Shown here: piece by piece, positions 1 to 63,986 of the stretch
How positions within the stretch are numbered: the stretch's first letter is position 1
Layout of the letters: each line of letters opens with the position of its first letter
From: Elusimicrobiota bacterium
GTDB lineage: Bacteria; Elusimicrobiota; Elusimicrobia; UBA1565; UBA9628
NCBI GenBank assembly: GCA_016182905.1
Contig: JACPFR010000037.1
Coordinates: 1 to 63,986 of the forward strand
Direction of reading: 5' to 3'
Length of the DNA: 63,986 bases
The notes under the pieces: generated by a model
Database searches by the model: none
Seen by the model: only the letters and a program-made list of their open reading frames with translations
What the model was told of the DNA's origin: nothing
Program-made: the position numbers and the translations under genes

Positions 1-1
1 A

Positions 2-1423
2 GGCGTGGACGACCGGGTCAAGGCGGGCCTCACGAGCTTGGGCTGGCGCCTCGAGGACGACGGCCGGGCCCTCGACCCCAAGACCAAGGCCCCGGTCACC
101 AAGGCGGTCCTCGACAAGGCGGTCCTCGACCTCCGCCAGGGAGCGCAGCGCGCCGCGCTCGAGACCGTGAACCTCATGCTCGCCTCCGGGAAGCCGCTCC
201 AGCCCGAGGACAAGGCCAAGATCGAGACCTTGGCCGCGGACCTTCCCTCGGGCCTCGCCGCCGCCATCCTCGACCCTCGGTCCGACATGAACAAGGTCAA
301 GGCGATGGCCGACGCCGGCCTGGCCCGCGTCGCGGACTATTTCGACGGTTCACGGACCATGGCCGACCGGGAGGCAGCGGCTCAGCCGGTCTCCGCCGGG
401 ACGCCGGGGCCGCGCGTGGACCTCCCTTATTACACCGCCTTGGAGCGCTCGGTCGGCGAGAAGATCCGTGCGTCCGCCCAGTCCGAGATCGGCCGGGACC
501 CCTTCGGCAAGACCGTCCTGTCCCGCCTCAACGTCGCCGGCAAGCCCGACCTCCCGCCCATCGTGATCGAGGATCAGAACAGCGGGGTCGTGGCTCAGTA
601 CGACTATCGCCGCCGCGCCATCGTCCTCGACCGGGAAGGCGTCCTGACCTCCGTGGTCGGGACCGTGCCTCCGCGCCAGGCGTCGGCCCTGCGCGCCTCT
701 TTGCCGACCCGGGCCGCGTTGATGGCCTACCTCGAAGCCCACCCGGAGGCCGTCGCCGCGGTCGTGAAGGACCACGACGTCGTGATCGTCCATGAGCTGA
801 CCCACGCCTGGCAGGACCGCCGCGACCCGATTTTCCGCGAGATGGTGCGCGGGAACCTTCCCGACGTCCAGCCGCTCGAATATGAGGAGGAGGCGTACAA
901 GACCAAGAACCTCTACCTCCATTCAAAGATCCAGAACGATCCGGCTTCGGTCAGGATGGACGAGGAGTTCCAGGACTACATCTCGATGATTCACGGGCCT
1001 GGCTCCTGGCAGAAGGCCAGGCTCGATTCGATCAACCTCGCCTCCCCCTCCCGGGCCTTGGAGATCACGTCAATCCGCGACGTGCAGAAGGCCCGCGCGT
1101 CCATGGTCGGAGCGCGGCCGGCCGCCACGACGGATGAGCAGAAAGCGAAGGCTCTCGACATGCTCGCGGTGAATCGTGGCGCCAAGGAGCTCGATGCGCT
1201 CGCGATCTCCCACGAAGCGAGGATGAAGACCGTCGACAAGAAGATATGGTCCATCAATGGCGACCGTGCGGCGCTGCTCGGGCCTTTCTACCTCGGGAAG
1301 GCGCTGACCGCCGTCAATTCCGTCGAACGGTCCGTCCTGCTCGATCAGGCGGAGCGCTACGCGAAAGCGTCCGGAAATGCCAAACTCCTGGACGATATCC
1401 GCAAGGCTAAGGAACCGAAATGA
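2..1423 (+). CDS. Putative zinc metallopeptidase-like exported protein, 5' end cut by the window
   Basis: The frame is open to the first base of the window, so the true start lies upstream and the GTG at 5 is probably internal. About 472 residues are visible. The clearest motif is HELTH at about residues 263-267, within a hydrophobic VVIVHELTHAWQ context, as in HExxH zinc peptidases. An acidic LEYEEEAYK segment some 30 residues later could supply a third metal ligand. The N-terminal third is helical and charged, and a YFDGS motif lies near residue 112. The stop overlaps the next lipoprotein gene as ATGA, suggesting co-transcription. The substrate is unknown. The metallopeptidase call rests on the motif alone. 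Confidence 0.55.
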   Translation, partial: GVDDRVKAGLTSLGWRLEDDGRALDPKTKAPVTKAVLDKAVLDLRQGAQRAALETVNLMLASGKPLQPEDKAKIETLAADLPSGLAAAILDPRSDMNKVKAMADAGLARVADYFDGSRTMADREAAAQPVSAGTPGPRVDLPYYTALERSVGEKIRASAQSEIGRDPFGKTVLSRLNVAGKPDLPPIVIEDQNSGVVAQYDYRRRAIVLDREGVLTSVVGTVPPRQASALRASLPTRAALMAYLEAHPEAVAAVVKDHDVVIVHELTHAWQDRRDPIFREMVRGNLPDVQPLEYEEEAYKTKNLYLHSKIQNDPASVRMDEEFQDYISMIHGPGSWQKARLDSINLASPSRALEITSIRDVQKARASMVGARPAATTDEQKAKALDMLAVNRGAKELDALAISHEARMKTVDKKIWSINGDRAALLGPFYLGKALTAVNSVERSVLLDQAERYAKASGNAKLLDDIRKAKEPK

Positions 1424-2004
1424 GCCGCTCGCTGACTTTTCTTCTCGTCGCCGCCGCCGCCTTCTCGGCCTGCAAGAAGAGCGCCCCTGAGAACCTCACT
1501 CCGACCAAGGAAGTCGCCGCCGGCTTCGACATGATCGACTTCGATCCTCCCCAAGGGACCTTTAGCGTCAGGGCGCCCGCGGATTGGGGCGCACGCGAGG
1601 AGAAGCGCGACGGGGACAACATCACCTTCGTCAGCCGCCCCTTGCCGTCGTGTCAGGGTCGCCTCGCCTTCATCCATTTCCTCCGGTACCCCACGAGCCC
1701 CGAGGACAAAACGAACGACGCGCAGAAATACGCGGAAACGTTTTGGGAAGTCGCCCCGGATCATAAGCAGCCCGCACTCGAACACAAGAAATTGGGCGAA
1801 AACGACGCGATCCTGCTCCATTACGAGCATCCGTACCGCAAGCTCCACTCGAAGAAGATCGAGTACATGATGAGAGAGGACCATGCGCTGATCCCCGTCA
1901 AAGGGGGCTTCTACCAGATCTGGCATAACGCGCCGGCCGACTGCTACCAGGCCACCTTGCCCGTCTTCGAAGCTGTCGTGCGTAGCTTCAAACCCAAGAT
2001 CTGA
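1420..2004 (+). CDS. Predicted lipoprotein of unknown function
   Basis: The 194-residue product starts with a signal peptide ending in a lipobox (FSAC, Cys at about residue 17), so it should be lipid-anchored at the outer or inner membrane. The ATG overlaps the previous stop (ATGA), which fixes the start and indicates translational coupling with the HELTH protein. The mature part has one or two dispersed cysteines and alternating beta-like segments ending in a VVRSFKPKI tail. I do not recognise a family. A strong terminator follows at 2012-2066, ending this two-gene unit. Confidence 0.75.
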   Translation: MSRSLTFLLVAAAAFSACKKSAPENLTPTKEVAAGFDMIDFDPPQGTFSVRAPADWGAREEKRDGDNITFVSRPLPSCQGRLAFIHFLRYPTSPEDKTNDAQKYAETFWEVAPDHKQPALEHKKLGENDAILLHYEHPYRKLHSKKIEYMMREDHALIPVKGGFYQIWHNAPADCYQATLPVFEAVVRSFKPKI

Positions 2005-2011
2005 CCCTCCC

Positions 2012-2066
2012 GGACTTATCCACAAACTCGTTACGTACCGAGTTTGGGGATAAGTCCCATTTTTTC
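2012..2066 (+). terminator. Rho-independent terminator
   Basis: The arms GGACTTATCC and GGATAAGTCC, extended inward by ACAAACTCG and CGAGTTT around a short loop, form a long hairpin followed by a run of six T. It lies directly after the lipoprotein stop and just before the promoter of the next gene. Confidence 0.8.
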
Positions 2067-2072
2067 GTTTGA

Positions 2073-2078
2073 TAGAAT
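2073..2078 (+). promoter_or_regulatory. -10 box TAGAAT, leaderless start of the gene at 2085
   Basis: TAGAAT inside TTTGATAGAAT ends 6 nt before the ATG, so transcription should begin at or within a base or two of the start codon. No Shine-Dalgarno site fits between. The mltA promoter has the identical TTTGATAGAAT. Confidence 0.65.
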
Positions 2079-2084
2079 CCGGAC

Positions 2085-2948
2085 ATGATCAAAGCGCTCC
2101 TGATTTTATCGCTCGCCCTCCCCGCAGGAGCGGCGCCCGGCTACGAGGCCTACGCCAAGCTCCACGCCCGGCTCATGGACCGGGACGACGCGAAGCGGCT
2201 CGAGGACGCGCTGCCCCGCCTGAGACGCAACCTCAAGATCGCGCGGACCGTCTCGGACCTTTACTGGACCGACTGCACCATCTTCGACGAGCTGGCCAAG
2301 GCCGAGATCCTCGAGGAGAAGGCGATGAAGGGCCTCGGCATCCGGCGAGAGGTCACCGGCGGCGTGGCCCACGCCCCGGCCGGGGTGATGCACACCTACG
2401 GCTACCTCTTCTCCCAGCTGCGGACCGCGTACGGCCTCAAGGGCAAGCGCTGGATCGAGTCGCGCCTCGACGAGAGGCTCGGCCTGCCCGCGGGGACCTT
2501 CGGCCCGCTTCCGCCCGAGGGGGAGTTCGCCTCGAACCTCACCTCGACTTTGCTCCATCTGATCGGAGCCCCGGCCAAGATCGCGCACGCGACGTCCGTC
2601 GCGCCGGCCGAAAGGACGCTGGGCCGTGTCGAGCAGCGCGTGACCTGGAGGACGCCGGCCGGCAAGACGATGAAGGCCGTGGTGTCCACTTATCTGGCGC
2701 CGCTGATGCCCCTGCCGGGCCTGGAGACCACGGACAACTTCCTGCTGATCTACGAGGTCTATCGGGACGGGCGGCACCGCTTCACGACGGCTTTCCCCGT
2801 AGGCAAGGATTTCGCCGACGCGGTGATGGCGACGAAGCCCGGCAACGAGCCCGCCTTCAAGCCGCGCTTCAACCTGTTCGTCGATCCCGCCTGGACCGTC
2901 GCCGAGCAGGAGAACCTGGGCTGGCGCGCCGAGACGCGGCTGCCTTAG
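2085..2948 (+). CDS. Exported protein of unknown function
   Basis: The 287-residue product has a short hydrophobic N-terminal signal ending around PAGAAP. The mature region is about 265 residues of mixed helix and strand, with a helical start (YEAYAKLHARL) and a beta-rich second half containing TYLAPLMPLPGLETTDNFLL. No catalytic motif or family is recognisable. The start is fixed by the -10 box 6 nt upstream. Its stop overlaps the stop of the convergent RNase T2 gene by 4 bp, leaving no room for a terminator between them. Confidence 0.7.
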   Translation: MIKALLILSLALPAGAAPGYEAYAKLHARLMDRDDAKRLEDALPRLRRNLKIARTVSDLYWTDCTIFDELAKAEILEEKAMKGLGIRREVTGGVAHAPAGVMHTYGYLFSQLRTAYGLKGKRWIESRLDERLGLPAGTFGPLPPEGEFASNLTSTLLHLIGAPAKIAHATSVAPAERTLGRVEQRVTWRTPAGKTMKAVVSTYLAPLMPLPGLETTDNFLLIYEVYRDGRHRFTTAFPVGKDFADAVMATKPGNEPAFKPRFNLFVDPAWTVAEQENLGWRAETRLP

Positions 2949-3781
2949 AGCGAGTCGAGCTCGAAGGACGCCGGGCAGTTCCCCTTCTCGCCGCCGGCGA
3001 GGAGCATCTTGCCGAGCTCGCTCGCGGGCCGCAGGGGATGCGCCAGCTTCAGGCGCACGTCGGAGAGCAAAGACGCGCCGCGCGCCTTCACGCAGGTCAG
3101 CTTGACCTTGCTCCCGCTGCCCGCGCCGTGGTCGCGCTCGAAGGAGGCGAGGAGGGCGGCCGAGGTGACGGTCTTTCCCGCGTTCGCCTCGAGGAAGCGG
3201 CCGAAGCTCGTCCCGGCGATCGCGACGACGAGGTCGGAGGCGCGCGTGAAATATTCCTCGGCCGCGAAGCCCGAGCACGAGCCGTGCTTGTACCACTCGT
3301 GGTTCTGCAGGCAGGAGGCGACGGCGGGCATGACCTGGGTCAGACGGGTCGTCGTCCGGCTCGTCAGGCCCAGCGCGGGCATGCGGCACCAGGTGGCCGC
3401 GCGGTCGAGCGCCCGGGTCGCGTCGTCGACGCCGCAGTAGCCGTAGGAGTGCGACGAGTCGCCGGCGACCTCGGGCCAGAGGCCGTGCAAGGTGAGGTGC
3501 TTCGCGGAGAAGCGGTCCGGGTCCCGGTCGCCGCACTCCGGGAGATTGGGCCGGGTCTCGCAGAACGCGGCGGACCACTGCAAGGCGAGGACGTACGAGT
3601 CGAACCGTCCGGCGACGCCTCCGCCCGACGGAAGGCGGACGGGGACCGCGGCGGGAGTCGCGGGCGGCGCGGAGAGGGCGGCGCGCCAATGGGCGGCGGG
3701 GTCGCCCTGATCCCAGTTCAAGGCGGCGGCGGGAAGGGCCGCCAACAGCATGAGGATCGCGAAACCGGTCGGTCGTCTCAT
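2945..3781 (-). CDS. Secreted RNase T2 family ribonuclease
   Basis: This 278-residue protein has a Sec signal peptide (cleavage near residue 20) and both hallmark T2 active-site segments: CAS1 LTLHGLWPE with catalytic His99, and CAS2 HEWYKHGSCSG with His161, Glu162, Lys165 and His166. T2 enzymes cleave single-stranded RNA through a 2',3'-cyclic phosphate, usually outside the cytoplasm for nutrient scavenging. Several Cys pairs flank the core, as in the family. An AAGGAG Shine-Dalgarno site lies before the ATG, and a TATAAT box sits further upstream (3815-3820), so this gene has a conventional leader. It is convergent with the gene ending at 2948. Confidence 0.92.
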   Translation of the reverse strand: MRRPTGFAILMLLAALPAAALNWDQGDPAAHWRAALSAPPATPAAVPVRLPSGGGVAGRFDSYVLALQWSAAFCETRPNLPECGDRDPDRFSAKHLTLHGLWPEVAGDSSHSYGYCGVDDATRALDRAATWCRMPALGLTSRTTTRLTQVMPAVASCLQNHEWYKHGSCSGFAAEEYFTRASDLVVAIAGTSFGRFLEANAGKTVTSAALLASFERDHGAGSGSKVKLTCVKARGASLLSDVRLKLAHPLRPASELGKMLLAGGEKGNCPASFELDSL

Positions 3782-3814
3782 CCGCCTCTCCTTGCGCCGA
3801 AGGACCTGGGGACA

Positions 3815-3820
3815 TTATAG
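3815..3820 (-). promoter_or_regulatory. -10 box TATAAT of the RNase T2 gene
   Basis: A perfect TATAAT on the minus strand lies 33 nt upstream of the ATG, leaving room for a leader of roughly 25 nt with an AGGAG Shine-Dalgarno site. It is a useful contrast to the leaderless class. Confidence 0.55.
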
Positions 3821-3870
3821 GCACAAAGTCCCGATTTTCGACGCGCGATTCTCGGGCTTTCCCGGTTTGA

Positions 3871-3876
3871 TAGAAT
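3871..3876 (+). promoter_or_regulatory. -10 box TAGAAT, leaderless start of mltA
   Basis: TTTGATAGAAT ends 6 nt before the GTG start. It is the same 11-mer as before the gene at 2085, with the same spacing. Confidence 0.65.
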
Positions 3877-3882
3877 GACCCC

Positions 3883-5106
3883 GTGATCAGCGCGATCTTG
3901 CTCCTGCTTTTGTCCCCCGCCTCGGCGCAGCCGCCGGCCGTCGCGGTCTCGACGCCGGCGTTCGCCGGCCCCGCGCTGAGGCTCGTCGCCGAGGAGGACT
4001 ACCCGCGCTTCGAGGAGTCGTTCAAGTCGAAGGCCGGCCTCGTCAAGGCCGCGCGCAAGGCGATCGAGTACCTCGAGACCTTGCCCCCGGCCAAGACGAT
4101 CCGCGTCGCCGACCGCGACTACGGCCCCGCGCAGCTCGTCGAAAGCGCCAGGGCGATCATCGAGCTCGCGCAGAAGGCGAAGACCGCCGACGAGTTCGAC
4201 GAGAAGGTCCGCGAGGGCTTCGACGTGTTCCAGTCCGCCGGGCTCGACGGGACGGGCCGCGTCGTGTTCTCCTCCTATTACCAGCCGCTGCTGCGCGCGA
4301 GCCTCAAGAAGACGGCGGCCTACCCGTATCCCTTGTATCGCCGCCCGAAGGACATGGTCGAGGTGGACCTCGCCGCGTTCGGCAAGGCGAACGGCGAGAC
4401 TTCGCTCCTGGGCCGGCTGACCCCGGACGGAGCGGTCGTGCCGTACTACACGCGCGGCGACATCGACCGCCGCAAGGCGCTGGCGGGCAAGGGCCTCGAG
4501 ATCGCCTGGCTGAAGGACCGCTTCGATGCCCTCGACCTGCACATCCAGGGCTCGGCGATCCTCAAGTTCCCCGACGGGAAGGAAAGACTGCTCAAGTACG
4601 CCGCGACGAACGGCAAGGCCTACAACTCGGTCGGCCTGACCCTCGTGAAGGCGGGCGTGTTCGCGCGCGACGAGATCACGCACGACAAGCTGCGCGAGTA
4701 CCTGCGCAAGAACCCCGACGCCGAGAGCTGGATCCTGGCGGCGAACCCGCGCTACGTGTTCTTCGAGCTCGCCCCTCTCCCCGAGGACGGGGAGCCGTTC
4801 GGCGCGACCGAGCAGTCCCTCGTGCCGGCGCGGTCGATCGCGGTGGACCCCGCGTTCATGCCGCTGGGCGGCCTGTACTTCTTCTCGACGACCTCCCCGC
4901 AGACCGACAAGGACGGGCGCCTGCTCGCGACGGCGGAGAACTCGCGCTTCGCCTTCGGCCTCGACACCGGCGGGGCCATCAAGAGCCCGGGGCGCGTGGA
5001 CATCTACGCCGGGCACGGACCGCAGGCGGCGGCGACGGCGCGCGGACAGTGGGCGGACGGCAGGCTGTACCTGCTCGTCAAGAAGCTGCCCCCGCGCGAG
5101 CGGTGA
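3883..5106 (+). CDS. mltA: Membrane-bound lytic murein transglycosylase A (MltA)
   Basis: The 407-residue product has a signal peptide and the MltA layout. An N-terminal MltA barrel region (roughly residues 125-290) contains FSSYYQPLL and the HIQGSA segment that corresponds to the family's (V/L)QxQGSG motif. A C-terminal 3D domain contains FGLDTGGAIKSPGRVDIYAG, including the catalytic-type Asp. MltA cleaves the MurNAc-GlcNAc bond, forming 1,6-anhydromuramyl ends during murein turnover. The signal ends in Ala-Gln rather than a clear lipobox Cys, so it may be periplasmic rather than lipid-anchored. GTG start; the stop overlaps the next start (GTGA). Confidence 0.93.
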   Translation: MISAILLLLLSPASAQPPAVAVSTPAFAGPALRLVAEEDYPRFEESFKSKAGLVKAARKAIEYLETLPPAKTIRVADRDYGPAQLVESARAIIELAQKAKTADEFDEKVREGFDVFQSAGLDGTGRVVFSSYYQPLLRASLKKTAAYPYPLYRRPKDMVEVDLAAFGKANGETSLLGRLTPDGAVVPYYTRGDIDRRKALAGKGLEIAWLKDRFDALDLHIQGSAILKFPDGKERLLKYAATNGKAYNSVGLTLVKAGVFARDEITHDKLREYLRKNPDAESWILAANPRYVFFELAPLPEDGEPFGATEQSLVPARSIAVDPAFMPLGGLYFFSTTSPQTDKDGRLLATAENSRFAFGLDTGGAIKSPGRVDIYAGHGPQAAATARGQWADGRLYLLVKKLPPRER

Positions 5107-5450
5107 GCCGCCTCCAGGAAGCCTTCGACCGCGCCGACGAGCTCGGCGGCGCGGGGCGCTACTTCGACGCCCACGAGGAGCTCGAGGCCTTCTGGATGAA
5201 GGCCGTGGGCGACGAGAAGACCTTGCTTCAGGGCCTGATCCAAGTCGCCGCGGGCCTGCACCGCCTGAAGCTCGACCCCGCGAAGACCGACGGGGCGTTC
5301 TACCTGCTCGACCGGGGGCTGGAGAAGCTGCGCAAGACCGAGAGCCTGCTTGCGCCCGGAACGCTCGCCCCGCTGGCCGCCGCCGTTGGGCGGATCCGCT
5401 CGACGCGCAAGGCCCCGGCCTCCCTCGTCTTCGGGCTCAAGGCCGCTTGA
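5103..5450 (+). CDS. DUF309 family protein
   Basis: The frame is open further upstream, but the GTG at 5103 overlapping the mltA stop is the likely start, giving 115 residues. The DUF309 signature is visible: FDAHEELEAFW followed by LLQGLIQVAAGLHRL, an all-helical domain with conserved His, Glu and Trp. Function is unknown; members are small cytoplasmic proteins. Overlap with mltA suggests translational coupling. The last bases of the gene contain the TTGACG -35 box of the following gene. Confidence 0.85.
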   Translation: MSRLQEAFDRADELGGAGRYFDAHEELEAFWMKAVGDEKTLLQGLIQVAAGLHRLKLDPAKTDGAFYLLDRGLEKLRKTESLLAPGTLAPLAAAVGRIRSTRKAPASLVFGLKAA

Positions 5451-5475
5451 CGGCGCGGGTCCCCATGGCTATCAT
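5447..5475 (+). promoter_or_regulatory. Promoter TTGACG-17-TATCAT, leaderless start at 5483
   Basis: A near-consensus -35 (TTGACG, 5447-5452) and -10 (TATCAT, 5470-5475) are separated by exactly 17 nt. The -10 ends 7 nt before the ATG at 5483, predicting a leaderless mRNA. Confidence 0.7.
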
Positions 5476-5482
5476 GGGTGCC

Positions 5483-5923
5483 ATGGCCGACCTCTCCGAC
5501 ATCGAAAAGCAGGCGAAGGACGCCGTCGCCGCGATCATCGCCAAGGATCCCGTCGCCGGGGCCGTCCTGACGGTGCCGGTCATCTGCCAGCACATCTCGC
5601 ACGCGGGTCGGACGAGCAAGGACCCGAAGGCGGCGATCGCCGCGGTGTGCCGCGGCTCGATGAACGCCGTGCTCCTCGGCGGCCAGAGCGTCCCCGACGC
5701 CGCCGTCGCGCTGCTCGAGGCCCTGCCCAACATGAGCCTCATGATGAGCACGGGGCCCGAGGACCTGATGTCCTGGGTGATGGAAGGCATCGCCGACGTG
5801 ACCCCGCTCGCCGGCCCCGAGGTGCGCGACGCCCTGCGCGCGGCGATCGAGGAGAAGTTCATGGGCGCGTCGGCGATCTTCGACGGGTTCTGCGACGCCG
5901 CCGCCCGGAAGAACCGGGGCTAG
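5483..5923 (+). CDS. Small helical protein of unknown function
   Basis: The ATG at 5483 gives 146 residues and sits 7 nt after a good -10 box; the 12 extra upstream codons are probably untranslated. The sequence is nearly all helix, rich in Ala and Met, with four cysteines (around ICQHISHAG, AVCRGSMNAVLLGG and FDGFCDAA) and no signal peptide. The Gly/Met-rich middle could pack as a helical bundle. No family is recognised. It converges on the CWC gene with a 4-bp stop overlap. Confidence 0.65.
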   Translation: MADLSDIEKQAKDAVAAIIAKDPVAGAVLTVPVICQHISHAGRTSKDPKAAIAAVCRGSMNAVLLGGQSVPDAAVALLEALPNMSLMMSTGPEDLMSWVMEGIADVTPLAGPEVRDALRAAIEEKFMGASAIFDGFCDAAARKNRG

Positions 5924-6225
5924 GCGGGGGCCCGGCCGGCGCAGCCGCGCAGCGGCAAGGCCGGGTAGCGCGGGTACGCGGGCTCCTTCTCCGCGCGGCC
6001 GCACAGGAAGATCGCGCTCCCGCTCTTGGTCTTCAGGGTCTTGGCGTGCGCGCAGCCGAGGCAGTCGCCGACGCGGCGCGCGATCTCGGCCCGGAGGCAC
6101 TTCGGGCACAGGCAGCCTTCGCCGTCGACGGGCATCACCGCGGGCAGGTCCGCGCACCAGCACGAGGTCTTGCCCTCGACGTTCCCGCACCCGAAGGTCT
6201 CGCCGCACGCCGCGCACTTCTCCAT
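5920..6225 (-). CDS. Cysteine-rich CWC domain protein
   Basis: The open frame runs far upstream, but the ATG at 6225 (protein beginning MEKCAACGETFGC) is the natural start, giving 101 residues. The first half matches the cysteine-rich CWC family: CxxC, then SCWCADLP and CLCPKC, a probable zinc-binding module. The second half adds GDCLGCAHA and FLCGRAEKEP, another likely metal site. It is a small cytoplasmic protein of unknown role, lying directly downstream of lexA on the same strand with 5 nt between, so it may be co-transcribed with lexA and SOS-inducible. Confidence 0.75.
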   Translation of the reverse strand: MEKCAACGETFGCGNVEGKTSCWCADLPAVMPVDGEGCLCPKCLRAEIARRVGDCLGCAHAKTLKTKSGSAIFLCGRAEKEPAYPRYPALPLRGCAGRAPA

Positions 6226-6230
6226 GGCCG

Positions 6231-6827
6231 CTAGAGCTTGCGGATCAGGGAGATGACCTTGCCGGCGATGCGGCCCTCGCCGATGGGGAAGGGCTCGTAA
6301 CGGGGGTTGTCGGGGATGAGGATGAGGCCCGCGGGCTTGACCTTGAGGCGCTTGACCGTCGCCTCGCCGTCGTCGTAGCGGACGACGACGACGTCGTTGG
6401 TCGAGGCGGTCTCCTGCCAGCGGACGACGACGGTGTCGCCGTCGTGCAAAGTGGCCTGCATGGAGTCGCCCTTGACCTTGAGGGCGAAGAGCTGGGCCGG
6501 GTCGCCGCGGTCGGCGACGACGGGCACGTGGCCCATCGGCTCGGCGTAGGCGCCGGCGGTGGGGCCGGCGGGGACGAGGCCGAGAAGCGGGATCATGGCC
6601 ACGCGCTCCATGCTCGTGACCTGCGCGGCGCGGGAGCGGCCCTTGGCTTCCTCGAGGAGGCCCTTCTCGCGCAGCTTGTCGAGATGGTACTGGATCGTGT
6701 CCGGCGAGCTGACGCCGGCGAGGCGGCACAGCTCGCGCACGGTGGGCGGGTAGCCGTGATCCGTGGTGAAGCGGCCGAGGAGCTCGAGGATCTGCTGCTG
6801 ACGCGGGGTCAATCCATTGTTTTCCAT
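6231..6827 (-). CDS. lexA: LexA repressor
   Basis: The 198-residue product has full LexA architecture. A winged HTH covers about residues 1-70 (LTPRQQQILELL, YPPTVRELCRLAGVSS). The self-cleavage site Ala87-Gly88 lies in LVPAGPTAG. The peptidase dyad is Ser122 in KGDSM and Lys159 in ATVKRLK. LexA represses SOS genes and self-cleaves when RecA is activated by single-stranded DNA. Its promoter carries a CGAAC-N4-GTTCG box, so it is autoregulated, and radA in this window carries a matching box. The recognition motif is of the Bacillus/Gram-positive type rather than the enterobacterial CTGT type. Confidence 0.96.
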   Translation of the reverse strand: MENNGLTPRQQQILELLGRFTTDHGYPPTVRELCRLAGVSSPDTIQYHLDKLREKGLLEEAKGRSRAAQVTSMERVAMIPLLGLVPAGPTAGAYAEPMGHVPVVADRGDPAQLFALKVKGDSMQATLHDGDTVVVRWQETASTNDVVVVRYDDGEATVKRLKVKPAGLILIPDNPRYEPFPIGEGRIAGKVISLIRKL

Positions 6828-6835
6828 GCCCCCTA

Positions 6836-6864
6836 AGCATAGTCGAACGAGTGTTCGATGTCAA
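6836..6864 (-). promoter_or_regulatory. lexA promoter TTGACA-17-TATGCT
   Basis: On the minus strand TTGACA (6859-6864) and TATGCT (6836-6841) are 17 nt apart. The -10 ends 8 nt before the lexA ATG, so the transcript has little or no leader. The SOS box fills the spacer, which explains repression by occlusion of RNA polymerase. Confidence 0.85.
6844..6857. promoter_or_regulatory. LexA-binding SOS box of lexA
   Basis: CGAACGAGTGTTCG matches the CGAAC-N4-GTTCG operator and lies between the -35 and -10 boxes. It differs at a single central base from the box in front of radA. Confidence 0.9.
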
Positions 6865-6880
6865 GGGGGTAAGCGGGCCC

Positions 6881-6909
6881 TTGACATGGCCACGGCCGGC
6901 CTTTACGCT
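6881..6909 (+). promoter_or_regulatory. Promoter TTGACA-17-TACGCT, leaderless start at 6916
   Basis: A consensus -35 and a TACGCT -10 are 17 nt apart, and the -10 ends 6 nt before the ATG. It is divergent from the lexA promoter, with the two -35 boxes only 16 bp apart, so LexA binding might also affect it. Confidence 0.75.
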
Positions 6910-6915
6910 TGAGGT

Positions 6916-8157
6916 ATGACGAAACCCCTCGTCGCCTGTCTCGCCCTCGTCATCGCGTTCCAAGCGTCGGCGCAGACGGCGCGCCGAAGCCCCGCGGAGG
7001 CCAAGGCCGAGCTGTCCCGGAAGTTCGCCAAGGGCGCCGACGTCGCGGGGCTCGATTTCACGGGCCAGGCCGAACCCCTCGTCCTGCTCCTCGACCAGGC
7101 GAAGTACGTCCAGGCCGGCCGCGAGTCGGGAGACGAGAAGGAGACCCATATCGCGTTCATCCGGTCGGTCGCGCGCCGCCTCGGCGCGCGCCCGGAGACG
7201 GCCGCCGAGCTTTACGGGGACCGCGTGCGTCCGGGACGGGCCGGCACGGTCGCGCCGGCCGAGATCGCCGCGCGCGAGGCCCTCGCCGAGGACATGCGGC
7301 GCAATCCCGGCATCTCCGAGGAGAAGAAGAAGCGCCTGAACCGGAACCTCACCGCGACGAGCGAGTATCTGAAGGCGGTCATGAACGGCGACTCGGCCTC
7401 GATCGGCGGGCCGGCCTCCCCCCCGGCCGAGCTCAACGTCACGGCCGTCTCCGCCCCGGCCGACGGACCGCAGTACGACTCGACGGGCCAGCGCAACTGG
7501 AGCCGGGTGCTGCCCCGGGTCCAACCCCTCTCCTTGGTCGTTTCCCCGACCCCCTCGCCCGCGGGCCCGCTGCAGAGCGCCTCGGCCGGGATGATGTCCT
7601 GGGCGTCGCTGAGCGCCTACTTCGACTGGGAGAGGGGCAAGCAGGTCGCGGCGGAGGCCTACACCGGGACCTTGAACTACGCCAAGAAGATGGGCGCCAT
7701 GTGCTACCGGTTCTTCAAGCAGGCGCTCATCGACGCCGGCGTCATCGACGTCCCCAACCCGCAGAGCACCGGCCTCATCGGCCTGCGCCCCGGCGCGGCC
7801 CGGATGTTCAGCCAGGACGTGAGGAAGAACCCCAAGATCCTCGACGAGATGGGCTACCGGCAGGTGGACCTCGCCAAGGCGAGCAACGACCCCGCCTCCG
7901 TGCCCGACGGGTCCCTGCTGATCTACGCGGCCGGCTGCAGCTTCGCCAACGACGTGCACGGCCACGCGGAGATCACCGTCGGTCCGGGCACCTACGCGCT
8001 CCTGCGGGCGCGCAACCGCCGTCTGCGCGAGCTTCCGACGGACGCCAACGAGGTGCGCGTCTGCCATTTCTCCTGCACCAAGCGCAGCATGCCGTTCCTG
8101 CGCACCTACGGCAAGCAGGGCTGCCTGAAGATGTACGTCCCGGTCAAATCTTCTTGA
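6916..8157 (+). CDS. Exported protein with a possible cysteine-peptidase (CHAP/NlpC-like) C-terminal domain
   Basis: This 413-residue protein has a Sec signal (cleavage after QASA-Q), a charged helical N-terminal region and a Pro/Ser-rich linker near residues 150-225. The C-terminal domain resembles papain-like amidase folds: a Cys at the start of a helix (GAMCYRFFKQAL), a surface loop with VPDGSLLIYAAGC, then GHAEITVG with a candidate catalytic His. Such domains usually cut peptidoglycan peptides. The order Cys, then Gly-His-Ala-Glu, is the only direct evidence, so the enzymatic call is tentative. It is transcribed divergently from lexA with a short promoter overlap region. Confidence 0.55.
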   Translation: MTKPLVACLALVIAFQASAQTARRSPAEAKAELSRKFAKGADVAGLDFTGQAEPLVLLLDQAKYVQAGRESGDEKETHIAFIRSVARRLGARPETAAELYGDRVRPGRAGTVAPAEIAAREALAEDMRRNPGISEEKKKRLNRNLTATSEYLKAVMNGDSASIGGPASPPAELNVTAVSAPADGPQYDSTGQRNWSRVLPRVQPLSLVVSPTPSPAGPLQSASAGMMSWASLSAYFDWERGKQVAAEAYTGTLNYAKKMGAMCYRFFKQALIDAGVIDVPNPQSTGLIGLRPGAARMFSQDVRKNPKILDEMGYRQVDLAKASNDPASVPDGSLLIYAAGCSFANDVHGHAEITVGPGTYALLRARNRRLRELPTDANEVRVCHFSCTKRSMPFLRTYGKQGCLKMYVPVKSS

Positions 8158-8158
8158 C

Positions 8159-8188
8159 CTGACAGGGCCCGGGCCGATGCGCTAAGAT
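8159..8188 (+). promoter_or_regulatory. Promoter CTGACA-18-TAAGAT, leaderless start at 8196
   Basis: TAAGAT ends 7 nt before the ATG. CTGACA lies 18 nt upstream, directly after the preceding stop codon. Confidence 0.55.
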
Positions 8189-8195
8189 AGGCGCC

Positions 8196-8708
8196 ATGAA
8201 CCCGCTGCGCCTGCTCAAGGACCTCGTCGCGGCCCTTCACGGCGGCGCGGACCCGCGCCACCTCGCCGCCGGCTTCGCCCTCGGCGCCGCCATCGGCCTG
8301 ATCCCGAAGGGCAACCTCTTCGCCGTCGTGTTCCTCCTGCTCTTCTTCGCCCTGCGGCTCAACAAGGGCCTCGCCCTGATGTCGGCGTTCTTCTTCACGC
8401 CGGTCGGCTACGCCGTCGACGGGCTCGCCCACGAGATCGGGCTCGCTTTGCTCAAGGCCCCGGCGCTCGCCGGCCTGTGGACGGCGCTGTACGACCTGCC
8501 CATCGTCCCGCTGACGCGCTTCAACAACACCGTGGTGCTCGGCAACCTCGTCCTCGGCCTCGCGCTGTTCGCCCCGCTGCATTTCTTCTTCCTGCGCTTC
8601 GTCACGTGGTACGAGGCCAACCTGGCGGCGGAGGTCGAGCGCCTGAAGGCCGTGCAGTGGCTGAAGGGCCTGCGGTGGTTCCAGGTGTATCAGGAGTGGT
8701 CGAAATGA
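8196..8708 (+). CDS. TIGR03546-type (DUF2062-like) integral membrane protein
   Basis: The product is 170 residues with three or four hydrophobic segments (FALGAAIGLIPKGNLFAVVFLLLFFAL, split by short loops) and an N-terminal DP-x-LAAGFALGAAIGLIPKGN pattern typical of this family. Its gene is fused by an ATGA overlap to a TIGR03545-type gene, and that pairing is the family's known signature arrangement. Function is unestablished; the pair is thought to act in the cell envelope. The start is set by the leaderless promoter 7 nt upstream. Confidence 0.75.
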   Translation: MNPLRLLKDLVAALHGGADPRHLAAGFALGAAIGLIPKGNLFAVVFLLLFFALRLNKGLALMSAFFFTPVGYAVDGLAHEIGLALLKAPALAGLWTALYDLPIVPLTRFNNTVVLGNLVLGLALFAPLHFFFLRFVTWYEANLAAEVERLKAVQWLKGLRWFQVYQEWSK

Positions 8709-10462
8709 GCTGGGTCAAGAAGGGGCCCGTCCTCGCCACCCTCGGCGCCGTCCTGCTGCTCTGGGCGTTGGTCTTCTTCTTCTTCGACGCGGCGCTCAAG
8801 CGCGGCCTCATCGCCGGCGGCCAGGCCGCGGCCGGCGCGAAGGTCGAGATCGCCTCCGTGCGCTCGAAGTGGCTGAAGGGCACGCTCGAGATCAAGGGCG
8901 TCGCGGTCGCCGACCGCGAGGCGCCGATGAAGAACCTCGTCGAGCTCTCGCGCATGGCCTTCCAACTCGACGTCTCCGCCGCCCTGCGCGGCAAGGGCGT
9001 CGTGCGCGAGGCCGCCCTCGAGGGCCTGCGCCTGGGCACGGCGCGCAGGACGAGCGGCGCGATCCGGAACCCTCCTCCGCCGTCGGCTCTGTCCTTGGCG
9101 ATCCAGAGGCAGATCGCCCCCGCGAAGTCGGCCGCGATCGAGGTGAAGTCCAACGTCGTCGGCGAGGTGGACGCGGCCAAGCTCCAGGGCCTCAAGAAGC
9201 TCGACGAGGCCAAGGCCAAGGCGAAGGAGATCGAGGATCGCTGGAAGGGAAAGGCCGGCGAGGCCAAGGCGATCGAGAAGGAGGCCAAGGACATCGCCGA
9301 CTCGCTCAAGTCCATCGGCGGCAGCGACATCCTCAAGAAGGCCGCGGCCGCCGCCGACGCGCAGAAACGGATCAAGGCCCTGATCTCCCGCGTGGACGCG
9401 CAGAAGGCCGAGGCGCAGAAAGACATCGTCGAAGCGCAGTCCCTCATGAAGGAGGCCGACGAGCTCCGCAAGCAGGATCTCGACGGCCTGCTCGCGGCCG
9501 CGGGCCTGCCCACGCTCGACTCGCGGGACCTCGCCCGCCGCCTGCTCGGCGCGCAGACCGCCTCGCGCCTGACGACGGCGATGAAGTGGATGCGCCTCGC
9601 CCGCGAGAAGGCCGCCGCGCGCAAGGCCGCCAACCCTCCTCCGCCGCCGCGCCGCGCCGGCGTGAACGTCGAGTTCCCCCGCGCGCACGCCTATCCCCAG
9701 TACCTGCTCGAGAACGCCAAGATCACCGGCACGCTCGACGGGGTGATGGGCGGCGCGCTCGACATCCATGGCATTCTAAACGGCGCAACCTCTAATCCCA
9801 AGCTGTACGGCAAGCCCGCGACCTTGACCATTGCCGGCAAGTCGTCCGCCGGCCCCGCCGTCTCCTTGGGCGGCGTCCTCGACCAGCAGAAGGACCCCAT
9901 CGGCGTGACGGTCGACTTCTCCGGCTCGGGCTTCTCCTTGGCCGGGACCTCGCTCGGCGACGGGGAGGTCGGCGGGGCTCTCACCGCGGGCACGGCGAAG
10001 GTGAAGGGCCGCCTCGCGTCGGCCGGCGACGAGTGGACCGGCGAGGTTCTCGTCGAGGCCTCCGGCGTCGTCCTCGAGCCCAAGGTCGCGCTGAGCGGGA
10101 CCGCGGGCGCGCTCGTGTCCGACGCGCTCAGGTCCCTGACCGGCTTCAACGTCCGGATCGGGATCTCCGGCCGCGAGGACGACCTCAAGCTCGCGTTCTC
10201 CTCCAACGCCGGCGAGGTCGTCGCCGCGGCGATGCGCAAGGCGGTCTCGGGCCGGCTCGAGGCGCAGAAGAAGGTCCTCGAGGCCAAGCTCGCGGCGCTC
10301 TACGGCGACAAGGCCAAGGACGCGCGCGCGTCGGTCGACGGCCTGGCGAGCAAGCTCTTGGGCCCGCTCGACGCCCAGAAGGGGGCCCTGAATAAACAGC
10401 TCCAGGACGCGATCGGCAAGGCCCTGGGCGGCCAGGGACTTGATAAGCTCTTCAAGAGATGA
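8705..10462 (+). CDS. TIGR03545-type large envelope protein, AsmA-like
   Basis: The ATG at 8705 overlaps the TIGR03546 stop (ATGA), giving 585 residues. One N-terminal transmembrane segment (about residues 8-27) is followed by an AsmA-like beginning with SVRSKWLKGTLEIKGVAV. A long Ala/Lys-rich coiled coil (about residues 150-260, KAKAKEIEDRW) comes next, then a beta-rich repeat-like region with SLGGVLDQ, and a helical tail. It is likely anchored in the inner membrane and spans the periplasm. Partner of the preceding gene; a role in lipid or envelope transport is an inference from the AsmA-like look only. Confidence 0.72.
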   Translation: MSWVKKGPVLATLGAVLLLWALVFFFFDAALKRGLIAGGQAAAGAKVEIASVRSKWLKGTLEIKGVAVADREAPMKNLVELSRMAFQLDVSAALRGKGVVREAALEGLRLGTARRTSGAIRNPPPPSALSLAIQRQIAPAKSAAIEVKSNVVGEVDAAKLQGLKKLDEAKAKAKEIEDRWKGKAGEAKAIEKEAKDIADSLKSIGGSDILKKAAAAADAQKRIKALISRVDAQKAEAQKDIVEAQSLMKEADELRKQDLDGLLAAAGLPTLDSRDLARRLLGAQTASRLTTAMKWMRLAREKAAARKAANPPPPPRRAGVNVEFPRAHAYPQYLLENAKITGTLDGVMGGALDIHGILNGATSNPKLYGKPATLTIAGKSSAGPAVSLGGVLDQQKDPIGVTVDFSGSGFSLAGTSLGDGEVGGALTAGTAKVKGRLASAGDEWTGEVLVEASGVVLEPKVALSGTAGALVSDALRSLTGFNVRIGISGREDDLKLAFSSNAGEVVAAAMRKAVSGRLEAQKKVLEAKLAALYGDKAKDARASVDGLASKLLGPLDAQKGALNKQLQDAIGKALGGQGLDKLFKR

Positions 10463-11538
10463 GGCAAGCGCTCGTCGCCGTCCTGCTCGCGCTCCCCGCC
10501 GGCGCCTCCGCGCCTGAGCCCCTCTTCGACGGCTCGGCCAGGACGACGCCGACTCTTCCTCCCGCTCCGCGCGCCCCCGCGGGCGTCGAGATCGCGGCGA
10601 AGAAGCCCAAGCCCGTCCCCGACGACCTGATCCAGGCGAAAGCCCGCGTCGGCAACGAGGCGATGCTCGCGCGGCTGACGCCGCGCGCTCCTCGAGAGCC
10701 CTTCACCTTCGGCGTGATCGGCGACGCGGAACACGGCCGCTTCTGGTGGGAGCGCATCTTCAGCCCGGAGAAGGCGGCGTTCGTCAACCAGTGGCGGGCC
10801 CTGCAGGCCGCGGGCGTGGACTTCGCCTTCCAGCTCGGGGATTTCGTCAGCGAGGGCGACGCCGAGTCGTACCGCGAGCACGTCGCCTTAGTCGAGAAGG
10901 AGGCGGTCAAGCCCCTGCTGCGCTGCGCGGGCAACCACGACCGCTCGCGGCCGAACGGCGACGCCGACAAGAGCCTGTACGACGCGGTGTTCGGCCCGCG
11001 GGACTACTTCTTCGACCGGGGAGGCTGGCGCTTCGTCAGCCTCGACTCCTCGGACCGCAAGGTCACCGGCGCCCAGCTCGCCTGGCTCAAGGCGGCCCTG
11101 TCGGTGCCCGGCCCGAAGGTGATCTTCACCCACGTCCCGCCCGACTACATCAAGTCCATCACCCCTCTGAAGGAAGTCGGGGCGCTCGAAGAGTGGCCGG
11201 CCGACAAGACCGCGCAGGACGAGCAGAAAGGCTACCTGCGGGATTTCTTCACGAACTACTTCCAGGACGGATCGTCGGAGTTCGAAGATCTCGTGACCGA
11301 TAACGGCGTCAAAGCCGTCTACATGGGCCACATCCACGCCTTCTGGGCCGCGGACCATCGCGGCGTGCGCTACGTCATCTCGGGCGGCGGCGGCTCGCCG
11401 CTGTACCCTCTCCCCCCGGGCTACCCGAAGAAGAAGTTCGCGCACACGCTCAACGTCGCCGTGACGCCGTCGGGGCTCGTCGAGACCGTCGTCCCCTACA
11501 AGGGGAAGGCGTTCGTCCTCCCGCCCGTCAAGCCCTGA
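10459..11538 (+). CDS. Exported calcineurin-like metallophosphoesterase
   Basis: This 359-residue protein has a signal peptide and the metallophosphoesterase motifs in order: GVIGDAEHG, FQLGDFVSEGD, GNHD, FTHVPPD and MGHIHAFW, giving the usual bimetal ligands. These enzymes hydrolyse phosphomono- or diesters; the substrate here is unknown and should be periplasmic. An LFDGS motif followed by a Pro-rich stretch lies just after the signal. The ATG overlaps the previous gene's stop (ATGA), making this the third gene of the 8196-11538 operon. It converges on the caspase gene with no gap. Confidence 0.88.
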   Translation: MRQALVAVLLALPAGASAPEPLFDGSARTTPTLPPAPRAPAGVEIAAKKPKPVPDDLIQAKARVGNEAMLARLTPRAPREPFTFGVIGDAEHGRFWWERIFSPEKAAFVNQWRALQAAGVDFAFQLGDFVSEGDAESYREHVALVEKEAVKPLLRCAGNHDRSRPNGDADKSLYDAVFGPRDYFFDRGGWRFVSLDSSDRKVTGAQLAWLKAALSVPGPKVIFTHVPPDYIKSITPLKEVGALEEWPADKTAQDEQKGYLRDFFTNYFQDGSSEFEDLVTDNGVKAVYMGHIHAFWAADHRGVRYVISGGGGSPLYPLPPGYPKKKFAHTLNVAVTPSGLVETVVPYKGKAFVLPPVKP

Positions 11539-12837
11539 TCAGTACAGCGCGAGCGCCGCGTCGCCCGTGACGCGCGGCGTCTGCTCGCGGTTCGAGCGGC
11601 GCGCGGCCTTCGGCACCTCGGCGGACAGGTAGTCCCGAAGCTCGCCGAGCGTGACCGACTTGTCGGCGTTCGCGTCGGCGGCGCCCGACAGGCCGCGCAT
11701 CAGGTAGTACGAGAACAAGCCCTGCTTGCGCAGCTCCAGGCCGCCGGCGATCTGATCGGGGCCCGAGGCCGTGAGCGCGCTGATCTTGCCCGACGCGGCC
11801 GGGGCGTCCTCATGGACGGTCACGAGCGGGCGCGCGCCCTGGGCCAGCACGGAGCGGCCGCCCGCGCCGGAGAAGCACGCGTCGATCATCACCACGGCCT
11901 CCTTCGCGGGCAGCTTCTCGAGGCTCGCGTACAGCTGGGCCACCGGGTAGGCCGTGCTCTTCGGGAACGAGGGGTCGCCGTCCCACGGGACGAGGTAAGC
12001 CGAGCCCGACTGGGGGTCGGGCGCGCCGTGGCCCGAGTAGAAGAAGTAGACGCGCGACTCCGGAGAGACGTTGGCCGGGAGCCATTCCTCGAGGTATTTG
12101 ACGAGGTCGGACTTCGAGGCGCTCTGCCCCGTCAGCGACACGATGTTCTGCGACGGCACGCCCAGCGCCTCGAGGTAGGCGCGCATGCGCTTCGCGTCGC
12201 TCTCGCCGTAGTCGGCCTTCGGGATCGAGCGGTAGGACTCGATGCCGACGATCAGCGCGAAGTCCCGGGGCCGCGGGGCGCCCGCGGCCTTCGGGAACTC
12301 CTCGAGCACGGGATACTCCCGCTCCAGCGCCTCGGCCAGCCGGCGCTTCTCGGACTCGGCCTTCTCGCGCTCGGCGCGGGCGGCCGCCTCGGCCGCCGCG
12401 CGGCGCTTGTACTCGTCGCTCTCGCGCAGGCGGCGCTCCCGCTCCGCGTCGGCGTCGCGCCTCTTCTGCGCGGCGACCTCGCTCGAGCTCGGGACGTGGC
12501 GCGTGTACGTGTTCACCGTGGAGCACTCGCGGCCCGTCGCGTAGGTGAACGGGCTGATCACGAGGTCCATCATCAGCGGCGCGCCCACGAAAACGGCGTT
12601 GATGAGCATCTTCTGGCTCGTCGTGCGCGTGGAGCCGCGATGAAAGGGCAGGAACGGGCTGTTCGGCGACTGCCCCTGGACCAGCCAGTTGCCGCCGTAG
12701 CCCCAGTCGCACTCCTTGACCGCGACGGTCTCGTAGCTTCCCTCGCGCTTGACCACGCGAGGCCCCGCGATCGAGCAGGACGACAACAGCACCGCCCCGG
12801 CGAGGAGCAGTCCCGACGACGCCTTCAGCGCGCCCAT
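11539..12837 (-). CDS. Caspase-family (C14) lipoprotein with EF-hand
   Basis: The 432-residue product begins with a signal peptide and lipobox (LLSSC, Cys21), placing it outside the cytoplasm. A charged, Glu/Arg/Lys/Ala-rich coiled coil follows (about residues 118-178). The C14 domain starts at RDFALIVGIE, with catalytic His270 in FYSGHG and Cys321 in IDACFSG. A canonical EF-hand loop is present at 388-399 (DANADKSVTLGE). Bacterial C14 proteins (metacaspase/orthocaspase-like) cut after basic residues and some need calcium, so the EF-hand fits. It lies immediately downstream of the SPFH gene (TGACATG), probably in one transcript. The target is unknown. Confidence 0.88.
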   Translation of the reverse strand: MGALKASSGLLLAGAVLLSSCSIAGPRVVKREGSYETVAVKECDWGYGGNWLVQGQSPNSPFLPFHRGSTRTTSQKMLINAVFVGAPLMMDLVISPFTYATGRECSTVNTYTRHVPSSSEVAAQKRRDADAERERRLRESDEYKRRAAAEAAARAEREKAESEKRRLAEALEREYPVLEEFPKAAGAPRPRDFALIVGIESYRSIPKADYGESDAKRMRAYLEALGVPSQNIVSLTGQSASKSDLVKYLEEWLPANVSPESRVYFFYSGHGAPDPQSGSAYLVPWDGDPSFPKSTAYPVAQLYASLEKLPAKEAVVMIDACFSGAGGRSVLAQGARPLVTVHEDAPAASGKISALTASGPDQIAGGLELRKQGLFSYYLMRGLSGAADANADKSVTLGELRDYLSAEVPKAARRSNREQTPRVTGDAALALY

Positions 12838-12838
12838 G

Positions 12839-13828
12839 TCAGCCGACTTTTCCGCCGCACTCGGCGCAGAACTTCGCGCCCGCGGCGAGGCCCTTTCCGC
12901 AGGACGAGCAGAACTTCGCGCCGGCCGGGCTCCCCGCCGCCGCGGCGGCGGGCGCGTTGGGGTTCAGGTTCTGCATGGACTGGCCCATCATCTGGCCCAT
13001 GCCGAGGCCGGCGCCGAGGCCCATGCCCGCGGTCATGCCCGCGCCCGCTCCGCCGCCCTCGTTGCCGGCGGCCTTCTCCATGACGTCGAGCGTGCGCTTC
13101 TGCTGATATCTGTCGCCGAGGATGTCCACCTCGGCCCGGTCGGAGAGAGCCTTCTTCAGGCGCAGGACGGTGTCGTCGTCCTCGGGAACGTCCACCGAGT
13201 TCAGGTAGAAGTTCACGAGCTTAACGCCGAAGGTCCCGAAGTCCTGGGCGAGCTTGCCCTGGATCGCGCCGGACATCTCCTCGAGGTGCGCCGCGATCTC
13301 GAGGACGTTGATCTTCTGCTTCACGATCGTCTCGGCGATGTAGTCCTTGGCGCGCGTCAGGAGGACGCCGCGGAAGTAGTTCGACAGCTGGTCGGTCGTG
13401 AACTGCGGGTTCGTGGCCGAGAGCTGGGTCACGAACGTCTTCGAGTCCGCGACCTGGATCCCGAACTGGCCGAACGCGCGCACGGGCAGGAAGACGTTGA
13501 ACTTGGGGTCGAGGACGGGGATGGGGCTGTTGGTGCCCCACTTCACGTCGAGGTTGACCGCCTTGTTCACGTAGTAGACCTCGGCCGCGAACGGGGTCTC
13601 GCCGCCGAAGGGGATGTTGACGTACTTGCGCAGGAACGGGATGTTCGCCGTGCGCAAGGTGTGCGTGCCGGGGCCGAGGACGTCGAGCGCCTGGCCGCCC
13701 TTGAAGAAGATGGCCTCTTGAGCCTGGTTGACGATGACCTGGGTGCCCCAGCTCAGGTCGTCCGGCGGATGGCGCCAGACGAGGACGTTGGCGGGGCCGT
13801 CATATTTGACTCGATCGATGAGTGCCAT
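12839..13828 (-). CDS. SPFH-domain protein with C-terminal zinc ribbon
   Basis: This 329-residue protein has an N-terminal SPFH/virion-core-like region (about residues 15-250: VIVNQAQEAIFFKGG, GTHTLRTANIPFL, FGTFGVKLVNFYLNSVDVP). A Gly/Met-rich flexible segment (GMGLGAGLGMGQMMGQ) follows, and then a double CxxC zinc ribbon, CSSCG...CAECG, at the end. It has no signal peptide, so it acts in the cytoplasm or at the inner face of the membrane. Family members of the YdjI type are linked to membrane scaffolding or stress. The gene has a GGAGG Shine-Dalgarno site and a TATAGT -10 box, so it uses a conventional leader. Confidence 0.85.
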   Translation of the reverse strand: MALIDRVKYDGPANVLVWRHPPDDLSWGTQVIVNQAQEAIFFKGGQALDVLGPGTHTLRTANIPFLRKYVNIPFGGETPFAAEVYYVNKAVNLDVKWGTNSPIPVLDPKFNVFLPVRAFGQFGIQVADSKTFVTQLSATNPQFTTDQLSNYFRGVLLTRAKDYIAETIVKQKINVLEIAAHLEEMSGAIQGKLAQDFGTFGVKLVNFYLNSVDVPEDDDTVLRLKKALSDRAEVDILGDRYQQKRTLDVMEKAAGNEGGGAGAGMTAGMGLGAGLGMGQMMGQSMQNLNPNAPAAAAAGSPAGAKFCSSCGKGLAAGAKFCAECGGKVG

Positions 13829-13854
13829 GTTGGGGTGTAACCTCCAGAATCTTT

Positions 13855-13860
13855 ACTATA
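13855..13860 (-). promoter_or_regulatory. -10 box TATAGT of the SPFH gene
   Basis: TATAGT on the minus strand predicts a leader of about 20 nt containing GGAGG (13841-13845) before the ATG at 13828. Confidence 0.5.
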
Positions 13861-13900
13861 GCCTCCCCGCCGGACCCTGTCAACCTCTTTCCGGAGGGGC

Positions 13901-15760
13901 TCAGGCCACGCCGCGGACGGACCGGCTCATCGCGTCGCGCTCCTCGTTGATCATCAGGGTGATGTCGTCGGGACGCAGGGCGAAGCGGGCGGCGAAGGAG
14001 TGGAGCGCCGAGCGCTCGTCCTCGCGGACGACGCCGTCGGTCAGGCTCATGCGGATCATGCCGCGGAGCATCGACTCGGCCTGGCCCCCGTCCTCCGCCT
14101 TCGGGGCGTCGAGCAGGCCCGCGCGCGCGGCGGAGGAGATCTGGACGGCCTTCGACGGCGGCAGGCCGCGGCTGCGGGCGTAGGACTCGAGGAAGGCCTT
14201 CTCGGCGAGGCTCTCCTCGCCGTCGGCGAGCGTCGCGCGGGCGAGTATGCCGTAGGCGTCGGCGGGGCTCAGGTCCGAGCCCCAGTCGAGGCCGGCGAGC
14301 GCGGGCTGGACGCGGGCCGCCGCGATGGAGACGCCGGCCGGCCGCTTCCACTCGCCGAACGGGATCAGCTCGGTCAGGACCCAGTTCCTGCGGCCGTCGT
14401 TGAGCGGAGTGGAGCAGTAGGCGCAGGCCGCCTCGGAGCGCTCGGCCGGGGGCGCGCCGCACGACGGGCAGCGCGCGGTGCGCAGGCCCTGGTGCGCGTC
14501 GGTCCGGGCCTCGGCCGCGCGCCGGAGCACGAAGAAGTGCTGGCGCAGCTCGCCCGCGGCGGACCATTTCACGACGACGTGGGCGCGGCGCCAGGCGCCG
14601 CCGTTCTCGAAGGCGACGACCTCCACGGCGCCGACGGCGGCCTTCTCGAAGGCGTCCCCCCAGCCCCCGGCGGCGGCGAAGCCGGCGCAGAAGGCCTCGT
14701 CGGCCACCGCGCGCAGCGGCGCGGGGTCCCCCAGGCGGCGCGCGTCGAGCCAGCGCCAGAAGACCACCGAGGTCCGGTCCTCGAGCTCGGCCAGGCTCAG
14801 CCCCGGGTCCGACGCGGCCGCCTCGGACCAGCCGTCCACGTCGCGCAGGGGGTCGCGCAGGCGCCACTCGCAGCTTTGCGTGATCTCGGAGAGCACCCAG
14901 TCGTACTCGCCGGAGTTCACCCAGGACTTGCACGCCGCGCACTGCGCCGCGTCGGCGATCGGCAGGGGCGCGCCGCAGCTCGGACACCGCCCCTCGATGA
15001 GTCCGGGCCTCTTGAGGGTTTTTACGCCGGGACGGCGCAAAAAGGTCCAGACCTCCTCGAACTCCTGGCGGCCCGGGGAGCCGGAAACCGTGGCGCCCTC
15101 CCCGTCCACCATGCGGTCGGAGGCCGCGGCGGCGATCCGCACGCACAGCTCGTCGAAGTGCTTGTCGCTGACGCAGGCGAGCAGCTCGACGTCCCGGACC
15201 TCGACGCCCTCCATCAGGTTGCGCAGGCCGCGCGCCTTCATCGCGCCGAGCTGGCGCTCGAAGCGCTCGCGCACGCCGTCGGAGATGAAAGCGCGGGCGG
15301 AGGACATGTCCCCGGCGGACCAGGCCTCCTGGATCTTATGGAAGGCCGCTCCCGCGCGGCGCAGGAAGGAGCGCTCGTCGAACTCCGGGTCCCGGGTACG
15401 CAGGCGGGTCAGTTCCGCGACCTTGCGCGCGGACAGCTGGCCGCCCCCGCGCGCCGACGCGCCGAACTCCGAGCTCGCCGGTCCGGCGGAGCGGACCTCC
15501 TCGTTGATCCTCCAGATCATGTAGACGAGGAATACGGTGAACGGGACGCCGAACAGGGGCTTCTCCATGACCATGCGGACGTAAAGGTAGAGGAAGAAGA
15601 ACAGCAGGTCGCCCGAGTCGGAGGAGGAGGAGCCGCCGCCATAGCTGTAGGAGGAGGAGCCGCTCGAGGAGCCCGAGTAGCTCTCGCCGCCGCCCGCCCG
15701 CGCCGACGCCTGCACCGCGAGGATCCCGGCGAAAGCCAAGGCGAGGAGGAGGGGGCGCAT
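13901..15760 (-). CDS. Membrane protein with Tim44-like domains, zinc ribbons and a TerB-like C-terminus
   Basis: The ATG at 15760 (after a -10 box 7 nt away) gives 619 residues; 12 upstream codons in the open frame are probably untranslated. Order: signal or TM segment, Ser/Gly/Tyr-rich stretch (residues about 25-48), second hydrophobic segment (LLFFFLYLYVRMV...FTVFLVYMIW), a Tim44-like region (SFLRRAGAAFHKIQEAWSAGD), a CPSCG...CAAC zinc ribbon, a second Tim44-like half, another zinc ribbon (CPSCGAPP...CAYC), and a TerB-like end (LTDGVVREDERSALHSFA). The duplicated Tim44-ribbon unit suggests internal duplication. The function is unknown. Confidence 0.75.
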   Translation of the reverse strand: MRPLLLALAFAGILAVQASARAGGGESYSGSSSGSSSYSYGGGSSSSDSGDLLFFFLYLYVRMVMEKPLFGVPFTVFLVYMIWRINEEVRSAGPASSEFGASARGGGQLSARKVAELTRLRTRDPEFDERSFLRRAGAAFHKIQEAWSAGDMSSARAFISDGVRERFERQLGAMKARGLRNLMEGVEVRDVELLACVSDKHFDELCVRIAAAASDRMVDGEGATVSGSPGRQEFEEVWTFLRRPGVKTLKRPGLIEGRCPSCGAPLPIADAAQCAACKSWVNSGEYDWVLSEITQSCEWRLRDPLRDVDGWSEAAASDPGLSLAELEDRTSVVFWRWLDARRLGDPAPLRAVADEAFCAGFAAAGGWGDAFEKAAVGAVEVVAFENGGAWRRAHVVVKWSAAGELRQHFFVLRRAAEARTDAHQGLRTARCPSCGAPPAERSEAACAYCSTPLNDGRRNWVLTELIPFGEWKRPAGVSIAAARVQPALAGLDWGSDLSPADAYGILARATLADGEESLAEKAFLESYARSRGLPPSKAVQISSAARAGLLDAPKAEDGGQAESMLRGMIRMSLTDGVVREDERSALHSFAARFALRPDDITLMINEERDAMSRSVRGVA

Positions 15761-15767
15761 CGAGTGC

Positions 15768-15773
15768 AGTTTA
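15768..15773 (-). promoter_or_regulatory. -10 box TAAACT, leaderless start at 15760
   Basis: On the minus strand TAAACT ends 7 nt before the ATG. It overlaps the end of the upstream TPK gene. Confidence 0.45.
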
Positions 15774-16397
15774 ACCCCGGAACGGAGCCGCGTCAACCAC
15801 CCAGACCCGGCCCTCGCGCACCGTCAGGACGACCGGACCGTCGGCTCGATTGCCCAGGCCGCGGCTGCCTCGGCGCAGGACCTCGCTCCTAAGGGGGAAG
15901 CGCGCGCCGGTCAAAGTCACCCGCGCGCGCGGCGCGGCCAGAAGGGAGAAACGCCCGCCTTTCTTGACCGCGAGCCGGTGGCGGCCCGGGCCGAGCAGAC
16001 GCGCGGCGCCTCCGTCGACGACGAGCACGTCCAGCCCCGCGGCCCTCTCCAGCACGGCGAAGTTCACGAGTTCGTGGTCGAGCCCCCCGCCGCGCGCCGC
16101 GGCGACGATGACGCGGCCGGCGCCGAGACGGCGGGCCAGGTCGAGGGCCTTATCGAGGTCCGAGCGGCCCTGGTCGGGGTCGTTTATGAAAGTGACTCGA
16201 TGCCGCGACGGCAGTTTCCGTCGCGGCATCGAGTCCATGTCCCCCACGACGAAATCCGGGGTCAGGCGCAGAGCCGCGGCGTGGCGCGCTCCACCGTCGG
16301 CGAAGATCAGCCAATCGGAGCGGCGCGCCGCCGCGCGCGCCGCGCGGGCGTCGAGCAGCTCGCCGTTGAGGACGATCAGCGCGGAGCGGGTCCTCAT
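15771..16397 (-). CDS. Thiamine pyrophosphokinase-like protein
   Basis: The ATG at 16397 overlaps the stop of the upstream phosphatase gene (ATGA), giving 208 residues, the usual length for the family. Motifs: FADGGARHA, VVGDMDS, the nucleotide/thiamine site DPDQGRSDLDKALDLA, and GGGLDHELVNF. The enzyme transfers pyrophosphate from ATP to thiamine, making the cofactor thiamine diphosphate. The bases encoding the segment after GDMDS form a perfect 18-bp inverted repeat, listed separately; it adds SMPRRKLPSRHR at a normally variable loop. The frame is intact, so the gene is probably functional. Confidence 0.85.
   Translation of the reverse strand: MRTRSALIVLNGELLDARAARAAARRSDWLIFADGGARHAAALRLTPDFVVGDMDSMPRRKLPSRHRVTFINDPDQGRSDLDKALDLARRLGAGRVIVAAARGGGLDHELVNFAVLERAAGLDVLVVDGGAARLLGPGRHRLAVKKGGRFSLLAAPRARVTLTGARFPLRSEVLRRGSRGLGNRADGPVVLTVREGRVWVVDAAPFRG
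16194..16235. repeat. Perfect 18-bp inverted repeat inside the TPK gene
   Basis: The arms GACTCGATGCCGCGACGG and its exact complement flank the 6-nt loop CAGTTT. It lies in frame in the coding region, between the GDMDS and DPDQGRSD motifs. Such perfection is not expected from coding needs, and it looks like an inserted palindromic element or a structured mRNA hairpin. Confidence 0.9.
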
Positions 16398-17839
16398 CGG
16401 GGAGCGGCGAGAGCCTCGGCCCGCACCGCCGCGCCCTCGCCGGGCGGGTAGTCGAGGCCGAGCAGACGCCCGAGCGTCGGCGCCAGGTCCGCCGTCGATA
16501 CGCCGGAGTCGAAGACGCCGGCCTTCACGCCGCGGCCCCAGAAGACCAGCGGCACGCGCGCGTCGTAGTCCCAGGGGGTGCCGTGGCTCGTGCCGGGAGG
16601 CGCGTCGCCGAGGAGCACGTTCTCGGCCATGATCAGGAACAGGTCGCCGGACCGGGACGGGTCGTAGGAGAGGCGGAAGGCCTCGGCGAAGGGCCCGCCC
16701 CTCTCGCCCGCGACGTAGGCGCCGGCCAGGCCGCCGACGGCGGACAGGACCTTCGCGGCCCGGCCCAGGAAGTCGCGGCGCTCGAGACCGAGCCTCTCGG
16801 CCGCGGGGATATTGAGGTAAAGATGCGGAATCTGGTTCGACAGGATCCAGCGCTCGCCGGGCAGCGGCCATTTCTCCTGCAGCGTCTTCTCGAGCTCCGC
16901 GCCGAACTCCTGCCAGTCCACGCGGCGCACGCCGAGGGCCTTGCCCGAGGCGTCCTCGGGCGAGGGGATCGCGCCGTGGTCCGAGGACAACGCCAGGGCG
17001 AGAGAACCGCCGGAAGCCTTGTCGAGGAGCCGGAGCAGGCGGCCGGTGAGCGCGTCGAGGCTCTTGAGCTGGGCGTCCATCTCGGGGACGTCGAGGCCGT
17101 GGGCATGGCCGACGAGGTCGGTCCCCGAGTAGCTGACGAGCAGCAGGTCCGTGCCCGCGCCCCGGCCGACCCGCTCGCGCGCCGCGAGCTCGGCGACGAG
17201 CAGGTCCAGCGCCTCGTCGTAGACGGGGCTGGCGATCAGCTCCTTGGGCACGCGCTTGCCCTTCACCGGGAGGAGGCCCTTCTTCTTCAGCTTCGCGTTG
17301 AACGCCGCGAGCCACGCCGGGCGCTTGTAGTAGGAAGAGGTCGTGAACTCGCCGTTGAAGCGGTCGAACCACAGGGCGACGTCCGCCTTGCGGCCGCCGA
17401 GGATGATCGCGCCGCGGTCCTTGCCGGACACCGCGAACACCCGGGACTTCGGGTCGGCCGCCTTGAGCGCGTCCGCGAGCGTCGGCCCGCGCAGGTGCTC
17501 GGGTCCGAGGCCGAACGCGGCGTCGGCCACGCAGTAGGTCTCCGAGCCCGCGACGCGGTCGAACCAGTCGTTGGCGACGATGCCGTGGACCGAGGGGGCG
17601 CGGCCCGTCGAGATCACGGCGTGGCCGGGAGCGGTCTCCGTCGGGACGTGCGGGTGACGGGCCCGGGCGAAGACCGCGCCCTCGCGGCGCAGGCGGCGGA
17701 AGCCGCCGTCGGGGAGGTCGGAGCGGTCGAGGTACTCGGGGCGCATCTGGTCGACCACGACGACCACGCCCAGGCGGACGGCGGCCGAGGCGGACGAGCC
17801 CAACAGCAGAACGGCGGAGAATATAAAGGAGACCGGCAT
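16394..17839 (-). CDS. Exported alkaline-phosphatase-superfamily phosphodiesterase
   Basis: The ATG at 17839, 10 nt after the transporter stop, starts a clear signal peptide (hydrophobic to GSSASA) and gives 481 residues. The core matches type I phosphodiesterase/PafA-like enzymes: VVVVDQMRPEYL (metal Asp), PTETAPGHAVISTG with the catalytic Thr, LLLVSYSGTDLVGHAHG, ALSSDHGAIP, and a late SHGTPWDYDARVPLVFWG metal His. It hydrolyses phosphate esters in the periplasm; the exact substrate is unknown. It sits in the minus-strand run cysS-SpoU-CDF-phosphatase-TPK, joined to TPK by an ATGA overlap. Confidence 0.9.
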   Translation of the reverse strand: MPVSFIFSAVLLLGSSASAAVRLGVVVVVDQMRPEYLDRSDLPDGGFRRLRREGAVFARARHPHVPTETAPGHAVISTGRAPSVHGIVANDWFDRVAGSETYCVADAAFGLGPEHLRGPTLADALKAADPKSRVFAVSGKDRGAIILGGRKADVALWFDRFNGEFTTSSYYKRPAWLAAFNAKLKKKGLLPVKGKRVPKELIASPVYDEALDLLVAELAARERVGRGAGTDLLLVSYSGTDLVGHAHGLDVPEMDAQLKSLDALTGRLLRLLDKASGGSLALALSSDHGAIPSPEDASGKALGVRRVDWQEFGAELEKTLQEKWPLPGERWILSNQIPHLYLNIPAAERLGLERRDFLGRAAKVLSAVGGLAGAYVAGERGGPFAEAFRLSYDPSRSGDLFLIMAENVLLGDAPPGTSHGTPWDYDARVPLVFWGRGVKAGVFDSGVSTADLAPTLGRLLGLDYPPGEGAAVRAEALAAPR

Positions 17840-17849
17840 GATCCTGGCG

Positions 17850-18737
17850 CTAAACGGCATTTTCTTTCTCGATCTGCAAAGTCACGTGCGCGATGCCGAA
17901 CCGCTCGGACATGATCTTCTTCCCGGCGAGGAGGGCTTCGGCGTGGTCGCGGCCGGCCTCGAGGACGAGATGGCCGCTCATGGAGTCGCGGCCCTGGGTC
18001 AGGGACCACAGGTGCAGGTCGTGCACGTCCGTCACGCCCGGGATATCCTTGAGCGCGGCGCGGATCTCGTCGATGTCGAGATGCGCGGGCGCGCCCTCGA
18101 GCAGGATGTTCACCGAGTCGCGCAGGAGCCAGAACGCCGTGAGCACGATGCCGCCGCAGATGAGGACGGTGACGATCGCGTCGGCCCGGTACCAGCGCGT
18201 CTGCAGGATGACGAGGCCGGCGAGCAGGGCGCCGACGGAGCCGGCCCCGTCCGAGAGGACGTGCAGCAAGGCGCCGCGCATGTTGATGTTCGTGCGGCTC
18301 GCCTTCCACAGGATCGCGGCCGAGCCCAGGTTGCACAGCAGGCCGACGAAGGCGACGGCGATCATCGGCTTGGCCGCGATGGCCGTCGGGAAGGCGAAGC
18401 GGGCCCACGCCTCGCGCAGCAGGAAGCCCGTGGCGACCATCAGCGCGATCGCGTTGCCGAGCGCGGCGAGGACCTCGACGCGGCGGTAGCCGTAGGTGCG
18501 CTTGGGATCGGCGGGCAGGCGGGCCAGCATCGCGGCGACCAAGGTCAGGCTCAGGCCCAGCAGGTCGACGGCCATGTGCGCGGCGTCGGCTATCAGGGCC
18601 AGGCTTCCCGTCCACCAGCCGCCCGCGAGCTCGACGAAGAAGATGCCCCCGGTCAGGGCGATCGCGCCGTACAGCGGGCGTTCGGCGTCGCCCTCGGCGT
18701 GGTGATGGTCGTGGTCGTGCCCGCCGCCTCGGATCAT
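17850..18737 (-). CDS. Cation diffusion facilitator (Zn/Co/Cd efflux) transporter
   Basis: The ATG at 18737 overlaps the stop of the methyltransferase gene (ATGA), giving 295 residues. The N-terminus is His-rich (HDHDHHH), followed by six transmembrane helices containing the metal sites: ALIADAAHMAVDLLG in TM2 (xxxHD-like AAHMAVD) and LHVLSDGAGSVGALLAG in TM5. The C-terminal cytoplasmic domain contains GVTDVHDLHLWSL. The family exports Zn2+ and similar ions in exchange for protons. Loop and His-rich region resemble CzcD/ZitB. Confidence 0.92.
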   Translation of the reverse strand: MIRGGGHDHDHHHAEGDAERPLYGAIALTGGIFFVELAGGWWTGSLALIADAAHMAVDLLGLSLTLVAAMLARLPADPKRTYGYRRVEVLAALGNAIALMVATGFLLREAWARFAFPTAIAAKPMIAVAFVGLLCNLGSAAILWKASRTNINMRGALLHVLSDGAGSVGALLAGLVILQTRWYRADAIVTVLICGGIVLTAFWLLRDSVNILLEGAPAHLDIDEIRAALKDIPGVTDVHDLHLWSLTQGRDSMSGHLVLEAGRDHAEALLAGKKIMSERFGIAHVTLQIEKENAV

Positions 18738-19669
18738 GGGACCTTCGGCTTCCGGTTCTGGCGGGCGATCTCGTAGAGCAAAGCGGTGGCCGCGCACGAG
18801 GCGTTGAGGCTGCCGACGCCGTGCTCCGACTGGGGCACCCGCATCAGCTCGTCGCAGGAGGCGCGCACGAGCGGCCGCATCCCGTAGCCTTCCGAGCCGA
18901 TGACGAGCACGCAGGGCGTGTTGATGACGCAGTCCCAGGCGTCCTTGCCCGAGGCGTCGGCGCCGTACACCCAGAAGCCGTGCTTCTTGCACAGGTCCAG
19001 CGTCTGCGCGATGTTGACGACGCGATGCACCGGGATCTTGAGCGCGGCGCCGGCCGAGGCCTGGATGACGGCCTGGGTCACGGGCGCCGAGCGCCGCTCG
19101 GGGATCACGACGCAGCGCGCGTGCAGCTGGAGCGCCGAGCGCGTGATGGCGCCGAGGTTGTGCGGGTCCTGGATCTGGTCGAGCACCACGACGACGAGCC
19201 CTTTCTTGCGCTCCTCGTCGAGGCCCTGCACCCACTCGGAGAAGGTGGCCGCGGGGTCGAACGAGACGCGGATCGCGATGCCGTCGTGCTTGCCGCCCTT
19301 GACCGCGCGGTCGAGCTCCGGGCGGGACATGTAGCGGACCTGCACGTCGAGGTCCTTCGCCATCTTGATGCACATCCCGATGTTGGGATGCGTCAGCTCG
19401 TGCTCGATCCACATCTCGCGGCAGTCGTAAGGGGTCTTGGTCAGCGCCTTGGCCACGGCCTCGAAGCCGCCCAGCCAGCGCGTCTCGGCGTTGGCCGGGC
19501 GCGCCTCCCCTTCCGCCGGCTCGGCGCCGCGCGGGCCCGCGCCGGTCAGGCGTTCGTGGCGGAACTTGTCGTGCTGGCGCTTCTTGTCGAAATGGCGGTT
19601 CTTGTCGAAGGGCTTCGCCTTGGGCGCGTGCTGGGGGCGGTCGGGACGGCGGCCGAATTTCTTTTTCAC
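18734..19669 (-). CDS. SpoU/TrmH-family RNA 2'-O-methyltransferase (RlmB-like)
   Basis: This 311-residue protein has a very basic N-terminal extension (about residues 1-45), a substrate-binding domain (WLGGFEAVAKAL), and the SPOUT knot with its three motifs: LDQIQDPHNLGAITRSA, VLVIGSEGYGMRPLV, and VGSLNASCAATALLYEIAR. Such enzymes methylate ribose 2'-OH in rRNA or tRNA; RlmB acts on G2251 of 23S rRNA. The GTG start overlaps the cysS stop (GTGA); the genes cysS and rlmB are neighbours in many bacteria, supporting the RlmB reading. Confidence 0.88.
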   Translation of the reverse strand: MKKKFGRRPDRPQHAPKAKPFDKNRHFDKKRQHDKFRHERLTGAGPRGAEPAEGEARPANAETRWLGGFEAVAKALTKTPYDCREMWIEHELTHPNIGMCIKMAKDLDVQVRYMSRPELDRAVKGGKHDGIAIRVSFDPAATFSEWVQGLDEERKKGLVVVVLDQIQDPHNLGAITRSALQLHARCVVIPERRSAPVTQAVIQASAGAALKIPVHRVVNIAQTLDLCKKHGFWVYGADASGKDAWDCVINTPCVLVIGSEGYGMRPLVRASCDELMRVPQSEHGVGSLNASCAATALLYEIARQNRKPKVP

Positions 19670-21048
19670 TGTTTAACCGCCTTGGAGCCGTCTTTACCGT
19701 CGAGCACTTTGTATCCCGCGGCCTCGATCTCTTTACGGATGCGGTCCGCCTCGGCGAAGTCCTTCTTCGCCTTCGCCTGCGCGCGCTGGTCCACCAGAGC
19801 GAGGACGCCCGCGGGCACCGCCTCGACGGCCTCGGCCGTGAACAGGTCGAGGCCGAGCACGGAGTCCGCCTCCTCGAGGAAGGCTTTTTTGGCGCCGCCG
19901 GGGAGATCGCTCTTGAGCGCGTCCCAGACGACGGCCAGCGCCGACGGCGCGTTGAGATCGTCGGCGAGCGCGTCCTTGAACCGGGCGGAGAACTCGGCGC
20001 AGTTGGGCTTGGAGGCCTCGTTCGCCAGGGCGGCCGCGGCGTCCTTGAGGCGGCGGCGGGCGGTCTTGGAGCCTTCGAGAGACTCCCAGGTGAAATCGAG
20101 CTGCTTGCGGTAATGCGCCGTCAGGCAGTGGTACTTGTAGTCGAGCGGCGAGAATCCCTTCTCCTTGAGGTCGGTGAGCTTCACGAACCCGCCGGAGGAC
20201 TTCGCCATCTTGGCGTTGTTCATCAGCAGGAACTCGGCGTGCATCCAGACCTTGGCGAACGGCTTGCCGGTGGCGCCCTCCGACTGGGCGATCTCGTTGG
20301 TGTGGTGCACCGGCACGTGGTCAATGCCGCCGCAGTGGATGTCGAGCGTATGGCCGAGAAAATGCATCGCCATCGCCGAGCACTCGATGTGCCAGCCGGG
20401 GAAGCCCTTGCCCCAGGGCGACTCCCACTCCATCTGGCGGGTCGAGCCGGCCGGCGAAAATTTCCATAACGCGAAATCGGTGATGTGGCGCTTCTCGGCG
20501 TTGGCCTCGACGCGCGCGCCGGACTTCAAGCCCTCGAGGTGCTCCTTCGTCATGAGCTTGCCGTAGTCGGAGAGCTTCGCCGTGTCGAAGTACAGGCCGT
20601 CGGCGGTCTTGTACACGAAGCCATTGGCCTCGAGCTTCCGCACGAGGGCGATCTGCTCGGGGATGTGGTCCGTGGCCTTGCACAGGACGTCGGCCGGGAG
20701 GAGGTTGAGCTCCTTGCAGTCGGACAAGAACGCCTCGGTGTAGAACTTGGCGATGTCCCAGGCGCTCTTCCCCTCGCGGGCCGCGCCGACCTCCATCTTG
20801 TCCTCGCCCTCGTCGCCCTGGCTGGTCAGGTGGCCGACGTCGGTGATGTTCATCACGCGCCGGGGCTCGAAGCCGAGCAGCTTGAGCGTGCGGACGAGCA
20901 CGTCCTCGAAGACGTAAGTGCGGTAGTTGCCCACGTGCTGGTAGTTGTACACGGTGGGGCCGCAGGTATATAAGGAGACCCGGGGCGGCGCGGACGGCTT
21001 GAACTCGTCCTTGGCGCGGGTCAGGCTGTTGTAGAGGCGCAGAGCCAT
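19666..21048 (-). CDS. cysS: Cysteinyl-tRNA synthetase
   Basis: The ATG at 21048, 7 nt after a TAGAAT box, gives 460 residues, the usual size. Class I signatures: YTCGPTVYNYQHVGNYRT (the Zn-ligand Cys and HVGN, the HIGH equivalent), GWHIECSAMAM with the second Zn Cys, CGGIDHVPVHHTNEIAQSE with the His ligands, and KMAKSSGG (the KMSKS loop). The C-terminal DALR-like helical domain ends with a variable tail. It charges tRNA-Cys. It is first gene of a five-gene minus-strand operon. Confidence 0.97.
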   Translation of the reverse strand: MALRLYNSLTRAKDEFKPSAPPRVSLYTCGPTVYNYQHVGNYRTYVFEDVLVRTLKLLGFEPRRVMNITDVGHLTSQGDEGEDKMEVGAAREGKSAWDIAKFYTEAFLSDCKELNLLPADVLCKATDHIPEQIALVRKLEANGFVYKTADGLYFDTAKLSDYGKLMTKEHLEGLKSGARVEANAEKRHITDFALWKFSPAGSTRQMEWESPWGKGFPGWHIECSAMAMHFLGHTLDIHCGGIDHVPVHHTNEIAQSEGATGKPFAKVWMHAEFLLMNNAKMAKSSGGFVKLTDLKEKGFSPLDYKYHCLTAHYRKQLDFTWESLEGSKTARRRLKDAAAALANEASKPNCAEFSARFKDALADDLNAPSALAVVWDALKSDLPGGAKKAFLEEADSVLGLDLFTAEAVEAVPAGVLALVDQRAQAKAKKDFAEADRIRKEIEAAGYKVLDGKDGSKAVKQ

Positions 21049-21055
21049 GGGCCCT

Positions 21056-21061
21056 ATTCTA
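21056..21061 (-). promoter_or_regulatory. -10 box TAGAAT, leaderless start of cysS
   Basis: TAGAAT on the minus strand ends 7 nt before the ATG of cysS. No clear -35 is visible. Confidence 0.6.
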
Positions 21062-21167
21062 GGAAATCCCAAGCCCCACGGCTCATCCCTGTATTCAAGA
21101 AAGGGCATTACTGTTGCGGCGGATTCAAGGTGTCGGACGAACCGAACGGCCGCCGCACGGAGGGATC

Positions 21168-21230
21168 ATGCCGATCTTGACCATGGCCATCATGGCCTTC
21201 GCCGTCTTGTTCTTCATCCGCCGAGGTTGA
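21168..21230 (+). CDS. Possible 20-residue membrane peptide
   Basis: In the 200-bp gap between cysS and the universal stress gene, an ATG preceded by GGAGG with 4 nt spacing opens a 20-codon frame. It encodes a single hydrophobic segment (MPILTMAIMAFAVLFFI) ending in RRG. That composition is typical of single-span membrane micropeptides. The evidence is only the Shine-Dalgarno site and hydrophobicity, so it could be chance. Nothing else is seen in this gap apart from the cysS promoter. Confidence 0.3.
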   Translation: MPILTMAIMAFAVLFFIRRG

Positions 21231-21247
21231 CGGCCCAGCGGAGCGGT

Positions 21248-21658
21248 CTAGCCCCGTTTTCCGGCCGGCACGATCAGCACCGGCGCCGAGGAGCGCCTTC
21301 GCACGCTCTTGGCGACGGATCCGAGCAGGAGGCTCTCGATCCAGCCCGAGGACTTGGTTCCCAGGACGACGAGGTCCGGCTTGGCCTCATCGATGAACGT
21401 CAGCAGCCGCGGAATGACGCCGCCCTCCTCGAACGCCAGCTCGATGCCCTGCTTCCGGAGTTTCTCCCGCCAGGCCGCCCGCAGCGTCCTTCGGTCCCAC
21501 TCGGGCATCGCCTTGAACGACGGCGATCCCACGTACACCGCCCTCGCCTTCGCCCCGCCTTCAATGAGCCGCCGCACGGCGGACAGCGCCGCCGGAGCGG
21601 GATTCTCGATGTCCCATGCCAAAAGGACTTTGGGCCTGTTGCTTCGCTTCGCGCGCAT
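21248..21658 (-). CDS. Universal stress protein (UspA family)
   Basis: The ATG at 21658 has a GAGGAG Shine-Dalgarno site; upstream codons of the open frame are unlikely to be used. The 136-residue product shows the Usp fold: KVLLAWDIENPA, IPRLLTFIDEAKPDLVVLGTKSSG and the nucleotide-binding signature region GSVAKSVRRRSSAPVLIVP (G-x9-G(S/T) type, modified). Universal stress proteins are cytoplasmic and often bind ATP. It is divergent from the CaCA exchanger gene. Confidence 0.88.
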   Translation of the reverse strand: MRAKRSNRPKVLLAWDIENPAPAALSAVRRLIEGGAKARAVYVGSPSFKAMPEWDRRTLRAAWREKLRKQGIELAFEEGGVIPRLLTFIDEAKPDLVVLGTKSSGWIESLLLGSVAKSVRRRSSAPVLIVPAGKRG

Positions 21659-21745
21659 GGATTCTCCTCTGGCAGCGGGCCGCAACGCAACAGCCATGCA
21701 CCCTTCCGACACACGTCCGGCCTTCCCGGCGCGGCGGCAATTAGG

Positions 21746-21751
21746 TAGGCT
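21746..21751 (+). promoter_or_regulatory. -10 box TAGGCT, leaderless start at 21758
   Basis: TAGGCT ends 6 nt before the GTG start of the exchanger gene. Confidence 0.45.
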
Positions 21752-21757
21752 CCGACC

Positions 21758-22753
21758 GTGACCGAAGCTCTGGCCGTTTTCTTCGTCAGCGGGCTGGCGA
21801 TCCTCGCCGCCGGCACCGTCCTGACCCGCTGCGCGGACAAGATCGCCGAGCTGAGCGGGCTCGGGCGCGTGCTCGTCGGCAGCGTGTTCCTGGCCGGGGC
21901 CACCTCGCTTCCGGAGCTGAGCGTGGACCTGAGCGCCGTCCGCCAGGGCAACCCCGACCTGGCGGCCGGCGACCTGCTCGGCAGCAGCCTGATGAACCTG
22001 CTCATCCTCGCCGTCGTCGACGCCGCGGGGTTCTCGCCGCGACGAGCGTTCGGCGCCGACTCCCGGCAGCACGCGCTCTCCGCCCTGCACGCCCTGTTCC
22101 TGACCGCCTGGGTCGGGCTCGCGGCCGTATCCGGCGGCGGGCCGGAGTTCTTGGGGGCGGGCGCGTTCTCCTGGAGCCTGCTCGCCGTCTACCTGGTCGG
22201 GCTTCGCCTGACCTGGCTCGACCAGGACCTCGAGGACATCGCGCCCGAGTCGACCCGGCCGGCGCCGCGCTTCACGCGGGCGCTGGTCCGGCCGATCCTC
22301 GGCTATCTCGCCGCGGCGGCGGTGATCCTCCTCACGGCGCCCCGCCTGTCGCACGCCGCCGAGCGCCTGGCGGCGCTGAGCGGACTCGGCCAGACCTTCG
22401 TCGGGACCACGGCGCTCGCCCTGGCCACCTCGCTGCCCGAGCTGGTCGCGACGATCACGGCCCTCCGCCTCGGGGCCCCGGACCTGGCCCTCGGGAACAT
22501 CTTCGGCAGCAACGCCTTCAACATGGTCCTGTTCCTCCCGCTCGACTGGGCGTTCCCCGGGCCGTTCTTCGCGGCCGTGCGCCCCTACCACGCGCTCACC
22601 GCCTTCGCCGTCATCTCGGCGACCGCCCTGGGCGTGGCGGGGCAGGTGCTCAAGCCGCGCAAGAACCGCTGGTTCATGGCGCCTTCCGCCGGGATGATCG
22701 CGTTTCTGATCCTGGGTCTTCTATGGATGCTGTACCGAGCGCGCGGCGTCTGA
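21758..22753 (+). CDS. Sodium/calcium exchanger family membrane protein (YrbG-like)
   Basis: The 331-residue product has about ten transmembrane helices arranged as two inverted repeats, each with the CaCA alpha motifs: FLAGATSLPELSVDLSA with GDLLGSSLMNL in the first half, and ALALATSLPELVATITA with GNIFGSNAFNM in the second. The Glu residues in SLPEL are the ion-binding residues of the family. It exchanges Na+ or H+ for Ca2+ at the inner membrane. GTG start next to a leaderless -10 box. Confidence 0.9.
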   Translation: MTEALAVFFVSGLAILAAGTVLTRCADKIAELSGLGRVLVGSVFLAGATSLPELSVDLSAVRQGNPDLAAGDLLGSSLMNLLILAVVDAAGFSPRRAFGADSRQHALSALHALFLTAWVGLAAVSGGGPEFLGAGAFSWSLLAVYLVGLRLTWLDQDLEDIAPESTRPAPRFTRALVRPILGYLAAAAVILLTAPRLSHAAERLAALSGLGQTFVGTTALALATSLPELVATITALRLGAPDLALGNIFGSNAFNMVLFLPLDWAFPGPFFAAVRPYHALTAFAVISATALGVAGQVLKPRKNRWFMAPSAGMIAFLILGLLWMLYRARGV

Positions 22754-22784
22754 ACTGGCTTCCAATCTCGTCCCCTAAAATTGC

Positions 22785-22790
22785 GATAAT
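22785..22790 (+). promoter_or_regulatory. Probable -10 box GATAAT of otsA
   Basis: GATAAT predicts transcription starting near 22797, so the mRNA would open almost directly with the hairpin at 22801-22822. No convincing -35 is seen. Confidence 0.4.
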
Positions 22791-22800
22791 AACTTAAGGG

Positions 22801-22822
22801 TCCGGAGCGTCTTTGCTCCGGA
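22801..22822 (+). promoter_or_regulatory. 5' leader hairpin overlapping the otsA Shine-Dalgarno site
   Basis: TCCGGAGC, loop GTCTTT, and GCTCCGGA form a perfect 8-bp stem at the 5' end of the predicted transcript. The right arm includes the first bases of the GGAGG Shine-Dalgarno sequence before the ATG at 22830, so folding could limit translation of otsA or protect the mRNA end. Confidence 0.6.
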
Positions 22823-22829
22823 GGATCGG

Positions 22830-25055
22830 ATGGTCGGGCCGCCATCCACGGTTTTCATGCGCGTCACCACACGGCTCATCGTCTCCATCGTCTTTGCCGC
22901 GGCCCTCGTCTCGGCCGGCTGGACCTTCTATCAGGCCCGCGGCGAGCGCGCCCATCTCCTCGAGGAGCTGAACCACCGCGGCGCCTTGCTCGCGGAAAGC
23001 CTGCGCGAGGCGGCCGAGCCGCTCGCCAAGCGCGCCGACGCGAAGGCCCTGACGCGCATCGCCGACAAGTTCGGCGGCCGCCGCCGCCTGCGCGGCATCT
23101 CGCTGCACGCGCCGGACGGCAGGACCGTCGTCTCGACCGCGGGGCTTCCCGAATCCTCCCCGCCTCCGCGCGCCGACGGCGCCATCGACTGCGGCCTGAT
23201 CCCGGGAGGCTCGCTCCATCGCTGCGCCGCGCCCCTGGAGAACACGCCCGGCTTCCTCGCAGTGTTCCAGGACGCCACCCACGTCGAGGCGGGCGTGCGC
23301 GAGGTCTGGCGGCGCGGCTTCTTCCGCCTTCTCACGCAGGTCCTGCTGATCACGGCGATCACGCTCTGGATCGTGCGCTTCGACATCCTCGCCCCGATCG
23401 AGCGCACCGCGGAGTGGATGCGCCTGCAGCGCGCGGGCGAGGGCCGCGGAGCGGCGCCGCCGCAGGGCGGCCTGCTCGGCCCGCTCGCCTCCGAGGCCGC
23501 GGGCCTCGCCAAGAGCCTGGAGACCGCCCGCTCGGCGGCCGAGGCGGAGGCCCGCCTGCGCCACAGCGGCCAGTCCATCTGGACGCCCGACCGTCTCAAG
23601 GAGCACGCCAAGGAGCGCCTGCGCGGCCGGCCGATGATCGTCGTCGCCAACCGCGAGCCCTACCTGCACGTCCGCCGCGACGGCTCGATCAAGGTCCTGC
23701 GTCCCGCGAGCGGCCTCGTCTCCGGCGTCGAGCCGATCCTGAAGGCCTGCGGCGGAACCTGGGTCGCGCACGGCGCCGGCGACGCCGATCGCGAGACGGT
23801 CGACCAGTCCGACCGCGTGCGCGTGCCGCCCGAGGAGCCGCGCTACTCCCTGCGCCGCGTCTGGATCACGAAGGAGCAGGAGGAGGGCTACTACTACGGC
23901 TTCGCCAACGAGGGCCTGTGGCCGCTGTGCCACATCGCCCACGCCCGCCCGCAGTTCCGGGCCGAGGACTGGAAGCAGTACCACGCCGTCAACCGTCTCT
24001 TCGCCGACGCGGTCCTCTCCGAGATCGAGGGCGTCGACGAGCCTTGCGTCCTGATCCAGGACTACCACTTCGCCCTCCTGCCCCGCATGATAAAGGAGGC
24101 GCGCCCGGACGCGCGCGTGTCCCTGTTCTGGCACATCCCGTGGCCGAACCCGGAGGCGTTCGACATCTGCCCCTGGCAGCGCGAGATCCTCGACGGCATG
24201 CTCGGAGCCGACGTCCTCGGCTTCCACATCCAGTATCACTGCAACAACTTCCTGGAGACCGTCGACCGCACGCTCCAGTGCCGCATCGACTGGGAGCACT
24301 TCGCGGTCCGCCGCGGCGACCATTCGACCATGGTCAAGCCGTATCCGATCAGCGTCGCCCTCGAGGAGGACGCGGGGACGCTGCCGTCCAAGGAAGAGCT
24401 GATGAACTCGGTCGGAGCGAAGGGGACGATCCTGGCGCTCGGCGTGGACCGGCTCGATTACACGAAGGGCATCGTCGAGCGCTTCCTGGCGGTCGAACGC
24501 TTCCTCGAGGCGAACCCCGCGTACCTCGGACGCTTCGTCTTCGTCGAGCTGGGGGCGCCGAGCCGCACGAACATCCCGCGCTATCGCGACCTCGTCGAGG
24601 ACGTCAAGAAGGAGTCCGAGCGCATCAACGCGCGCTTCGCCTCGAAGGAGCACAAGGACTGGAAGCCCATCGTGCTGGCCGTCGCCCACCACGAGCGGAC
24701 CGAGGTCGCGCGCTGGTACCGCGTCGCGGACGTGTGCGCGGTCACGTCGCTGCACGACGGCATGAACCTCGTCGCCAAGGAGTACGTCGCCGCCGACCGG
24801 GAGGAGCCGGGTGCCTTGATCCTGAGCCGCTTCACCGGCGCCTCGCGCGAGCTGCGCGACGCGCTGATCGTCAATCCGTACGACGTCGAGCGCGTGGCCG
24901 ACGCCCTGCGCGAGGCCGTCGAGATGGAGCCGGAGGAGCGCCGCCGCCGCTGGGAGTCGATGCGCGAGGGCATCCGCGAGCACAACATCTACCGCTGGGG
25001 CGCCCGCCTCGTCGACGACCTGGCGCGCGTGCGGCTCGACGGGAAGCCGGTTTAG
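22830..25055 (+). CDS. otsA: Trehalose-6-phosphate synthase with an N-terminal membrane sensor-like module
   Basis: At 741 residues it is about 270 longer than a plain OtsA. Residues 1-270 carry two transmembrane helices (about 11-30 and 162-185) around an extracytoplasmic domain with RRRLRGISLHAPDGRTVVS, a CACHE/PAS-like sensor look, then a HAMP-like linker. The remainder is a GT20 synthase: VVANREPY, the SGLVSGVEPIL loop, HIPWPNPE, GVDRLDYTKGI (phosphate-binding Arg and Lys) and SLHDGMNLVAKEYVAA. It makes trehalose-6-phosphate from UDP-glucose and glucose-6-phosphate. The ATG at 22830 has GGAGG 6 nt upstream; an internal ATG at 22857 is the alternative. It converges on otsB. Confidence 0.93.
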   Translation: MVGPPSTVFMRVTTRLIVSIVFAAALVSAGWTFYQARGERAHLLEELNHRGALLAESLREAAEPLAKRADAKALTRIADKFGGRRRLRGISLHAPDGRTVVSTAGLPESSPPPRADGAIDCGLIPGGSLHRCAAPLENTPGFLAVFQDATHVEAGVREVWRRGFFRLLTQVLLITAITLWIVRFDILAPIERTAEWMRLQRAGEGRGAAPPQGGLLGPLASEAAGLAKSLETARSAAEAEARLRHSGQSIWTPDRLKEHAKERLRGRPMIVVANREPYLHVRRDGSIKVLRPASGLVSGVEPILKACGGTWVAHGAGDADRETVDQSDRVRVPPEEPRYSLRRVWITKEQEEGYYYGFANEGLWPLCHIAHARPQFRAEDWKQYHAVNRLFADAVLSEIEGVDEPCVLIQDYHFALLPRMIKEARPDARVSLFWHIPWPNPEAFDICPWQREILDGMLGADVLGFHIQYHCNNFLETVDRTLQCRIDWEHFAVRRGDHSTMVKPYPISVALEEDAGTLPSKEELMNSVGAKGTILALGVDRLDYTKGIVERFLAVERFLEANPAYLGRFVFVELGAPSRTNIPRYRDLVEDVKKESERINARFASKEHKDWKPIVLAVAHHERTEVARWYRVADVCAVTSLHDGMNLVAKEYVAADREEPGALILSRFTGASRELRDALIVNPYDVERVADALREAVEMEPEERRRRWESMREGIREHNIYRWGARLVDDLARVRLDGKPV

Positions 25056-25758
25056 ACGCGCGCCAGCCGCTTCAGCATGACGTCCACGCCCGCCAGGCCG
25101 CGCACGCGCTCCCGCGCGCGGGTCGGCCCGGAGCCGACCTTCACGGTCATCGCGCCCCGCCCGAGACGGCGGAAGGCCTCCTCGTCGGTCTCGTCGTCGC
25201 CGATGAAGACGACGCGGGCGCGCAGGCGCCGCGCGGCGAGGGCGACGGCCTCGCCCTTGCCCCAGGCGTCGGCCGGCCGGAACTCCCAGATCCTCTTGCC
25301 CCCCGCCAGGCGCCAGCCGGACGGCAGGAGCGCCGCCAGAAGCCTCCGGAGGGCGGCCGGATCGCGAAGCACGCGGGGAGCCCGGCGCCAGTGCACCGCC
25401 ACCGCCGCCGTCTTGGCCTCGACGCGCACGCCGGGGAGATCGCGGACGGCCGCGCGCGCGGCGGCGGCCAGCGCGCGCGCCTGACGGGAGCGCAGCCCGA
25501 GCCGGGGGTGACGCCAGCGCGGGCCGATCCCCTCCAGCACCCAGCCGTGCTCTCCCGACAACGCCGCGCCGGAGCCGGCGAGCGCCCGCCGGAGGAAAGC
25601 CTGCGGCCTCCCGCTCACGATGAGGACCCGCGCCCCCGCTTTGCGCCCCAGGCGGGCGATCAAAGTCCGGCGCGCGGCGCTCAGGCGCACCGCGGCCGGG
25701 TCGCGCTTGAGCGCGGCCAAGGTCCCGTCGAAGTCGAGGGCGACGAGAAGACGCCCGC

Positions 25759-25762
<4 letters not shown>
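25052..25762 (-). CDS. otsB: Trehalose-6-phosphate phosphatase
   Basis: The 236-residue HAD phosphatase begins with LVALDFDGTLA (nucleophile Asp and acid/base Asp). It continues with IVSGRP (motif II), a cap domain, and RVVFIGDDETDEEAF (motif IV, T6P-phosphatase type with its extra acidic residues). It removes phosphate from trehalose-6-phosphate. Its ATG overlaps the stop of the ABC ATPase gene (ATGA), making it the last gene of the sugar-ABC operon. The stop overlaps the otsA stop by 4 bp. So OtsA and OtsB sit on opposite strands, and the phosphatase is expressed with the transporter. Confidence 0.93.
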
Positions 25763-26775
<1,013 letters not shown>

Positions 26776-26779
26776 ATGA

Positions 26780-27616
26780 TCATCCTTTCACCGCTCCCGC
26801 GGTGAGACCCTCGACGATGCGGCGCTGGAAGGCGAGCACCATGGCCACGACCGGAAGCGTCGTGACCACCACCGCCGCGGCGATCTGCCCCCACGGGACC
26901 TCGTAGACCGTGACGCCGGAGAGCATGGCGATGCCCACGGGCACGGTGCGGGCGGCGTCGCGCGAGACCAAGGTCTGCGCGATCAGGAACTCGTTCCATG
27001 AGAAGATGAAGACGAGGATGGCCGTCGTCGCCACCGCCGGCGCCGCCAGCGGCAGCACGATCATCCACAGCGTCTGCCAGCGCGAGAGGCCGTCGAGCCA
27101 GGCCGCCTCCTCGATGTCCTTGGGGAGGCGGTCGAAGAAGGCCTTGAGCACCCAGACGGCGAACGGCAGATTCAGCGCGGTGTAGGCGATGACGAGGCCG
27201 AGGCGGCTGTTCAGCAGCCCCGCCTTCGCGGCGAGCATCTTCAGCGGCACGATCAGCACGGTTCCCGGGAACAAGGAGAGCCCGAGTATCGCGATGAGCG
27301 CCGCCCGGCCGCCAGGCAGACCCAGGCGCGAGAAGGCGTAGGCCGCGCAGACGCCGAGGGCGGTCGTCAGCGCCGTGGTCCCGACGCCGACGACGAAGCT
27401 GTTCCAGATATAGAGGGCGAAGGGCCGGGCCCTGAACATCTGCGCGTAGCTCGAGAGGTCGAGCGTCGAGGGCCAGTAGCGCACGGGCACCGCCGCGACC
27501 TCGGCCGCCGGCTTGAGCGAGGTGATCAGTTGCCAAAGGAACGGGGCGAGGCTCCAGGCCGCGACGGCGGCGACGGCGAGGGCGAACAGCGCGCGGCCGC
27601 GCGCGGTGGGCCTCAC
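26780..27616 (-). CDS. Sugar ABC transporter permease (MalG/SugB type)
   Basis: The GTG at 27616 overlaps the stop of the other permease gene (GTGA), giving 278 residues with six transmembrane segments. The binding-protein-dependent permease EAA motif reads DIEEAAWLDGLSRWQTLWMIVLPLAAP, which couples to the ATPase. A FSWNEFLIAQTLV segment is typical of MalG-type proteins. It forms the CUT1 importer channel with the gene at 27613-28452. Confidence 0.92.
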   Translation of the reverse strand: MRPTARGRALFALAVAAVAAWSLAPFLWQLITSLKPAAEVAAVPVRYWPSTLDLSSYAQMFRARPFALYIWNSFVVGVGTTALTTALGVCAAYAFSRLGLPGGRAALIAILGLSLFPGTVLIVPLKMLAAKAGLLNSRLGLVIAYTALNLPFAVWVLKAFFDRLPKDIEEAAWLDGLSRWQTLWMIVLPLAAPAVATTAILVFIFSWNEFLIAQTLVSRDAARTVPVGIAMLSGVTVYEVPWGQIAAAVVVTTLPVVAMVLAFQRRIVEGLTAGAVKG

Positions 27617-28452
27617 CTCGCGCCTCCACGGCGGGACGCGGCGAGCATGAGCGAGGTCATCAGCACGAGGCACAGCGCCATGGCGACGACGAGGGCGCAG
27701 CCGTAGGCCAGCTCCTGATAACGGAACACCACGTCGTAGGCGTAGACCGCGATCGTCTGCGTCCGGCCGCCGGGGCCGCCGCCCGTCAGCACGAAGACGA
27801 GGTCGAAGAGACCGAAGGTCTGGATGGCGCGGAAGATGACCGCGACGACGATGGTCGGCTTGAGCAGGGGCAAGGTCACGACGAGGAAGCGCCGGACGGG
27901 CCCGGCGCCGTCGATGGCCGCGGCCTCGTAGAGCTCGTCGGGGATGGCGGCCAGTCCGCTCATGAGCAGGACGGCCATGAACGGCGTCGTCTTCCAGACG
28001 TCGGCCAGCACGATGGCCCAAAAGGCGCTCGTCGCGTCGGCGAGCCACGGCACCTGCGGCGAGGCGGCGAGGCCGAGCCGGAACATCAGGTCCCCCATGA
28101 CGCCGGAGTCGGCGTTGAAGATCCAGCGCCAGGCCATGGCCATGACCGCGGTCGGCAGGGCCCAGGGGATCAGCACGACCGCCCTCACGAGTCCCCGGCC
28201 CGGGAACGGCGACCACAGCACGAGCGCCATCGCGAGGCCGAGCAGGAGCTCGAGGGCCACCGTCACCGCGGTGAGGCTCAACGTCGTGCGCACGACGGGC
28301 CAGAAGCGCGTGTCCACCCACAGGCGGTGATACTCGCCCGCGAGCCGGAAGGTATAGCCGATGGGGAGAAGGCTGACGACGGCCATGACGAGCAGGGCCG
28401 GCGCGGCGTAGAGCCAGTTCACGGCGCCGGCGCGGGAGTGGTCGCGCATCAA
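27613..28452 (-). CDS. Sugar ABC transporter permease (MalF/SugA type)
   Basis: The 279-residue permease has six transmembrane helices and the EAA loop ELYEAAAIDGAGPVRRFLVVTLPLLKP. The short N-terminus lacks the large periplasmic loop of enterobacterial MalF, as in most CUT1 systems. The start overlaps the binding-protein stop (ATGA), and the end overlaps the MalG-type gene, so all are translated from one mRNA. Confidence 0.92.
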   Translation of the reverse strand: MMRDHSRAGAVNWLYAAPALLVMAVVSLLPIGYTFRLAGEYHRLWVDTRFWPVVRTTLSLTAVTVALELLLGLAMALVLWSPFPGRGLVRAVVLIPWALPTAVMAMAWRWIFNADSGVMGDLMFRLGLAASPQVPWLADATSAFWAIVLADVWKTTPFMAVLLMSGLAAIPDELYEAAAIDGAGPVRRFLVVTLPLLKPTIVVAVIFRAIQTFGLFDLVFVLTGGGPGGRTQTIAVYAYDVVFRYQELAYGCALVVAMALCLVLMTSLMLAASRRGGAR

Positions 28453-29693
28453 CGGGCCGCCGCCGCGCGGATCTCGACGGCCGCGGCCTTGAGCGCCTCG
28501 GCGGGGGTCTCCTGGCGGGAAAGGGCGGCGGAGACGTGCATCTGAAGGGCGTCCGACATGCGCGGCCAGCGCGGGTGCATCGGACGCGGACGCGCGCCCG
28601 CGAGCACGCGCCCGAGGTCCTTCATGTGCGGCGCGGCCTCGAGCACCTCAGGATCGGCATACAGCGCCTTGCGCGAGGGGAGTATGCCCCCCTTGAGGAA
28701 CGCCAGCTTCTGGCTGTCCTCGGAGGCGAAGAACTCGGCGACCTGAAAGGCCTCCTTGGGACGGCGGGAATAGGCGGAGACCGCGAAGCCCCAGCCGCCC
28801 AAGGTCGCCGCGGGCCGGCCGCCGGGGCCGGAGACCATGGGCACGACGCCGATCTTCCCGCGCACCGGGGAGCCTTCCTTCTGCATCAGGTTCCAGGCGT
28901 AGGGCCAATTGCGCATGAACACCGCGCGGCCCTCCTGGAAGACGTTGCGCGCCTCCTCCTCTTGATAGGTCAGAACGGCCGGAGGAACGATCCCGTCGAC
29001 GTGGATCGCGTTCACGAGGGCGCTCAGCGCGGCGACAGCCGGCGGCTCGTCGATGCGGACGGCGCCCGAGGGATCGAGGAGGTCGCCTCCGAAGCCCCAG
29101 ACCAGCTCCAGGAAGACGCAGACCAAGCCCTCGTACTGCTTGCCCTGGAAGACGAACCCCGTGATCGCCGTGGTGCGCGTCTTCTTCGCGGCGGCGACGA
29201 GCTCCTCCCAGGTCCGCGGCACCGGGATGCCCTTCGCCGCCAGGAGGTCCTTCCGGTAGTAGAGCATGCCCCCGTCGGATTGGACCGGCAGGCGGTAGAG
29301 CTTGCCTTGATAGCGCGAGCCCTCGAGATCGCCGGGAAGGAACGCGGCCAGCTTCTCGGGCGCGATGAGCTCGTCCAAAGGCCTCAGCCAGCCCTGGGCC
29401 GCGAACTTCGGCACCCACGCCACGTCCACGTAGGCGAGGTCGTAGGAATCGTCCTTCCCCATGAAGGCCGTGGAGTACATGTTCTCGCGCGCGTCCCCGG
29501 CGGCGGGCCCCTCGATCATGTCCACCTTGACGCCCGGGTGGACGCGCTCGAAGCGCTCGATGATGACCTTGGAGAAGCCGCCGACGTCGGGACTGGCCAG
29601 GTAGCGGACGTGGATCTTCCCGTCGTCGGGCTCCGAGCGGCCGCAAGCCGCCGGGGAGAAGGCGAGGAGAACCAGGATGAGCCGCCGGATCAT
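28449..29693 (-). CDS. Sugar ABC transporter solute-binding lipoprotein (family 1)
   Basis: The ATG at 29693, 7 nt after a TAGAAT box, starts a signal peptide ending in a lipobox (SPAAC, Cys at about residue 17); three upstream codons are probably untranslated. The 414-residue mature protein follows the family-1 pattern: IERFERVHPGVKVDMIEGP, YDLAYVDVAWVPKFAAQGWLRPLDELI, LPVQSDGGMLYYRKDLL, and RNWPYAW. It captures an oligosaccharide for the permeases that follow. Trehalose or maltose is inferred from the flanking ots genes; the ligand is not proven. Confidence 0.92.
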   Translation of the reverse strand: MIRRLILVLLAFSPAACGRSEPDDGKIHVRYLASPDVGGFSKVIIERFERVHPGVKVDMIEGPAAGDARENMYSTAFMGKDDSYDLAYVDVAWVPKFAAQGWLRPLDELIAPEKLAAFLPGDLEGSRYQGKLYRLPVQSDGGMLYYRKDLLAAKGIPVPRTWEELVAAAKKTRTTAITGFVFQGKQYEGLVCVFLELVWGFGGDLLDPSGAVRIDEPPAVAALSALVNAIHVDGIVPPAVLTYQEEEARNVFQEGRAVFMRNWPYAWNLMQKEGSPVRGKIGVVPMVSGPGGRPAATLGGWGFAVSAYSRRPKEAFQVAEFFASEDSQKLAFLKGGILPSRKALYADPEVLEAAPHMKDLGRVLAGARPRPMHPRWPRMSDALQMHVSAALSRQETPAEALKAAAVEIRAAAAR

Positions 29694-29700
29694 TGCGCGC

Positions 29701-29706
29701 ATTCTA
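29701..29706 (-). promoter_or_regulatory. -10 box TAGAAT of the sugar-ABC/otsB operon
   Basis: TAGAAT on the minus strand ends 7 nt before the ATG of the binding protein, predicting a leaderless operon mRNA. It begins right after the stop codon of the LysR-type regulator gene. Confidence 0.6.
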
Positions 29707-30612
29707 CTATACGCGAAGAACGAATCTGTCCGTGAGGCTCTCGATCGCCCGGCGCAGCGCGGGGTTCGGCTTCGGGTGGCGCCCGCAGATGAACCAGACG
29801 CGCTCCTTGACCGCCGGTCCGCGCGGATGGAGCTTGCGCAGTCTCCCGTGCGCCAGGTCCTCCCGCACCGTCAGCGCGTCGAGCGCGGCCGCGCCCTTGC
29901 CGCGCAGGGCGAGATAACGGATGAGCTCGGCGTCCTCCGTCTCCACGTCGACCGAGACCGCGACGGCGTGGCGGCAGAGGAAGAGGTCGATCTCCTTGCG
30001 CGCCGGGTTGTCCGGGGACATGAGCATCATCGGCACGCGGGCGAGGTCCGAGGGGAACCGGGCGATCCTCGCGGCCACCTTCGGGGTCCCCACGAAATGG
30101 ATCGGGATGGTCCCGGCCAGGCGGCCCGTGAACTCGACGCCCAACTGAGGCGTGAAGTCGACGTGCGACACCACCAGGTCGAGCCGGTGCTGCCCCAGCC
30201 GCTGGCGCAGCTCCTCGGAGGTGGCGCCGAGAATGCTCACCCGCAGATGCGCGTCGACCCTGTGGAGGTGCTCCAGGACCTGCGTCACCGCCCCCCGGGA
30301 GACGGACTCGGAGACGCCCAGGCGCAGGACGGCGGGCCCGGACACGCCCCCCGATTGCAGCGCCGCCGCCAGCTCGTCGCCCTGGGAGAAGATCCTCTCG
30401 CAGTAGTCGAAGGCGATCCGGCCCTCGGCGGTCAAGGTCACCCCCCGAGGGCCCCGCTCGAGGAGGCGGCAGCCGAGCGAACGCTCCAGCTGCTGGAGCT
30501 GGAGGCTGAGCGTCGGCTGCGCCAGGCGGAGCTCGCGGCTCGCGGCGCCGATGCGCCCCGCCTTGGCGGAGATCCAGAAGTAGTAGAGGTGGTGGTAATT
30601 GATCGGGATCAC
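29707..30612 (-). CDS. LysR-type transcriptional regulator, NhaR-like
   Basis: The 301-residue product has the N-terminal winged HTH (INYHHLYYFWISAKAGRIGAASRELRLAQPTLSLQLQQLERSLG) in the form typical of NhaR relatives, then a co-inducer domain with two alpha/beta lobes. GTG start. NhaR-type regulators respond to ions or stress, but here the gene ends against the promoter of the sugar-ABC/otsB operon on the same strand, so control of that operon is a reasonable guess. The intergenic region to the divergent pal gene (30613-30696) is AT-rich and probably holds its operator. Confidence 0.88.
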   Translation of the reverse strand: MIPINYHHLYYFWISAKAGRIGAASRELRLAQPTLSLQLQQLERSLGCRLLERGPRGVTLTAEGRIAFDYCERIFSQGDELAAALQSGGVSGPAVLRLGVSESVSRGAVTQVLEHLHRVDAHLRVSILGATSEELRQRLGQHRLDLVVSHVDFTPQLGVEFTGRLAGTIPIHFVGTPKVAARIARFPSDLARVPMMLMSPDNPARKEIDLFLCRHAVAVSVDVETEDAELIRYLALRGKGAAALDALTVREDLAHGRLRKLHPRGPAVKERVWFICGRHPKPNPALRRAIESLTDRFVLRV

Positions 30613-30684
30613 GACGGCGCTCTCATTCTTAATATCTATGACTTACATGATCATTATCTATTTTTTAAATCTATTTTTCCCAGC

Positions 30685-30690
30685 TACAAT
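30685..30690 (+). promoter_or_regulatory. -10 box TACAAT, leaderless start at 30697
   Basis: TACAAT ends 6 nt before the ATG, within an AT-rich stretch. The T-rich run upstream shows no clear -35. Confidence 0.6.
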
Positions 30691-30696
30691 CAAACC

Positions 30697-31239
30697 ATGA
30701 ACATCCATCGATTGGGACGGACGGCGTGCCTGGCGGCCCTGGCAGCCCTGTGCGCATGCGCGGGCGGGAAGAAAGCCGCGAAGGACGCGGCGGCGGCCGC
30801 CGCGGCGGCCCGCGCCGCGGCCTCGACGGAGGAGCCCCGCATCCGGGGCTCGCTGTACGTGGAGACCTCGGAGCTCGCCGCGATCCGCTTCGACTACGAC
30901 CGGGACGCGCTCACCGCGGAGGCGAGGGCGGCTCTCAAGCGCAACGCCGCCGCGATCAAGGAGAACCGCAGCTGGGAGGTGCTCGTCGAGGGCCATTGCG
31001 ACGAGCGCGGGACCATCCCCTACAACCTGGCTCTCGGCCAGAAGCGCGCCAAGGCGGTCCGCGATTACTACCTCGCGCTCGGCATCCCGGGCGGACGGAT
31101 CGCGACCTTGTCCCTCGGCAAGGAAAAGCCGGAGTGCCCGGAAGCGAACGAAGCCTGCTGGCAGCGCAACCGCCGCGCGCTGAGCAAGGTCAAGGCCGCG
31201 CTCGCCGGCAAGCCCGGGGCCCCCAAGCGGCATGAGTGA
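30697..31239 (+). CDS. Pal-like OmpA-domain lipoprotein
   Basis: The ATG at 30697 gives 180 residues; the frame open further upstream is a shadow of the LysR gene. A lipobox follows (ALCAC, Cys near 21), then an Ala-rich linker, then an OmpA peptidoglycan-binding domain: IRFDYDRDALTAEARAALKRNA, VLVEGHCDERGTIPYNLALGQKRAKAVRDYY, where the Asp/Arg pair binds diaminopimelate. It links outer membrane and murein as in Tol-Pal. tolB is not next to it here. Its last codons overlap the M23 gene by 8 nt. Confidence 0.9.
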   Translation: MNIHRLGRTACLAALAALCACAGGKKAAKDAAAAAAAARAAASTEEPRIRGSLYVETSELAAIRFDYDRDALTAEARAALKRNAAAIKENRSWEVLVEGHCDERGTIPYNLALGQKRAKAVRDYYLALGIPGGRIATLSLGKEKPECPEANEACWQRNRRALSKVKAALAGKPGAPKRHE

Positions 31240-32413
31240 CGCCGTTCGCCGGACCTTGCTGTACGGCGCGGCGGCGGCCCTCGTATGGGGAGGCGCCCGC
31301 TCGCACGCGATCCTGGAGACGGCCGCGCTCCGCCCCGAGCCGAGACTCGGCCCCTCCATCGTCGAGGAGGAGCTCGGCAATCGCCTCATCCCCCGGGCGC
31401 TGCGCGACGCGGGCTGCGGCGCGGCCGAAGCGGCGGCCCTCGCCGGCGCCGTGGGCCGCGCGCTCGACTCCCGACGCCTGCGCCCGAGCGACCGCTTTCG
31501 CCTGGTGCGCGGCGCCGACGGCGGCCTCCTGCACCTGACCCTCGCGCACGGCGAGAGGCGGGCGATCGTGACGCCCGGCCCCGGAGGGACGCTGCGCTCG
31601 CGATCCCGGCGGGACCCGATCGCGGTGACCGAGCGCCGCGCCGAAGGAGAGATCAACGGCAGTCTGTGGCTGTCGATGGAATCGGCCGGCGTGCCGGCGG
31701 AGGTCATCGTCCGCTTCGCCGAAGCCTTCCAATGGACCGTCGACTTCCTTTCCGAGACGAGGGACGGGGACCGGTTCTCCGTCGCGTGGAGCGAGCGTTC
31801 CGCCGCGGGCCGGGTGCTCGGGCGCTCGGTCGAGGCGTGCGCCTACGACGGCCGGACGACCCGGAAGCGCACGGCCGTCCTGTTCGACGGGGAGTACTAC
31901 GACGCGGCGGGCGAGTCCCTGCGACGCATGTTCCTGCGGGCGCCGCTCAAGTTCGCCCGCGTCTCCTCCGGCTTCGACCGGAACCGGCGCCATCCCATCC
32001 TGCGCGTCAACCGCCCCCACCACGGCACCGACTACGCGGCGGCGACCGGCACGCCGGTGTCCGCGGTGGCGGACGGCGTCGTCACGGCGGCGCATCACGA
32101 GCGCGGCTTCGGCAACGTCGTCAAGATCCGCCACGACGGCGTTTACACGACGCTGTACGCCCATCTCACCCGGTTCGGCCGCGGCATCCGCAAAGGGGCC
32201 CGCGTGGAGCAGGGCCGCGTCATCGGCTACGTCGGCTCGACGGGACTGGCCACCGGCCCGCATCTGCACTTCCAGATCGAGAAGCACGGACGCTGGGCGG
32301 ATTTCCTCGCGCTGGACCTGCCCTTCGCGCATACGGTGGAGCGTACCCGCCGCGCGGCGTTCGCCGCGGCGCGCGACCGATACCGCGCGGTCTTCCACGC
32401 CTCGTCGACCTGA
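31232..32413 (+). CDS. M23 (LytM-type) peptidoglycan endopeptidase
   Basis: This 393-residue protein has a short hydrophobic N-terminus, a middle region resembling the OapA/LysM-flanking domain of M23 proteins (SLWLSMESAGVPAEVIVRFAEAFQWTVDF), and a C-terminal M23 domain. That domain holds the zinc motifs HHGTDYA (HxxxD), VKIRHDGVYTTLYAHL and TGPHLHFQI (HxH). It cleaves peptide cross-links in murein. The order resembles MepM-like enzymes but no LysM motif is visible. It overlaps the Pal-like gene and probably shares its transcript, a murein-attachment and -cleavage pair. Confidence 0.92.
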   Translation: MSDAVRRTLLYGAAAALVWGGARSHAILETAALRPEPRLGPSIVEEELGNRLIPRALRDAGCGAAEAAALAGAVGRALDSRRLRPSDRFRLVRGADGGLLHLTLAHGERRAIVTPGPGGTLRSRSRRDPIAVTERRAEGEINGSLWLSMESAGVPAEVIVRFAEAFQWTVDFLSETRDGDRFSVAWSERSAAGRVLGRSVEACAYDGRTTRKRTAVLFDGEYYDAAGESLRRMFLRAPLKFARVSSGFDRNRRHPILRVNRPHHGTDYAAATGTPVSAVADGVVTAAHHERGFGNVVKIRHDGVYTTLYAHLTRFGRGIRKGARVEQGRVIGYVGSTGLATGPHLHFQIEKHGRWADFLALDLPFAHTVERTRRAAFAAARDRYRAVFHASST

Positions 32414-32489
32414 CGCCGCCGGCGCCAGGGGACAAAATTTTTACGGCGCGGCAATGGTCCCGGGGCGCCGATAGAGCGATGCTCTTACC

Positions 32490-33812
32490 GTGCTCGCTTC
32501 CTGCCTCCTTGCCCTTGTCTTAGCCGGCTTCGCCGGGGCGGTCCCGCCCGGGCGCGTGCTCCGCCTCGAGGCCCGCGGGCCGATCACCCCGCCGATGAGC
32601 CGGCACATCCAGGACGGCGTCGCCGCCGCCGAGTCGGGAGGGGCGCAAGCCGTGCTCATCGAGCTGGACACTCCCGGCGGTCTGCTCGACTCCACGCGGG
32701 AGATCGTCTCGGCGATGCTCAACTCGACCGTGCCGGTGATCGTCCACGTCGCGCCTCCGGGGGCCCGCGCCACCTCCGCCGGGGTCTTCATCCTGATGGC
32801 CTCCGACGCGGCGGCCATGGCCCCAGGCACGCATCTCGGCGCCGCGCATCCCGTGGCGATCGGCGGCGAGGGCGGCCCGCCCGCCAAGGGCAAGCCCGAG
32901 CCGAAAGGCGCGCGCCTTTCCCTCTTGAGCGAGAAGGCGGTCTCCGACGCTGCGGCCTACGTCCGGGTGCTGGCGTCGGACAAGGGCCGCAACGCCGCCT
33001 GGGCCGAGAAGGCCGTCCGCGAGAGCGTGTCCTTGACGGCCGAGGAGGCTCTGGCGCAGAAGGTGGTGGAGGTCGTCGCGGCCGACCGGGAGGAGCTGTT
33101 CCGGAAGCTGGAGGGGCGCCGGTTCGACAAGCGCGGGCGCAAAGGGCGTCTGAATCTGGCGCGGGCGGAGGTCCGGGACTTCCCGATGGCCCCCCTGCGC
33201 CGCGTCCTCCAGGTCATCGCGAACCCCAATCTCGCCCTTCTCCTCCTGATGATCGGGATCTACGGCCTGATCTACGAGTTCGGCAGCCCCGGGGTGGGCT
33301 TCGGCGCGGTCGTCGGGCTGACCTGCCTGATCCTGGCGGGCTACTCCCTGAGCATACTGCCGGTCAACTACGCGGGACTCCTGCTCATCGTCCTGGCCGT
33401 CGTGCTCCTGATCCTCGAGCTCCAGATCCCGTCCCACGGCCTGCTGTCGATCGGAGGCCTCATACTGCTGGTCCTCGGCAGCCTGTTCCTGTTCGACGCC
33501 AGCGACGCCTACTTCCGGGTCTCGCTCGAGGTCGTCGTCGGGATCACGGCGGCGACGGGGGCCTTCGTCCTGCTCGTCGTCTCCAAGCTGCTCAAGACCC
33601 GCCGCCTGAAGCCGGCGGTCGGCGTCGAGACCCTCGTCGGGCGGACGGGCGAGGCCCGGGAGGCGCTCGATCCCGGAGGCATGATCTTCATCAACGGCGA
33701 GCTGTGGACGGCGGAGGCCCCCGCCCGGGTGGAGAAGGGCGCGCGCGTGAAAGTCGTCGGAGTCGCCGGGAACCTGCTGCGCGTCGAGGAACTCAAGGAG
33801 AAAAAACCATGA
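32490..33812 (+). CDS. NfeD/ClpP-class membrane serine protease
   Basis: The 440-residue product (GTG start) has a signal peptide and a ClpP-like protease domain with [16 protein letters not shown], catalytic Ser in [10 protein letters not shown], and Lys in [11 protein letters not shown]. Four or five transmembrane segments follow ([46 protein letters not shown]). A cytoplasmic OB-fold NfeD domain closes it ([10 protein letters not shown]...[14 protein letters not shown]). Such proteases cut slipin-type stomatins, and the next gene encodes one, in an overlapping operon. That is the classic NfeD-slipin pair. Confidence 0.93.
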
Positions 33813-34582
33813 TCGAAATTCTCAGCCTGCTGATGCCGGCCGTCGTCATCACGATCGTGCTGCTGGGGCAGGCGATCCGCATCCTGCGCGAATACGAGCG
33901 CGGCGTCGTCTTCCGCCTCGGCCGCCTGATCGGCGCCAAGGGGCCCGGCCTCGTCCTGCTGATCCCGGCCGTCGACAAGATGGTCCGGGTGGACCTGCGC
34001 ACCGTCACGCTCGACGTCCCGGTCCAGGAGCTCATCACCAAGGACAACATCCCCGCGAAGGTCAACGCGGTGTGCTACTTCCGGGTGCTGGACCCCTCGA
34101 AGGCCGTCAACCAGATCGAGAACTACATGGTGGCGACCTCGCAGATCGCGCAGACGACTTTGCGCAGCGTGGTGGGGCAGGCCGACCTCGACGAGCTGCT
34201 CAGCGAGCGGGACAAGATCAACCAGCGCCTGCAGCAGATCATCGACCAGCAGACCGACTCCTGGGGGATCAAGGTCAGCGTCGTGGAGGTCAAGGACGTG
34301 CAGATCCCGGAGCAGATGCAGCGCGCGATCGCGCAGCAGGCCGAGGCGGAACGCGGGCGGCGCGCCAAGGTGATCATCGCCGAGGGCGAGATGCAGGCGT
34401 CCCTGAAGCTGGCCGAGGCGGCGGGCATACTCAGCGCCCAGCCGGCGGGCATGCAGCTGCGCTTCCTTCAGACCGCGCAGACGTTGGGCGGGGAGCGGAG
34501 CACGACCTTGTTCTTCCCCCTGCCGATGGACCTCATCCAGGCCGTCATGAAGAAGCTCGACAAGGACGGATCGCCCGCATAA
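33809..34582 (+). CDS. Slipin/stomatin-like SPFH membrane protein
   Basis: The ATG at 33809 overlaps the NfeD stop (ATGA) and has an AAGGAG Shine-Dalgarno site, giving 257 residues. It has an N-terminal membrane hairpin ([16 protein letters not shown]), an SPFH domain ([21 protein letters not shown], ...[18 protein letters not shown]), a coiled coil ([24 protein letters not shown]), and a C-terminal helical segment ([13 protein letters not shown]). Slipins oligomerise in membranes and are substrates of NfeD proteases. Confidence 0.93.
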
Positions 34583-34586
34583 ACGG

Positions 34587-34592
34587 TAGAAT
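34587..34592 (+). promoter_or_regulatory. Possible -10 box TAGAAT before treS
   Basis: TAGAAT lies 4 nt before the ATG of treS, closer than in the other leaderless cases. It may drive treS separately from the NfeD-slipin genes, and a slightly later start (ATG at 34630) would then be possible. Confidence 0.3.
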
Positions 34593-34596
34593 CCCG

Positions 34597-37500
34597 ATGA
34601 GCGCGCAGACGCCGGAGGCCGACCTTTCGATGACGACGCAGCGACGGACGAGGGCCAGAACAATCACGGCCCCGACGGGCTGGTACAAGGACGCCGTCAT
34701 CTACGAGCTGCACGTCCGCGCGTTCTTCGACGGCAACGGGGACGGGAAGGGCGACTTCGCGGGCCTGACCCAGAAGCTGGACTACCTCCAGGACCTCGGC
34801 GTGACCGCGATCTGGCTCCTGCCCTTCTATCCGTCCCCCCTCCGCGACGACGGCTACGACATCTCGGACTTCTTCGGCGTGCATCCCGACTACGGGACCT
34901 TGGAGGACTTCAAGGAGTTCCTCCGCGAGGCGCACCGCCGGGGCCTGAAGGTCATCACCGAGCTGGTCCTCAACCACACCTCCGACCAGCACGAGTTGTT
35001 CCAGAAGGCGCGCCGGGCACCGGTGGGAAGCCTCGAGCGGGAGTCCTACGTCTGGAGCGACGACCCCCAGAAATACCGGGACGCCCGGATCATCTTCTCG
35101 GACTTCGAGACCTCGAACTGGAACTGGGACCCGGTGGCCAAGGCCTACTACTGGCACCGGTTCTACTCTCATCAGCCCGACCTCAATTTCGACAACCCCG
35201 GCGTGCGCGCGCACGTCTTCAAGGCCCTGGACTTCTGGCTGGGCCTCGGCGTGGACGGCCTGAGGCTCGACGCCGTCCCCTATCTCTTCGAGCGCGAGGG
35301 AACCACCTGCGAGAACCTGCCGGCGACGCACTCTTTCCTGAAGGAACTGCGGCGGCACGTCGACCGGAAATACAAGGACCGCATGCTCCTGGCCGAGGCC
35401 AATCAATGGCCGGAGGACGCGGCCGCCTATTTCGGCGAAGGCGACGAATGCCACATGGCCTTCCACTTCCCCATCATGCCCCGCTTGTTCATGGCCCTGC
35501 GCATGGAGGACTGCTCCCCCGTCGTGGACATCCTCGAGCAGACGCCCGACGTCGCCGACCGCGGCCAGTGGGCGCTCTTCCTGCGCAACCACGACGAGCT
35601 CACCTTGGAGATGGTGACCGACGAGGAACGGGACTACATGTATCGTTTTTACACCAAGGAATCCCGGGCGCGGATCAACCTCGGCATCCGCCGGCGGCTG
35701 GCCCCCCTTCTCGGGAACCACCGGCGGAAGATCGAGCTCCTCAACGCCCTGCTATTCAGCCTGCCGGGGACGCCGGTCCTGTACTACGGGGACGAGATCG
35801 GCATGGGCGACAACATCCACCTCGGCGACCGCAACGGCGTGCGCACGCCCATGCAGTGGAACGCCGACCGCAACGCCGGGTTCTCCCGCGCCAACCCGCA
35901 ATCCCTCTACCTGCCCATCGGCATCGACCCCGAGTACCATTACGAGGCCGTGAACGTCGACATCCAGCAGAACAACACCCATTCGCTGTTCTGGTGGACG
36001 AAGCGCCTCATCGACCTGCGCAAGCGCTACAAGGCCTTCGGCCGCGGGTCGATGTCGTTCGTCGGCTGCGAGAACCGGAAGATCTTCGCCTTCGTCCGGT
36101 CCCACGACGAGGAGCTCATCCTCGTCGTGGCCAACCTCTCCCGCTTCGTCGAGCTCGCCGAGCTCGACCTGTCGAGGTTCAAGGGCTTGAGCCTCGTCGA
36201 GATGTTCGGCCGCTTCGAGTTCCCGCCGGTGAAGGACGAGCCTTACCGGCTCACCTTGGGCCCTCATTCCTTCTATTGGTTCAGGATCAGGAAGCCCACC
36301 GTCCCGGGAGTCGACGGCGCCGCGGCGCCCTCGGCGCCGGCGCTGCGCTGCTCGGAATCGTGGACGGAGGTCTTCTCGGAGAGGGCGGCCCCCGATCTCC
36401 GGGAGGCCCTGGCGACCCATCTCCGCGTCCGGCACTGGTTCGAGGGAAAATCCCATCAGCTGCGGTCGGTCCGCCTCGTCGAGGAGACGGTCTTGGGCGC
36501 CGGGGATAAATCCGGCGCCCGCGTCTGCCTCATCGAGGCGGAATTCCTCGATGCGCCGTCCGAGACCTACGTGCTGCCCCTCGCCTTCGCCGACGGCGAG
36601 AAGGCCGAGAAGATCCGGCAGGAGCAGCCTTTCTCCGTCGTGGCCCTGATCCGCGGAAAGGGCGCGGGGCGAGGCGCCGAGGGCGTCCTCTTCGACGCGA
36701 TGTACGATCCGGCCTTCTGCGGGGCCCTGCTGACGGGGATCCGGGAGGGGCGGCGTCTCAAGGGACGCCACGGAGAGATCGCCCTGAGCGCCTTGCCGTC
36801 GCTCGAAGCCGTGATCGGCGATCAGGCCCAGCCCGAGGCCTCCCTGGCCAAGACCATCCAGCGGAACACCTCGATCCGTTTCGGCGACCGCCTGATCCTC
36901 AAGCTGTACCGCCGGCACTACGAAGGGCAGAATCCCGACGCGGAGATCGGGCGGTATCTCGAGAAGAGGGGCTTCCACTCCTCGCCGGCGCTCGCCGGCG
37001 AGATCACCTACCGCCCGCGCCGGGGGGAGCCGAGCCTGCTCGCGGTCCTCCATTGCTTCGTCCCGAACCGGGGGGACGCCTGGCAGTACATCCTCGACTC
37101 CCTGCGCCGCTATTTCGACGACATCCCCGCGACGGCCGAGCTTCCCAAAGAAACGGCGACTCCTCCCGCCCAGCCTTTCGGACCGGCCGACGCGGCGCCG
37201 ACGCCCCTCGCGCTCGAGCGCCTCGGCGATTCCCTGGAGACCGCCAAGCTGCTCGGCCTGCGCACCGCGGAGCTCCATCTGGCGTTGTCCGACTCGCCGG
37301 CGGAGCCGGGATTCTCCCCCGAGGACTTCTCCGAGCTGTACCAGAGGTCGCTGTACCAGTCGCTGCGCAACCGGGCCAACGAGTCCCTTTACCTGCTGCG
37401 CAAGAAGCTCAAGGAGGTCCCCGAGGCGCATCGCCATTTGGCGGAATCGATCCTCGGCCGGAGCGAGGAGGTCCAGAAGCGCCTGCACGCGCTCATCGGC

Positions 37501-37980
37501 AGGAGGCTTTCCGGCCGGAGGATCCGCTGCCACGGCGACTACCATCTCAAGCAGCTGCTCTACACGGGCAGCGATTTCCAGATCTTCGACTTCGAAGGAC
37601 CGCCGTCGCAGTCGCTGCAGGAACGCCGCATCAAACGGTCTCCGCTGCGCGACGTGGCCGGCATGCTCCGCTCCTTCGACTACGCGGTCTACACGATCCT
37701 GCTGGGCCGGGTCGGCGTCATCCGCGCCGAAGACGCGGCCCGCCTCGAGCCTTGGGCGCGGTTCTGGAGCCGCTGGGTCTCGGCCGCGTTCCTGAACTCC
37801 TACCTCGCGAAAATGGGCGACAGCAAGGTCCTCCCCAAGAGCCGCGAGGAGACGAACCTGATCCTCGAGGCGATGATGATCAACAGGGCCCTCGGCGAGA
37901 TCCAGCACGAGCTGGAGACCCAGCCGCAATGGGCGATCATCCCGCTCAAAGGGCTCGACCAGCTGCTCGGCCCGGGCTAG
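34597..37980 (+). CDS. treS: Trehalose synthase (TreS) - maltokinase (Pep2/Mak) fusion
   Basis: The ATG at 34597 gives 1127 residues; an open frame continues upstream only as a shadow. Residues about 25-570 are a GH13 TreS. It has IWLLPFYPSP, VLNHTSDQH, nucleophile Asp225 in GLRLDAVPY, acid Glu267 in LLAEANQW, Asp333 in RNHDE, and GDNIHLGDRNGVRTPMQW. Residues about 600-1127 are a maltokinase with an aminoglycoside-phosphotransferase-like core: RCHGDYHLKQLL (catalytic Asp) and FQIFDFEGPPSQ (Mg-binding Asp). The pair converts trehalose to maltose, then ATP makes maltose-1-phosphate, the GlgE substrate. No glgE is in this window. Confidence 0.95.
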   Translation: MSAQTPEADLSMTTQRRTRARTITAPTGWYKDAVIYELHVRAFFDGNGDGKGDFAGLTQKLDYLQDLGVTAIWLLPFYPSPLRDDGYDISDFFGVHPDYGTLEDFKEFLREAHRRGLKVITELVLNHTSDQHELFQKARRAPVGSLERESYVWSDDPQKYRDARIIFSDFETSNWNWDPVAKAYYWHRFYSHQPDLNFDNPGVRAHVFKALDFWLGLGVDGLRLDAVPYLFEREGTTCENLPATHSFLKELRRHVDRKYKDRMLLAEANQWPEDAAAYFGEGDECHMAFHFPIMPRLFMALRMEDCSPVVDILEQTPDVADRGQWALFLRNHDELTLEMVTDEERDYMYRFYTKESRARINLGIRRRLAPLLGNHRRKIELLNALLFSLPGTPVLYYGDEIGMGDNIHLGDRNGVRTPMQWNADRNAGFSRANPQSLYLPIGIDPEYHYEAVNVDIQQNNTHSLFWWTKRLIDLRKRYKAFGRGSMSFVGCENRKIFAFVRSHDEELILVVANLSRFVELAELDLSRFKGLSLVEMFGRFEFPPVKDEPYRLTLGPHSFYWFRIRKPTVPGVDGAAAPSAPALRCSESWTEVFSERAAPDLREALATHLRVRHWFEGKSHQLRSVRLVEETVLGAGDKSGARVCLIEAEFLDAPSETYVLPLAFADGEKAEKIRQEQPFSVVALIRGKGAGRGAEGVLFDAMYDPAFCGALLTGIREGRRLKGRHGEIALSALPSLEAVIGDQAQPEASLAKTIQRNTSIRFGDRLILKLYRRHYEGQNPDAEIGRYLEKRGFHSSPALAGEITYRPRRGEPSLLAVLHCFVPNRGDAWQYILDSLRRYFDDIPATAELPKETATPPAQPFGPADAAPTPLALERLGDSLETAKLLGLRTAELHLALSDSPAEPGFSPEDFSELYQRSLYQSLRNRANESLYLLRKKLKEVPEAHRHLAESILGRSEEVQKRLHALIGRRLSGRRIRCHGDYHLKQLLYTGSDFQIFDFEGPPSQSLQERRIKRSPLRDVAGMLRSFDYAVYTILLGRVGVIRAEDAARLEPWARFWSRWVSAAFLNSYLAKMGDSKVLPKSREETNLILEAMMINRALGEIQHELETQPQWAIIPLKGLDQLLGPG

Positions 37981-38846
37981 GAGCGGGAGGCGGCGTACAT
38001 GCCGGCGAGGACGAGCGCGCCGCCGGCCATGCTCCACCGCGTGAGCGGGTCGCCCTGCAGGCCCACGCCGAGCAGGACGCCGACGACAGGCTGCAGGAAG
38101 ATGAAGTTGGCCACCCTCGACGCCTCGACCTTCTTCAGCGCGACGTTCCACAGGATGACGGCGAGGAAGCCGCCGGCGACGGCGAGATAGCTCATCGCGA
38201 GCCAGGCGGCGGGCGGGACCGCCGCCCAGGCCGAAGGGGTCGCCCCCGGCGCCGCCCACAAGGCCACGCCGGCGAAGCCGATGATCGACGTGACCGCCGT
38301 GAAATCGAGCGGGTCCACGCGCTTGAGCGCGGACTTGCCCAGCACGCTGTACAGCGCCCAGCAGGAGCCGTGCGTCGCCAGGATCAGGTCTCCCTTGAGA
38401 CGGTCCGTGAAGACTCCGGACAGGCTCGGAAACCCCTGGAAGGCGATGAACATCGCCCCGGTCACGCCCAGGACGAGGGAGAGGACCTTCAGCCCCGTCA
38501 GGGCCTCGCCCAGGAAGAGGGCGGAGAGCAGGACGATGGTGACCGGCTCGATGCCCACGAGCAAGGACGCGTTCGTGGCCGAGGAGAGCTTCACCCCGTA
38601 GGTGCCCAGCGCCAGCGGCAGGGCATAGCCGAACAGCCCGACGGCGGCGATGCGCGCCCAGTCCCCGCGGGTCGCGCGCGCCAGGCGCCCGCGGCCCCGC
38701 CAGACGAACGGGACGAACAAGGCCGCGCACAGCGCCATGCGCAGGAGCATCAGGTCCTTCTCGGGGAAGCCCGCGAGGGCCGCGGTCGTCACCGCGTAGG
38801 TCGAGCCGCCGAGGATGTTGGAGACCGCGATCAGGAAATAAGGCAC
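37977..38846 (-). CDS. EamA (DMT superfamily) transporter
   Basis: This 289-residue protein has ten transmembrane helices in two EamA repeats: GGSTYAVTTAALAGFPEKDLMLLRMALCAALF in the first half, and CWALYSVLGKSALKR, WNVALKKVEASRVANFIFLQPVVGVLLGV in the second. The latter ends with the conserved P-V-x-x-x-L pattern. Substrates of EamA exporters range widely. The GTG start is 7 nt after the ispDF stop, so it is in the PIN-ispDF operon. It converges on treS with a 4-bp overlap. Confidence 0.9.
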   Translation of the reverse strand: MPYFLIAVSNILGGSTYAVTTAALAGFPEKDLMLLRMALCAALFVPFVWRGRGRLARATRGDWARIAAVGLFGYALPLALGTYGVKLSSATNASLLVGIEPVTIVLLSALFLGEALTGLKVLSLVLGVTGAMFIAFQGFPSLSGVFTDRLKGDLILATHGSCWALYSVLGKSALKRVDPLDFTAVTSIIGFAGVALWAAPGATPSAWAAVPPAAWLAMSYLAVAGGFLAVILWNVALKKVEASRVANFIFLQPVVGVLLGVGLQGDPLTRWSMAGGALVLAGMYAASRS

Positions 38847-38853
38847 CCCGGCG

Positions 38854-40008
38854 CTATCGGGCGAGGACGGTGGCGACGGCGTGGCAGGCGATGGCCTCGC
38901 CGCGGCCGATCGCGTCGAGGCCTTCGTTGCTCTTGGCCTTCAGGCTCACGCGCGACTCGGGCAGACGGAACAGCGCGGCGAGCGAGGCCTTGAGCTTCTC
39001 GTAGTGCGGCTTGAGCTTGGGCTCCTCGGCGATGAGGGTCGCGTCGAGGTGAATCAGCTCGCCGCCGCAGGCGGCGAGCTTTCCCAAGGTGTTGGCCACG
39101 ATGTCCTTCGAGGCCAGCCCCTTGAACTTGGGGTCGGTGGGCGGGAAGGCGATGCCGATCTCCCCGAGCCCGAGCGCCCCGAGCACCGCGTCGCAGGACG
39201 CGTGCAGGACCGCGTCCCCGTCGGAGTGGCCGAGCAAACCCTTGTCATGCTGCAGCTTGATCCCCGCGAGCCACAGCTCGCGTCCCTCGACGAGCTTGTG
39301 TATGTCGTAGCCGAATCCCGTCCGGCTCTCGCGGCGCCCGCCCGCGCGGGCCTCGATGATCGCGCCCGCCATCGTGATGTCCTCCGGGGTGGTGATCTTG
39401 AAGTTCTCGTAGGTCGACTCGACCACCGCGACCTTGTGGCCGCAGCGCTCGACGAGCTGGGATTCGTCGGTGGCGTCCGCGTCGCCCGCGAACTTCTCCA
39501 GGGCTTCCTTCAGGATCGAATAGCGGTAGGTCTGGGGCGTCTGCGCGGCCCAGAAACGCGAGCGGTCGGGCGTCTCGGAAACGATCATCTCGCTTCGCTC
39601 GACGATTTTCAACGTGTCCTTGACCGGAACGGCGGCGACGGCCGCCCCGGACTTGGCGGCCTCGGCGAAGGTCGCGCGCACGACCTCCGGAGTGATCATG
39701 GAACGAGCGCCGTCGTGCACGGCGACGACTTCGACGCCGGGAGGCAACGCCGCGAAGCCGTTGCGCACCGAGCCCATGCGCGTCGGGCCCGCCAGGACGA
39801 CCTTCACCTTGCCGCCGGCGAGGCGCGTTCCGTGCTCCCTGAACGAGTCCTCGCCGAGGACGAGCACGACGCTCTCGACCTCGTCCATGCCCGCGAAGCA
39901 TTCGAGCGAGAGCTCCGCGACCGTGGAGCCCGCCAGCGGCAGGAACTGCTTCGGGCGCCCCATGCGGGAGCCCGACCCGCCCGAGACGATGATCGCGGCG
40001 GCGCGCAT
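38854..40008 (-). CDS. ispDF: Bifunctional IspD/IspF isoprenoid biosynthesis enzyme
   Basis: The ATG at 40008 overlaps the PIN gene stop (TGATG), giving 384 residues. Residues 1-225 are IspD: IIVSGGSGSRMGRPKQFLPLAG, PTRMGSVRNGF, VHDGARSMI and TPQTYRYSIL. Residues about 230-384 are IspF: GFGYDIHKLVEGRELWLAGI (zinc Asp/His), GLLGHSDGDAVLHASCDA, and LSLKAKSNEGLDAIGRGE. The enzyme makes CDP-methylerythritol and then the cyclodiphosphate in the MEP pathway; the intervening IspE is not here. IspDF fusions are best known from alpha- and epsilonproteobacteria but also occur elsewhere. Confidence 0.95.
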   Translation of the reverse strand: MRAAAIIVSGGSGSRMGRPKQFLPLAGSTVAELSLECFAGMDEVESVVLVLGEDSFREHGTRLAGGKVKVVLAGPTRMGSVRNGFAALPPGVEVVAVHDGARSMITPEVVRATFAEAAKSGAAVAAVPVKDTLKIVERSEMIVSETPDRSRFWAAQTPQTYRYSILKEALEKFAGDADATDESQLVERCGHKVAVVESTYENFKITTPEDITMAGAIIEARAGGRRESRTGFGYDIHKLVEGRELWLAGIKLQHDKGLLGHSDGDAVLHASCDAVLGALGLGEIGIAFPPTDPKFKGLASKDIVANTLGKLAACGGELIHLDATLIAEEPKLKPHYEKLKASLAALFRLPESRVSLKAKSNEGLDAIGRGEAIACHAVATVLAR

Positions 40009-41015
40009 CACGCCGCCTGGCGCTCCGGGCGGGCTTCCGGGCGGGCCTTCGCGAAGATCATGCGGCCGTTGGAGGTCTGATGGATCGAGGTCACCGTCGC
40101 CTCGAGGCGCTTGCCGACGGAGCGGCGGCCGTCCTCGACGACCACCATCGTGCCGTCGTCCAGGAAGCCGACGCCCTGCTCGCGCTCCTTGCCGTCCTTC
40201 ATGACGAACACGCTCATCGTCTCGCCGGGCAGGACCACCGTTTTAAGGGCGGAGGACAAGTCGTTCACGTTCAGGACGGTCACGCCCTCGAGGGTCGCCA
40301 CCTTGTTGACGTTGAAGTCGGTGGTGACGATCCGGGCGCCCATCTCCCGGGCGAGCTTGACCACCTTGCCCTCGATCTCGGCGATCTCGGGGACGTCCTT
40401 GTCGAGGATGCGCACGGGCACGACGTGGCCTTCCTGCAGGCGCGCGAGGATGTCGAGGCCGCGGCGGCCGCGGGCGCGCTTCATCGGGTCCTCGGCGTCG
40501 GCGAGGCGGTGGAGCTCGGTCAGCACGAACCGGGGGACGACCAAAGTCCCCGACAGGAAATGGGTCTCCACGACCTCGGCGACGCGGCCGTCGATGATCG
40601 CGTTGCAGTCGAGGATCTTCAGGTCGGAGCCGCGCTTCTTGCCCATCTTGAGCAGGTCCTTGTCGAGGTCGTCGAGCTCGGGCGCCTTGCGCAGCGCGAT
40701 CACGAAGCCGAGGACGCCGAACCCGAAGAACCGCAGCAGGGAGTACTTGTCCCAGACCTTGTAGATCTCCTCATTGCCCATCTGGAACACCGAGTAGTCC
40801 ACGAGGCGCGAGGTGATGATGCCGACCGCGATGCCGAGCACGCCGGTGATCAAGGTCAGGAGGTTGAGCTCGGCGACCATGTACTCGATGCCGACGATGA
40901 ACAGGCCGACCGCGAAGCCGATGCCGAGGCCGGCCGGGGTCGGGGCGATCTTTCCGAAATAGACGATGGCGGGACAGATGAGGATGACGGCGAGACGGAA
41001 TATCACGGTATACAT
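40008..41015 (-). CDS. PIN-TRAM domain membrane protein (YacL-like)
   Basis: The 335-residue product has four N-terminal transmembrane helices (about residues 5-110). A PIN domain follows (residues about 130-255: LKILDCNAIIDGRVAEVVETHFL, GRRGLDILARLQ, ARIVTTDFNVNKVA), with the conserved acidic residues of a Mg-dependent ribonuclease. A C-terminal TRAM domain closes it (EQGVGFLDDGTMVVVEDGRRSVGKRLEATVTS), an RNA-binding beta-barrel. The YacL family is often beside ispD, as here. The RNA target is unknown. It heads the operon with ispDF and EamA. Confidence 0.93.
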   Translation of the reverse strand: MYTVIFRLAVILICPAIVYFGKIAPTPAGLGIGFAVGLFIVGIEYMVAELNLLTLITGVLGIAVGIITSRLVDYSVFQMGNEEIYKVWDKYSLLRFFGFGVLGFVIALRKAPELDDLDKDLLKMGKKRGSDLKILDCNAIIDGRVAEVVETHFLSGTLVVPRFVLTELHRLADAEDPMKRARGRRGLDILARLQEGHVVPVRILDKDVPEIAEIEGKVVKLAREMGARIVTTDFNVNKVATLEGVTVLNVNDLSSALKTVVLPGETMSVFVMKDGKEREQGVGFLDDGTMVVVEDGRRSVGKRLEATVTSIHQTSNGRMIFAKARPEARPERQAA

Positions 41016-41077
41016 GGGATGCCCCCGACGGAGGTTATAACGGGATGAACGGGCCTATTCTACGAAATCGGGAGCCG

Positions 41078-42490
41078 CTACTCGACGCCGAAAGCGGCTT
41101 CCGCCGCCTCGCGCAGGTCCGCGACCCCCGTCACCGTCAGGCCGAGGGTCTTGGGCAGGTCTTTGGCGGCTCTCGAGGGAACCAGCGCTCGCTTAAAACC
41201 CGCCTTCGCCGCCTCGCGCAGGCGCAGCTCGAGCTGCGGGACGCGGGCGACCTCGCCGAGGAGGCTGACCTCGCCGAGCAGGACCAGGTCGGAGGGGACC
41301 GACTTGTCGCGCCACGAGCCGGCGACCGCCATGCACGCGGCGAGGTCGAGGGCGGGGTCCTTCAGGCGCAGGCCGCCGGCGAGGCTGACGAAGCAGTCCC
41401 GGTCCTCCAGGCGCAGGCCGATGTGCCGCTCCATCGCCGCGAGCAGGACGAGGACGCGGTTGAGGTCGAGGCCGGTGGACATGCGGCGGGGCAAAGGGTA
41501 TCGGGTCGGAACGACCAGAGACTGCACCTCGACGAGGACCGGGCGGGAGCCTTCCAGCGCGACGGAAACGGAGCGGCCCGGAGCGGCGGCGCGGCCGAGC
41601 TCCGCGGCGAAGAAGGCGGTGGCGTCTTTGACTTCCTTGAGACCGGCCTCCCCCATCTCGAACAAGCCGAGCTCGTCGGTAGGGCCGAAGCGGTTCTTCT
41701 GGGCGCGCAGGACGCGGAGCACGTCGTGATTGTCCGTGTCGAAATACAGCACGGTGTCGACGAGGTGCTCGAGGACCTTGGGGCCGGCGAGCGAGCCGTC
41801 CTTGGTCACGTGGCCGAGCAGGAAGACGACGGTGTCCTTCGCCTTGGCGGCGCGCACGAGCTCGGCGGCGCACTCGCGCACCTGGCCGACGGAGCCCGGG
41901 CTCGAGGCGAGCTGCGGGTGGGTCACGGTCTGGATGGAGTCGAGGACCATCGCCCACGGCTTGACCTGCTCCATGGCGGCGAGTATTTTGGACAGCGAGG
42001 ACTCGGAGACGAGGTACAGCTGCTCGGAGGACAGGCCGAGGCGCTTGGCGCGGCTGGAGACCTGGCGCAGGCTCTCCTCGCCGGAGGCGTACAGGAACGG
42101 CCCCTTCTCGGCGAGCCTGGCCGCGGCCTGGAGCATGAGGGTGGACTTGCCGATGCCGGGAGGGCCGGCGAGCAGGATGACCTGTCCGGGGACGATGCCG
42201 CCGCCGAACAGGCGGTCGAGCTCGGCCATGCCGACGGGCGTGCGCTTTTCCGGCGTCTCGGCGGCGTCCTTGAGCGCGGTGACGGCGGACGAGAAGGCGG
42301 TCAACTGGCCGGGGCCGCCGGAGCCGGAGGCCCCGGACGCGGCGAGGGTCTCGGCCAAAGCGCCGGGCCGGGCCTCGACGACCTCCTCGGCCATCGAGTT
42401 CCACTCCGAGCAGCCGGGGCACTGGCCCATGGGCTTGCTCGCGGAGTGCCCGCAGGCTTGGCAGCGATAGACGGTTTTCAGTCTGGCCAT
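41078..42490 (-). CDS. radA: DNA repair protein RadA
   Basis: The 470-residue product has the Cys4 zinc finger (CQAC at 10-13, CPGC at 24-27), a RecA-like ATPase core with Walker A GPPGIGKST, the KNRFG motif (KNRFGPTDELGLF), and a C-terminal Lon-like domain (AAFFAAELGRA, DCFVSLAGGLRLKDPA, LVLLGEVSLLGEVARVPQL). RadA is a DnaB-like helicase that extends recombination D-loops and processes branched intermediates. The promoter carries a LexA box, so here it is an SOS gene. ATG with only 6 nt to the -10 box, hence leaderless. Confidence 0.96.
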   Translation of the reverse strand: MARLKTVYRCQACGHSASKPMGQCPGCSEWNSMAEEVVEARPGALAETLAASGASGSGGPGQLTAFSSAVTALKDAAETPEKRTPVGMAELDRLFGGGIVPGQVILLAGPPGIGKSTLMLQAAARLAEKGPFLYASGEESLRQVSSRAKRLGLSSEQLYLVSESSLSKILAAMEQVKPWAMVLDSIQTVTHPQLASSPGSVGQVRECAAELVRAAKAKDTVVFLLGHVTKDGSLAGPKVLEHLVDTVLYFDTDNHDVLRVLRAQKNRFGPTDELGLFEMGEAGLKEVKDATAFFAAELGRAAAPGRSVSVALEGSRPVLVEVQSLVVPTRYPLPRRMSTGLDLNRVLVLLAAMERHIGLRLEDRDCFVSLAGGLRLKDPALDLAACMAVAGSWRDKSVPSDLVLLGEVSLLGEVARVPQLELRLREAAKAGFKRALVPSRAAKDLPKTLGLTVTGVADLREAAEAAFGVE

Positions 42491-42496
42491 GGCCGG

Positions 42497-42525
42497 AGTA
42501 TAGCTGATTTTCCGATTTCGAACAA
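42497..42525 (-). promoter_or_regulatory. radA promoter TTGTTC-17-TATACT
   Basis: On the minus strand TTGTTC (42520-42525) and TATACT (42497-42502) are 17 nt apart, and the -10 ends 6 nt before the radA ATG. The -35 lies inside the LexA box, so LexA binding blocks it directly. Confidence 0.8.
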
Positions 42526-42532
42526 GTGTTCG
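42519..42532. promoter_or_regulatory. LexA-binding SOS box of radA
   Basis: CGAACAAGTGTTCG has the same CGAAC-N4-GTTCG form as the box at lexA and differs from it by one central base. It overlaps the -35 box. Confidence 0.9.
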
Positions 42533-42590
42533 ATTGTCGGTTTTTTTAGACCTCCTCCCTCTAATACGATCGGGACCCCGGAAAAGTTCC

Positions 42591-42992
42591 CTAGCGGATC
42601 AGGACCGCGAGCGCGTATAGGTCGCCGCGGCGGTCGAGATGCCAGTCGAGGATCTCGGAGCCCTCGAGCAAGGCCCCCTCCTTTCCCTCGAGCAGGCTCG
42701 CCCGCGCGCGGTCGGCGGCCGCGGAGGCGCGCAGGCCGGGGTTGTCCACGCCGCGCACGAGGCCGACGCCGAACACGTAGGTCCTGCCCGCGTGCTCCTC
42801 GGCCCAGAAGACCTTGTCCTCCGGCGCGCGGATCTTTTTCGCCCAGCCGGGCTTTCTCCAACTCGGGGACGCCGGCGGGACCCGCGGCCGGCTCAGGCGC
42901 TCGGCGACCCTGCCCGCCTTCGCCTCCCACGCGCGCGCGGGCGAGGTCGCGCACGTCAGGACGAGAGCGACGGCCAAGGGCGCGAACCGCAT
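42591..42992 (-). CDS. Small exported LPP20-like protein
   Basis: The ATG at 42992 gives 133 residues; the open frame upstream is a shadow. A signal peptide ends at SPARA-W. The second half, YVFGVGLVRGVDNPGLRASAAADRARASL, matches the conserved start of LPP20-type and related small envelope proteins, with DRAR in the usual place. A lipobox is missing, so it is probably a soluble periplasmic form. Function is unknown. The start is 6 nt after a -10 box. The 98 bp between its stop and radA hold the radA promoter and SOS box. Confidence 0.7.
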   Translation of the reverse strand: MRFAPLAVALVLTCATSPARAWEAKAGRVAERLSRPRVPPASPSWRKPGWAKKIRAPEDKVFWAEEHAGRTYVFGVGLVRGVDNPGLRASAAADRARASLLEGKEGALLEGSEILDWHLDRRGDLYALAVLIR

Positions 42993-42998
42993 GCGACT

Positions 42999-43004
42999 CT
43001 TATA
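42999..43004 (-). promoter_or_regulatory. -10 box TATAAG, leaderless start at 42992
   Basis: TATAAG on the minus strand ends 6 nt before the ATG. Confidence 0.5.
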
Positions 43005-43082
43005 ACAGACGCCCGGCGCGCCGTCCATCGCGGCCGCGCGACGATTTTGCGATGCAACTTTTCCGGGGGCTCGATCGTCTGC

Positions 43083-43088
43083 TATAGA
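43083..43088 (+). promoter_or_regulatory. Possible -10 box TATAGA of the HNH-family gene
   Basis: TATAGA would place the transcript start near 43095, at the left edge of the palindrome at 43093-43118. The gene also has a GGAGG Shine-Dalgarno site (43119-43123), so it is not leaderless. Confidence 0.4.
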
Positions 43089-43092
43089 CGGT

Positions 43093-43118
43093 AAAAACTG
43101 TTGTTGACAACAGTTTTT
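43093..43118 (+). repeat. Perfect 11-bp inverted repeat before the HNH-family gene
   Basis: AAAAACTGTTG and CAACAGTTTTT flank a 4-nt TTGA loop, directly in front of the GGAGG Shine-Dalgarno site. It may be an operator for a dimeric regulator, or a hairpin at the very start of the mRNA. Both readings suit its position. Confidence 0.7.
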
Positions 43119-43130
43119 GGAGGTGAAATC

Positions 43131-44036
43131 GTGAATCATGTGGATATCTCTCGTCTCTCCGCCGAGGAATTGTGGACGCGCCTCCTCGAGCTTGCCAAGA
43201 TCGAGCGCGGCGCGACTTGCGACCTCGTCGAAACTTTGGCGGAGACCGATCGGCGCGGACTCTACAAAGACCATTCGTACGTTTCTCTGTTCGAGTGCTG
43301 CGTGCACAAACTCGGCTTCTCCGAAGCGGCGGCGTACCGCCGTATCCGCGCCGCCCGATCCCTCAAGCTGTTCCCGCCGATCGGGCCTCTGCTTCGCCAA
43401 GGACGTCTCACCCTCGAATCGATCGCCTTGCTGCATCCCTTCTTGAAGGAGCCCGACGCGGCCGCTCTCGTCAGCGCCGCGGCGGGAAAACGCGTCTGGG
43501 AGGTCGAGCGCCTGGTCGCCTCTCGGCGCACGGAAGAGCCGCGGCGCGACGTCGTGCGTTTCATCGCGCCGTCCTCGGCTGCGCCGGCGACGGTCCCAGC
43601 TCCCCGGGAATCTTCCCTGTTCGAACTTCCCGCCGCCGCATCGGCACCGACGCCGCCCGCGACCGAAGACTCTCCGATCGAACCGCCGGCCGCGGCGTCG
43701 ACGCCGCCCGGCGAAGGTTGCCCGTCGATCGCCGCGCCGACCGCGGGATCGCCGGCGCCGGCCCCTCCGTCTCCGGCCCCTCCGCCTCCGACCTCACCGC
43801 CTCCGGCCTATCCGTCTCCGGCCCTTCCACCTCCGACGCCCGCGCCGGCGCCGCCCCACGCCGTCCGCATCGCCTTCACCGCCGACGAAAGCTTCTTCCG
43901 GCTCATGACGGAAGCCCAAGCCGCGATGCGGCACAAGTATCCGAACGGGAGGCTCGACGGGGTGTTCCGCGACGCGTTGGAGGCTTTGCTGCGGAAGAAA
44001 AGGCCCTGGGCCTTCCCGCGGCGCGCGGCAAAGTGA
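43131..44036 (+). CDS. HNH-endonuclease-family protein lacking the HNH domain (truncated)
   Basis: The GTG at 43131, 7 nt after GGAGG, gives 301 residues. The N-terminal 120 residues match the DUF222-like part of a widespread HNH family: LLDV-like DLVETLAETDRRGLYKDHSYVSLFECCVHKLGFSEAAAYRRI, then LTLESIALLHPFL, SAAAGKRVWEVERLVA. A Pro/Ala/Ser-rich linker follows (about 145-245), and then the conserved IAFTADESFFRLMTEAQAAMRHKYPNGRLDGVFRDALEALL. Family members continue into a CxxC/HNH nuclease domain; here the protein stops after RRAAK. So it probably cannot cut DNA. It ends 229 bp inside the antisense frame of mlaD. Confidence 0.65.
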   Translation: MNHVDISRLSAEELWTRLLELAKIERGATCDLVETLAETDRRGLYKDHSYVSLFECCVHKLGFSEAAAYRRIRAARSLKLFPPIGPLLRQGRLTLESIALLHPFLKEPDAAALVSAAAGKRVWEVERLVASRRTEEPRRDVVRFIAPSSAAPATVPAPRESSLFELPAAASAPTPPATEDSPIEPPAAASTPPGEGCPSIAAPTAGSPAPAPPSPAPPPPTSPPPAYPSPALPPPTPAPAPPHAVRIAFTADESFFRLMTEAQAAMRHKYPNGRLDGVFRDALEALLRKKRPWAFPRRAAK

Positions 44037-45385
44037 CGGGCGCGGCGAGGGTCCGGCTGCTTCTTCGACCGGCCCTTGCTGCCGGCGGCGCCGAAGGAGA
44101 CCATGCCGAACAGGTAGGCGATGTCGGTGTCCTCGAACATGATGTTGATCCAGCTCTGGTAGCGCGGGACCTCGGCGATGTCCTCGACGCGGCCGCCGAG
44201 GCTGACGTGCTTCTGGACCCTGATCTGCGCGCCCAGGTCGTAGGCGGGCTTGGAGAAGCGCCGCCCCTCGATGATGCGGTTGCGGCCGAAGTCGTGGCCC
44301 TGGGCCGCGACGGAGAGGCGGCCGAGGATCGGGTCCTTGTGGAAGGGCGTAAGGGTCACGCGCGCGCCGCCGCCGGAGCGGATCACGCCGAAGCCCACGT
44401 CCCACCAGCCGTTCTCGAAGCCGATCAGGCCGTCGATCTGGTTCGGACGGGCGTAATCCGTCTTCGAGCCGCGCTTCTCGTCGTTGATGTTGGCCAGGTT
44501 CGAGCCGCCGACGTAGTAGTAGCGGCCGTCGCGCGGCGAGATCTTGAGGCCGAGGTCCACGCGCGAGGTGCGCACCGCGTGCTCGTAGCGCCAGTCGTAG
44601 TTCCAGAACACCCGGAACTGCGTGATGCGCCCGAACACGTCCTTCGCGGTGCCGGCGGCTTCCTTCACGCTGGCCACCGTCTCCTTCACGTCGTCCTTGA
44701 TCTTCTGGTCGTTGAGCAGGGCGCCGATGGTGCCGGAGCTGGTGTTGAGGCTGGCCATCATCGTGTTCGACTTCGCGAGCAGGGCGTCGAGCTTCTCGGT
44801 GATGTCGTCGGTGCGGCCCATCGCCCGCTCGAGCTTGGGCTTCGTCGTCTCGATGAGGTCATTGAGGTTGGCCGTCATCTCGCGGACGTTGGCCACGGTC
44901 TCGGTCAGGTTGTCGGCCAGGGTGCCGCGGGGGCCTTCCTTGGTCATGCTGTCGAGGAGCTTCTCGACCTTGGCGAGCGCCTTGGTCAGGGACTTCTCGA
45001 TGGAGACGGGGTCCTCGCCGCGGACGGTCGAGTTGGCCGGGATGACGCCCTTGGCGCGGGAGCCCTGATCCACCTGCAGGTACTTGGAGCCGATGATGCC
45101 GGTGGAGCCGATCTGGAACACGGCGTCGTTGTAGATGTCGACGCCCTTACGGACGGACATGACGACGCGCGCGCCGCCGTCGACGAGCTCGATCGAGCGG
45201 ACCTGGCCGACCTCGACGCCGGAGAGCTTGACCGGGGCGTCCTTGGAGAGGTTGGCGACGTCGGAGAACTGGCCGTAGAGCGTGTAGCGCTTCTCGAAGG
45301 TGACGTCGCCGAGCAGGAAAATGGCGGTGGCGAGGAGCGACAGACCTCCCAGCACGAACGCGCCGACTTTCGTTTCGAGCGTCAT
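43808..45385 (-). CDS. mlaD: MlaD-like MCE domain lipid-transport protein, probably read through at its 3' end
   Basis: The ATG at 45385 overlaps the mlaF stop (TGATG). A single N-terminal transmembrane helix is followed by the MCE domain (YTLYGQFSDVANLSKDAPVKLSGVEVGQVRSIEL), a helical region (MTANLNDLIETTKPKLERAMG), and a beta-rich C-terminal part (LGLKISPRDGRYYYVGGSN). The natural end is probably near SKGRSKK at about residue 445. The open frame runs on for about 76 residues antisense to the HNH-family gene (HFAARRGKAQG onward), which looks like non-native sequence. It is the substrate-binding part of a phospholipid transport ABC system. Confidence 0.85.
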   Translation of the reverse strand: MTLETKVGAFVLGGLSLLATAIFLLGDVTFEKRYTLYGQFSDVANLSKDAPVKLSGVEVGQVRSIELVDGGARVVMSVRKGVDIYNDAVFQIGSTGIIGSKYLQVDQGSRAKGVIPANSTVRGEDPVSIEKSLTKALAKVEKLLDSMTKEGPRGTLADNLTETVANVREMTANLNDLIETTKPKLERAMGRTDDITEKLDALLAKSNTMMASLNTSSGTIGALLNDQKIKDDVKETVASVKEAAGTAKDVFGRITQFRVFWNYDWRYEHAVRTSRVDLGLKISPRDGRYYYVGGSNLANINDEKRGSKTDYARPNQIDGLIGFENGWWDVGFGVIRSGGGARVTLTPFHKDPILGRLSVAAQGHDFGRNRIIEGRRFSKPAYDLGAQIRVQKHVSLGGRVEDIAEVPRYQSWINIMFEDTDIAYLFGMVSFGAAGSKGRSKKQPDPRRARHFAARRGKAQGLFFRSKASNASRNTPSSLPFGYLCRIAAWASVMSRKKLSSAVKAMRTAWGGAGAGVGGGRAGDG

Positions 45386-46188
45386 CAGGCTGCCTTGACG
45401 GTGTGCGCGTTGGACGCGCCTTCCGCCTCGAACTCCTTGAGCTTCATCTTGATCGGGCCTTCACTCTTGCCGTCCACGAACTGACGAACGTAGGGGTTAT
45501 CGCTGATCCGGATGATCTCCGGGTGCGCGACCTGAAGCACCTTCCCCTCGTGGAACATCGCGATGCGGCTGGCGACCTTGTATGCCGCCTTCATGTCGTG
45601 CGTGACGGCGATGGCGGTCACCTTCAGCTGCTTCTGAAGGTCCAGGATCAGGTCGGCGATGACGTCCGTCATGATCGGATCCAGGCCCGTCGTGGGCTCA
45701 TCATACAAAATGTACGACGGCTGGGCGGCGATGGCACGGGCGAGCGCCACGCGCTTCTTCATGCCGCCGGAGAGCTCCGACGGCTTGAAGTCCTCGACGT
45801 CCTTGAGGCCCACGAGCGCGAGGCAGTCCGAGGCGATCTTCCGGTACTTGCCGGGCTCGATGTCGGTCAGGTAGCGCAGGCCGAAGGTGATGTTCTCCCA
45901 GACCGTCAGCGAGTCGAACAGGGCGCCTTCCTGGAACAGGTAGCCGAACTTGCGGCGGTAGTCGGCGATCTCGCGCTCGGTCTTGAGGTCGGCCACGTTG
46001 ACGCCGTCGACGACGATCTTCCCCTCGTCGGGGTGGTGCAGGCCGATGACGCACTTGAGGAAGGTGGACTTGCCGCAGCCGGAGCCGCCGATGATGACGA
46101 GCGTCTCGCCGGTCTCGACCTTCATGTCGATCCCCCGCAGGATGGTGCGGGGTCCGAAGCGCTTGACGACTCCGAAGGCGTCGATCAT
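45385..46188 (-). CDS. mlaF: Phospholipid transport ABC ATPase MlaF
   Basis: The 267-residue ATPase has Walker A GGSGCGKST, Q-loop LFQEGALFDSLTVWENITF, signature LSGGMKKRVALARAI, Walker B YILYDEPTTGLDPI and the H-loop THD. The VGLxxxxFxxxPSELSGGMKKRV context is typical of MlaF/Ttg2A. It powers lipid movement between the inner and outer membranes with MlaE and MlaD. It lies 49 bp after mlaE; that gap shows nothing beyond the translation start region. Confidence 0.94.
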   Translation of the reverse strand: MIDAFGVVKRFGPRTILRGIDMKVETGETLVIIGGSGCGKSTFLKCVIGLHHPDEGKIVVDGVNVADLKTEREIADYRRKFGYLFQEGALFDSLTVWENITFGLRYLTDIEPGKYRKIASDCLALVGLKDVEDFKPSELSGGMKKRVALARAIAAQPSYILYDEPTTGLDPIMTDVIADLILDLQKQLKVTAIAVTHDMKAAYKVASRIAMFHEGKVLQVAHPEIIRISDNPYVRQFVDGKSEGPIKMKLKEFEAEGASNAHTVKAA

Positions 46189-46237
46189 GGTCGCGTCCCA
46201 CGGCGATCGATGCGACCATTTCCTCGCTTATGCTCGG

Positions 46238-47029
46238 TCATGTGATTCCAAAAGCGTTGAGGACCGCGGTGGCGAAGTAGTCGAGGACGAGGATGAGGAC
46301 CATGCTGATGACGACGGCCGCGGTCGTGGCATTGCCCACGCCCTCGGCGCCGCCCCGGGTGGTGACGCCCTTGAAGCAGGAGACCAGGGAGACGACCGCC
46401 GCGAACACGAAGGTCTTGAGGAACCCGTGCACGAAATGGCGGATCTCCATCTGGTCGACGATGTCGTGCCAGTACACCGTCGCGGGGATCTGGTACTTCG
46501 CGTGCGCCACGAGGTAGCCGCCGAAGATGCCGGTGAAGTCGGAGGCGACGGTGAGCAGCGGGAGGACGCACATGAAGGCGATGAAGCGCGGGATGACGAG
46601 ATAGCGGATGGGGTCGGTGCCGAGGGTGTACAGCGCGTCGATCTGCTCGGTGACCTTCATCGTGCCGAGCTCGGCGGCGATCGCCGCGCCCGCCCGGCCG
46701 GCGACGACGATGGCGGTCATCACGGGAGCCAGCTCCATGACCAGCGAGAAGGAGACGACCGTGCCGACGAACAAAGGCTCGTTGAAGAAGTGCTTCGACG
46801 AGGCGCCGGTCTGAAGCGCCAGCACCATGCCGGTGAAGAAGGCGGTCATCGCGGTGACGGGAAGGGAGTCGACGCCGACGCGCACCATCTGGATCAAAGT
46901 CTGGCGCCACTCGATCCGATAGGTCGTCATCCAGCCGATCGTCGAGCGGACCAGGAAGGAGAACTGGCCGGTCTCCTCCGCGCTCTCGAGGATGAACTTG
47001 CCGAAGCCGCCGACCGCGTTCGCGATCAC
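46238..47029 (-). CDS. mlaE: Phospholipid transport permease MlaE
   Basis: The GTG at 47029 overlaps the alr stop (GTGA), giving 263 residues; upstream codons of the frame lie inside alr. Permease hallmarks of the MlaE family: FFTGMVLALQTGASSKHFF, ELAPVMTAIVVAGRAGAAIAAELGTMKVTEQIDAL, GTDPIRYLVIPRFIAF, and the C-terminal YFATAVLNAFGI. The usual small partner MlaB and the periplasmic MlaC are not adjacent in this window, a reduced Mla arrangement. Confidence 0.94.
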   Translation of the reverse strand: MIANAVGGFGKFILESAEETGQFSFLVRSTIGWMTTYRIEWRQTLIQMVRVGVDSLPVTAMTAFFTGMVLALQTGASSKHFFNEPLFVGTVVSFSLVMELAPVMTAIVVAGRAGAAIAAELGTMKVTEQIDALYTLGTDPIRYLVIPRFIAFMCVLPLLTVASDFTGIFGGYLVAHAKYQIPATVYWHDIVDQMEIRHFVHGFLKTFVFAAVVSLVSCFKGVTTRGGAEGVGNATTAAVVISMVLILVLDYFATAVLNAFGIT

Positions 47030-48132
47030 GAGGGCGCCGCCACGCGCGGGACTCGGCTCGACAGCGAGGTGACCGTCTCGTACGGGATCGTGCCGCACAG
47101 GCGGGCGAGCTCCGACGCGGAGACCAAGCCGCCGTTCTGGCGCCCGATGAGGACGGCGTCCCCTCCGACGCGCGCGCCCGGGACGCCGGTGACGTCGATC
47201 ATGGTCTGGTCCATCGTGACGCGGCCGACGACGGGGCAGCGCTTGCCTCCGACGAGGACCGCGGCCCGGTTCGACAGGGCCCGCGGATAGCCGTCGCCGT
47301 AGCCGATGGGCATGGTCGCGATGCGCGAGACGCGCTTGGCCCGCCAGGTCGCGCCGTAGCTCACGGTCGCGCCCTTCGGCGCGGTCTTGATGTACACGAG
47401 CTTGCTCTTGAGCGTCAGGACGGGAGCGAAGCCGTCGAGCAGGCCGTAGGCGGCCAGGCCCGGGCGCACGAGGTCGAAGCGGGCCTCGGGATGGCGCAGG
47501 GCCGCCGAGGAGTTCGCGGCGTGGACGAGGGGCGGGCGCAGGCCTTCGCGGGAAAGGGCCGCGACCACGCGCTTGAAGCTGCGCAGCTGGCGCGTCGTGA
47601 ACGGGCGGTCGTCCTCGGCCTTGGCCATATGAGTATACAGCCCCTGCACGCGTATTCCTTTCACCTTGGCGAGGTCCCGCACGAGCGCCAGGGCCGCGTC
47701 CGGACGCAAGCCGATGCGGCCCATGCCGGTATCCACCTTCACATGAATATTAATATTGCGGCGCAGGCGCAAGGCCGCCTCGGCCACGCGCTTGGCCGAT
47801 TCCAGCGAGGCGACGCTCGGGGTCAGGTCGTGCGCCGCGGCGGCGAGCACGCTCTCGAAGGGATATAGGGAGCCGAGGATCAGGATGGGGAGCTTGACCC
47901 CGGCGGAGCGCAGCGCCAGCCCCTCCTCGACCGAGGACACGCCGAGCCAGTCCGCCGCGCGGGCCTTCTGCGCGGCGAGCGCGCACAAAGTCGCGTCGTG
48001 CCCGTAGGCGTTGGCCTTCACGACGAACATGATCTTCACGCGCGGGCCCACGCGCTTGCGGAGGAGACGGAGGTTTCCGACGAGGGCGCCGAGGTCGATT
48101 TCAGCCCAGGTGGGCCGGAAGAAGCGCCGCAT
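47026..48132 (-). CDS. alr: Alanine racemase
   Basis: The ATG at 48132 overlaps the dnaB stop (TGATG), giving 368 residues. PLP Lys lies in IMFVVKANAYGHD, the second catalytic Tyr in TVSYGATWRAK, and the C-terminal VGRVTMDQTMIDVT is the family's substrate-binding loop. VKVDTGMGRIG is a further signature. The enzyme makes D-alanine for peptidoglycan. It is part of the ribosomal protein/dnaB/mla operon. Confidence 0.96.
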   Translation of the reverse strand: MRRFFRPTWAEIDLGALVGNLRLLRKRVGPRVKIMFVVKANAYGHDATLCALAAQKARAADWLGVSSVEEGLALRSAGVKLPILILGSLYPFESVLAAAAHDLTPSVASLESAKRVAEAALRLRRNINIHVKVDTGMGRIGLRPDAALALVRDLAKVKGIRVQGLYTHMAKAEDDRPFTTRQLRSFKRVVAALSREGLRPPLVHAANSSAALRHPEARFDLVRPGLAAYGLLDGFAPVLTLKSKLVYIKTAPKGATVSYGATWRAKRVSRIATMPIGYGDGYPRALSNRAAVLVGGKRCPVVGRVTMDQTMIDVTGVPGARVGGDAVLIGRQNGGLVSASELARLCGTIPYETVTSLSSRVPRVAAPS

Positions 48133-49538
48133 CAAAACTGTGTCTGTGTATCCTGGAACTCAGTGGGTTCTTCCGCCCCGTGAGCTTCGTCCACGAAGCG
48201 CGTGATATCGCGCATGAACATCACATCAACCGTTCCGGTCGGACCCTGCCGTTGCTTGGCGATGATCAGTTGAGCCTTGTTCTCAAGTGTAGGATCGTTA
48301 GGCTTGTAATAGCCTTCACGATGGATGAGTGTAACAAGGTCGGCATCTTGCTCCAGAGAGCCTGACTCACGAAGGTCAGAAAGCTTCGGCTTGTTGTCGA
48401 GGCGGGTTTTATCTTCAGATGCACGCGAGAGCTGGGACAACGCGATAACAGGAACGTTCAACTCGCGCGCAAGCTGCTTCAACCCCCGCGAGATGTCTGA
48501 TACCTCTTGCTGACGATTTTCTTGGCGTCCGCCCCCTCCGCGCAAGAGTTGAAGGTAATCGAGAACGATCATACCAAGCTCCTTCTTTTCTTGTCGCAGA
48601 CGAGAAGTTAATTGTCGCGCCAACGCTCGGACAGTGAAAACCGTCATGCCAGGATTGTCGTTGATGTAGAGAGGCGCATCCGCAAAACGGGCAGCAGCAC
48701 TGGTCAAATCCTGCCAACGATCTCGTTTAAAGTAGCCTGTACGAATATCTTTAAGGTTGATGCCAGCTTCAGCGGCAATGAATCGTTGCATAATCGCATG
48801 ACGGTTCATCTCGAGCGAGAAAAACAAGACTGGCAAATTTTTCTCTAGCACGGCATGTGCCACGATATTTTGCGCAAAAGCAGTCTTACCCATCGAAGGA
48901 CGCGCCGCCAACAAGATGAGATCGGACTTTTGAAATCCGGTCGTCATCCTATCGAACGCTCTTAGCCCCGTCGGGACGCCAGTAACAGCTTGCTTACTAT
49001 GAACGGCCTTCTCAATGATTTCGACCACTTCATGAACAATTTCCTTGGCATGGATGACACCGCTGAGGGTCTGCCGCTCACTAACTTTAAGGATTGAGGC
49101 TTGCGCCGAATCGAGAATTTTCTCAGTTTCCTTGAACTGAGTCTGACAGTCAGTAATGATGATCGTGGCAGCGCCAATGAGATCCCGCAGGATCGCCTTC
49201 TCCTTCACCAACTTGGCGTAATGCTCCAGATGGCCAGTTGTCGTAACCTTGTTAATCAACTCAGCAAGGTACATACCGCCGCCGATTGAATCTAACTTGA
49301 GGTTTCTCTTTAGTTCTTCGGAAACAGTAACGGCATCAGCAACATGATTCGCATGGATGAGGGAAAAAATCGCGCGAAAAATGTGCTTATGATGCTGAAG
49401 GTAGAAATCCGTTTCGTGAAGGAGATCCAGAGCCCGTTCGGCTGCGTCACGCTCGATGAGCATCGAGCCGAGCACAGCCATCTCAGCTTCAATAGCCTTG
49501 GGTTCTTCTCTTAGCGGATCTGGGGCCTTAAAGGCCAT
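48132..49538 (-). CDS. dnaB: Replicative DNA helicase DnaB
   Basis: The 468-residue product has the N-terminal domain (EEPKAIEAEMAVLGSMLIERDAAERAL), the linker helix, and a RecA-type hexameric helicase core. That core has Walker A ARPSMGKTAFAQN, LFFSLEM, Walker B MIVLDYLQLL, and the DnaB-type RESGSLEQDADLVTLIHRE. The position downstream of rplI is common. Its composition differs sharply: two 60-nt blocks counted by hand gave 32 (48901-48960) and 27 (49321-49380) G+C, against 42/60 in rplI. The codon third positions are not G+C-saturated as in neighbours, and the borders match the gene ends. A GGGAG site precedes the ATG. Confidence 0.97.
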   Translation of the reverse strand: MAFKAPDPLREEPKAIEAEMAVLGSMLIERDAAERALDLLHETDFYLQHHKHIFRAIFSLIHANHVADAVTVSEELKRNLKLDSIGGGMYLAELINKVTTTGHLEHYAKLVKEKAILRDLIGAATIIITDCQTQFKETEKILDSAQASILKVSERQTLSGVIHAKEIVHEVVEIIEKAVHSKQAVTGVPTGLRAFDRMTTGFQKSDLILLAARPSMGKTAFAQNIVAHAVLEKNLPVLFFSLEMNRHAIMQRFIAAEAGINLKDIRTGYFKRDRWQDLTSAAARFADAPLYINDNPGMTVFTVRALARQLTSRLRQEKKELGMIVLDYLQLLRGGGGRQENRQQEVSDISRGLKQLARELNVPVIALSQLSRASEDKTRLDNKPKLSDLRESGSLEQDADLVTLIHREGYYKPNDPTLENKAQLIIAKQRQGPTGTVDVMFMRDITRFVDEAHGAEEPTEFQDTQTQF

Positions 49539-49553
49539 GAGACGTCTCCCTGA

Positions 49554-50000
49554 CTATTCGCGCGCGGTGACGCTGACCTTGACCTTCGCGATGACCTCGG
49601 GCGCGAGCTTGAGGGACACCTCGTGCTCGCCGACGGTCTTGATCGCGGTCTCGAGGTTGATCGAGTTCTTCGGAACCTCGTAGCCCGCGGCCTTGAGGCT
49701 CTTCAGCAGGTCGGCCTTGCCGATCGAGCCGAACAGCTTGCCTTCCTCGGAGGCCGGGACCGAGAAGGAGAGGTTGACGCCGGCGAGCTTCTCCGCCAGC
49801 TCCTTGGCGACCTTGACCTCGGCGGCGACGAGGGCCGCGCGCTTCTCCTTGCCCTTCTCCCAATACTTGAGGGAGGACTCGGTGGCCAGCTCCGCGAGCT
49901 TGCGCGGGAGCAGGTAGTTGCGGGCGTAGCCTGTCTTGACGTCCTTGACGTCGCCGGGGCGGCCGAGGTTGTCGACGGTGCTGCGAAGGATGACTTTCAT
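49554..50000 (-). CDS. rplI: Ribosomal protein L9
   Basis: The 148-residue product starts with MKVILRSTVDNLGRPGDVKDVKTGYARNYLLPR, the N-terminal rRNA-binding signature of L9, then the long connecting helix and the C-terminal domain (NSINLETAIKTVGEHEVSLKLAPEV). It binds 23S rRNA near the L1 stalk. Normal length. It is in the usual rpsF-ssb-rpsR-rplI order. Confidence 0.97.
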   Translation of the reverse strand: MKVILRSTVDNLGRPGDVKDVKTGYARNYLLPRKLAELATESSLKYWEKGKEKRAALVAAEVKVAKELAEKLAGVNLSFSVPASEEGKLFGSIGKADLLKSLKAAGYEVPKNSINLETAIKTVGEHEVSLKLAPEVIAKVKVSVTARE

Positions 50001-50024
50001 GACGGTGCTCCTACTTCGTGATCT

Positions 50025-50360
50025 TTAGCGCGAAACGTACGGCAGAAGCGCGAGGTTGCGGGCGCGCTTGATGCAGCGGGTGAGCTGGCGCTGGTGCGAC
50101 GCGCAGTTGCCCGTGATCCGGGCCGACAGGATCTTGCCCGTGTCGGTCGTGAACGTGCGCAGGATCTGGATCTGCTTGAAGTCGATGTCGCGGACCTTCT
50201 CGGCGCAGAAGCGGCAGACCTTGCGGCGGACGGGATACGGAGCGCGGCGCCCTCCAGGGGCGCTGCTGCTGGGACGGCGCGCGCCCGCGGCGGCGGGGGC
50301 GGACGGGGTGGAAGCGGGAGCGGCCTCGGGGGCCGGGGCGGCGTTGGGCTCGGCGGACAT
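50025..50360 (-). CDS. rpsR: Ribosomal protein S18
   Basis: The 111-residue product has an Ala/Pro-rich N-terminal extension of about 40 residues before the S18 core: [61 protein letters not shown]18 sits with S6 in the small-subunit platform. The CxxC and GNC cysteines make it the zinc-type (C+) form. The stop of ssb overlaps its start by 1 bp. Confidence 0.96.
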
Positions 50361-50785
50361 CAGAACGGTACCTCCTCAATCTCTGCGCCGGCCGACGTCT
50401 CCGGCTCCGCGGCGCCGGAAGAACCGGCCGCCGAGGCTTTCTCAAGAATCTGAACGCGTCGCGCCTCGACTTCGATGCCGGAGCGCTTTTTGCCTTCCTT
50501 GTCCTGATAGTCGTAGCTGCGAAGGCGGCCCTCGACGTGCACCGGGGCTCCCTTCTTGACGGTCTTTCCGACGCGCTCTCCCGCCTCGCGCCAGATCACG
50601 CAGTTCACAAAAGTCGTGTCGTCCTTGAACTCGCCGGTCTTGTCCTTGTACCGGCGGTTGATGGCCAACGAAAAACGGCACATCGCCGTTCCGTTGGCGG
50701 TGTATTTGAGCTCGGGATCGCGAGTGAGCCGGCCCGTCAGGAGAACGGTGTTCTGCTGTTCGGGCTGGGTCGACTCCGCGGCCAT
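50360..50785 (-). CDS. ssb: Single-stranded DNA-binding protein
   Basis: The 141-residue product has the OB-fold core ([82 protein letters not shown]) and ends with EEVPF, an acidic tip of the kind that docks replication proteins. It coats single-stranded DNA in replication and repair. The gene lies between rpsF and rpsR as in many bacteria. Confidence 0.96.
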
Positions 50786-50788
50786 TTG

Positions 50789-51142
50789 TTACGCCTGGAC
50801 CGCGGCCGGAGCGACGGCGGGCTTGATCTTCTTGGGCTTCTTCTCGCGCATCTTGCGATCGCGGACCAAGACGGTCATTTCACGAAGGACGGTGTCGGAG
50901 ACGCCGAAATTGTGAGCCATCTTCTTGAGGAGCGCGGGGGTGCCCTTGTACTTCAGGTACACATAGATGCCTTCGCGCGCCTTGCCGATGATGTGGGTCA
51001 GCTTCCGCCGGCCCCAGATCTCGTGGTTGACCAGCTCCCCGGCTTCGCCGGTGATGGTCAGCTTGGTCTTCTCGACGAACTCCGCGACTTCCGGATCGGC
51101 GAGGACCGGCTTCAGGATGAGAACGGTTTCGTAAATCTGCAT
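50789..51142 (-). CDS. rpsF: Ribosomal protein S6
   Basis: The ATG at 51142 starts MQIYETVLILKP, the standard S6 beginning, giving 117 residues; four upstream codons in the frame are not needed. The core shows EFVEKTKLTITGEAGELVNHEIWGRRKL and YVYLKYKGTPALLKKM; the tail is Lys/Pro/Ala-rich. First gene of the operon rpsF-ssb-rpsR-rplI-dnaB-alr-mlaEFD. A TATATT box lies 10 nt before the ATG, so the leader would be only a few bases. Confidence 0.95.
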   Translation of the reverse strand: MQIYETVLILKPVLADPEVAEFVEKTKLTITGEAGELVNHEIWGRRKLTHIIGKAREGIYVYLKYKGTPALLKKMAHNFGVSDTVLREMTVLVRDRKMREKKPKKIKPAVAPAAVQA

Positions 51143-51203
51143 GATGTCCCACAATATAGCAAAAGGCTCCCGTCGATGACAAGCTATTTTTCGAGGAGGC
51201 GCT

Positions 51204-51232
51204 TGACGGGAAAGCGAGGCGGTGTTACGCTT
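51204..51232 (+). promoter_or_regulatory. Promoter TTGACG-17-TACGCT of the TPR gene
   Basis: TTGACG (51204-51209) and TACGCT (51227-51232) are 17 nt apart. The -10 ends 14 nt before the ATG, giving a leader of about 8 nt without a Shine-Dalgarno site. Confidence 0.7.
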
Positions 51233-51246
51233 CCTATTAATAAGCC

Positions 51247-52200
51247 ATGACCGCGCGCCTGCTTCTCCTTTTCATCATAGCCTTTTTCGCCGCCCTCCCG
51301 GCGGGCGCCGAGTCGTTCAAGTCCTGGGCGGCCCGCGGAGCGCGAGAGGAACGCGAGAAGGACCCGAAGGCGGCCTTCTCCTCCTACTCCAACGCGCTGT
51401 CGATGTGGGAGGAGGACGACGGCAGCGCGGCCAAGGCGAAGGTCCTGTGCGCGCGCGCGGGCCTGCGCGAGAAGCAGGGCGACGACGCGGGCGCGCTGAC
51501 CGACCTCTCGGACTGCCTGGCGATCGACAAGAAGAACGCGAAGGCGTTCCACCGTCGCGGCGCGCTGCGCCTCAAGGCGCGCGAGACTCAAAGGGCGATC
51601 GGGGATTTCTACCGCGCGATCGCGATCGACATCCGCTTCGCGCAGGCGTACGCCGACCGCGCCGCCGCGTACGAAAGCCAGGGCGAGCAGGGCTTCGCGC
51701 ACGAGGACTACCGCCAGGCCTGCGGCCTCGGCGTGAAGCCCGCCTGCGCCAAGGCCAAGGCGCTCGCGCCCAAGCCCTCCGCGAAAGGAAAAGCGAAGCC
51801 GAAGCCCGCCGCTCCCGCCGGGGACGCCTCCGCGGCGGACGGAGAGCCCGCTCCGGACGCGGCTCCCGCCGCCGAACCGTCCCCGGAAGCGGCGCCGGAA
51901 GCGCCGGCCCCCGCCGCGAAGAAGAAATCGTCGTCGAGCTCCGCCCCGTACCGTCCCCGATTCAAGGATTGCCTCGCGGCGCTCGAGGCCTGCGTCGACG
52001 ACGGCGACTCGTTCGGGGTGTGCGTGCGCCGCGCGCCCAACTGCGACGCCCGGACGGTCAAGGGCTGCTGTCCCGCGGCCTGCCTGAAGGCGTATCAGAA
52101 GTCGCTCAACCGGGACCGCAGCGAGGCCGAGGCGTACCGCGAGCACTTCGTTCCCGACGCGGCCTGCGGAGTGCCGCCCAAGGAAGAGGAGGACGATTGA
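51247..52200 (+). CDS. Exported TPR-repeat protein with cysteine-rich C-terminus
   Basis: This 317-residue protein has a signal peptide (to PAGA-E), three or four TPR-like repeats (residues about 25-160: ALSMWEEDDGSAAKAKVLCARAGLREKQGDDAGALTDLSDCLAID, AKAFHRRGALRLKARETQRAIGDFYRAIAID, AQAYADRAAAYESQGE), and a Pro/Ala-rich spacer (about 175-225). The end is Cys-rich (FKDCLAALEACVDDGDSFGVCVRRAPNCD...GCCPAACLKAY). Six or more Cys suggest disulfides in the periplasm. TPR arrays mediate protein-protein contacts; the partner is unknown. Confidence 0.8.
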   Translation: MTARLLLLFIIAFFAALPAGAESFKSWAARGAREEREKDPKAAFSSYSNALSMWEEDDGSAAKAKVLCARAGLREKQGDDAGALTDLSDCLAIDKKNAKAFHRRGALRLKARETQRAIGDFYRAIAIDIRFAQAYADRAAAYESQGEQGFAHEDYRQACGLGVKPACAKAKALAPKPSAKGKAKPKPAAPAGDASAADGEPAPDAAPAAEPSPEAAPEAPAPAAKKKSSSSSAPYRPRFKDCLAALEACVDDGDSFGVCVRRAPNCDARTVKGCCPAACLKAYQKSLNRDRSEAEAYREHFVPDAACGVPPKEEEDD

Positions 52201-52222
52201 GCGGGGAGCGGCTCCGCAATAC

Positions 52223-52251
52223 TTGACAGAAGATGATAGAGGACATACACT
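52223..52251 (+). promoter_or_regulatory. Promoter TTGACA-17-TACACT of the HTH gene
   Basis: A consensus -35 (52223-52228) and TACACT (52246-52251) are exactly 17 nt apart, predicting a start near 52258 and a leader of about 39 nt. Confidence 0.8.
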
Positions 52252-52296
52252 TAGGGTGTTAGGCGATTCTAAACGGTAGAGTTCAACGCTCAATTC

Positions 52297-52554
52297 ATGA
52301 AAAAGAAGAGAAAAACGGCGAAGCGCGGCATGAGCGGTCCCGTGCCCGACGTGATGGACATCAAGACCCTCGCGCTGTACTTGAGCATGGGCCGCTCCAA
52401 GATCTACGGGCTCATCCGGCAGAAGCGCATCCCCGCCTCCCGCATCGGCCGCCAGTACCGCTTTTCGAAGGATCTCGTGGACGCCTGGCTGAAGGAACGC
52501 CTGATCATGCCCCAGGAGACGCAGATCGCTTTGTTCGATAAATCCGGGAAATAA
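52297..52554 (+). CDS. Excisionase-type HTH DNA-binding protein
   Basis: The 85-residue product has a basic N-terminus (KKKRKTAKRG) and a MerR/excisionase-like winged HTH: DVMDIKTLALYLSMGRSKIYGLIRQKRIPASRIGRQYRFSKDLVDAWLKER. This is the 'helix-turn-helix domain, excisionase family' pattern. Such small proteins are either phage/plasmid directionality factors or chromosomal regulators; no integrase is nearby, so the latter is more likely. Strong promoter upstream and strong terminator downstream make it a single-gene unit. Confidence 0.85.
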   Translation: MKKKRKTAKRGMSGPVPDVMDIKTLALYLSMGRSKIYGLIRQKRIPASRIGRQYRFSKDLVDAWLKERLIMPQETQIALFDKSGK

Positions 52555-52571
52555 GCTTTTTTCCCGTCGGC

Positions 52572-52610
52572 AGGCCCGTCGGAGGATCTCTCCGGCGGGC
52601 CTGTCATTTT
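52572..52610 (+). terminator. Rho-independent terminator after the HTH gene
   Basis: AGGCCCGTCGGAG and CTCCGGCGGGCCT form a 13-bp stem (one G-T pair) with a 5-nt loop, followed by GTCATTTT. Confidence 0.8.
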
Positions 52611-52636
52611 CCCGTCGAGCCCCCGTCGAGAAATCC

Positions 52637-52666
52637 TTGCATCTCCGTCGGAGACTATGCTAGATT
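52637..52666 (+). promoter_or_regulatory. Promoter TTGCAT-18-TAGATT of the 73-residue protein
   Basis: TTGCAT (52637-52642) and TAGATT (52661-52666) are 18 nt apart. The resulting leader of about 57 nt holds a small GGGATC/GATCCC hairpin and a strong GGAGGT Shine-Dalgarno site 7 nt before the ATG. Confidence 0.55.
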
Positions 52667-52729
52667 CTCGTCGTTGCACCCCAGGGATCCAGGGGTATCG
52701 ATCCCGGCGTCTGTACGGAGGTCACTATA

Positions 52730-52951
52730 ATGGCTGAAAAGGTTCAGAAGGTCGGCGTTGAGCGGGTTCAGGGTTTCCTTTACTACATCGACAAGCAGGG
52801 CGACGTGTCCCGCGCCAAGATGGCCCGCGGCGGCAAGAAGGGCGGCAAGACCGAGAAGGTCGCCAAGGTCGGCGTGAAGAAGCAGGCCGGTTTCCTGTAC
52901 TTCCTCGACAAGAAGGGCGATGTCTCCCGCGCGAAGATGGTGAACGCGTAA
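52730..52951 (+). CDS. Small basic protein made of two copies of one ~30-residue motif
   Basis: The 73-residue product consists of two near-identical units: residues about 5-33 (VQKVGVERVQGFLYYIDKQG then DVSRAKM) and about 44-71 (VAKVGVKKQAGFLYFLDKKG then DVSRAKM), joined by a Gly/Lys-rich hinge (ARGGKKGGKTEK). Each unit reads as two or three beta strands with an aromatic core (GFLYYIDK/GFLYFLDK) and a basic end. The isoelectric point must be high, so nucleic-acid binding is possible but not shown. The gene has its own promoter, an unusually strong Shine-Dalgarno site and a strong terminator, suggesting high expression. I do not recognise the family. Confidence 0.85.
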   Translation: MAEKVQKVGVERVQGFLYYIDKQGDVSRAKMARGGKKGGKTEKVAKVGVKKQAGFLYFLDKKGDVSRAKMVNA

Positions 52952-52981
52952 AAACGCGTCCGCAACGATCGCCGAAGCAGG

Positions 52982-53017
52982 CCCTCGGCGCCTAACGGCG
53001 CCGGGGGTCATTCTTTT
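52982..53017 (+). terminator. Rho-independent terminator after the 73-residue protein
   Basis: CCCTCGGCGCC, loop TAAC, and GGCGCCGGGG form a strong stem followed by TCATTCTTTT. Confidence 0.85.
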
Positions 53018-53038
53018 ATACGGGGTCGTTTTTTTTGC

Positions 53039-53044
53039 CATAAT
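53039..53044 (+). promoter_or_regulatory. -10 box CATAAT, leaderless start at 53051
   Basis: CATAAT ends 6 nt before the GTG. A run of eight T lies just upstream. Confidence 0.55.
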
Positions 53045-53050
53045 CCGGGC

Positions 53051-53977
53051 GTGAGCGAACCCGTCCTCGTGGTCGGCCCCGGCGCGATCGGGCTTTCCCT
53101 GACCGCCGGCCTGCGCCGGGCGGGCGTCCCGGTCGCCGTGCTCGGACGCGACGCCGCCGCCGAGCGCCGCCTGGCCCGCTCCGGCTTCACCGTGACCGCC
53201 CCGGACGGCTCCAGCGAGCGCATCACGGGCCTCGCCGTCGCCCGGGGCCTCAAGGCCCCCGCCTCCGCCGCCTTCTTCTGCGTCAAATCCGGTGACGCCC
53301 GGAAGGCCGCGGCCGCCGCGCGCCGCATGATCGGCCCGGAGACCCCCGTCATCGCCCTTCAAAACGGCATCGGCCACGAGAAGGTGTTCCGGCGCGCCTT
53401 CGGGCCGCGGCGCACCGTCATCGGCGTCTGCTATTTCGCCGCCGACCGCTCCGAGCCCGGGTCGCTCAAGCTCAACGGAGGCGAGGACATCCTCCTCGCC
53501 CGCCGCCCCGGCAACGAGAAGGCCCTCGAGGCCGCCCGGGCCCTGCTGACGAGCGCGGGCTTCCGCGTCCACCTCAAGGATTCCGAGGAAGGCATGCTGT
53601 GGACCAAGGCCGCCTTCAACGCCGCGGTCAACCCGCTCGGCGCCGCCTGCGCGGTGGAGAGCGGCCGCCTCGAGTCCGACCCCGCGCTGCGCGAGCTCGC
53701 GCTCGCCGCCCTGAGCGAGGCGGCGGCCGCCGCGGCCGCCTCCGGCCACGCGCTCGACTATCCCGACATGGCGGGCAAGCTCATGCTCTCCTGCCGCAAC
53801 GCCCCGCGCCAGCGCAACTCGATGCTCCAGGACCTCGCCGCCGGCCGCCGCACCGAGGCCGGCGCCATCCTCGGCCCCCTGCTGCTCGCCGCCAAGCGCC
53901 GCAAGGTGCCCGCGCCGACCTTGGAGATGCTCTCGGCCGTGATCTCGCGCCTCGAGCGGAGGCTCGCCAAGCGATGA
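53051..53977 (+). CDS. 2-dehydropantoate 2-reductase family protein
   Basis: The 308-residue product has an N-terminal Rossmann domain (VLVVGPGAIGLSLTAGLRRAGV with the GxGxxG motif) and NADPH-binding features, then ALQNGIGHEKVF and the ApbA C-terminal helical domain with LWTKAAFNAAVNPLGAAC (catalytic Lys region) and NSMLQDLAAGRRTEAGAILG (conserved Ser/Asp). PanE reduces ketopantoate to pantoate in CoA synthesis; other family members act on other 2-keto acids. It is coupled to a FolD-like gene by an ATGA overlap, an unusual pairing. Confidence 0.88.
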   Translation: MSEPVLVVGPGAIGLSLTAGLRRAGVPVAVLGRDAAAERRLARSGFTVTAPDGSSERITGLAVARGLKAPASAAFFCVKSGDARKAAAAARRMIGPETPVIALQNGIGHEKVFRRAFGPRRTVIGVCYFAADRSEPGSLKLNGGEDILLARRPGNEKALEAARALLTSAGFRVHLKDSEEGMLWTKAAFNAAVNPLGAACAVESGRLESDPALRELALAALSEAAAAAAASGHALDYPDMAGKLMLSCRNAPRQRNSMLQDLAAGRRTEAGAILGPLLLAAKRRKVPAPTLEMLSAVISRLERRLAKR

Positions 53978-54796
53978 GCACGAAGCTCCTCGACGGCAAG
54001 ACGCTGTCCCTGCGCCTGCTGGCCGAAGCGCGCCGCCGCGCGTCCGCCGTGGCCCGCAAGCGCGGACGCGCCCCGCGCCTGGCCATCGTCGCCTCGGCCG
54101 ACGGCGCCGCCGGCAGCTACCTCAAGGCGAAGCTGCGCGCCTGCGAGACCGCCGGCGTCGAGGCCGTCGTCCACCGGCTCTCCCCCGGCCCCCGCGCCAA
54201 GACTTTGGGCTTATTGGCCGACCTCGCCGGCGACGCCTCGGCCGACGCGCTCATGATCGAGACGCCGTACCCGCGCGGGATATCCGCCGCCGACGCGGCC
54301 GCCGCCGTCCCCGCCGACAAGGACGCCGAGGGCATCACGCCCGGCGCCTACGGCAGCTTGTTCCTCGCCAAGACCTGGAAGGAGACCGCGCCGCTCGTCG
54401 TCCCCTGCACCGCGCTCGCCCTCGCGCGCCTGGCGCTCGCCGCGGGCGTCCCCCTCGCGGGGCGACGCGCCGTGGTGATCGGCCGCTCCGCCACCGTGGG
54501 CCGCCCCGCCGCGCACCTGCTCGCGACGCTCGACATGACCGTGACCTTGGCCCACACGCGCACCAAGGGGCTCCCCGCGCTGTGCCGCGAGGCCGACCTG
54601 CTCGTGCTGGCCGCGGGAGTCCCGGGCCTGGTGAAGACCTCCTGGGTCAAGCGCGGGGCCGTGGTGCTCGACGCGGGCGTCACGGTCGTGCGCGGCCGGC
54701 TCAAGGGGGACGCCTCCGCGGGCGCCGCCGCGCGCGCGCGGATGATCACGCCGGTGCCCGGCGGCGTCGGCCCCGTGACCACCGCCTGCGCGGTGC

Positions 54797-55669
<873 letters not shown>

Positions 55670-55735
55670 GCGAGGGCGGTCAGTCTACCAAAACGCGGCT
55701 ATCCTCAAGGATAGCCGGCGGGGGACCGCCTCTCT

Positions 55736-56014
55736 CTATCTGAGGGCGACGAGGTGACGGCTCACGACCTCGTCCAGGACGCGGTGCGCGGCGATGAGCC
55801 GGTCGCCGGACTGACCCGCGAACACGACGGGCTCGTAGCGGATGCTCGCGTCGAACTCGAGCACCGCGACCCGCGCCGCCCGGCCGATGTCGAGGCGGGC
55901 GACTCGCTGCGGGGCGCGCAGGCCGAAGGCGGCGACCGTCAGCGCCAGGCTCACGAGGGGCAGCCAGAGGGAGGATTTCGGGCTGGTGATGGGGCCGGTC
56001 GGGTTGTCGCTCAT
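55736..56014 (-). CDS. Small single-span membrane protein of unknown function
   Basis: The 92-residue product has a short cytoplasmic N-terminus, one transmembrane segment (LWLPLVSLALTVAAFGL) and a 60-residue outside domain (LEFDASIRYEPVVFAGQSGDRLIAAHRVLDEVV). No family is recognised. The start lies 6 nt after a TACGCT box. The stretch to the DUF808 start (55670-55735) shows only a short AAGGATAGCC-type repeat and no gene. Confidence 0.6.
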   Translation of the reverse strand: MSDNPTGPITSPKSSLWLPLVSLALTVAAFGLRAPQRVARLDIGRAARVAVLEFDASIRYEPVVFAGQSGDRLIAAHRVLDEVVSRHLVALR

Positions 56015-56020
56015 GACTTG

Positions 56021-56026
56021 AGCGTA
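56021..56026 (-). promoter_or_regulatory. -10 box TACGCT, leaderless start at 56014
   Basis: TACGCT on the minus strand ends 6 nt before the ATG. Confidence 0.55.
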
Positions 56027-56073
56027 ACAGGCGATAGCGGCCGCGTGATTAGAGAATTATGAAAATCACCGGC

Positions 56074-57453
56074 CTAGCGGAAGAGGCCGGCGAAAGGGTC
56101 GAAGCGCTTCTCGAGGTACTGCACCGCCCGCTCGTACGAGGACCATTCGCGCTGGGCTTCCGCGGCGGTCTTCTCGAAGGCGAGCGCGGGCCGGGTCAAG
56201 GTGATGGTGTCGAGGGCATAGCCGCCCCACTCCCCCGGGCTTCCGGAGAAGCCGTACTCGAACGCCCAGCCCTCAGCGATCAGGCGGCGGATCAGCGGTC
56301 CGTGCTTCCCGATGATCACCGAGCGCTGCTCGGGGTTCGGGTCGTTCTGGATGATCAGCTGTCCGCCGGGCGCGATCCAGTCGGTCATCGTCTCGAGCTT
56401 CTTGTCGAAGCCGGGGACGTAGTGCACCGCGTTCTTCGTGCGCAGGACCGCGAGCGGCTTGGCGGGGCGCTTGAGCTGGAGCAGGTCGGCCTCGACGGCG
56501 GCCGCGTTCTTCGCGCCCGCCAGCTCGGCGGCGGTGTTGAGATAAGACACGACGAAGGGCGAGTAGTCGAAGAACGAGTAACGGGTGCCGGGCTCGAGCT
56601 CGCGGTGGATGAAGCCCTGCGCGTTCATGCCCGCGGCCATGTCCCAGTACTCCCCGCCCGGGATCGGGCTCGGCGGCAGGTTGCGGGGCACGGTCTGGCC
56701 GAGGCGCTTCATCATCGCGATCTTCATCGCGATGAGCTTCTCCTGGCCGTGGTCCCGGAACGCGTTCCAGCGCCCGAGCAGCTCCATGAACCGGCGGGAG
56801 GGCGCGTCCTCGCGCTTGTCGTGGGTCGAGATGAAATCGGAGGCGGCGCGGTAGATCGCGAGAGGCTGGGACTTCAGGCCTTCCAGGAAGTAGCTTCCCA
56901 TGAAGGTGTACTTCTGCACCGCCCCGGCGGCCATCCCGACGAAGTCGCGTCCGAAGGTCTCCACCGCCCCGGACTTGGGAGCCGCCTGGCGGTACGCTGC
57001 CACCAGTTCGGCGTCGCTGGGCGGGCTGAGGCCGCTCGAGCGCCGGTCCTCGGGCGCGGAGGCGGGCACTGCCGGGCCGTCGCCGCTGGCGGGGGCCGAC
57101 AGGCCGGTCCCGTCGAACAAGGCGTTTCCGGCGGCGCGGGCCTGCTCGGAGCCGGGATTCTCCGGCTTGGCGGCGGCGGGCTTGATCGCGGCCAGGGCCG
57201 CGGGCGCAATCTTATCCGGCGCGGCGGCGGCGGGCTTGACGGCGACGGCTAAGGCGGGCGCCACGAGCGCCGGAGACAGCGACGCGGCGGTCAGCGCCGA
57301 GGGCGCGAGCTGCAGCGCGGGAGCGGCGAGGACGGGCGTCGGCGCCGCGACGGTGCCGAGGCCGGTCGTGGCGGAGACGCCGCCGCGGACCTGAGCCCAG
57401 GACGAGGACGGGAGCAAGGCCGCCGCAACGATCAACGCCGCTATCTTCTTCAC
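56074..57453 (-). CDS. Exported methyltransferase-like protein with Pro/Ala-rich region
   Basis: The 459-residue product has a Sec signal (to SSWAQ), a Pro/Ala/Leu-rich stretch (residues about 25-100) and an LFDGT motif at 112-116. A C-terminal domain of Rossmann-methyltransferase type begins near residue 270: GGEYWDMAAGMNAQGFIHRE (motif-I-like), RYSFFDYSPFVVSYL, AVEADLLQLKRPAKPLAVLRTKNAVHYV, and WIAPGGQLIIQNDPN. Since SAM is cytosolic, a periplasmic methyltransferase is odd, so the domain may have lost SAM activity. GTG start 6 nt after a TACTCT box. Confidence 0.6.
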   Translation of the reverse strand: MKKIAALIVAAALLPSSSWAQVRGGVSATTGLGTVAAPTPVLAAPALQLAPSALTAASLSPALVAPALAVAVKPAAAAPDKIAPAALAAIKPAAAKPENPGSEQARAAGNALFDGTGLSAPASGDGPAVPASAPEDRRSSGLSPPSDAELVAAYRQAAPKSGAVETFGRDFVGMAAGAVQKYTFMGSYFLEGLKSQPLAIYRAASDFISTHDKREDAPSRRFMELLGRWNAFRDHGQEKLIAMKIAMMKRLGQTVPRNLPPSPIPGGEYWDMAAGMNAQGFIHRELEPGTRYSFFDYSPFVVSYLNTAAELAGAKNAAAVEADLLQLKRPAKPLAVLRTKNAVHYVPGFDKKLETMTDWIAPGGQLIIQNDPNPEQRSVIIGKHGPLIRRLIAEGWAFEYGFSGSPGEWGGYALDTITLTRPALAFEKTAAEAQREWSSYERAVQYLEKRFDPFAGLFR

Positions 57454-57459
57454 GCCTTA

Positions 57460-57465
57460 AGAGTA
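57460..57465 (-). promoter_or_regulatory. -10 box TACTCT, leaderless start at 57453
   Basis: TACTCT on the minus strand ends 6 nt before the GTG. Confidence 0.45.
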
Positions 57466-57563
57466 GCGGTTGCGCGGGGGCCCTCCCAGGGTCCTAGGTC
57501 CCGTCGGGCGATGGGTCCATCAGCGGGGTTATCCACAATATTCCACCGGTGGAATCCCGCCTC

Positions 57564-58193
57564 TCAGGACGGCTTGAAGCCGATCTTGCGCCGGGGACGG
57601 GACGCCGGAGTGATCAGCTGGCGGATGGCGTCGAAAAGCTCCTGCAGCTGGCCGTCGTGGGTCCCGACGCGTTGTTCGAGCTCGTCCATCTTCTTCTGGA
57701 GTTGGGCGTGCGTTGAGAGCAATTCGCGCATCTTCACGAAGGCCTGCACTACCCGTACGCTGGCCTCGACGGCGACCGGGGTGTTGAGGACTGTCGCGAG
57801 CATTATTGCTCCATGCTCCGTGAACGCGAAAGGCCGGTACTGGAAATTGCGTCGTGATGCGGTCACAAATTGTGACCGCATCGACCAAGCCTCATCCGGA
57901 GTCAATTCAATCAGGAATCCGCGCGGGAACCGGTGAATATTACGGCGGACCTGCTGATTAAGTCGCTTCGTCGAGACCCCGTAGATGCGCGCCAGGTCCT
58001 CATCGAGCATGACCCGTAAGCCTCTGACCGGTATGATGTGCCGTTCAAGATCAGTCGTGATATGCTCCACCCTTATCATACGATTGAGAAGGCGAAAAAG
58101 TTGCATGCCGGGCGGGAATGCGGCGAAATCTGGGACCGCATGGATGAGGTCGCATTTCGCGACCTCATATGAGGTTGCAAATTGCAACCTCAT
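57564..58193 (-). CDS. ORF6N-domain protein
   Basis: The coordinates give the whole open frame (209 residues); the true start is probably the Met at 58079 (MIRVEHITTDLERHII), since ORF6N proteins begin about ten residues before that. The ORF6N domain reads ERHIIPVRGLRVMLDEDLARIYGVSTKRLNQQVRRNIHRFP, then MRSQFVTASRRNFQYRPFAFTEHGAIMLATVL; a helical C-terminal coiled coil follows. ORF6N domains occur in phage antirepressor-like DNA-binding proteins. G+C is low (29 of 60 in 58021-58080), and the region before and within the gene holds 25-bp palindromes. This looks like a mobile or phage-derived gene. Confidence 0.85.
   Translation of the reverse strand: MRLQFATSYEVAKCDLIHAVPDFAAFPPGMQLFRLLNRMIRVEHITTDLERHIIPVRGLRVMLDEDLARIYGVSTKRLNQQVRRNIHRFPRGFLIELTPDEAWSMRSQFVTASRRNFQYRPFAFTEHGAIMLATVLNTPVAVEASVRVVQAFVKMRELLSTHAQLQKKMDELEQRVGTHDGQLQELFDAIRQLITPASRPRRKIGFKPS
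57857..57881. repeat. 25-bp palindrome inside the ORF6N gene
   Basis: On the minus strand the arms are ATGCGGTCACAA and TTGTGACCGCAT around one central T, a perfect 12-bp inverted repeat. The symmetry extends by one more pair on each side. It encodes the conserved MRSQFVTA motif of the domain. Compare the copies at 58144-58168 and 58169-58193. Confidence 0.9.
58118..58141. repeat. Degenerate copy of the 25-bp palindrome
   Basis: Minus strand: ATGCGG at one end and CCGCAT at the other, with a degenerate centre and 24 bp length. Only the outer 6 bp pair perfectly. It is 2 bp from the next copy. Confidence 0.5.
58144..58168. repeat. 25-bp palindrome, tandem copy 1
   Basis: Minus strand arms ATGAGGTCGC and GCGACCTCAT flank a 5-nt centre. 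It abuts the next copy without spacing. Confidence 0.9.
58169..58193. repeat. 25-bp palindrome, tandem copy 2
   Basis: Minus strand arms ATGAGGTTGCAA and TTGCAACCTCAT around one central T. It lies just after the stop of the upstream glycosidase-like gene. Confidence 0.9.
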
Positions 58194-58197
58194 CCCT

Positions 58198-59319
58198 TTA
58201 CGGCTTCCGCGCCTCGATCAGCTCCAGGTATTGGCCCGCGGCCATGGACAGGCCGCGCTCGCAGGAGATGAAGAACGAGGTATAGGGCGTCCCGTCGGCG
58301 TTCACGGCCTCCAGGACATGGCCGTGGCGCGCGATGAGGGCCTCCACCGCCGCCCGCCCCTTCGCCGTGTCCCGCCCCAGCTTCTTGAGGCCGTTGAGCC
58401 ACATCAGCCCCAGGTGGAGCCAATGCGCGCGGTGATAGCCCCCCGCCAAGCGCGTGAGCCAAGGGACGGTCGCCGGGTCGTACTCGCCCAAGGCGCAGCG
58501 CATGGGCCAGGGCTCGTCGAGCTTCTCGGCGGCGAGACGGTCGGCCGCCTTGTTCAGGATCTCGGGGCCATAGGAGCGCAGGTACAGCGCCGCGACGGCG
58601 GCGTCCACGCTCATCGCCTCGGTGTCGGCGTGATCCCGGAAGCACTCCCCCCGCCAGCGGTCGGCGAGCAGGCGCGCGGCGAACTGGTCCGCGTCCATCC
58701 CCGGCTTCAGACCGATAGACGCGCCGCGGCGCAGCATCATCAGCACGCACAGGTTGTTGTAGGTCGACGAGGGCCGGCGTATGGTGTCCACCCAATCCCC
58801 GGTCACCCGGCGCGAGACGAGGCCCCCGAGCTCGAGGTGCTTCCCTTCATAGGAGTCGAGCAGGCCCTGCAGCGCCGCGAGCTGCTCCGCGTCGGGGCCG
58901 CGCCCCGTCCTCTCTTTGATCTCGGCCCAGCACCACACGAGCCAGGGCAGGTTGTCCCCGCGCCACCAGGGCATGTCGAAGCCTCTCCCGGGCCGGAAGC
59001 AGCTGGTCACGCGCCCGAGCCGCGCCGACTCGGAGGTCATGAGAGCGACCTGGCCGCGCAGGTACTCCTCGCCCAGCACGCCCCAGGCCCCGGCGAAGGC
59101 CTTGGCGAAGTCCGAGGGCCACATCGGCCAGAAATGGCCGTGCCCCGCGCGCAGGACCGGCCCGGCGTTGCGCCGAAGGACGCCAGCGACGATCTCCGCC
59201 GGGGTCCCGCCTCCCGGGGCGCGCTCGACGCCGCGCAAGATCACGCGCCAGGAGTCCAAGGTCTGCACGACCACGGTGTAGAACAGCTCGGGCGTGAGGT
59301 CGTAGGGGCCGGCGATCAT
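58198..59319 (-). CDS. Predicted (alpha/alpha)6-barrel glycoside hydrolase-like protein
   Basis: The 373-residue product has the pattern of six-hairpin glycosidases and amylo-1,6-glucosidase relatives: repeated aromatic-rich helical pairs (GHGHFWPMWPSDFAKAFAGAWGVL, FDMPWWRGDNLPWLVWCWAEIKE, YNNLCVLMMLRRGASIGL, GYHRAHWLHLGLMWLNGLKKLG). Asp in WPSDFAKA, a Glu in GKHLELG and another near DGTPYTSFFISCE are candidate acids. No signal peptide is visible, so it would be cytoplasmic. The substrate is unknown; a carbohydrate role fits the trehalose/maltose metabolism in the window, though the genes are 20 kb apart. Confidence 0.55.
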   Translation of the reverse strand: MIAGPYDLTPELFYTVVVQTLDSWRVILRGVERAPGGGTPAEIVAGVLRRNAGPVLRAGHGHFWPMWPSDFAKAFAGAWGVLGEEYLRGQVALMTSESARLGRVTSCFRPGRGFDMPWWRGDNLPWLVWCWAEIKERTGRGPDAEQLAALQGLLDSYEGKHLELGGLVSRRVTGDWVDTIRRPSSTYNNLCVLMMLRRGASIGLKPGMDADQFAARLLADRWRGECFRDHADTEAMSVDAAVAALYLRSYGPEILNKAADRLAAEKLDEPWPMRCALGEYDPATVPWLTRLAGGYHRAHWLHLGLMWLNGLKKLGRDTAKGRAAVEALIARHGHVLEAVNADGTPYTSFFISCERGLSMAAGQYLELIEARKP

Positions 59320-59326
59320 CGCGGGG

Positions 59327-60055
59327 CTAGAAGCCGGGCGTGATGTTGGGGCAGCGGGTCTTCAGGAACGCGGAGAGCTGAGCGTCAGTGTGCTTGAGCT
59401 CGTGGTCGCCGTTGGCGTAGGCGAATATCTCCGTATTCTTGACCGTGCACAGGTGGCCGAAGGCGTCGCGGAAGGTCGAGTCCGCCTTCGGGCGCCCGGC
59501 CGGCGACTCGCCCATGCGGAAGCCGGCGTCGAGCATGAGTCCTTGATAGCTCGTGATCTCCACGCCTCCGCGGTCGGCGGGGTCGATGCGGGGCGCGACC
59601 ACGACGGAGCCGCGATCGAGCGACGCGATCTGGGAGGTAGCCGGGTCGATGACCACGCGCCCGCCGTCGGCCATGACCACGGACACGGTGCCGGCCGTCT
59701 TGTCCATTTCAAGGGACAACGCTCCGGTCCGTGGAAAAAAGTAGAACTCGCGGGCCGAGGTCAGGTTGGGGTTGTTGTCCTCGCCGTCGCCGTAGGAATT
59801 AAAGACCATCAGCAGGCCGTTGCTGAAGAAGCCGTAGCTCCGGTAGATCAGGTCGGTCACGAGCATCGAGCCGATCGAGACATAGCACTTGCCCGAGGAG
59901 AAGCCGTCGGCGTACCCCTGCGTGTTGCCGACGTGCGAGGGCTCGACGCGCGGGCAGGCGCCGGCCGACGCCAGGGCTTTGAAAGCGGGGAGACGCAGAG
60001 ACGCGGACGACGACAGCGGCAGGCACAGCAACGCGAGGGCGAGCGCTATTCTCAT
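59327..60055 (-). CDS. Exported protein of unknown function
   Basis: The 242-residue product has a signal peptide (cleavage around SSSA-S) and a beta-rich mature domain with ACPRVEPSHVGNTQGYADGFSSGKCYVSIGSM, GFFSNGLLMVFNSYGDGEDNNP, and a Cys-containing end (RCPNITPGF). Three or four cysteines could form disulfides. No family is recognised. It is followed on the same strand after 7 nt by the glycosidase-like gene, so the two are probably co-transcribed. Start 6 nt after a TAGCCT box. Confidence 0.7.
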   Translation of the reverse strand: MRIALALALLCLPLSSSASLRLPAFKALASAGACPRVEPSHVGNTQGYADGFSSGKCYVSIGSMLVTDLIYRSYGFFSNGLLMVFNSYGDGEDNNPNLTSAREFYFFPRTGALSLEMDKTAGTVSVVMADGGRVVIDPATSQIASLDRGSVVVAPRIDPADRGGVEITSYQGLMLDAGFRMGESPAGRPKADSTFRDAFGHLCTVKNTEIFAYANGDHELKHTDAQLSAFLKTRCPNITPGF

Positions 60056-60061
60056 GCCCGA

Positions 60062-60067
60062 AGGCTA
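60062..60067 (-). promoter_or_regulatory. -10 box TAGCCT, leaderless start at 60055
   Basis: TAGCCT on the minus strand ends 6 nt before the ATG. Confidence 0.45.
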
Positions 60068-60093
60068 ACAATTTCGGGCGGGCTTTTGGACGG

Positions 60094-60438
60094 CTAAAGG
60101 GCGCCGCTGTCCTCCCTTTTTAGCACCCTCCCGCGGCCCACGATCTTCGGCCCCTCCCGCACCGTGAAGGTCGCGCCGGGCGTCAATTCCCGGTAGTCGA
60201 CCTGGGGGTGATACATCAGGTCCATGCGGACCGTGGCCGTGTCGCCGGGAGCCAGCTGGAGCGGCGCGCGGCGGAAGGCCACGCCGAGGAGGGTCCCGGA
60301 CGGGCTCTTCGCCTTCGGGTCGCCCACGACGAGGTGGGGCATGTAGAAGGGGCTGCCGGGCTCGAGGCGGAGCGGGACGGCGCGGCCGCCTTCCTCGGTC
60401 TTGAGAAAAGTGACTTCGGCCTCGATGGCTGGGGTCAC
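60094..60438 (-). CDS. Stand-alone EF-Tu domain-III-like protein
   Basis: The 114-residue product resembles only the C-terminal beta-barrel domain of EF-Tu: IEAEVTFLKTEEGGRAVPLRLEPGSPFYMPH, LAPGDTATVRMDLMYHPQVDYRELTPGATFTVREGPKIVGRGRVL. The last stretch copies the EF-Tu ending (FAIREGGRTVGAGVV). There is no GTPase domain. Such truncated EF-Tu-like proteins are found in scattered bacteria with unknown roles. There is no signal peptide. It lies 13 bp downstream of the gene at 60452 on the same strand. Confidence 0.75.
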   Translation of the reverse strand: MTPAIEAEVTFLKTEEGGRAVPLRLEPGSPFYMPHLVVGDPKAKSPSGTLLGVAFRRAPLQLAPGDTATVRMDLMYHPQVDYRELTPGATFTVREGPKIVGRGRVLKREDSGAL

Positions 60439-60451
60439 GGGATGGGCGCCG

Positions 60452-60976
60452 CTACCGGCCCTTCGCCTCGCTTTTCGCCTTGCCCGGGGCGGCGGCTCGC
60501 TTCAAATACAGCTGAAAGCGCGGGTTCGCCGCTCGGTCGAAATACGTCAGGACCATGTCCCCTTTCCCGTGCCGCACGACGCGGCCCCTCAACCGCGTTT
60601 CCGTCGCCTTCTTCGTCAGACTGCAGCTCGCGACGTCCGGCGTCTCTATCCCTGGGAATCGCATCGACATGACGCCGCTTTGTTCGATCTGGTAGGTGTC
60701 GCGCGAGACGATGTTCGCTTTGGAAAAAGTCGCGAGCATCTCCCGCGGGATGGGCGCGCTGTTCGCGATCCGCGAAAAAGTCCCGTTCTCGAGGAATCGA
60801 TAGGCTTGGTATCTGTTGCGCCCCGTCAGATCCTCGGTGCCCGGGAACAAGTCGTAGATCTCCCACACGCCGGCCACCGTCTTGCCGCTGCAAGGACTGA
60901 TGTCGGCGGTCTGCTGCGCCGTCAAAGGCGCGGCCGAGAGAAGCAGCGGGACAATAAAACTCATGCCGAGCATCAT
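60452..60976 (-). CDS. Exported protein of unknown function
   Basis: The ATG at 60976 has GGAGG 5 nt upstream, giving 174 residues with a signal peptide (LLLSAAPLTAQ). The mature part carries two Cys (ISPCSGKTVAGVWEIYDL, VASCSLTKKATE) and the lipocalin-like pattern of an 8-stranded barrel: VWEIYDLFPG, YRFLENGTFSRI, TYQIEQSGVMSMRF, ETRLRGRVVRH, MVLTYFD. This could be a META/lipocalin-like fold, but the assignment is only by look. The tail is basic (KSEAKGR). Confidence 0.6.
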   Translation of the reverse strand: MMLGMSFIVPLLLSAAPLTAQQTADISPCSGKTVAGVWEIYDLFPGTEDLTGRNRYQAYRFLENGTFSRIANSAPIPREMLATFSKANIVSRDTYQIEQSGVMSMRFPGIETPDVASCSLTKKATETRLRGRVVRHGKGDMVLTYFDRAANPRFQLYLKRAAAPGKAKSEAKGR

Positions 60977-61013
60977 GTTCGCCTCCAGCCGACGCCGCGC
61001 CGCGGCGGCCGCA

Positions 61014-61406
61014 TCAAAGGTTCGTCGTCTTCGTTCCCTTCAACTGAGTGACGAGGATCTTGCCGTCTTTCGCGAATCGGATGGTGATTTGTTGTCCCTT
61101 GGTCCAATCCACCGTGAAATCCTTCTTATAAGGGCCGCCGAGGATACTCACGCGAGCGGGCAACTCCGGAGGCAACGGAAGCGCGTGGACCTCCCCTTCG
61201 AACGCGGGGGCGGACCGGTCCGTGAATTCATCGCTCCAAATCCGGTGGTCGTCGGCGTAAATCTCGATCTTATGACCATAGGAGCTTCCCTGGACGAAAA
61301 GCTTCTGCAGGCGGGGATCGCTCGGCGCACGCGCGCCGTCGTCCGGACGAGAGCAGGCGAACGCGCCGGCGACGAGGATCAGACCAGCCATCCAAAGTTT
61401 CCTCAT
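61014..61406 (-). CDS. Predicted lipoprotein of unknown function
   Basis: The 130-residue product has a signal peptide with lipobox (AGAFAC, Cys18) and a beta-rich mature domain (KLFVQGSSYGHKIEIYADDHRIWSDEF, ARVSILGGPYKKDFTVDWTKGQQITIRFAKDGKI). It is probably anchored in a membrane. No family is recognised. A TACAAT box lies 14 nt before the ATG. It heads the minus-strand run with the genes at 60452 and 60094. Confidence 0.75.
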   Translation of the reverse strand: MRKLWMAGLILVAGAFACSRPDDGARAPSDPRLQKLFVQGSSYGHKIEIYADDHRIWSDEFTDRSAPAFEGEVHALPLPPELPARVSILGGPYKKDFTVDWTKGQQITIRFAKDGKILVTQLKGTKTTNL

Positions 61407-61523
61407 AGTCGATCTTTGGAATTGTACAGCCGGAACCGATTAAATGCCATGGATATCGGATACACCCGCGCCGGGGTCCAGCTGCTGGCGGTAAAGCTCG
61501 GGGAGGGCCCGACCCCAAAAGAA

Positions 61524-61559
61524 GAGCCCCCTCCCCCGCCGAAGCGGTGAAGGGGACTC
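61524..61559 (-). terminator. Probable terminator of pruA
   Basis: On the minus strand GAGTCCCCTTCACC pairs imperfectly with GGCGGGGGAGGGGGCTC around a short loop, followed by TTCTTTTGG. It lies 15 bp after the pruA stop. The 61407-61574 gap holds this and a short unsupported frame at 61449. Confidence 0.5.
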
Positions 61560-61574
61560 CGGCCGGTCCGGGAC

Positions 61575-63209
61575 CTACGCCACGTCGCGGGCCATGAACG
61601 GATACCGGAAGTTCTTCGGCGGCTCGAAGGTCTCCTTGATGGTGCGCGGAGACACCCACCGCATCAGGTTGGTCAAAGACCCCGCCTTGTCGTTCGTCCC
61701 CGACGCGCGCCCGCCGCCGAACGGCTGCTGGCCGACGACGGCCCCGGTGGGCTTGTCGTTGATGTAGAAGTTGCCCGCCGCGTGCTCGAGCGCCCGCTCG
61801 GCCTCCAGGATCACGCGCCGGTCGCGCGCGAACACCGAGCCGGTCAGGGCGTAGGGCGACGTCTGGTCCACGAGCGCCAAGGTCTCCTTCCACTTCTTCT
61901 CCGGGTAGACGTGGATGGTGAGCACCGGCCCGAAGACCTCCTCGCACATCGTCAGGCTCTTCGGGTCGGCGGACTCGATGACCGTCGGCGTGATGAAATA
62001 GCCCTTCGAGGAGTCGTAGGTGCCGCCGCACACGATCTTGTTGCCCTTGACCTTCTTGGCCGCGTCGATGTAGCGCACGATGCCCTCGTAAGCGCGCTTG
62101 TCGATGACGGCGTTGACGAAGTTCCCGGGGTCCTCCGGAGAGCCGACTTCCACGGTCGCCAACATATCCTTAAGGGCCTTGCGCACCTTGGGCCATTGGT
62201 TGGCCGGGATGTACGCGCGCGAGGCGGCCGAGCACTTCTGGCCCTGGAACTCGAAGGCGCCGCGCACGAGGGCGGTGGCGACCGCGTCGGGATCGGCCGA
62301 CTCGTGCATGAGCACGAAGTCCTTGCCGCCGGTCTCGCCGACGAGGCGCGGGTAGCCCTTGTACTTGGAGATGTTCTCGCCGACCGTCTTCCACATGGAG
62401 TGGAACACGGGGGTGCTGCCGGTGAAGTGCACGCCCGCGAAGTCCGGGTGGTTGAGGATCGTGTCGGAGATCTCGCCGGCGGGTCCCGTGACCATGTTGA
62501 TGACGCCCGGCGGCAGGCCCGCCTCGAGGAGGAGCTTCATGATGAAGTGGGCGGTGTAGACCGTGGAGGTGGCCGGCTTCCAGACGACGGTGTTGCCCAT
62601 CAGGGCCGGGGCCGTGGGCAGGTTGCCCGCGATCGCGGTGAAGTTGAAGGGCGTGATGGCCCAGACGAAGCCCTCGAGCGGGCGGTACTCGATGCGGTTC
62701 CACATCCCGCGCGAGCTGTTGGGCTGGTTCTCATAGATCTCCTCGGCGAACTTCGGGTTGAAGCGCAGGAAGTCGATGAGCTCGCAGGCGGAGTCGATCT
62801 CGGCCTGATAGAGGTTCTTGGACTGGCAGAGCATGGTGGCCGCGTTGAGCGTCCAGCGCCAGTCGCCGGCCAGCAGGTCGGCGGCCTTGAGGAAGATGGC
62901 GGCGCGGTCCTGGAAGGGCATGCGCGCCCAATCTTTCTTTGCTTTTAGGGCCGCCGCGATGGCTTTCTTGGTATCGGCGGCGGAGCCCATGTGAAATTTG
63001 CCCAGAAGCTGTTCGTGATCGTACGGAGAACGGATCTCGACTTTTTTCCCAGTCCGGACCTCTTCGCCTCCGATATATAGGGGAATATCGACTTTCTTCG
63101 CCTTCATCTCGTTGAGGCGGGCGAAGAACTTGGCGCGCTCCGGGGAGCCGGGCGCGTAGGAGAGGACGGGCTCATTGACGGGGGTCGGGATGAAGGATCG
63201 AGAGTTCAT
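61575..63209 (-). CDS. pruA: L-glutamate gamma-semialdehyde (1-pyrroline-5-carboxylate) dehydrogenase
   Basis: The 544-residue product is a full-length PruA of the single-domain type (TIGR01236-like): TPVNEPVLSYAPGSPERAKF at the N-terminus, GFVWAITPFNFTAIAGNLPTAPALMGNTVVWKP, LVGETGGKDFVL with catalytic Glu, and FEFQGQKCSAASRAYIP with the catalytic Cys. It oxidises glutamate semialdehyde to glutamate with NAD+, the last step of proline breakdown. The proline dehydrogenase gene is not in this window. The start is 6 nt after a TATCAT box. It is divergent from the gene at 63361. Confidence 0.96.
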   Translation of the reverse strand: MNSRSFIPTPVNEPVLSYAPGSPERAKFFARLNEMKAKKVDIPLYIGGEEVRTGKKVEIRSPYDHEQLLGKFHMGSAADTKKAIAAALKAKKDWARMPFQDRAAIFLKAADLLAGDWRWTLNAATMLCQSKNLYQAEIDSACELIDFLRFNPKFAEEIYENQPNSSRGMWNRIEYRPLEGFVWAITPFNFTAIAGNLPTAPALMGNTVVWKPATSTVYTAHFIMKLLLEAGLPPGVINMVTGPAGEISDTILNHPDFAGVHFTGSTPVFHSMWKTVGENISKYKGYPRLVGETGGKDFVLMHESADPDAVATALVRGAFEFQGQKCSAASRAYIPANQWPKVRKALKDMLATVEVGSPEDPGNFVNAVIDKRAYEGIVRYIDAAKKVKGNKIVCGGTYDSSKGYFITPTVIESADPKSLTMCEEVFGPVLTIHVYPEKKWKETLALVDQTSPYALTGSVFARDRRVILEAERALEHAAGNFYINDKPTGAVVGQQPFGGGRASGTNDKAGSLTNLMRWVSPRTIKETFEPPKNFRYPFMARDVA

Positions 63210-63215
63210 GGCGGG

Positions 63216-63221
63216 ATGATA
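63216..63221 (-). promoter_or_regulatory. -10 box TATCAT, leaderless start of pruA
   Basis: TATCAT on the minus strand ends 6 nt before the ATG of pruA. Confidence 0.6.
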
Positions 63222-63265
63222 TCACAAAAAACCGGCCGCGGCCCTGACCGCGGGCAAGGCGATTC

Positions 63266-63309
63266 ACTACTGATAATCACTATTCCCGGGAACAGTGATT
63301 ATCAGTAGT
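63266..63309. repeat. 44-bp near-perfect palindrome between pruA and the divergent gene
   Basis: The arms ACTACTGATAATCACT and AGTGATTATCAGTAGT are exact complements, and the centre TTCCCGGGAA is itself palindromic, with a single A/C mismatch pair beside it. The symmetry extends with one mismatch to 63263-63312. It lies 57 bp from the pruA start and 52 bp from the start at 63361. It could be an operator, a mobile palindromic element or a bidirectional hairpin. Confidence 0.9.
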
Positions 63310-63324
63310 AAATGCCCACGCGGG

Positions 63325-63353
63325 TGGACAAACTTATGTTTTGCCGTTACAAT
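63325..63353 (+). promoter_or_regulatory. Promoter TGGACA-17-TACAAT, leaderless start at 63361
   Basis: TGGACA (63325-63330) and TACAAT (63348-63353) are 17 nt apart. The -10 ends 7 nt before the ATG, predicting a leaderless mRNA. Confidence 0.7.
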
Positions 63354-63360
63354 CCGGGCG

Positions 63361-63888
63361 ATGAGCGTCTCCGCCCACCTGACCCCCGAGCCCGAAAGGC
63401 GTCTCTGGCTCATACTCGAAAGCATGCGCCACGAGGTGGACTCGGCCGACCTGCGCATCGGCGGCATCACCGCGTTCGCGGCGGCGGAGTTGGCGTTCCT
63501 GCGGATACTGCTCCCGGTCGGCGCCCCGGGAGTGCTCGCGCTCGCGGCGCTGACCGCGGCCTTGCCGCTCGGGGTGTTCGCCTTCACCCCCCTGAGGCGC
63601 CTGCCCCCGTGGCTGCAGTTCCTCGAGCCGCGCCGGGAGAAGATGCGCGCCGAGGACAGCCTGATCACGGTCGACGACCTGGTCAAGTACAGCCACGGCG
63701 ACCTGATCTTCCGCCTGGACAAGTACCTCGGCGGAGGCATCACCGCGACGCCGTACTACGAGGACGTCGTCGGCCAGATCGTGGAGAACGCGCGCGTGGC
63801 CTGGCGCAAGCAGCGCCTGCTGCGATACGCGTGCTTCGTCGTCGGGCTGGGCCAGCTCGGCCTGCTCGGCCGGCTGATCTGGCGCTAG
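63361..63888 (+). CDS. Small membrane protein, possibly PycTM/DUF5706-like
   Basis: The ATG at 63361 gives 175 residues. An N-terminal helix (RRLWLILESMRHEVDSADLRIGGITAFAAAEL) leads into a hydrophobic pair (LPVGAPGVLALAALTAALPLGVFAF), then a cytoplasmic region with DDLVKYSHGDLIFRLDKYLGGG, and a last transmembrane helix (LLRYACFVVGLGQLGLLGRL). The layout of two central helices, a ~60-residue loop and a terminal helix resembles the Pycsar effector-type PycTM proteins, but no cyclase gene is in this window. I rate that as a possibility only. Beyond the stop (63889-63986) there is only a GC-rich hairpin. Confidence 0.6.
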   Translation: MSVSAHLTPEPERRLWLILESMRHEVDSADLRIGGITAFAAAELAFLRILLPVGAPGVLALAALTAALPLGVFAFTPLRRLPPWLQFLEPRREKMRAEDSLITVDDLVKYSHGDLIFRLDKYLGGGITATPYYEDVVGQIVENARVAWRKQRLLRYACFVVGLGQLGLLGRLIWR

Positions 63889-63986
63889 GAACGTGAGCAA
63901 GTAGTCGGATTTAAAGGCTTCAACGGCATTGCCCCCCAACGGAATGGCCGCCCCCGCGGGGGGCGGCCAGGATCGTCGCCTTCGGC

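Follow-up and report, generated by a model that had tools for sequence, protein, structure and literature searches.

What function could be served by 25-bp palindromes that occur both inside and directly in front of a single ORF6N gene? The question is raised by a stretch of 63,986 nucleotides from an Elusimicrobiota bacterium, the whole of which is referred to here as the window. Inspection of this sequence alone had led to two suggestions (the original prediction), namely that the palindromes are operators for a dimeric protein, perhaps the ORF6N protein itself, or that a motif of the gene gave rise to a palindromic element, which then multiplied. The analysis presented here favors the first. 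The palindrome is likely (probability about 0.8) to be the recognition site of the ORF6N protein itself, located within its own coding sequence and present in further copies at the promoter, although no binding data exist. Shown by computation are the conservation of the palindromes, conservation of the DNA in two reading frames, restriction of the sites to ORF6N loci, and co-variation between protein and site, including a held-out prediction.

The ORF6N gene of the window (57564..58079, minus strand) encodes a 171-aa protein with a helix-turn-helix (HTH) domain and a C-terminal coiled coil, and matches the PF10543 profile with 103.9 bits (cut-off 27.8; E = 5.5e-30). Based on orthologs and the domain boundary, we infer that the ATG at 58079, rather than that at 58193, is the likely start of the gene. 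Given this start, two abutting palindromes are located 65-114 bp upstream of the gene, outside the coding sequence, between it and the neighboring gene (58198-59319), and the peptide MRLQFATS, which the original prediction read from 58169-58193, is probably not translated as part of the ORF6N protein. In orthologous loci L037 and L177, the ORF6N gene directly follows a homolog of the window gene at 59327-60055; the gene at 58198-59319 intervenes in the window genome only and was either gained here or lost in those two loci.

The intragenic palindrome (57857-57881) is perfect, with 12/12 arm pairs, and its symmetry extends to 57856-57882 (27 bp, 13/13 pairs). This self-encoded site specifies residues 67-75, MRSQFVTAS. 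Upstream, 58169-58193 is likewise perfect (12/12 pairs), and its core GGTTGC is of the type usual for proteins carrying R25, Q28 and Q29, the class to which the window protein belongs. The adjoining palindrome at 58144-58168 has 10/12 pairs and, since its two mismatches flank the center, is intact outside the middle only. A fourth element, 58118-58141, has kept its outer arms alone and receives no score from the covariance model described below; as a near-intact palindrome is found at the aligned place in L037 and L177, it looks like a decayed site. Thus, the coordinates and sequences of the original prediction held as stated, as did the paired arm changes at positions 4/22, 8/18 and 9/17, the degenerate third upstream element and the placement of the family in and before an ORF6N gene, while the claim of three intact copies held only in part. 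A simple sigma-70 scan of the window did not find a promoter on the strand of the ORF6N gene.

ORF6N loci were gathered by protein similarity, blind to the palindrome stretch, 80 of them in other species and further ones in 58 related genomes. At one fixed place, 106/110 ORF6N genes, which come from many phyla and also from phages and plasmids, contain a palindrome with 10 or more of 12 pairs; its center lies 63 nt after the RFP motif or, in a second class, 61 nt after it. Homologs without the symmetry, which would have refuted the original prediction, are therefore not what is seen. Viral contigs yielded 13 loci using an alignment as query, versus one locus using a single protein. The mean number of pairs in the 110-gene set is 11.4/12, compared with 7.3 for synonymous randomisation even when the best center is taken. 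A held-out set of 90 full-length genes from the phyla of three other genomes gave the same picture: all 90 have at least 9/12 pairs at the same fixed place, with a mean of 10.98 pairs versus 5.55 for synonymous recoding at the same center. On the plasmid pTS1 of Treponema saccharophilum (L231), the palindrome has an unusual core, GGTCGAAAATTTCGACC, and the ORF6N gene is found between genes encoding a class I DNA methyltransferase and a restriction endonuclease subunit S.

The palindrome is translated in two different ways. In the first frame it reads L-R-S-Q-x-A-T-S, with variants such as LRFQFGT, LRCQIGT and WISQIVIS, while essentially identical DNA reads VVANCDHL in the second frame; the counts are 175 versus 18 genes in the first set and 72 versus 9 in the held-out set. 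Because the palindrome is kept whether it encodes RSQFATS or VVANCDHL, it is the DNA that is conserved and not the peptide. These results bear on the possibility that the symmetry arises only as a by-product, either of constraints on the protein or of mutational processes (template switching, gene conversion between the arms). It is true that the peptide motif can be encoded palindromically, and that the arms change in concert even in the promoter arrays of close relatives. However, the symmetry is lost on synonymous recoding, two unrelated peptides encode the palindrome, and homogenisation of the arms offers no way to link the site to residues 24-29 and 65-68, whose codons lie outside it (see below). 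We consider a by-product all but excluded.

For further analysis, the bases of each half-site were numbered outward from the center (k1 to k13); k3 (C) and k6 (T) are almost invariant. A covariance model of the palindrome family was built from 48 sites, and its alignment shows 98.4% standard pairs and a covariation score of 0.69, versus 0.18 for shuffled and at most 0.14 for slid alignments. Since the model set was chosen for symmetry, pair counts from unselected sites carry more weight: 2189 of 2310 cells are paired at k3-k12, and k1 is paired in only 147/231 sites. Such compensating changes, together with the central mismatches at k1, would also suit a hairpin with a small loop, and the internal copy is always transcribed, so that an mRNA stem-loop acting in attenuation, as an RNase target or in translational autoregulation by the protein must be considered. 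Only G-U survives as a pair in RNA, yet the sense strand shows 24 G-T mismatches against 40 of the A-C kind, hence no enrichment of the former, which favors DNA over RNA as the selected form. In addition, equally symmetric copies form arrays between genes, frequently too far out for a plausible 5' UTR, no Rfam match was found in 57000-59000, and the predicted reader of the code is an HTH. Taken together, these points make an RNA hairpin very unlikely.

The distribution of the sites within genomes is equally restricted. The exact 25-bp pattern occurs at the three window sites and nowhere else in the 3,981,423-bp genome. With the covariance model, 8 sites are detected in these 3.98 Mb (taking the better strand, E is about 1e-8 to 3e-3), all of them inside or at most ~300 bp upstream of three ORF6N genes: the window locus on C37 has its internal site and two upstream sites, the locus at C24:58935 an internal site and at least three further sites, and the locus at C24:70450 an internal site only. 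Random scatter across the genome, the other outcome that would have spoken against the original prediction, is thus not observed. Likewise, most strong matches in the 58 related genomes belong to ORF6N loci, within the gene or a short way upstream; of roughly 90 such matches, about 11 are orphan sites away from these genes. One of these orphans is an ORF6N gene fragment; another is found at a contig edge beside an M2-like peptidase gene, the kind that flanks the L006 array discussed below. Solitary palindromes without a recognizable ORF6N gene nearby were noted at L171 (G030:C17), L185 (G011:C1:3762611), L192, L193 and L194, and may be either remnants or true regulatory targets. Five ORF6N genes (L040, L072, L082, L083 and L105) contain a second palindrome, in frame, adjoining the usual one and of another site type.

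These tandem in-frame duplicates, along with the upstream arrays and the few orphan intergenic copies, could be taken to indicate a mobile palindromic element that enters genes in frame, comparable to the Rickettsia palindromic elements or REP/BIME. Against this stand the single fixed insertion point in nearly all family members, the absence of genome dispersal (8 sites, all at ORF6N loci) and the co-variation with helix residues encoded outside the palindrome, which a mobile element does not predict. Such an element is therefore judged very improbable. The suggestion that the palindrome multiplied from the gene's own motif holds only in the limited form of cognate promoter copies and occasional intragenic duplicates, and not as a dispersed element, because the sites are confined almost entirely to ORF6N loci genome-wide.

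The strongest support for recognition by the ORF6N protein comes from co-variation between half-site bases and protein residues, evaluated in 193 genes (effective number about 124). The dinucleotide k5k4 is coupled to alignment column 28 (z 38.8, 1.47 bits), column 25 (z 27.6) and column 29 (z 22), the next-best columns outside the palindrome reaching z values of about 10 or below. Further outward, k7 is coupled to column 24 (z 25), k8 to column 68 (z 24) and k10 to columns 67 and 65 (z 37 and 20, respectively); as a whole, k8-k12 track a loop at residues 61-68. For k5k4, the code can be read from residues 25/28/29: R-E-Q corresponds to CG, x-Q-A to CA, R-Q-Q to TG, x-R-A or Q-R-Q to GC, and x-K-A to TC. 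Genes of the second frame obey this code for the common classes, the CG class in 13/13 second-frame genes. The outer bases correspond to loop sequences in a similar manner: TTGA to GRGGRRY, TTAA to GRGQxKY, CTAA to GRGKxKY, TCAA to RGQIKY, ATGC to RRNxxRH/Y, TGGA to KMGxRR and AACC to KHRDPR.

Phylogeny was controlled for using 135 disjoint closest-relative pairs with a median background identity of 78%. Residue 28 differs in 95% of the 64 pairs in which k5k4 changed, compared with 7% of the 71 pairs in which it did not. The same holds for residue 24 and k7 (96% versus 20%), for residue 68 and k8 (95% versus 30%), and for residues 65 and 67 and k10 (100% and 97% versus 18% and 15%). One pair, at 93% identity, combines KRLNEQ with CG in one member and KRLNQQ with TG in the other. 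Moreover, k5k4 was predicted correctly from residues 28/29 in 23/25 non-redundant held-out genes, against a majority baseline of 7 and a shuffle maximum of 16, a test limited to 25 genes by removal of redundancy. The codons of the coupled residues lie outside the palindrome, and the coupling has no obvious explanation other than that the protein recognizes the site. We therefore think it very probable that ORF6N proteins bind their own coding sequence as dimers, both binding and dimerisation being inferred. The idea of operators for a dimeric protein is hence strongly supported by helix and loop co-variation, across phyla as well as among close relatives, albeit in the absence of binding data.

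By co-variation, the window ORF6N gene carries a palindrome cognate to its product in its own coding sequence; direct binding evidence is lacking. It also presents an exception to the code: the window protein is of the RQQ class, most members of which have TG-type sites, yet its internal site, 57857-57881, is of the CA type. The upstream site 58169-58193 is of the TG type, the usual partner of an R-Q-Q helix. Relatives of the window gene have TG, CA or one arm of each type.

An AlphaFold2 model of the window protein (mean pLDDT 78.6) places helices 26-33 and 37-46 in an HTH arrangement. Half-site co-variation (k4, k5 and k7) and the model together indicate residues 37-46 as the predicted recognition helix (codons at 57942..57971, minus strand); K38, R39, Q42 and Q43, equivalent to alignment columns 24, 25, 28 and 29, are situated on this second HTH helix in the model. 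The palindrome itself covers the codons for the last part of helix 61-70 and for the first part of a loop, modelled with low confidence, that runs on into a putative second specificity element, loop residues 76-81 (RRNFQY; columns 62-68; codons at 57837..57854, minus strand), identified by co-variation with k8-k12. No solved structure was found among sequence relatives of the window protein, and a fold search returned only weak matches, to the Ski/Dachshund DNA-binding domain (probability 0.97, E 0.17) and to MerR-type HTH domains. In the mechanism we propose, a dimer of HTH domains would read the two arms, with residues 24, 25, 28 and 29 of the second HTH helix contacting the bases 4, 5 and 7 from the center, and loop columns 61-68, encoded just after the palindrome, contacting bases 8-12. 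Binding within the gene and at the promoter would most likely repress the gene, as negative autoregulation, by promoter occlusion and by a roadblock within the gene.

The presence of promoter copies suggests autoregulation, though regulation and its sign are inferred without expression data. In total, 95 upstream sites were recognized at 59/285 loci, clustered 75-175 bp before the domain; at the thresholds used, they are recognizable at only about a fifth of loci. They resemble the internal site of their own gene more than expected, with 2.63 mismatches of 8 versus 3.45 after permutation (0/1000 permutations), the likeness residing mostly in the outer bases. In the window, 58144-58193 constitutes a second site at the gene's own promoter, cognate by the criterion used. 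Many upstream arrays, however, contain mixed site types that simple autoregulation does not explain. At L006, five palindromes (1826-2035) occupy the region between the ORF6N gene and a divergent M2-like peptidase gene. This array comprises several site types, one of the five resembling the gene's own site, and in the homologous region of L160 and L161 the array positions are kept while both arms change together.

Such arrays might instead be operators for several ORF6N proteins, allowing cross-regulation or competition, with the intragenic site reserved for self. In favor of such a network, the site types in arrays match other ORF6N specificity classes (L006, L160, L161, L029 and L141), array positions are conserved while site types change symmetrically, and ORF6N genes are found on phages and plasmids. 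On the other hand, the foreign-type sites of the window genome match none of its three full-length ORF6N genes, and upstream sites on average resemble their own internal site. A network remains a possibility. A match between upstream arrays and paralogs of the same genome was also considered, and did not hold in the window's genome.

Intragenic palindromes are not limited to ORF6N genes. At least 11/12 pairs were found in 12/25 Bro-N genes (PF02498; 0.2% expected), and strong palindromes in 8/17 KilA-N genes (PF04383; 0.3% expected) and 5/20 Rha genes (PF09669; 0/400 shuffles). The places recur from gene to gene, and the cores are different ones, among them GTCGACAATTTGTCGAC and GACCATTTTGTTGACGTCAACAAAATGGTC as well as cores centred on CGAATTCG and on CTGAATTTTCAG. 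Near-perfect palindromes, often of even length, were noted in Bro-N (L348-L377), Rha (L378-L407) and KilA-N (L409-L437) loci, example cores being GACCATTTTGTTGACGTCAACAAAATGGTC in L364 and TTTAATTCCATCGAATTCGATGGAATTAAA in L418. With coupling data for ORF6N only, we lean slightly towards the view that carrying a cognate site within the gene itself is what defines the whole superfamily of ORF6N, Bro-N, KilA-N and Rha regulators. If so, specificity and target would move and evolve as one cassette within the coding sequence of a DNA-binding domain, providing phages and mobile elements with portable self-regulating or self-addressing genes whose code is readable from genomes alone.

If binding is as inferred, a concrete activity and a testable base-by-residue code are assigned to a very common, unstudied family of phage-type regulators, and one and the same coding sequence is selected both for the protein domain it specifies and for the DNA target that this domain reads. 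Each gene would then hold the key to its own protein, so that specificity could be read from sequence for thousands of ORF6N proteins, and probably for Bro-N, KilA-N and Rha proteins as well, and ORF6N proteins could become orthogonal repressors. A span of about 140 bp in one gene contains both the specificity residues and the site, so that the two would move together in horizontal transfer, and an ORF6N gene with its own site may be a self-contained, self-regulating gene, regulation again being inferred. One may then ask what leads mobile elements to keep a regulator inseparable from its operator.

ORF6N (PF10543), of which the window gene is a clear member, and its relatives Bro-N, KilA-N and Rha are phage anti-repressor-type proteins (PHROG 4792). 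Judged from search listings, no published ORF6N site or recognition code was found in the open-access literature searched, in which the only ORF6N text also mentioning palindromes is a phage genome report; papers on the 'multicopy nucleotide sequences' of Geobacter, considered as a possible earlier description, make no mention of ORF6N in the passages retrieved. Roi of phage HK022, annotated as a DNA-binding protein, has a Rha-like N-terminal and a KilAC C-terminal domain (cf. the Rha proteins of phi80 and P22) and is reported to bind near or within its own gene; a long palindrome was not found in the HK022 roi gene. E. coli PurR has two purR operators, one of them intragenic. ORF6N genes resemble such PurR-type autoregulators in having a cognate palindrome inside the gene and one near the promoter. 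Rickettsia palindromic elements and REP/BIME are palindromic DNA sometimes found in frame within coding sequences. These, however, are dispersed across genomes and over many genes, whereas the ORF6N palindrome belongs to a single gene family and keeps a single position there. Likewise, in contrast to individual cases of the PurR type, the ORF6N site is a fixed part of the domain coding sequence in nearly every member of a large family, is read in either of two frames and evolves in step with the specificity residues.
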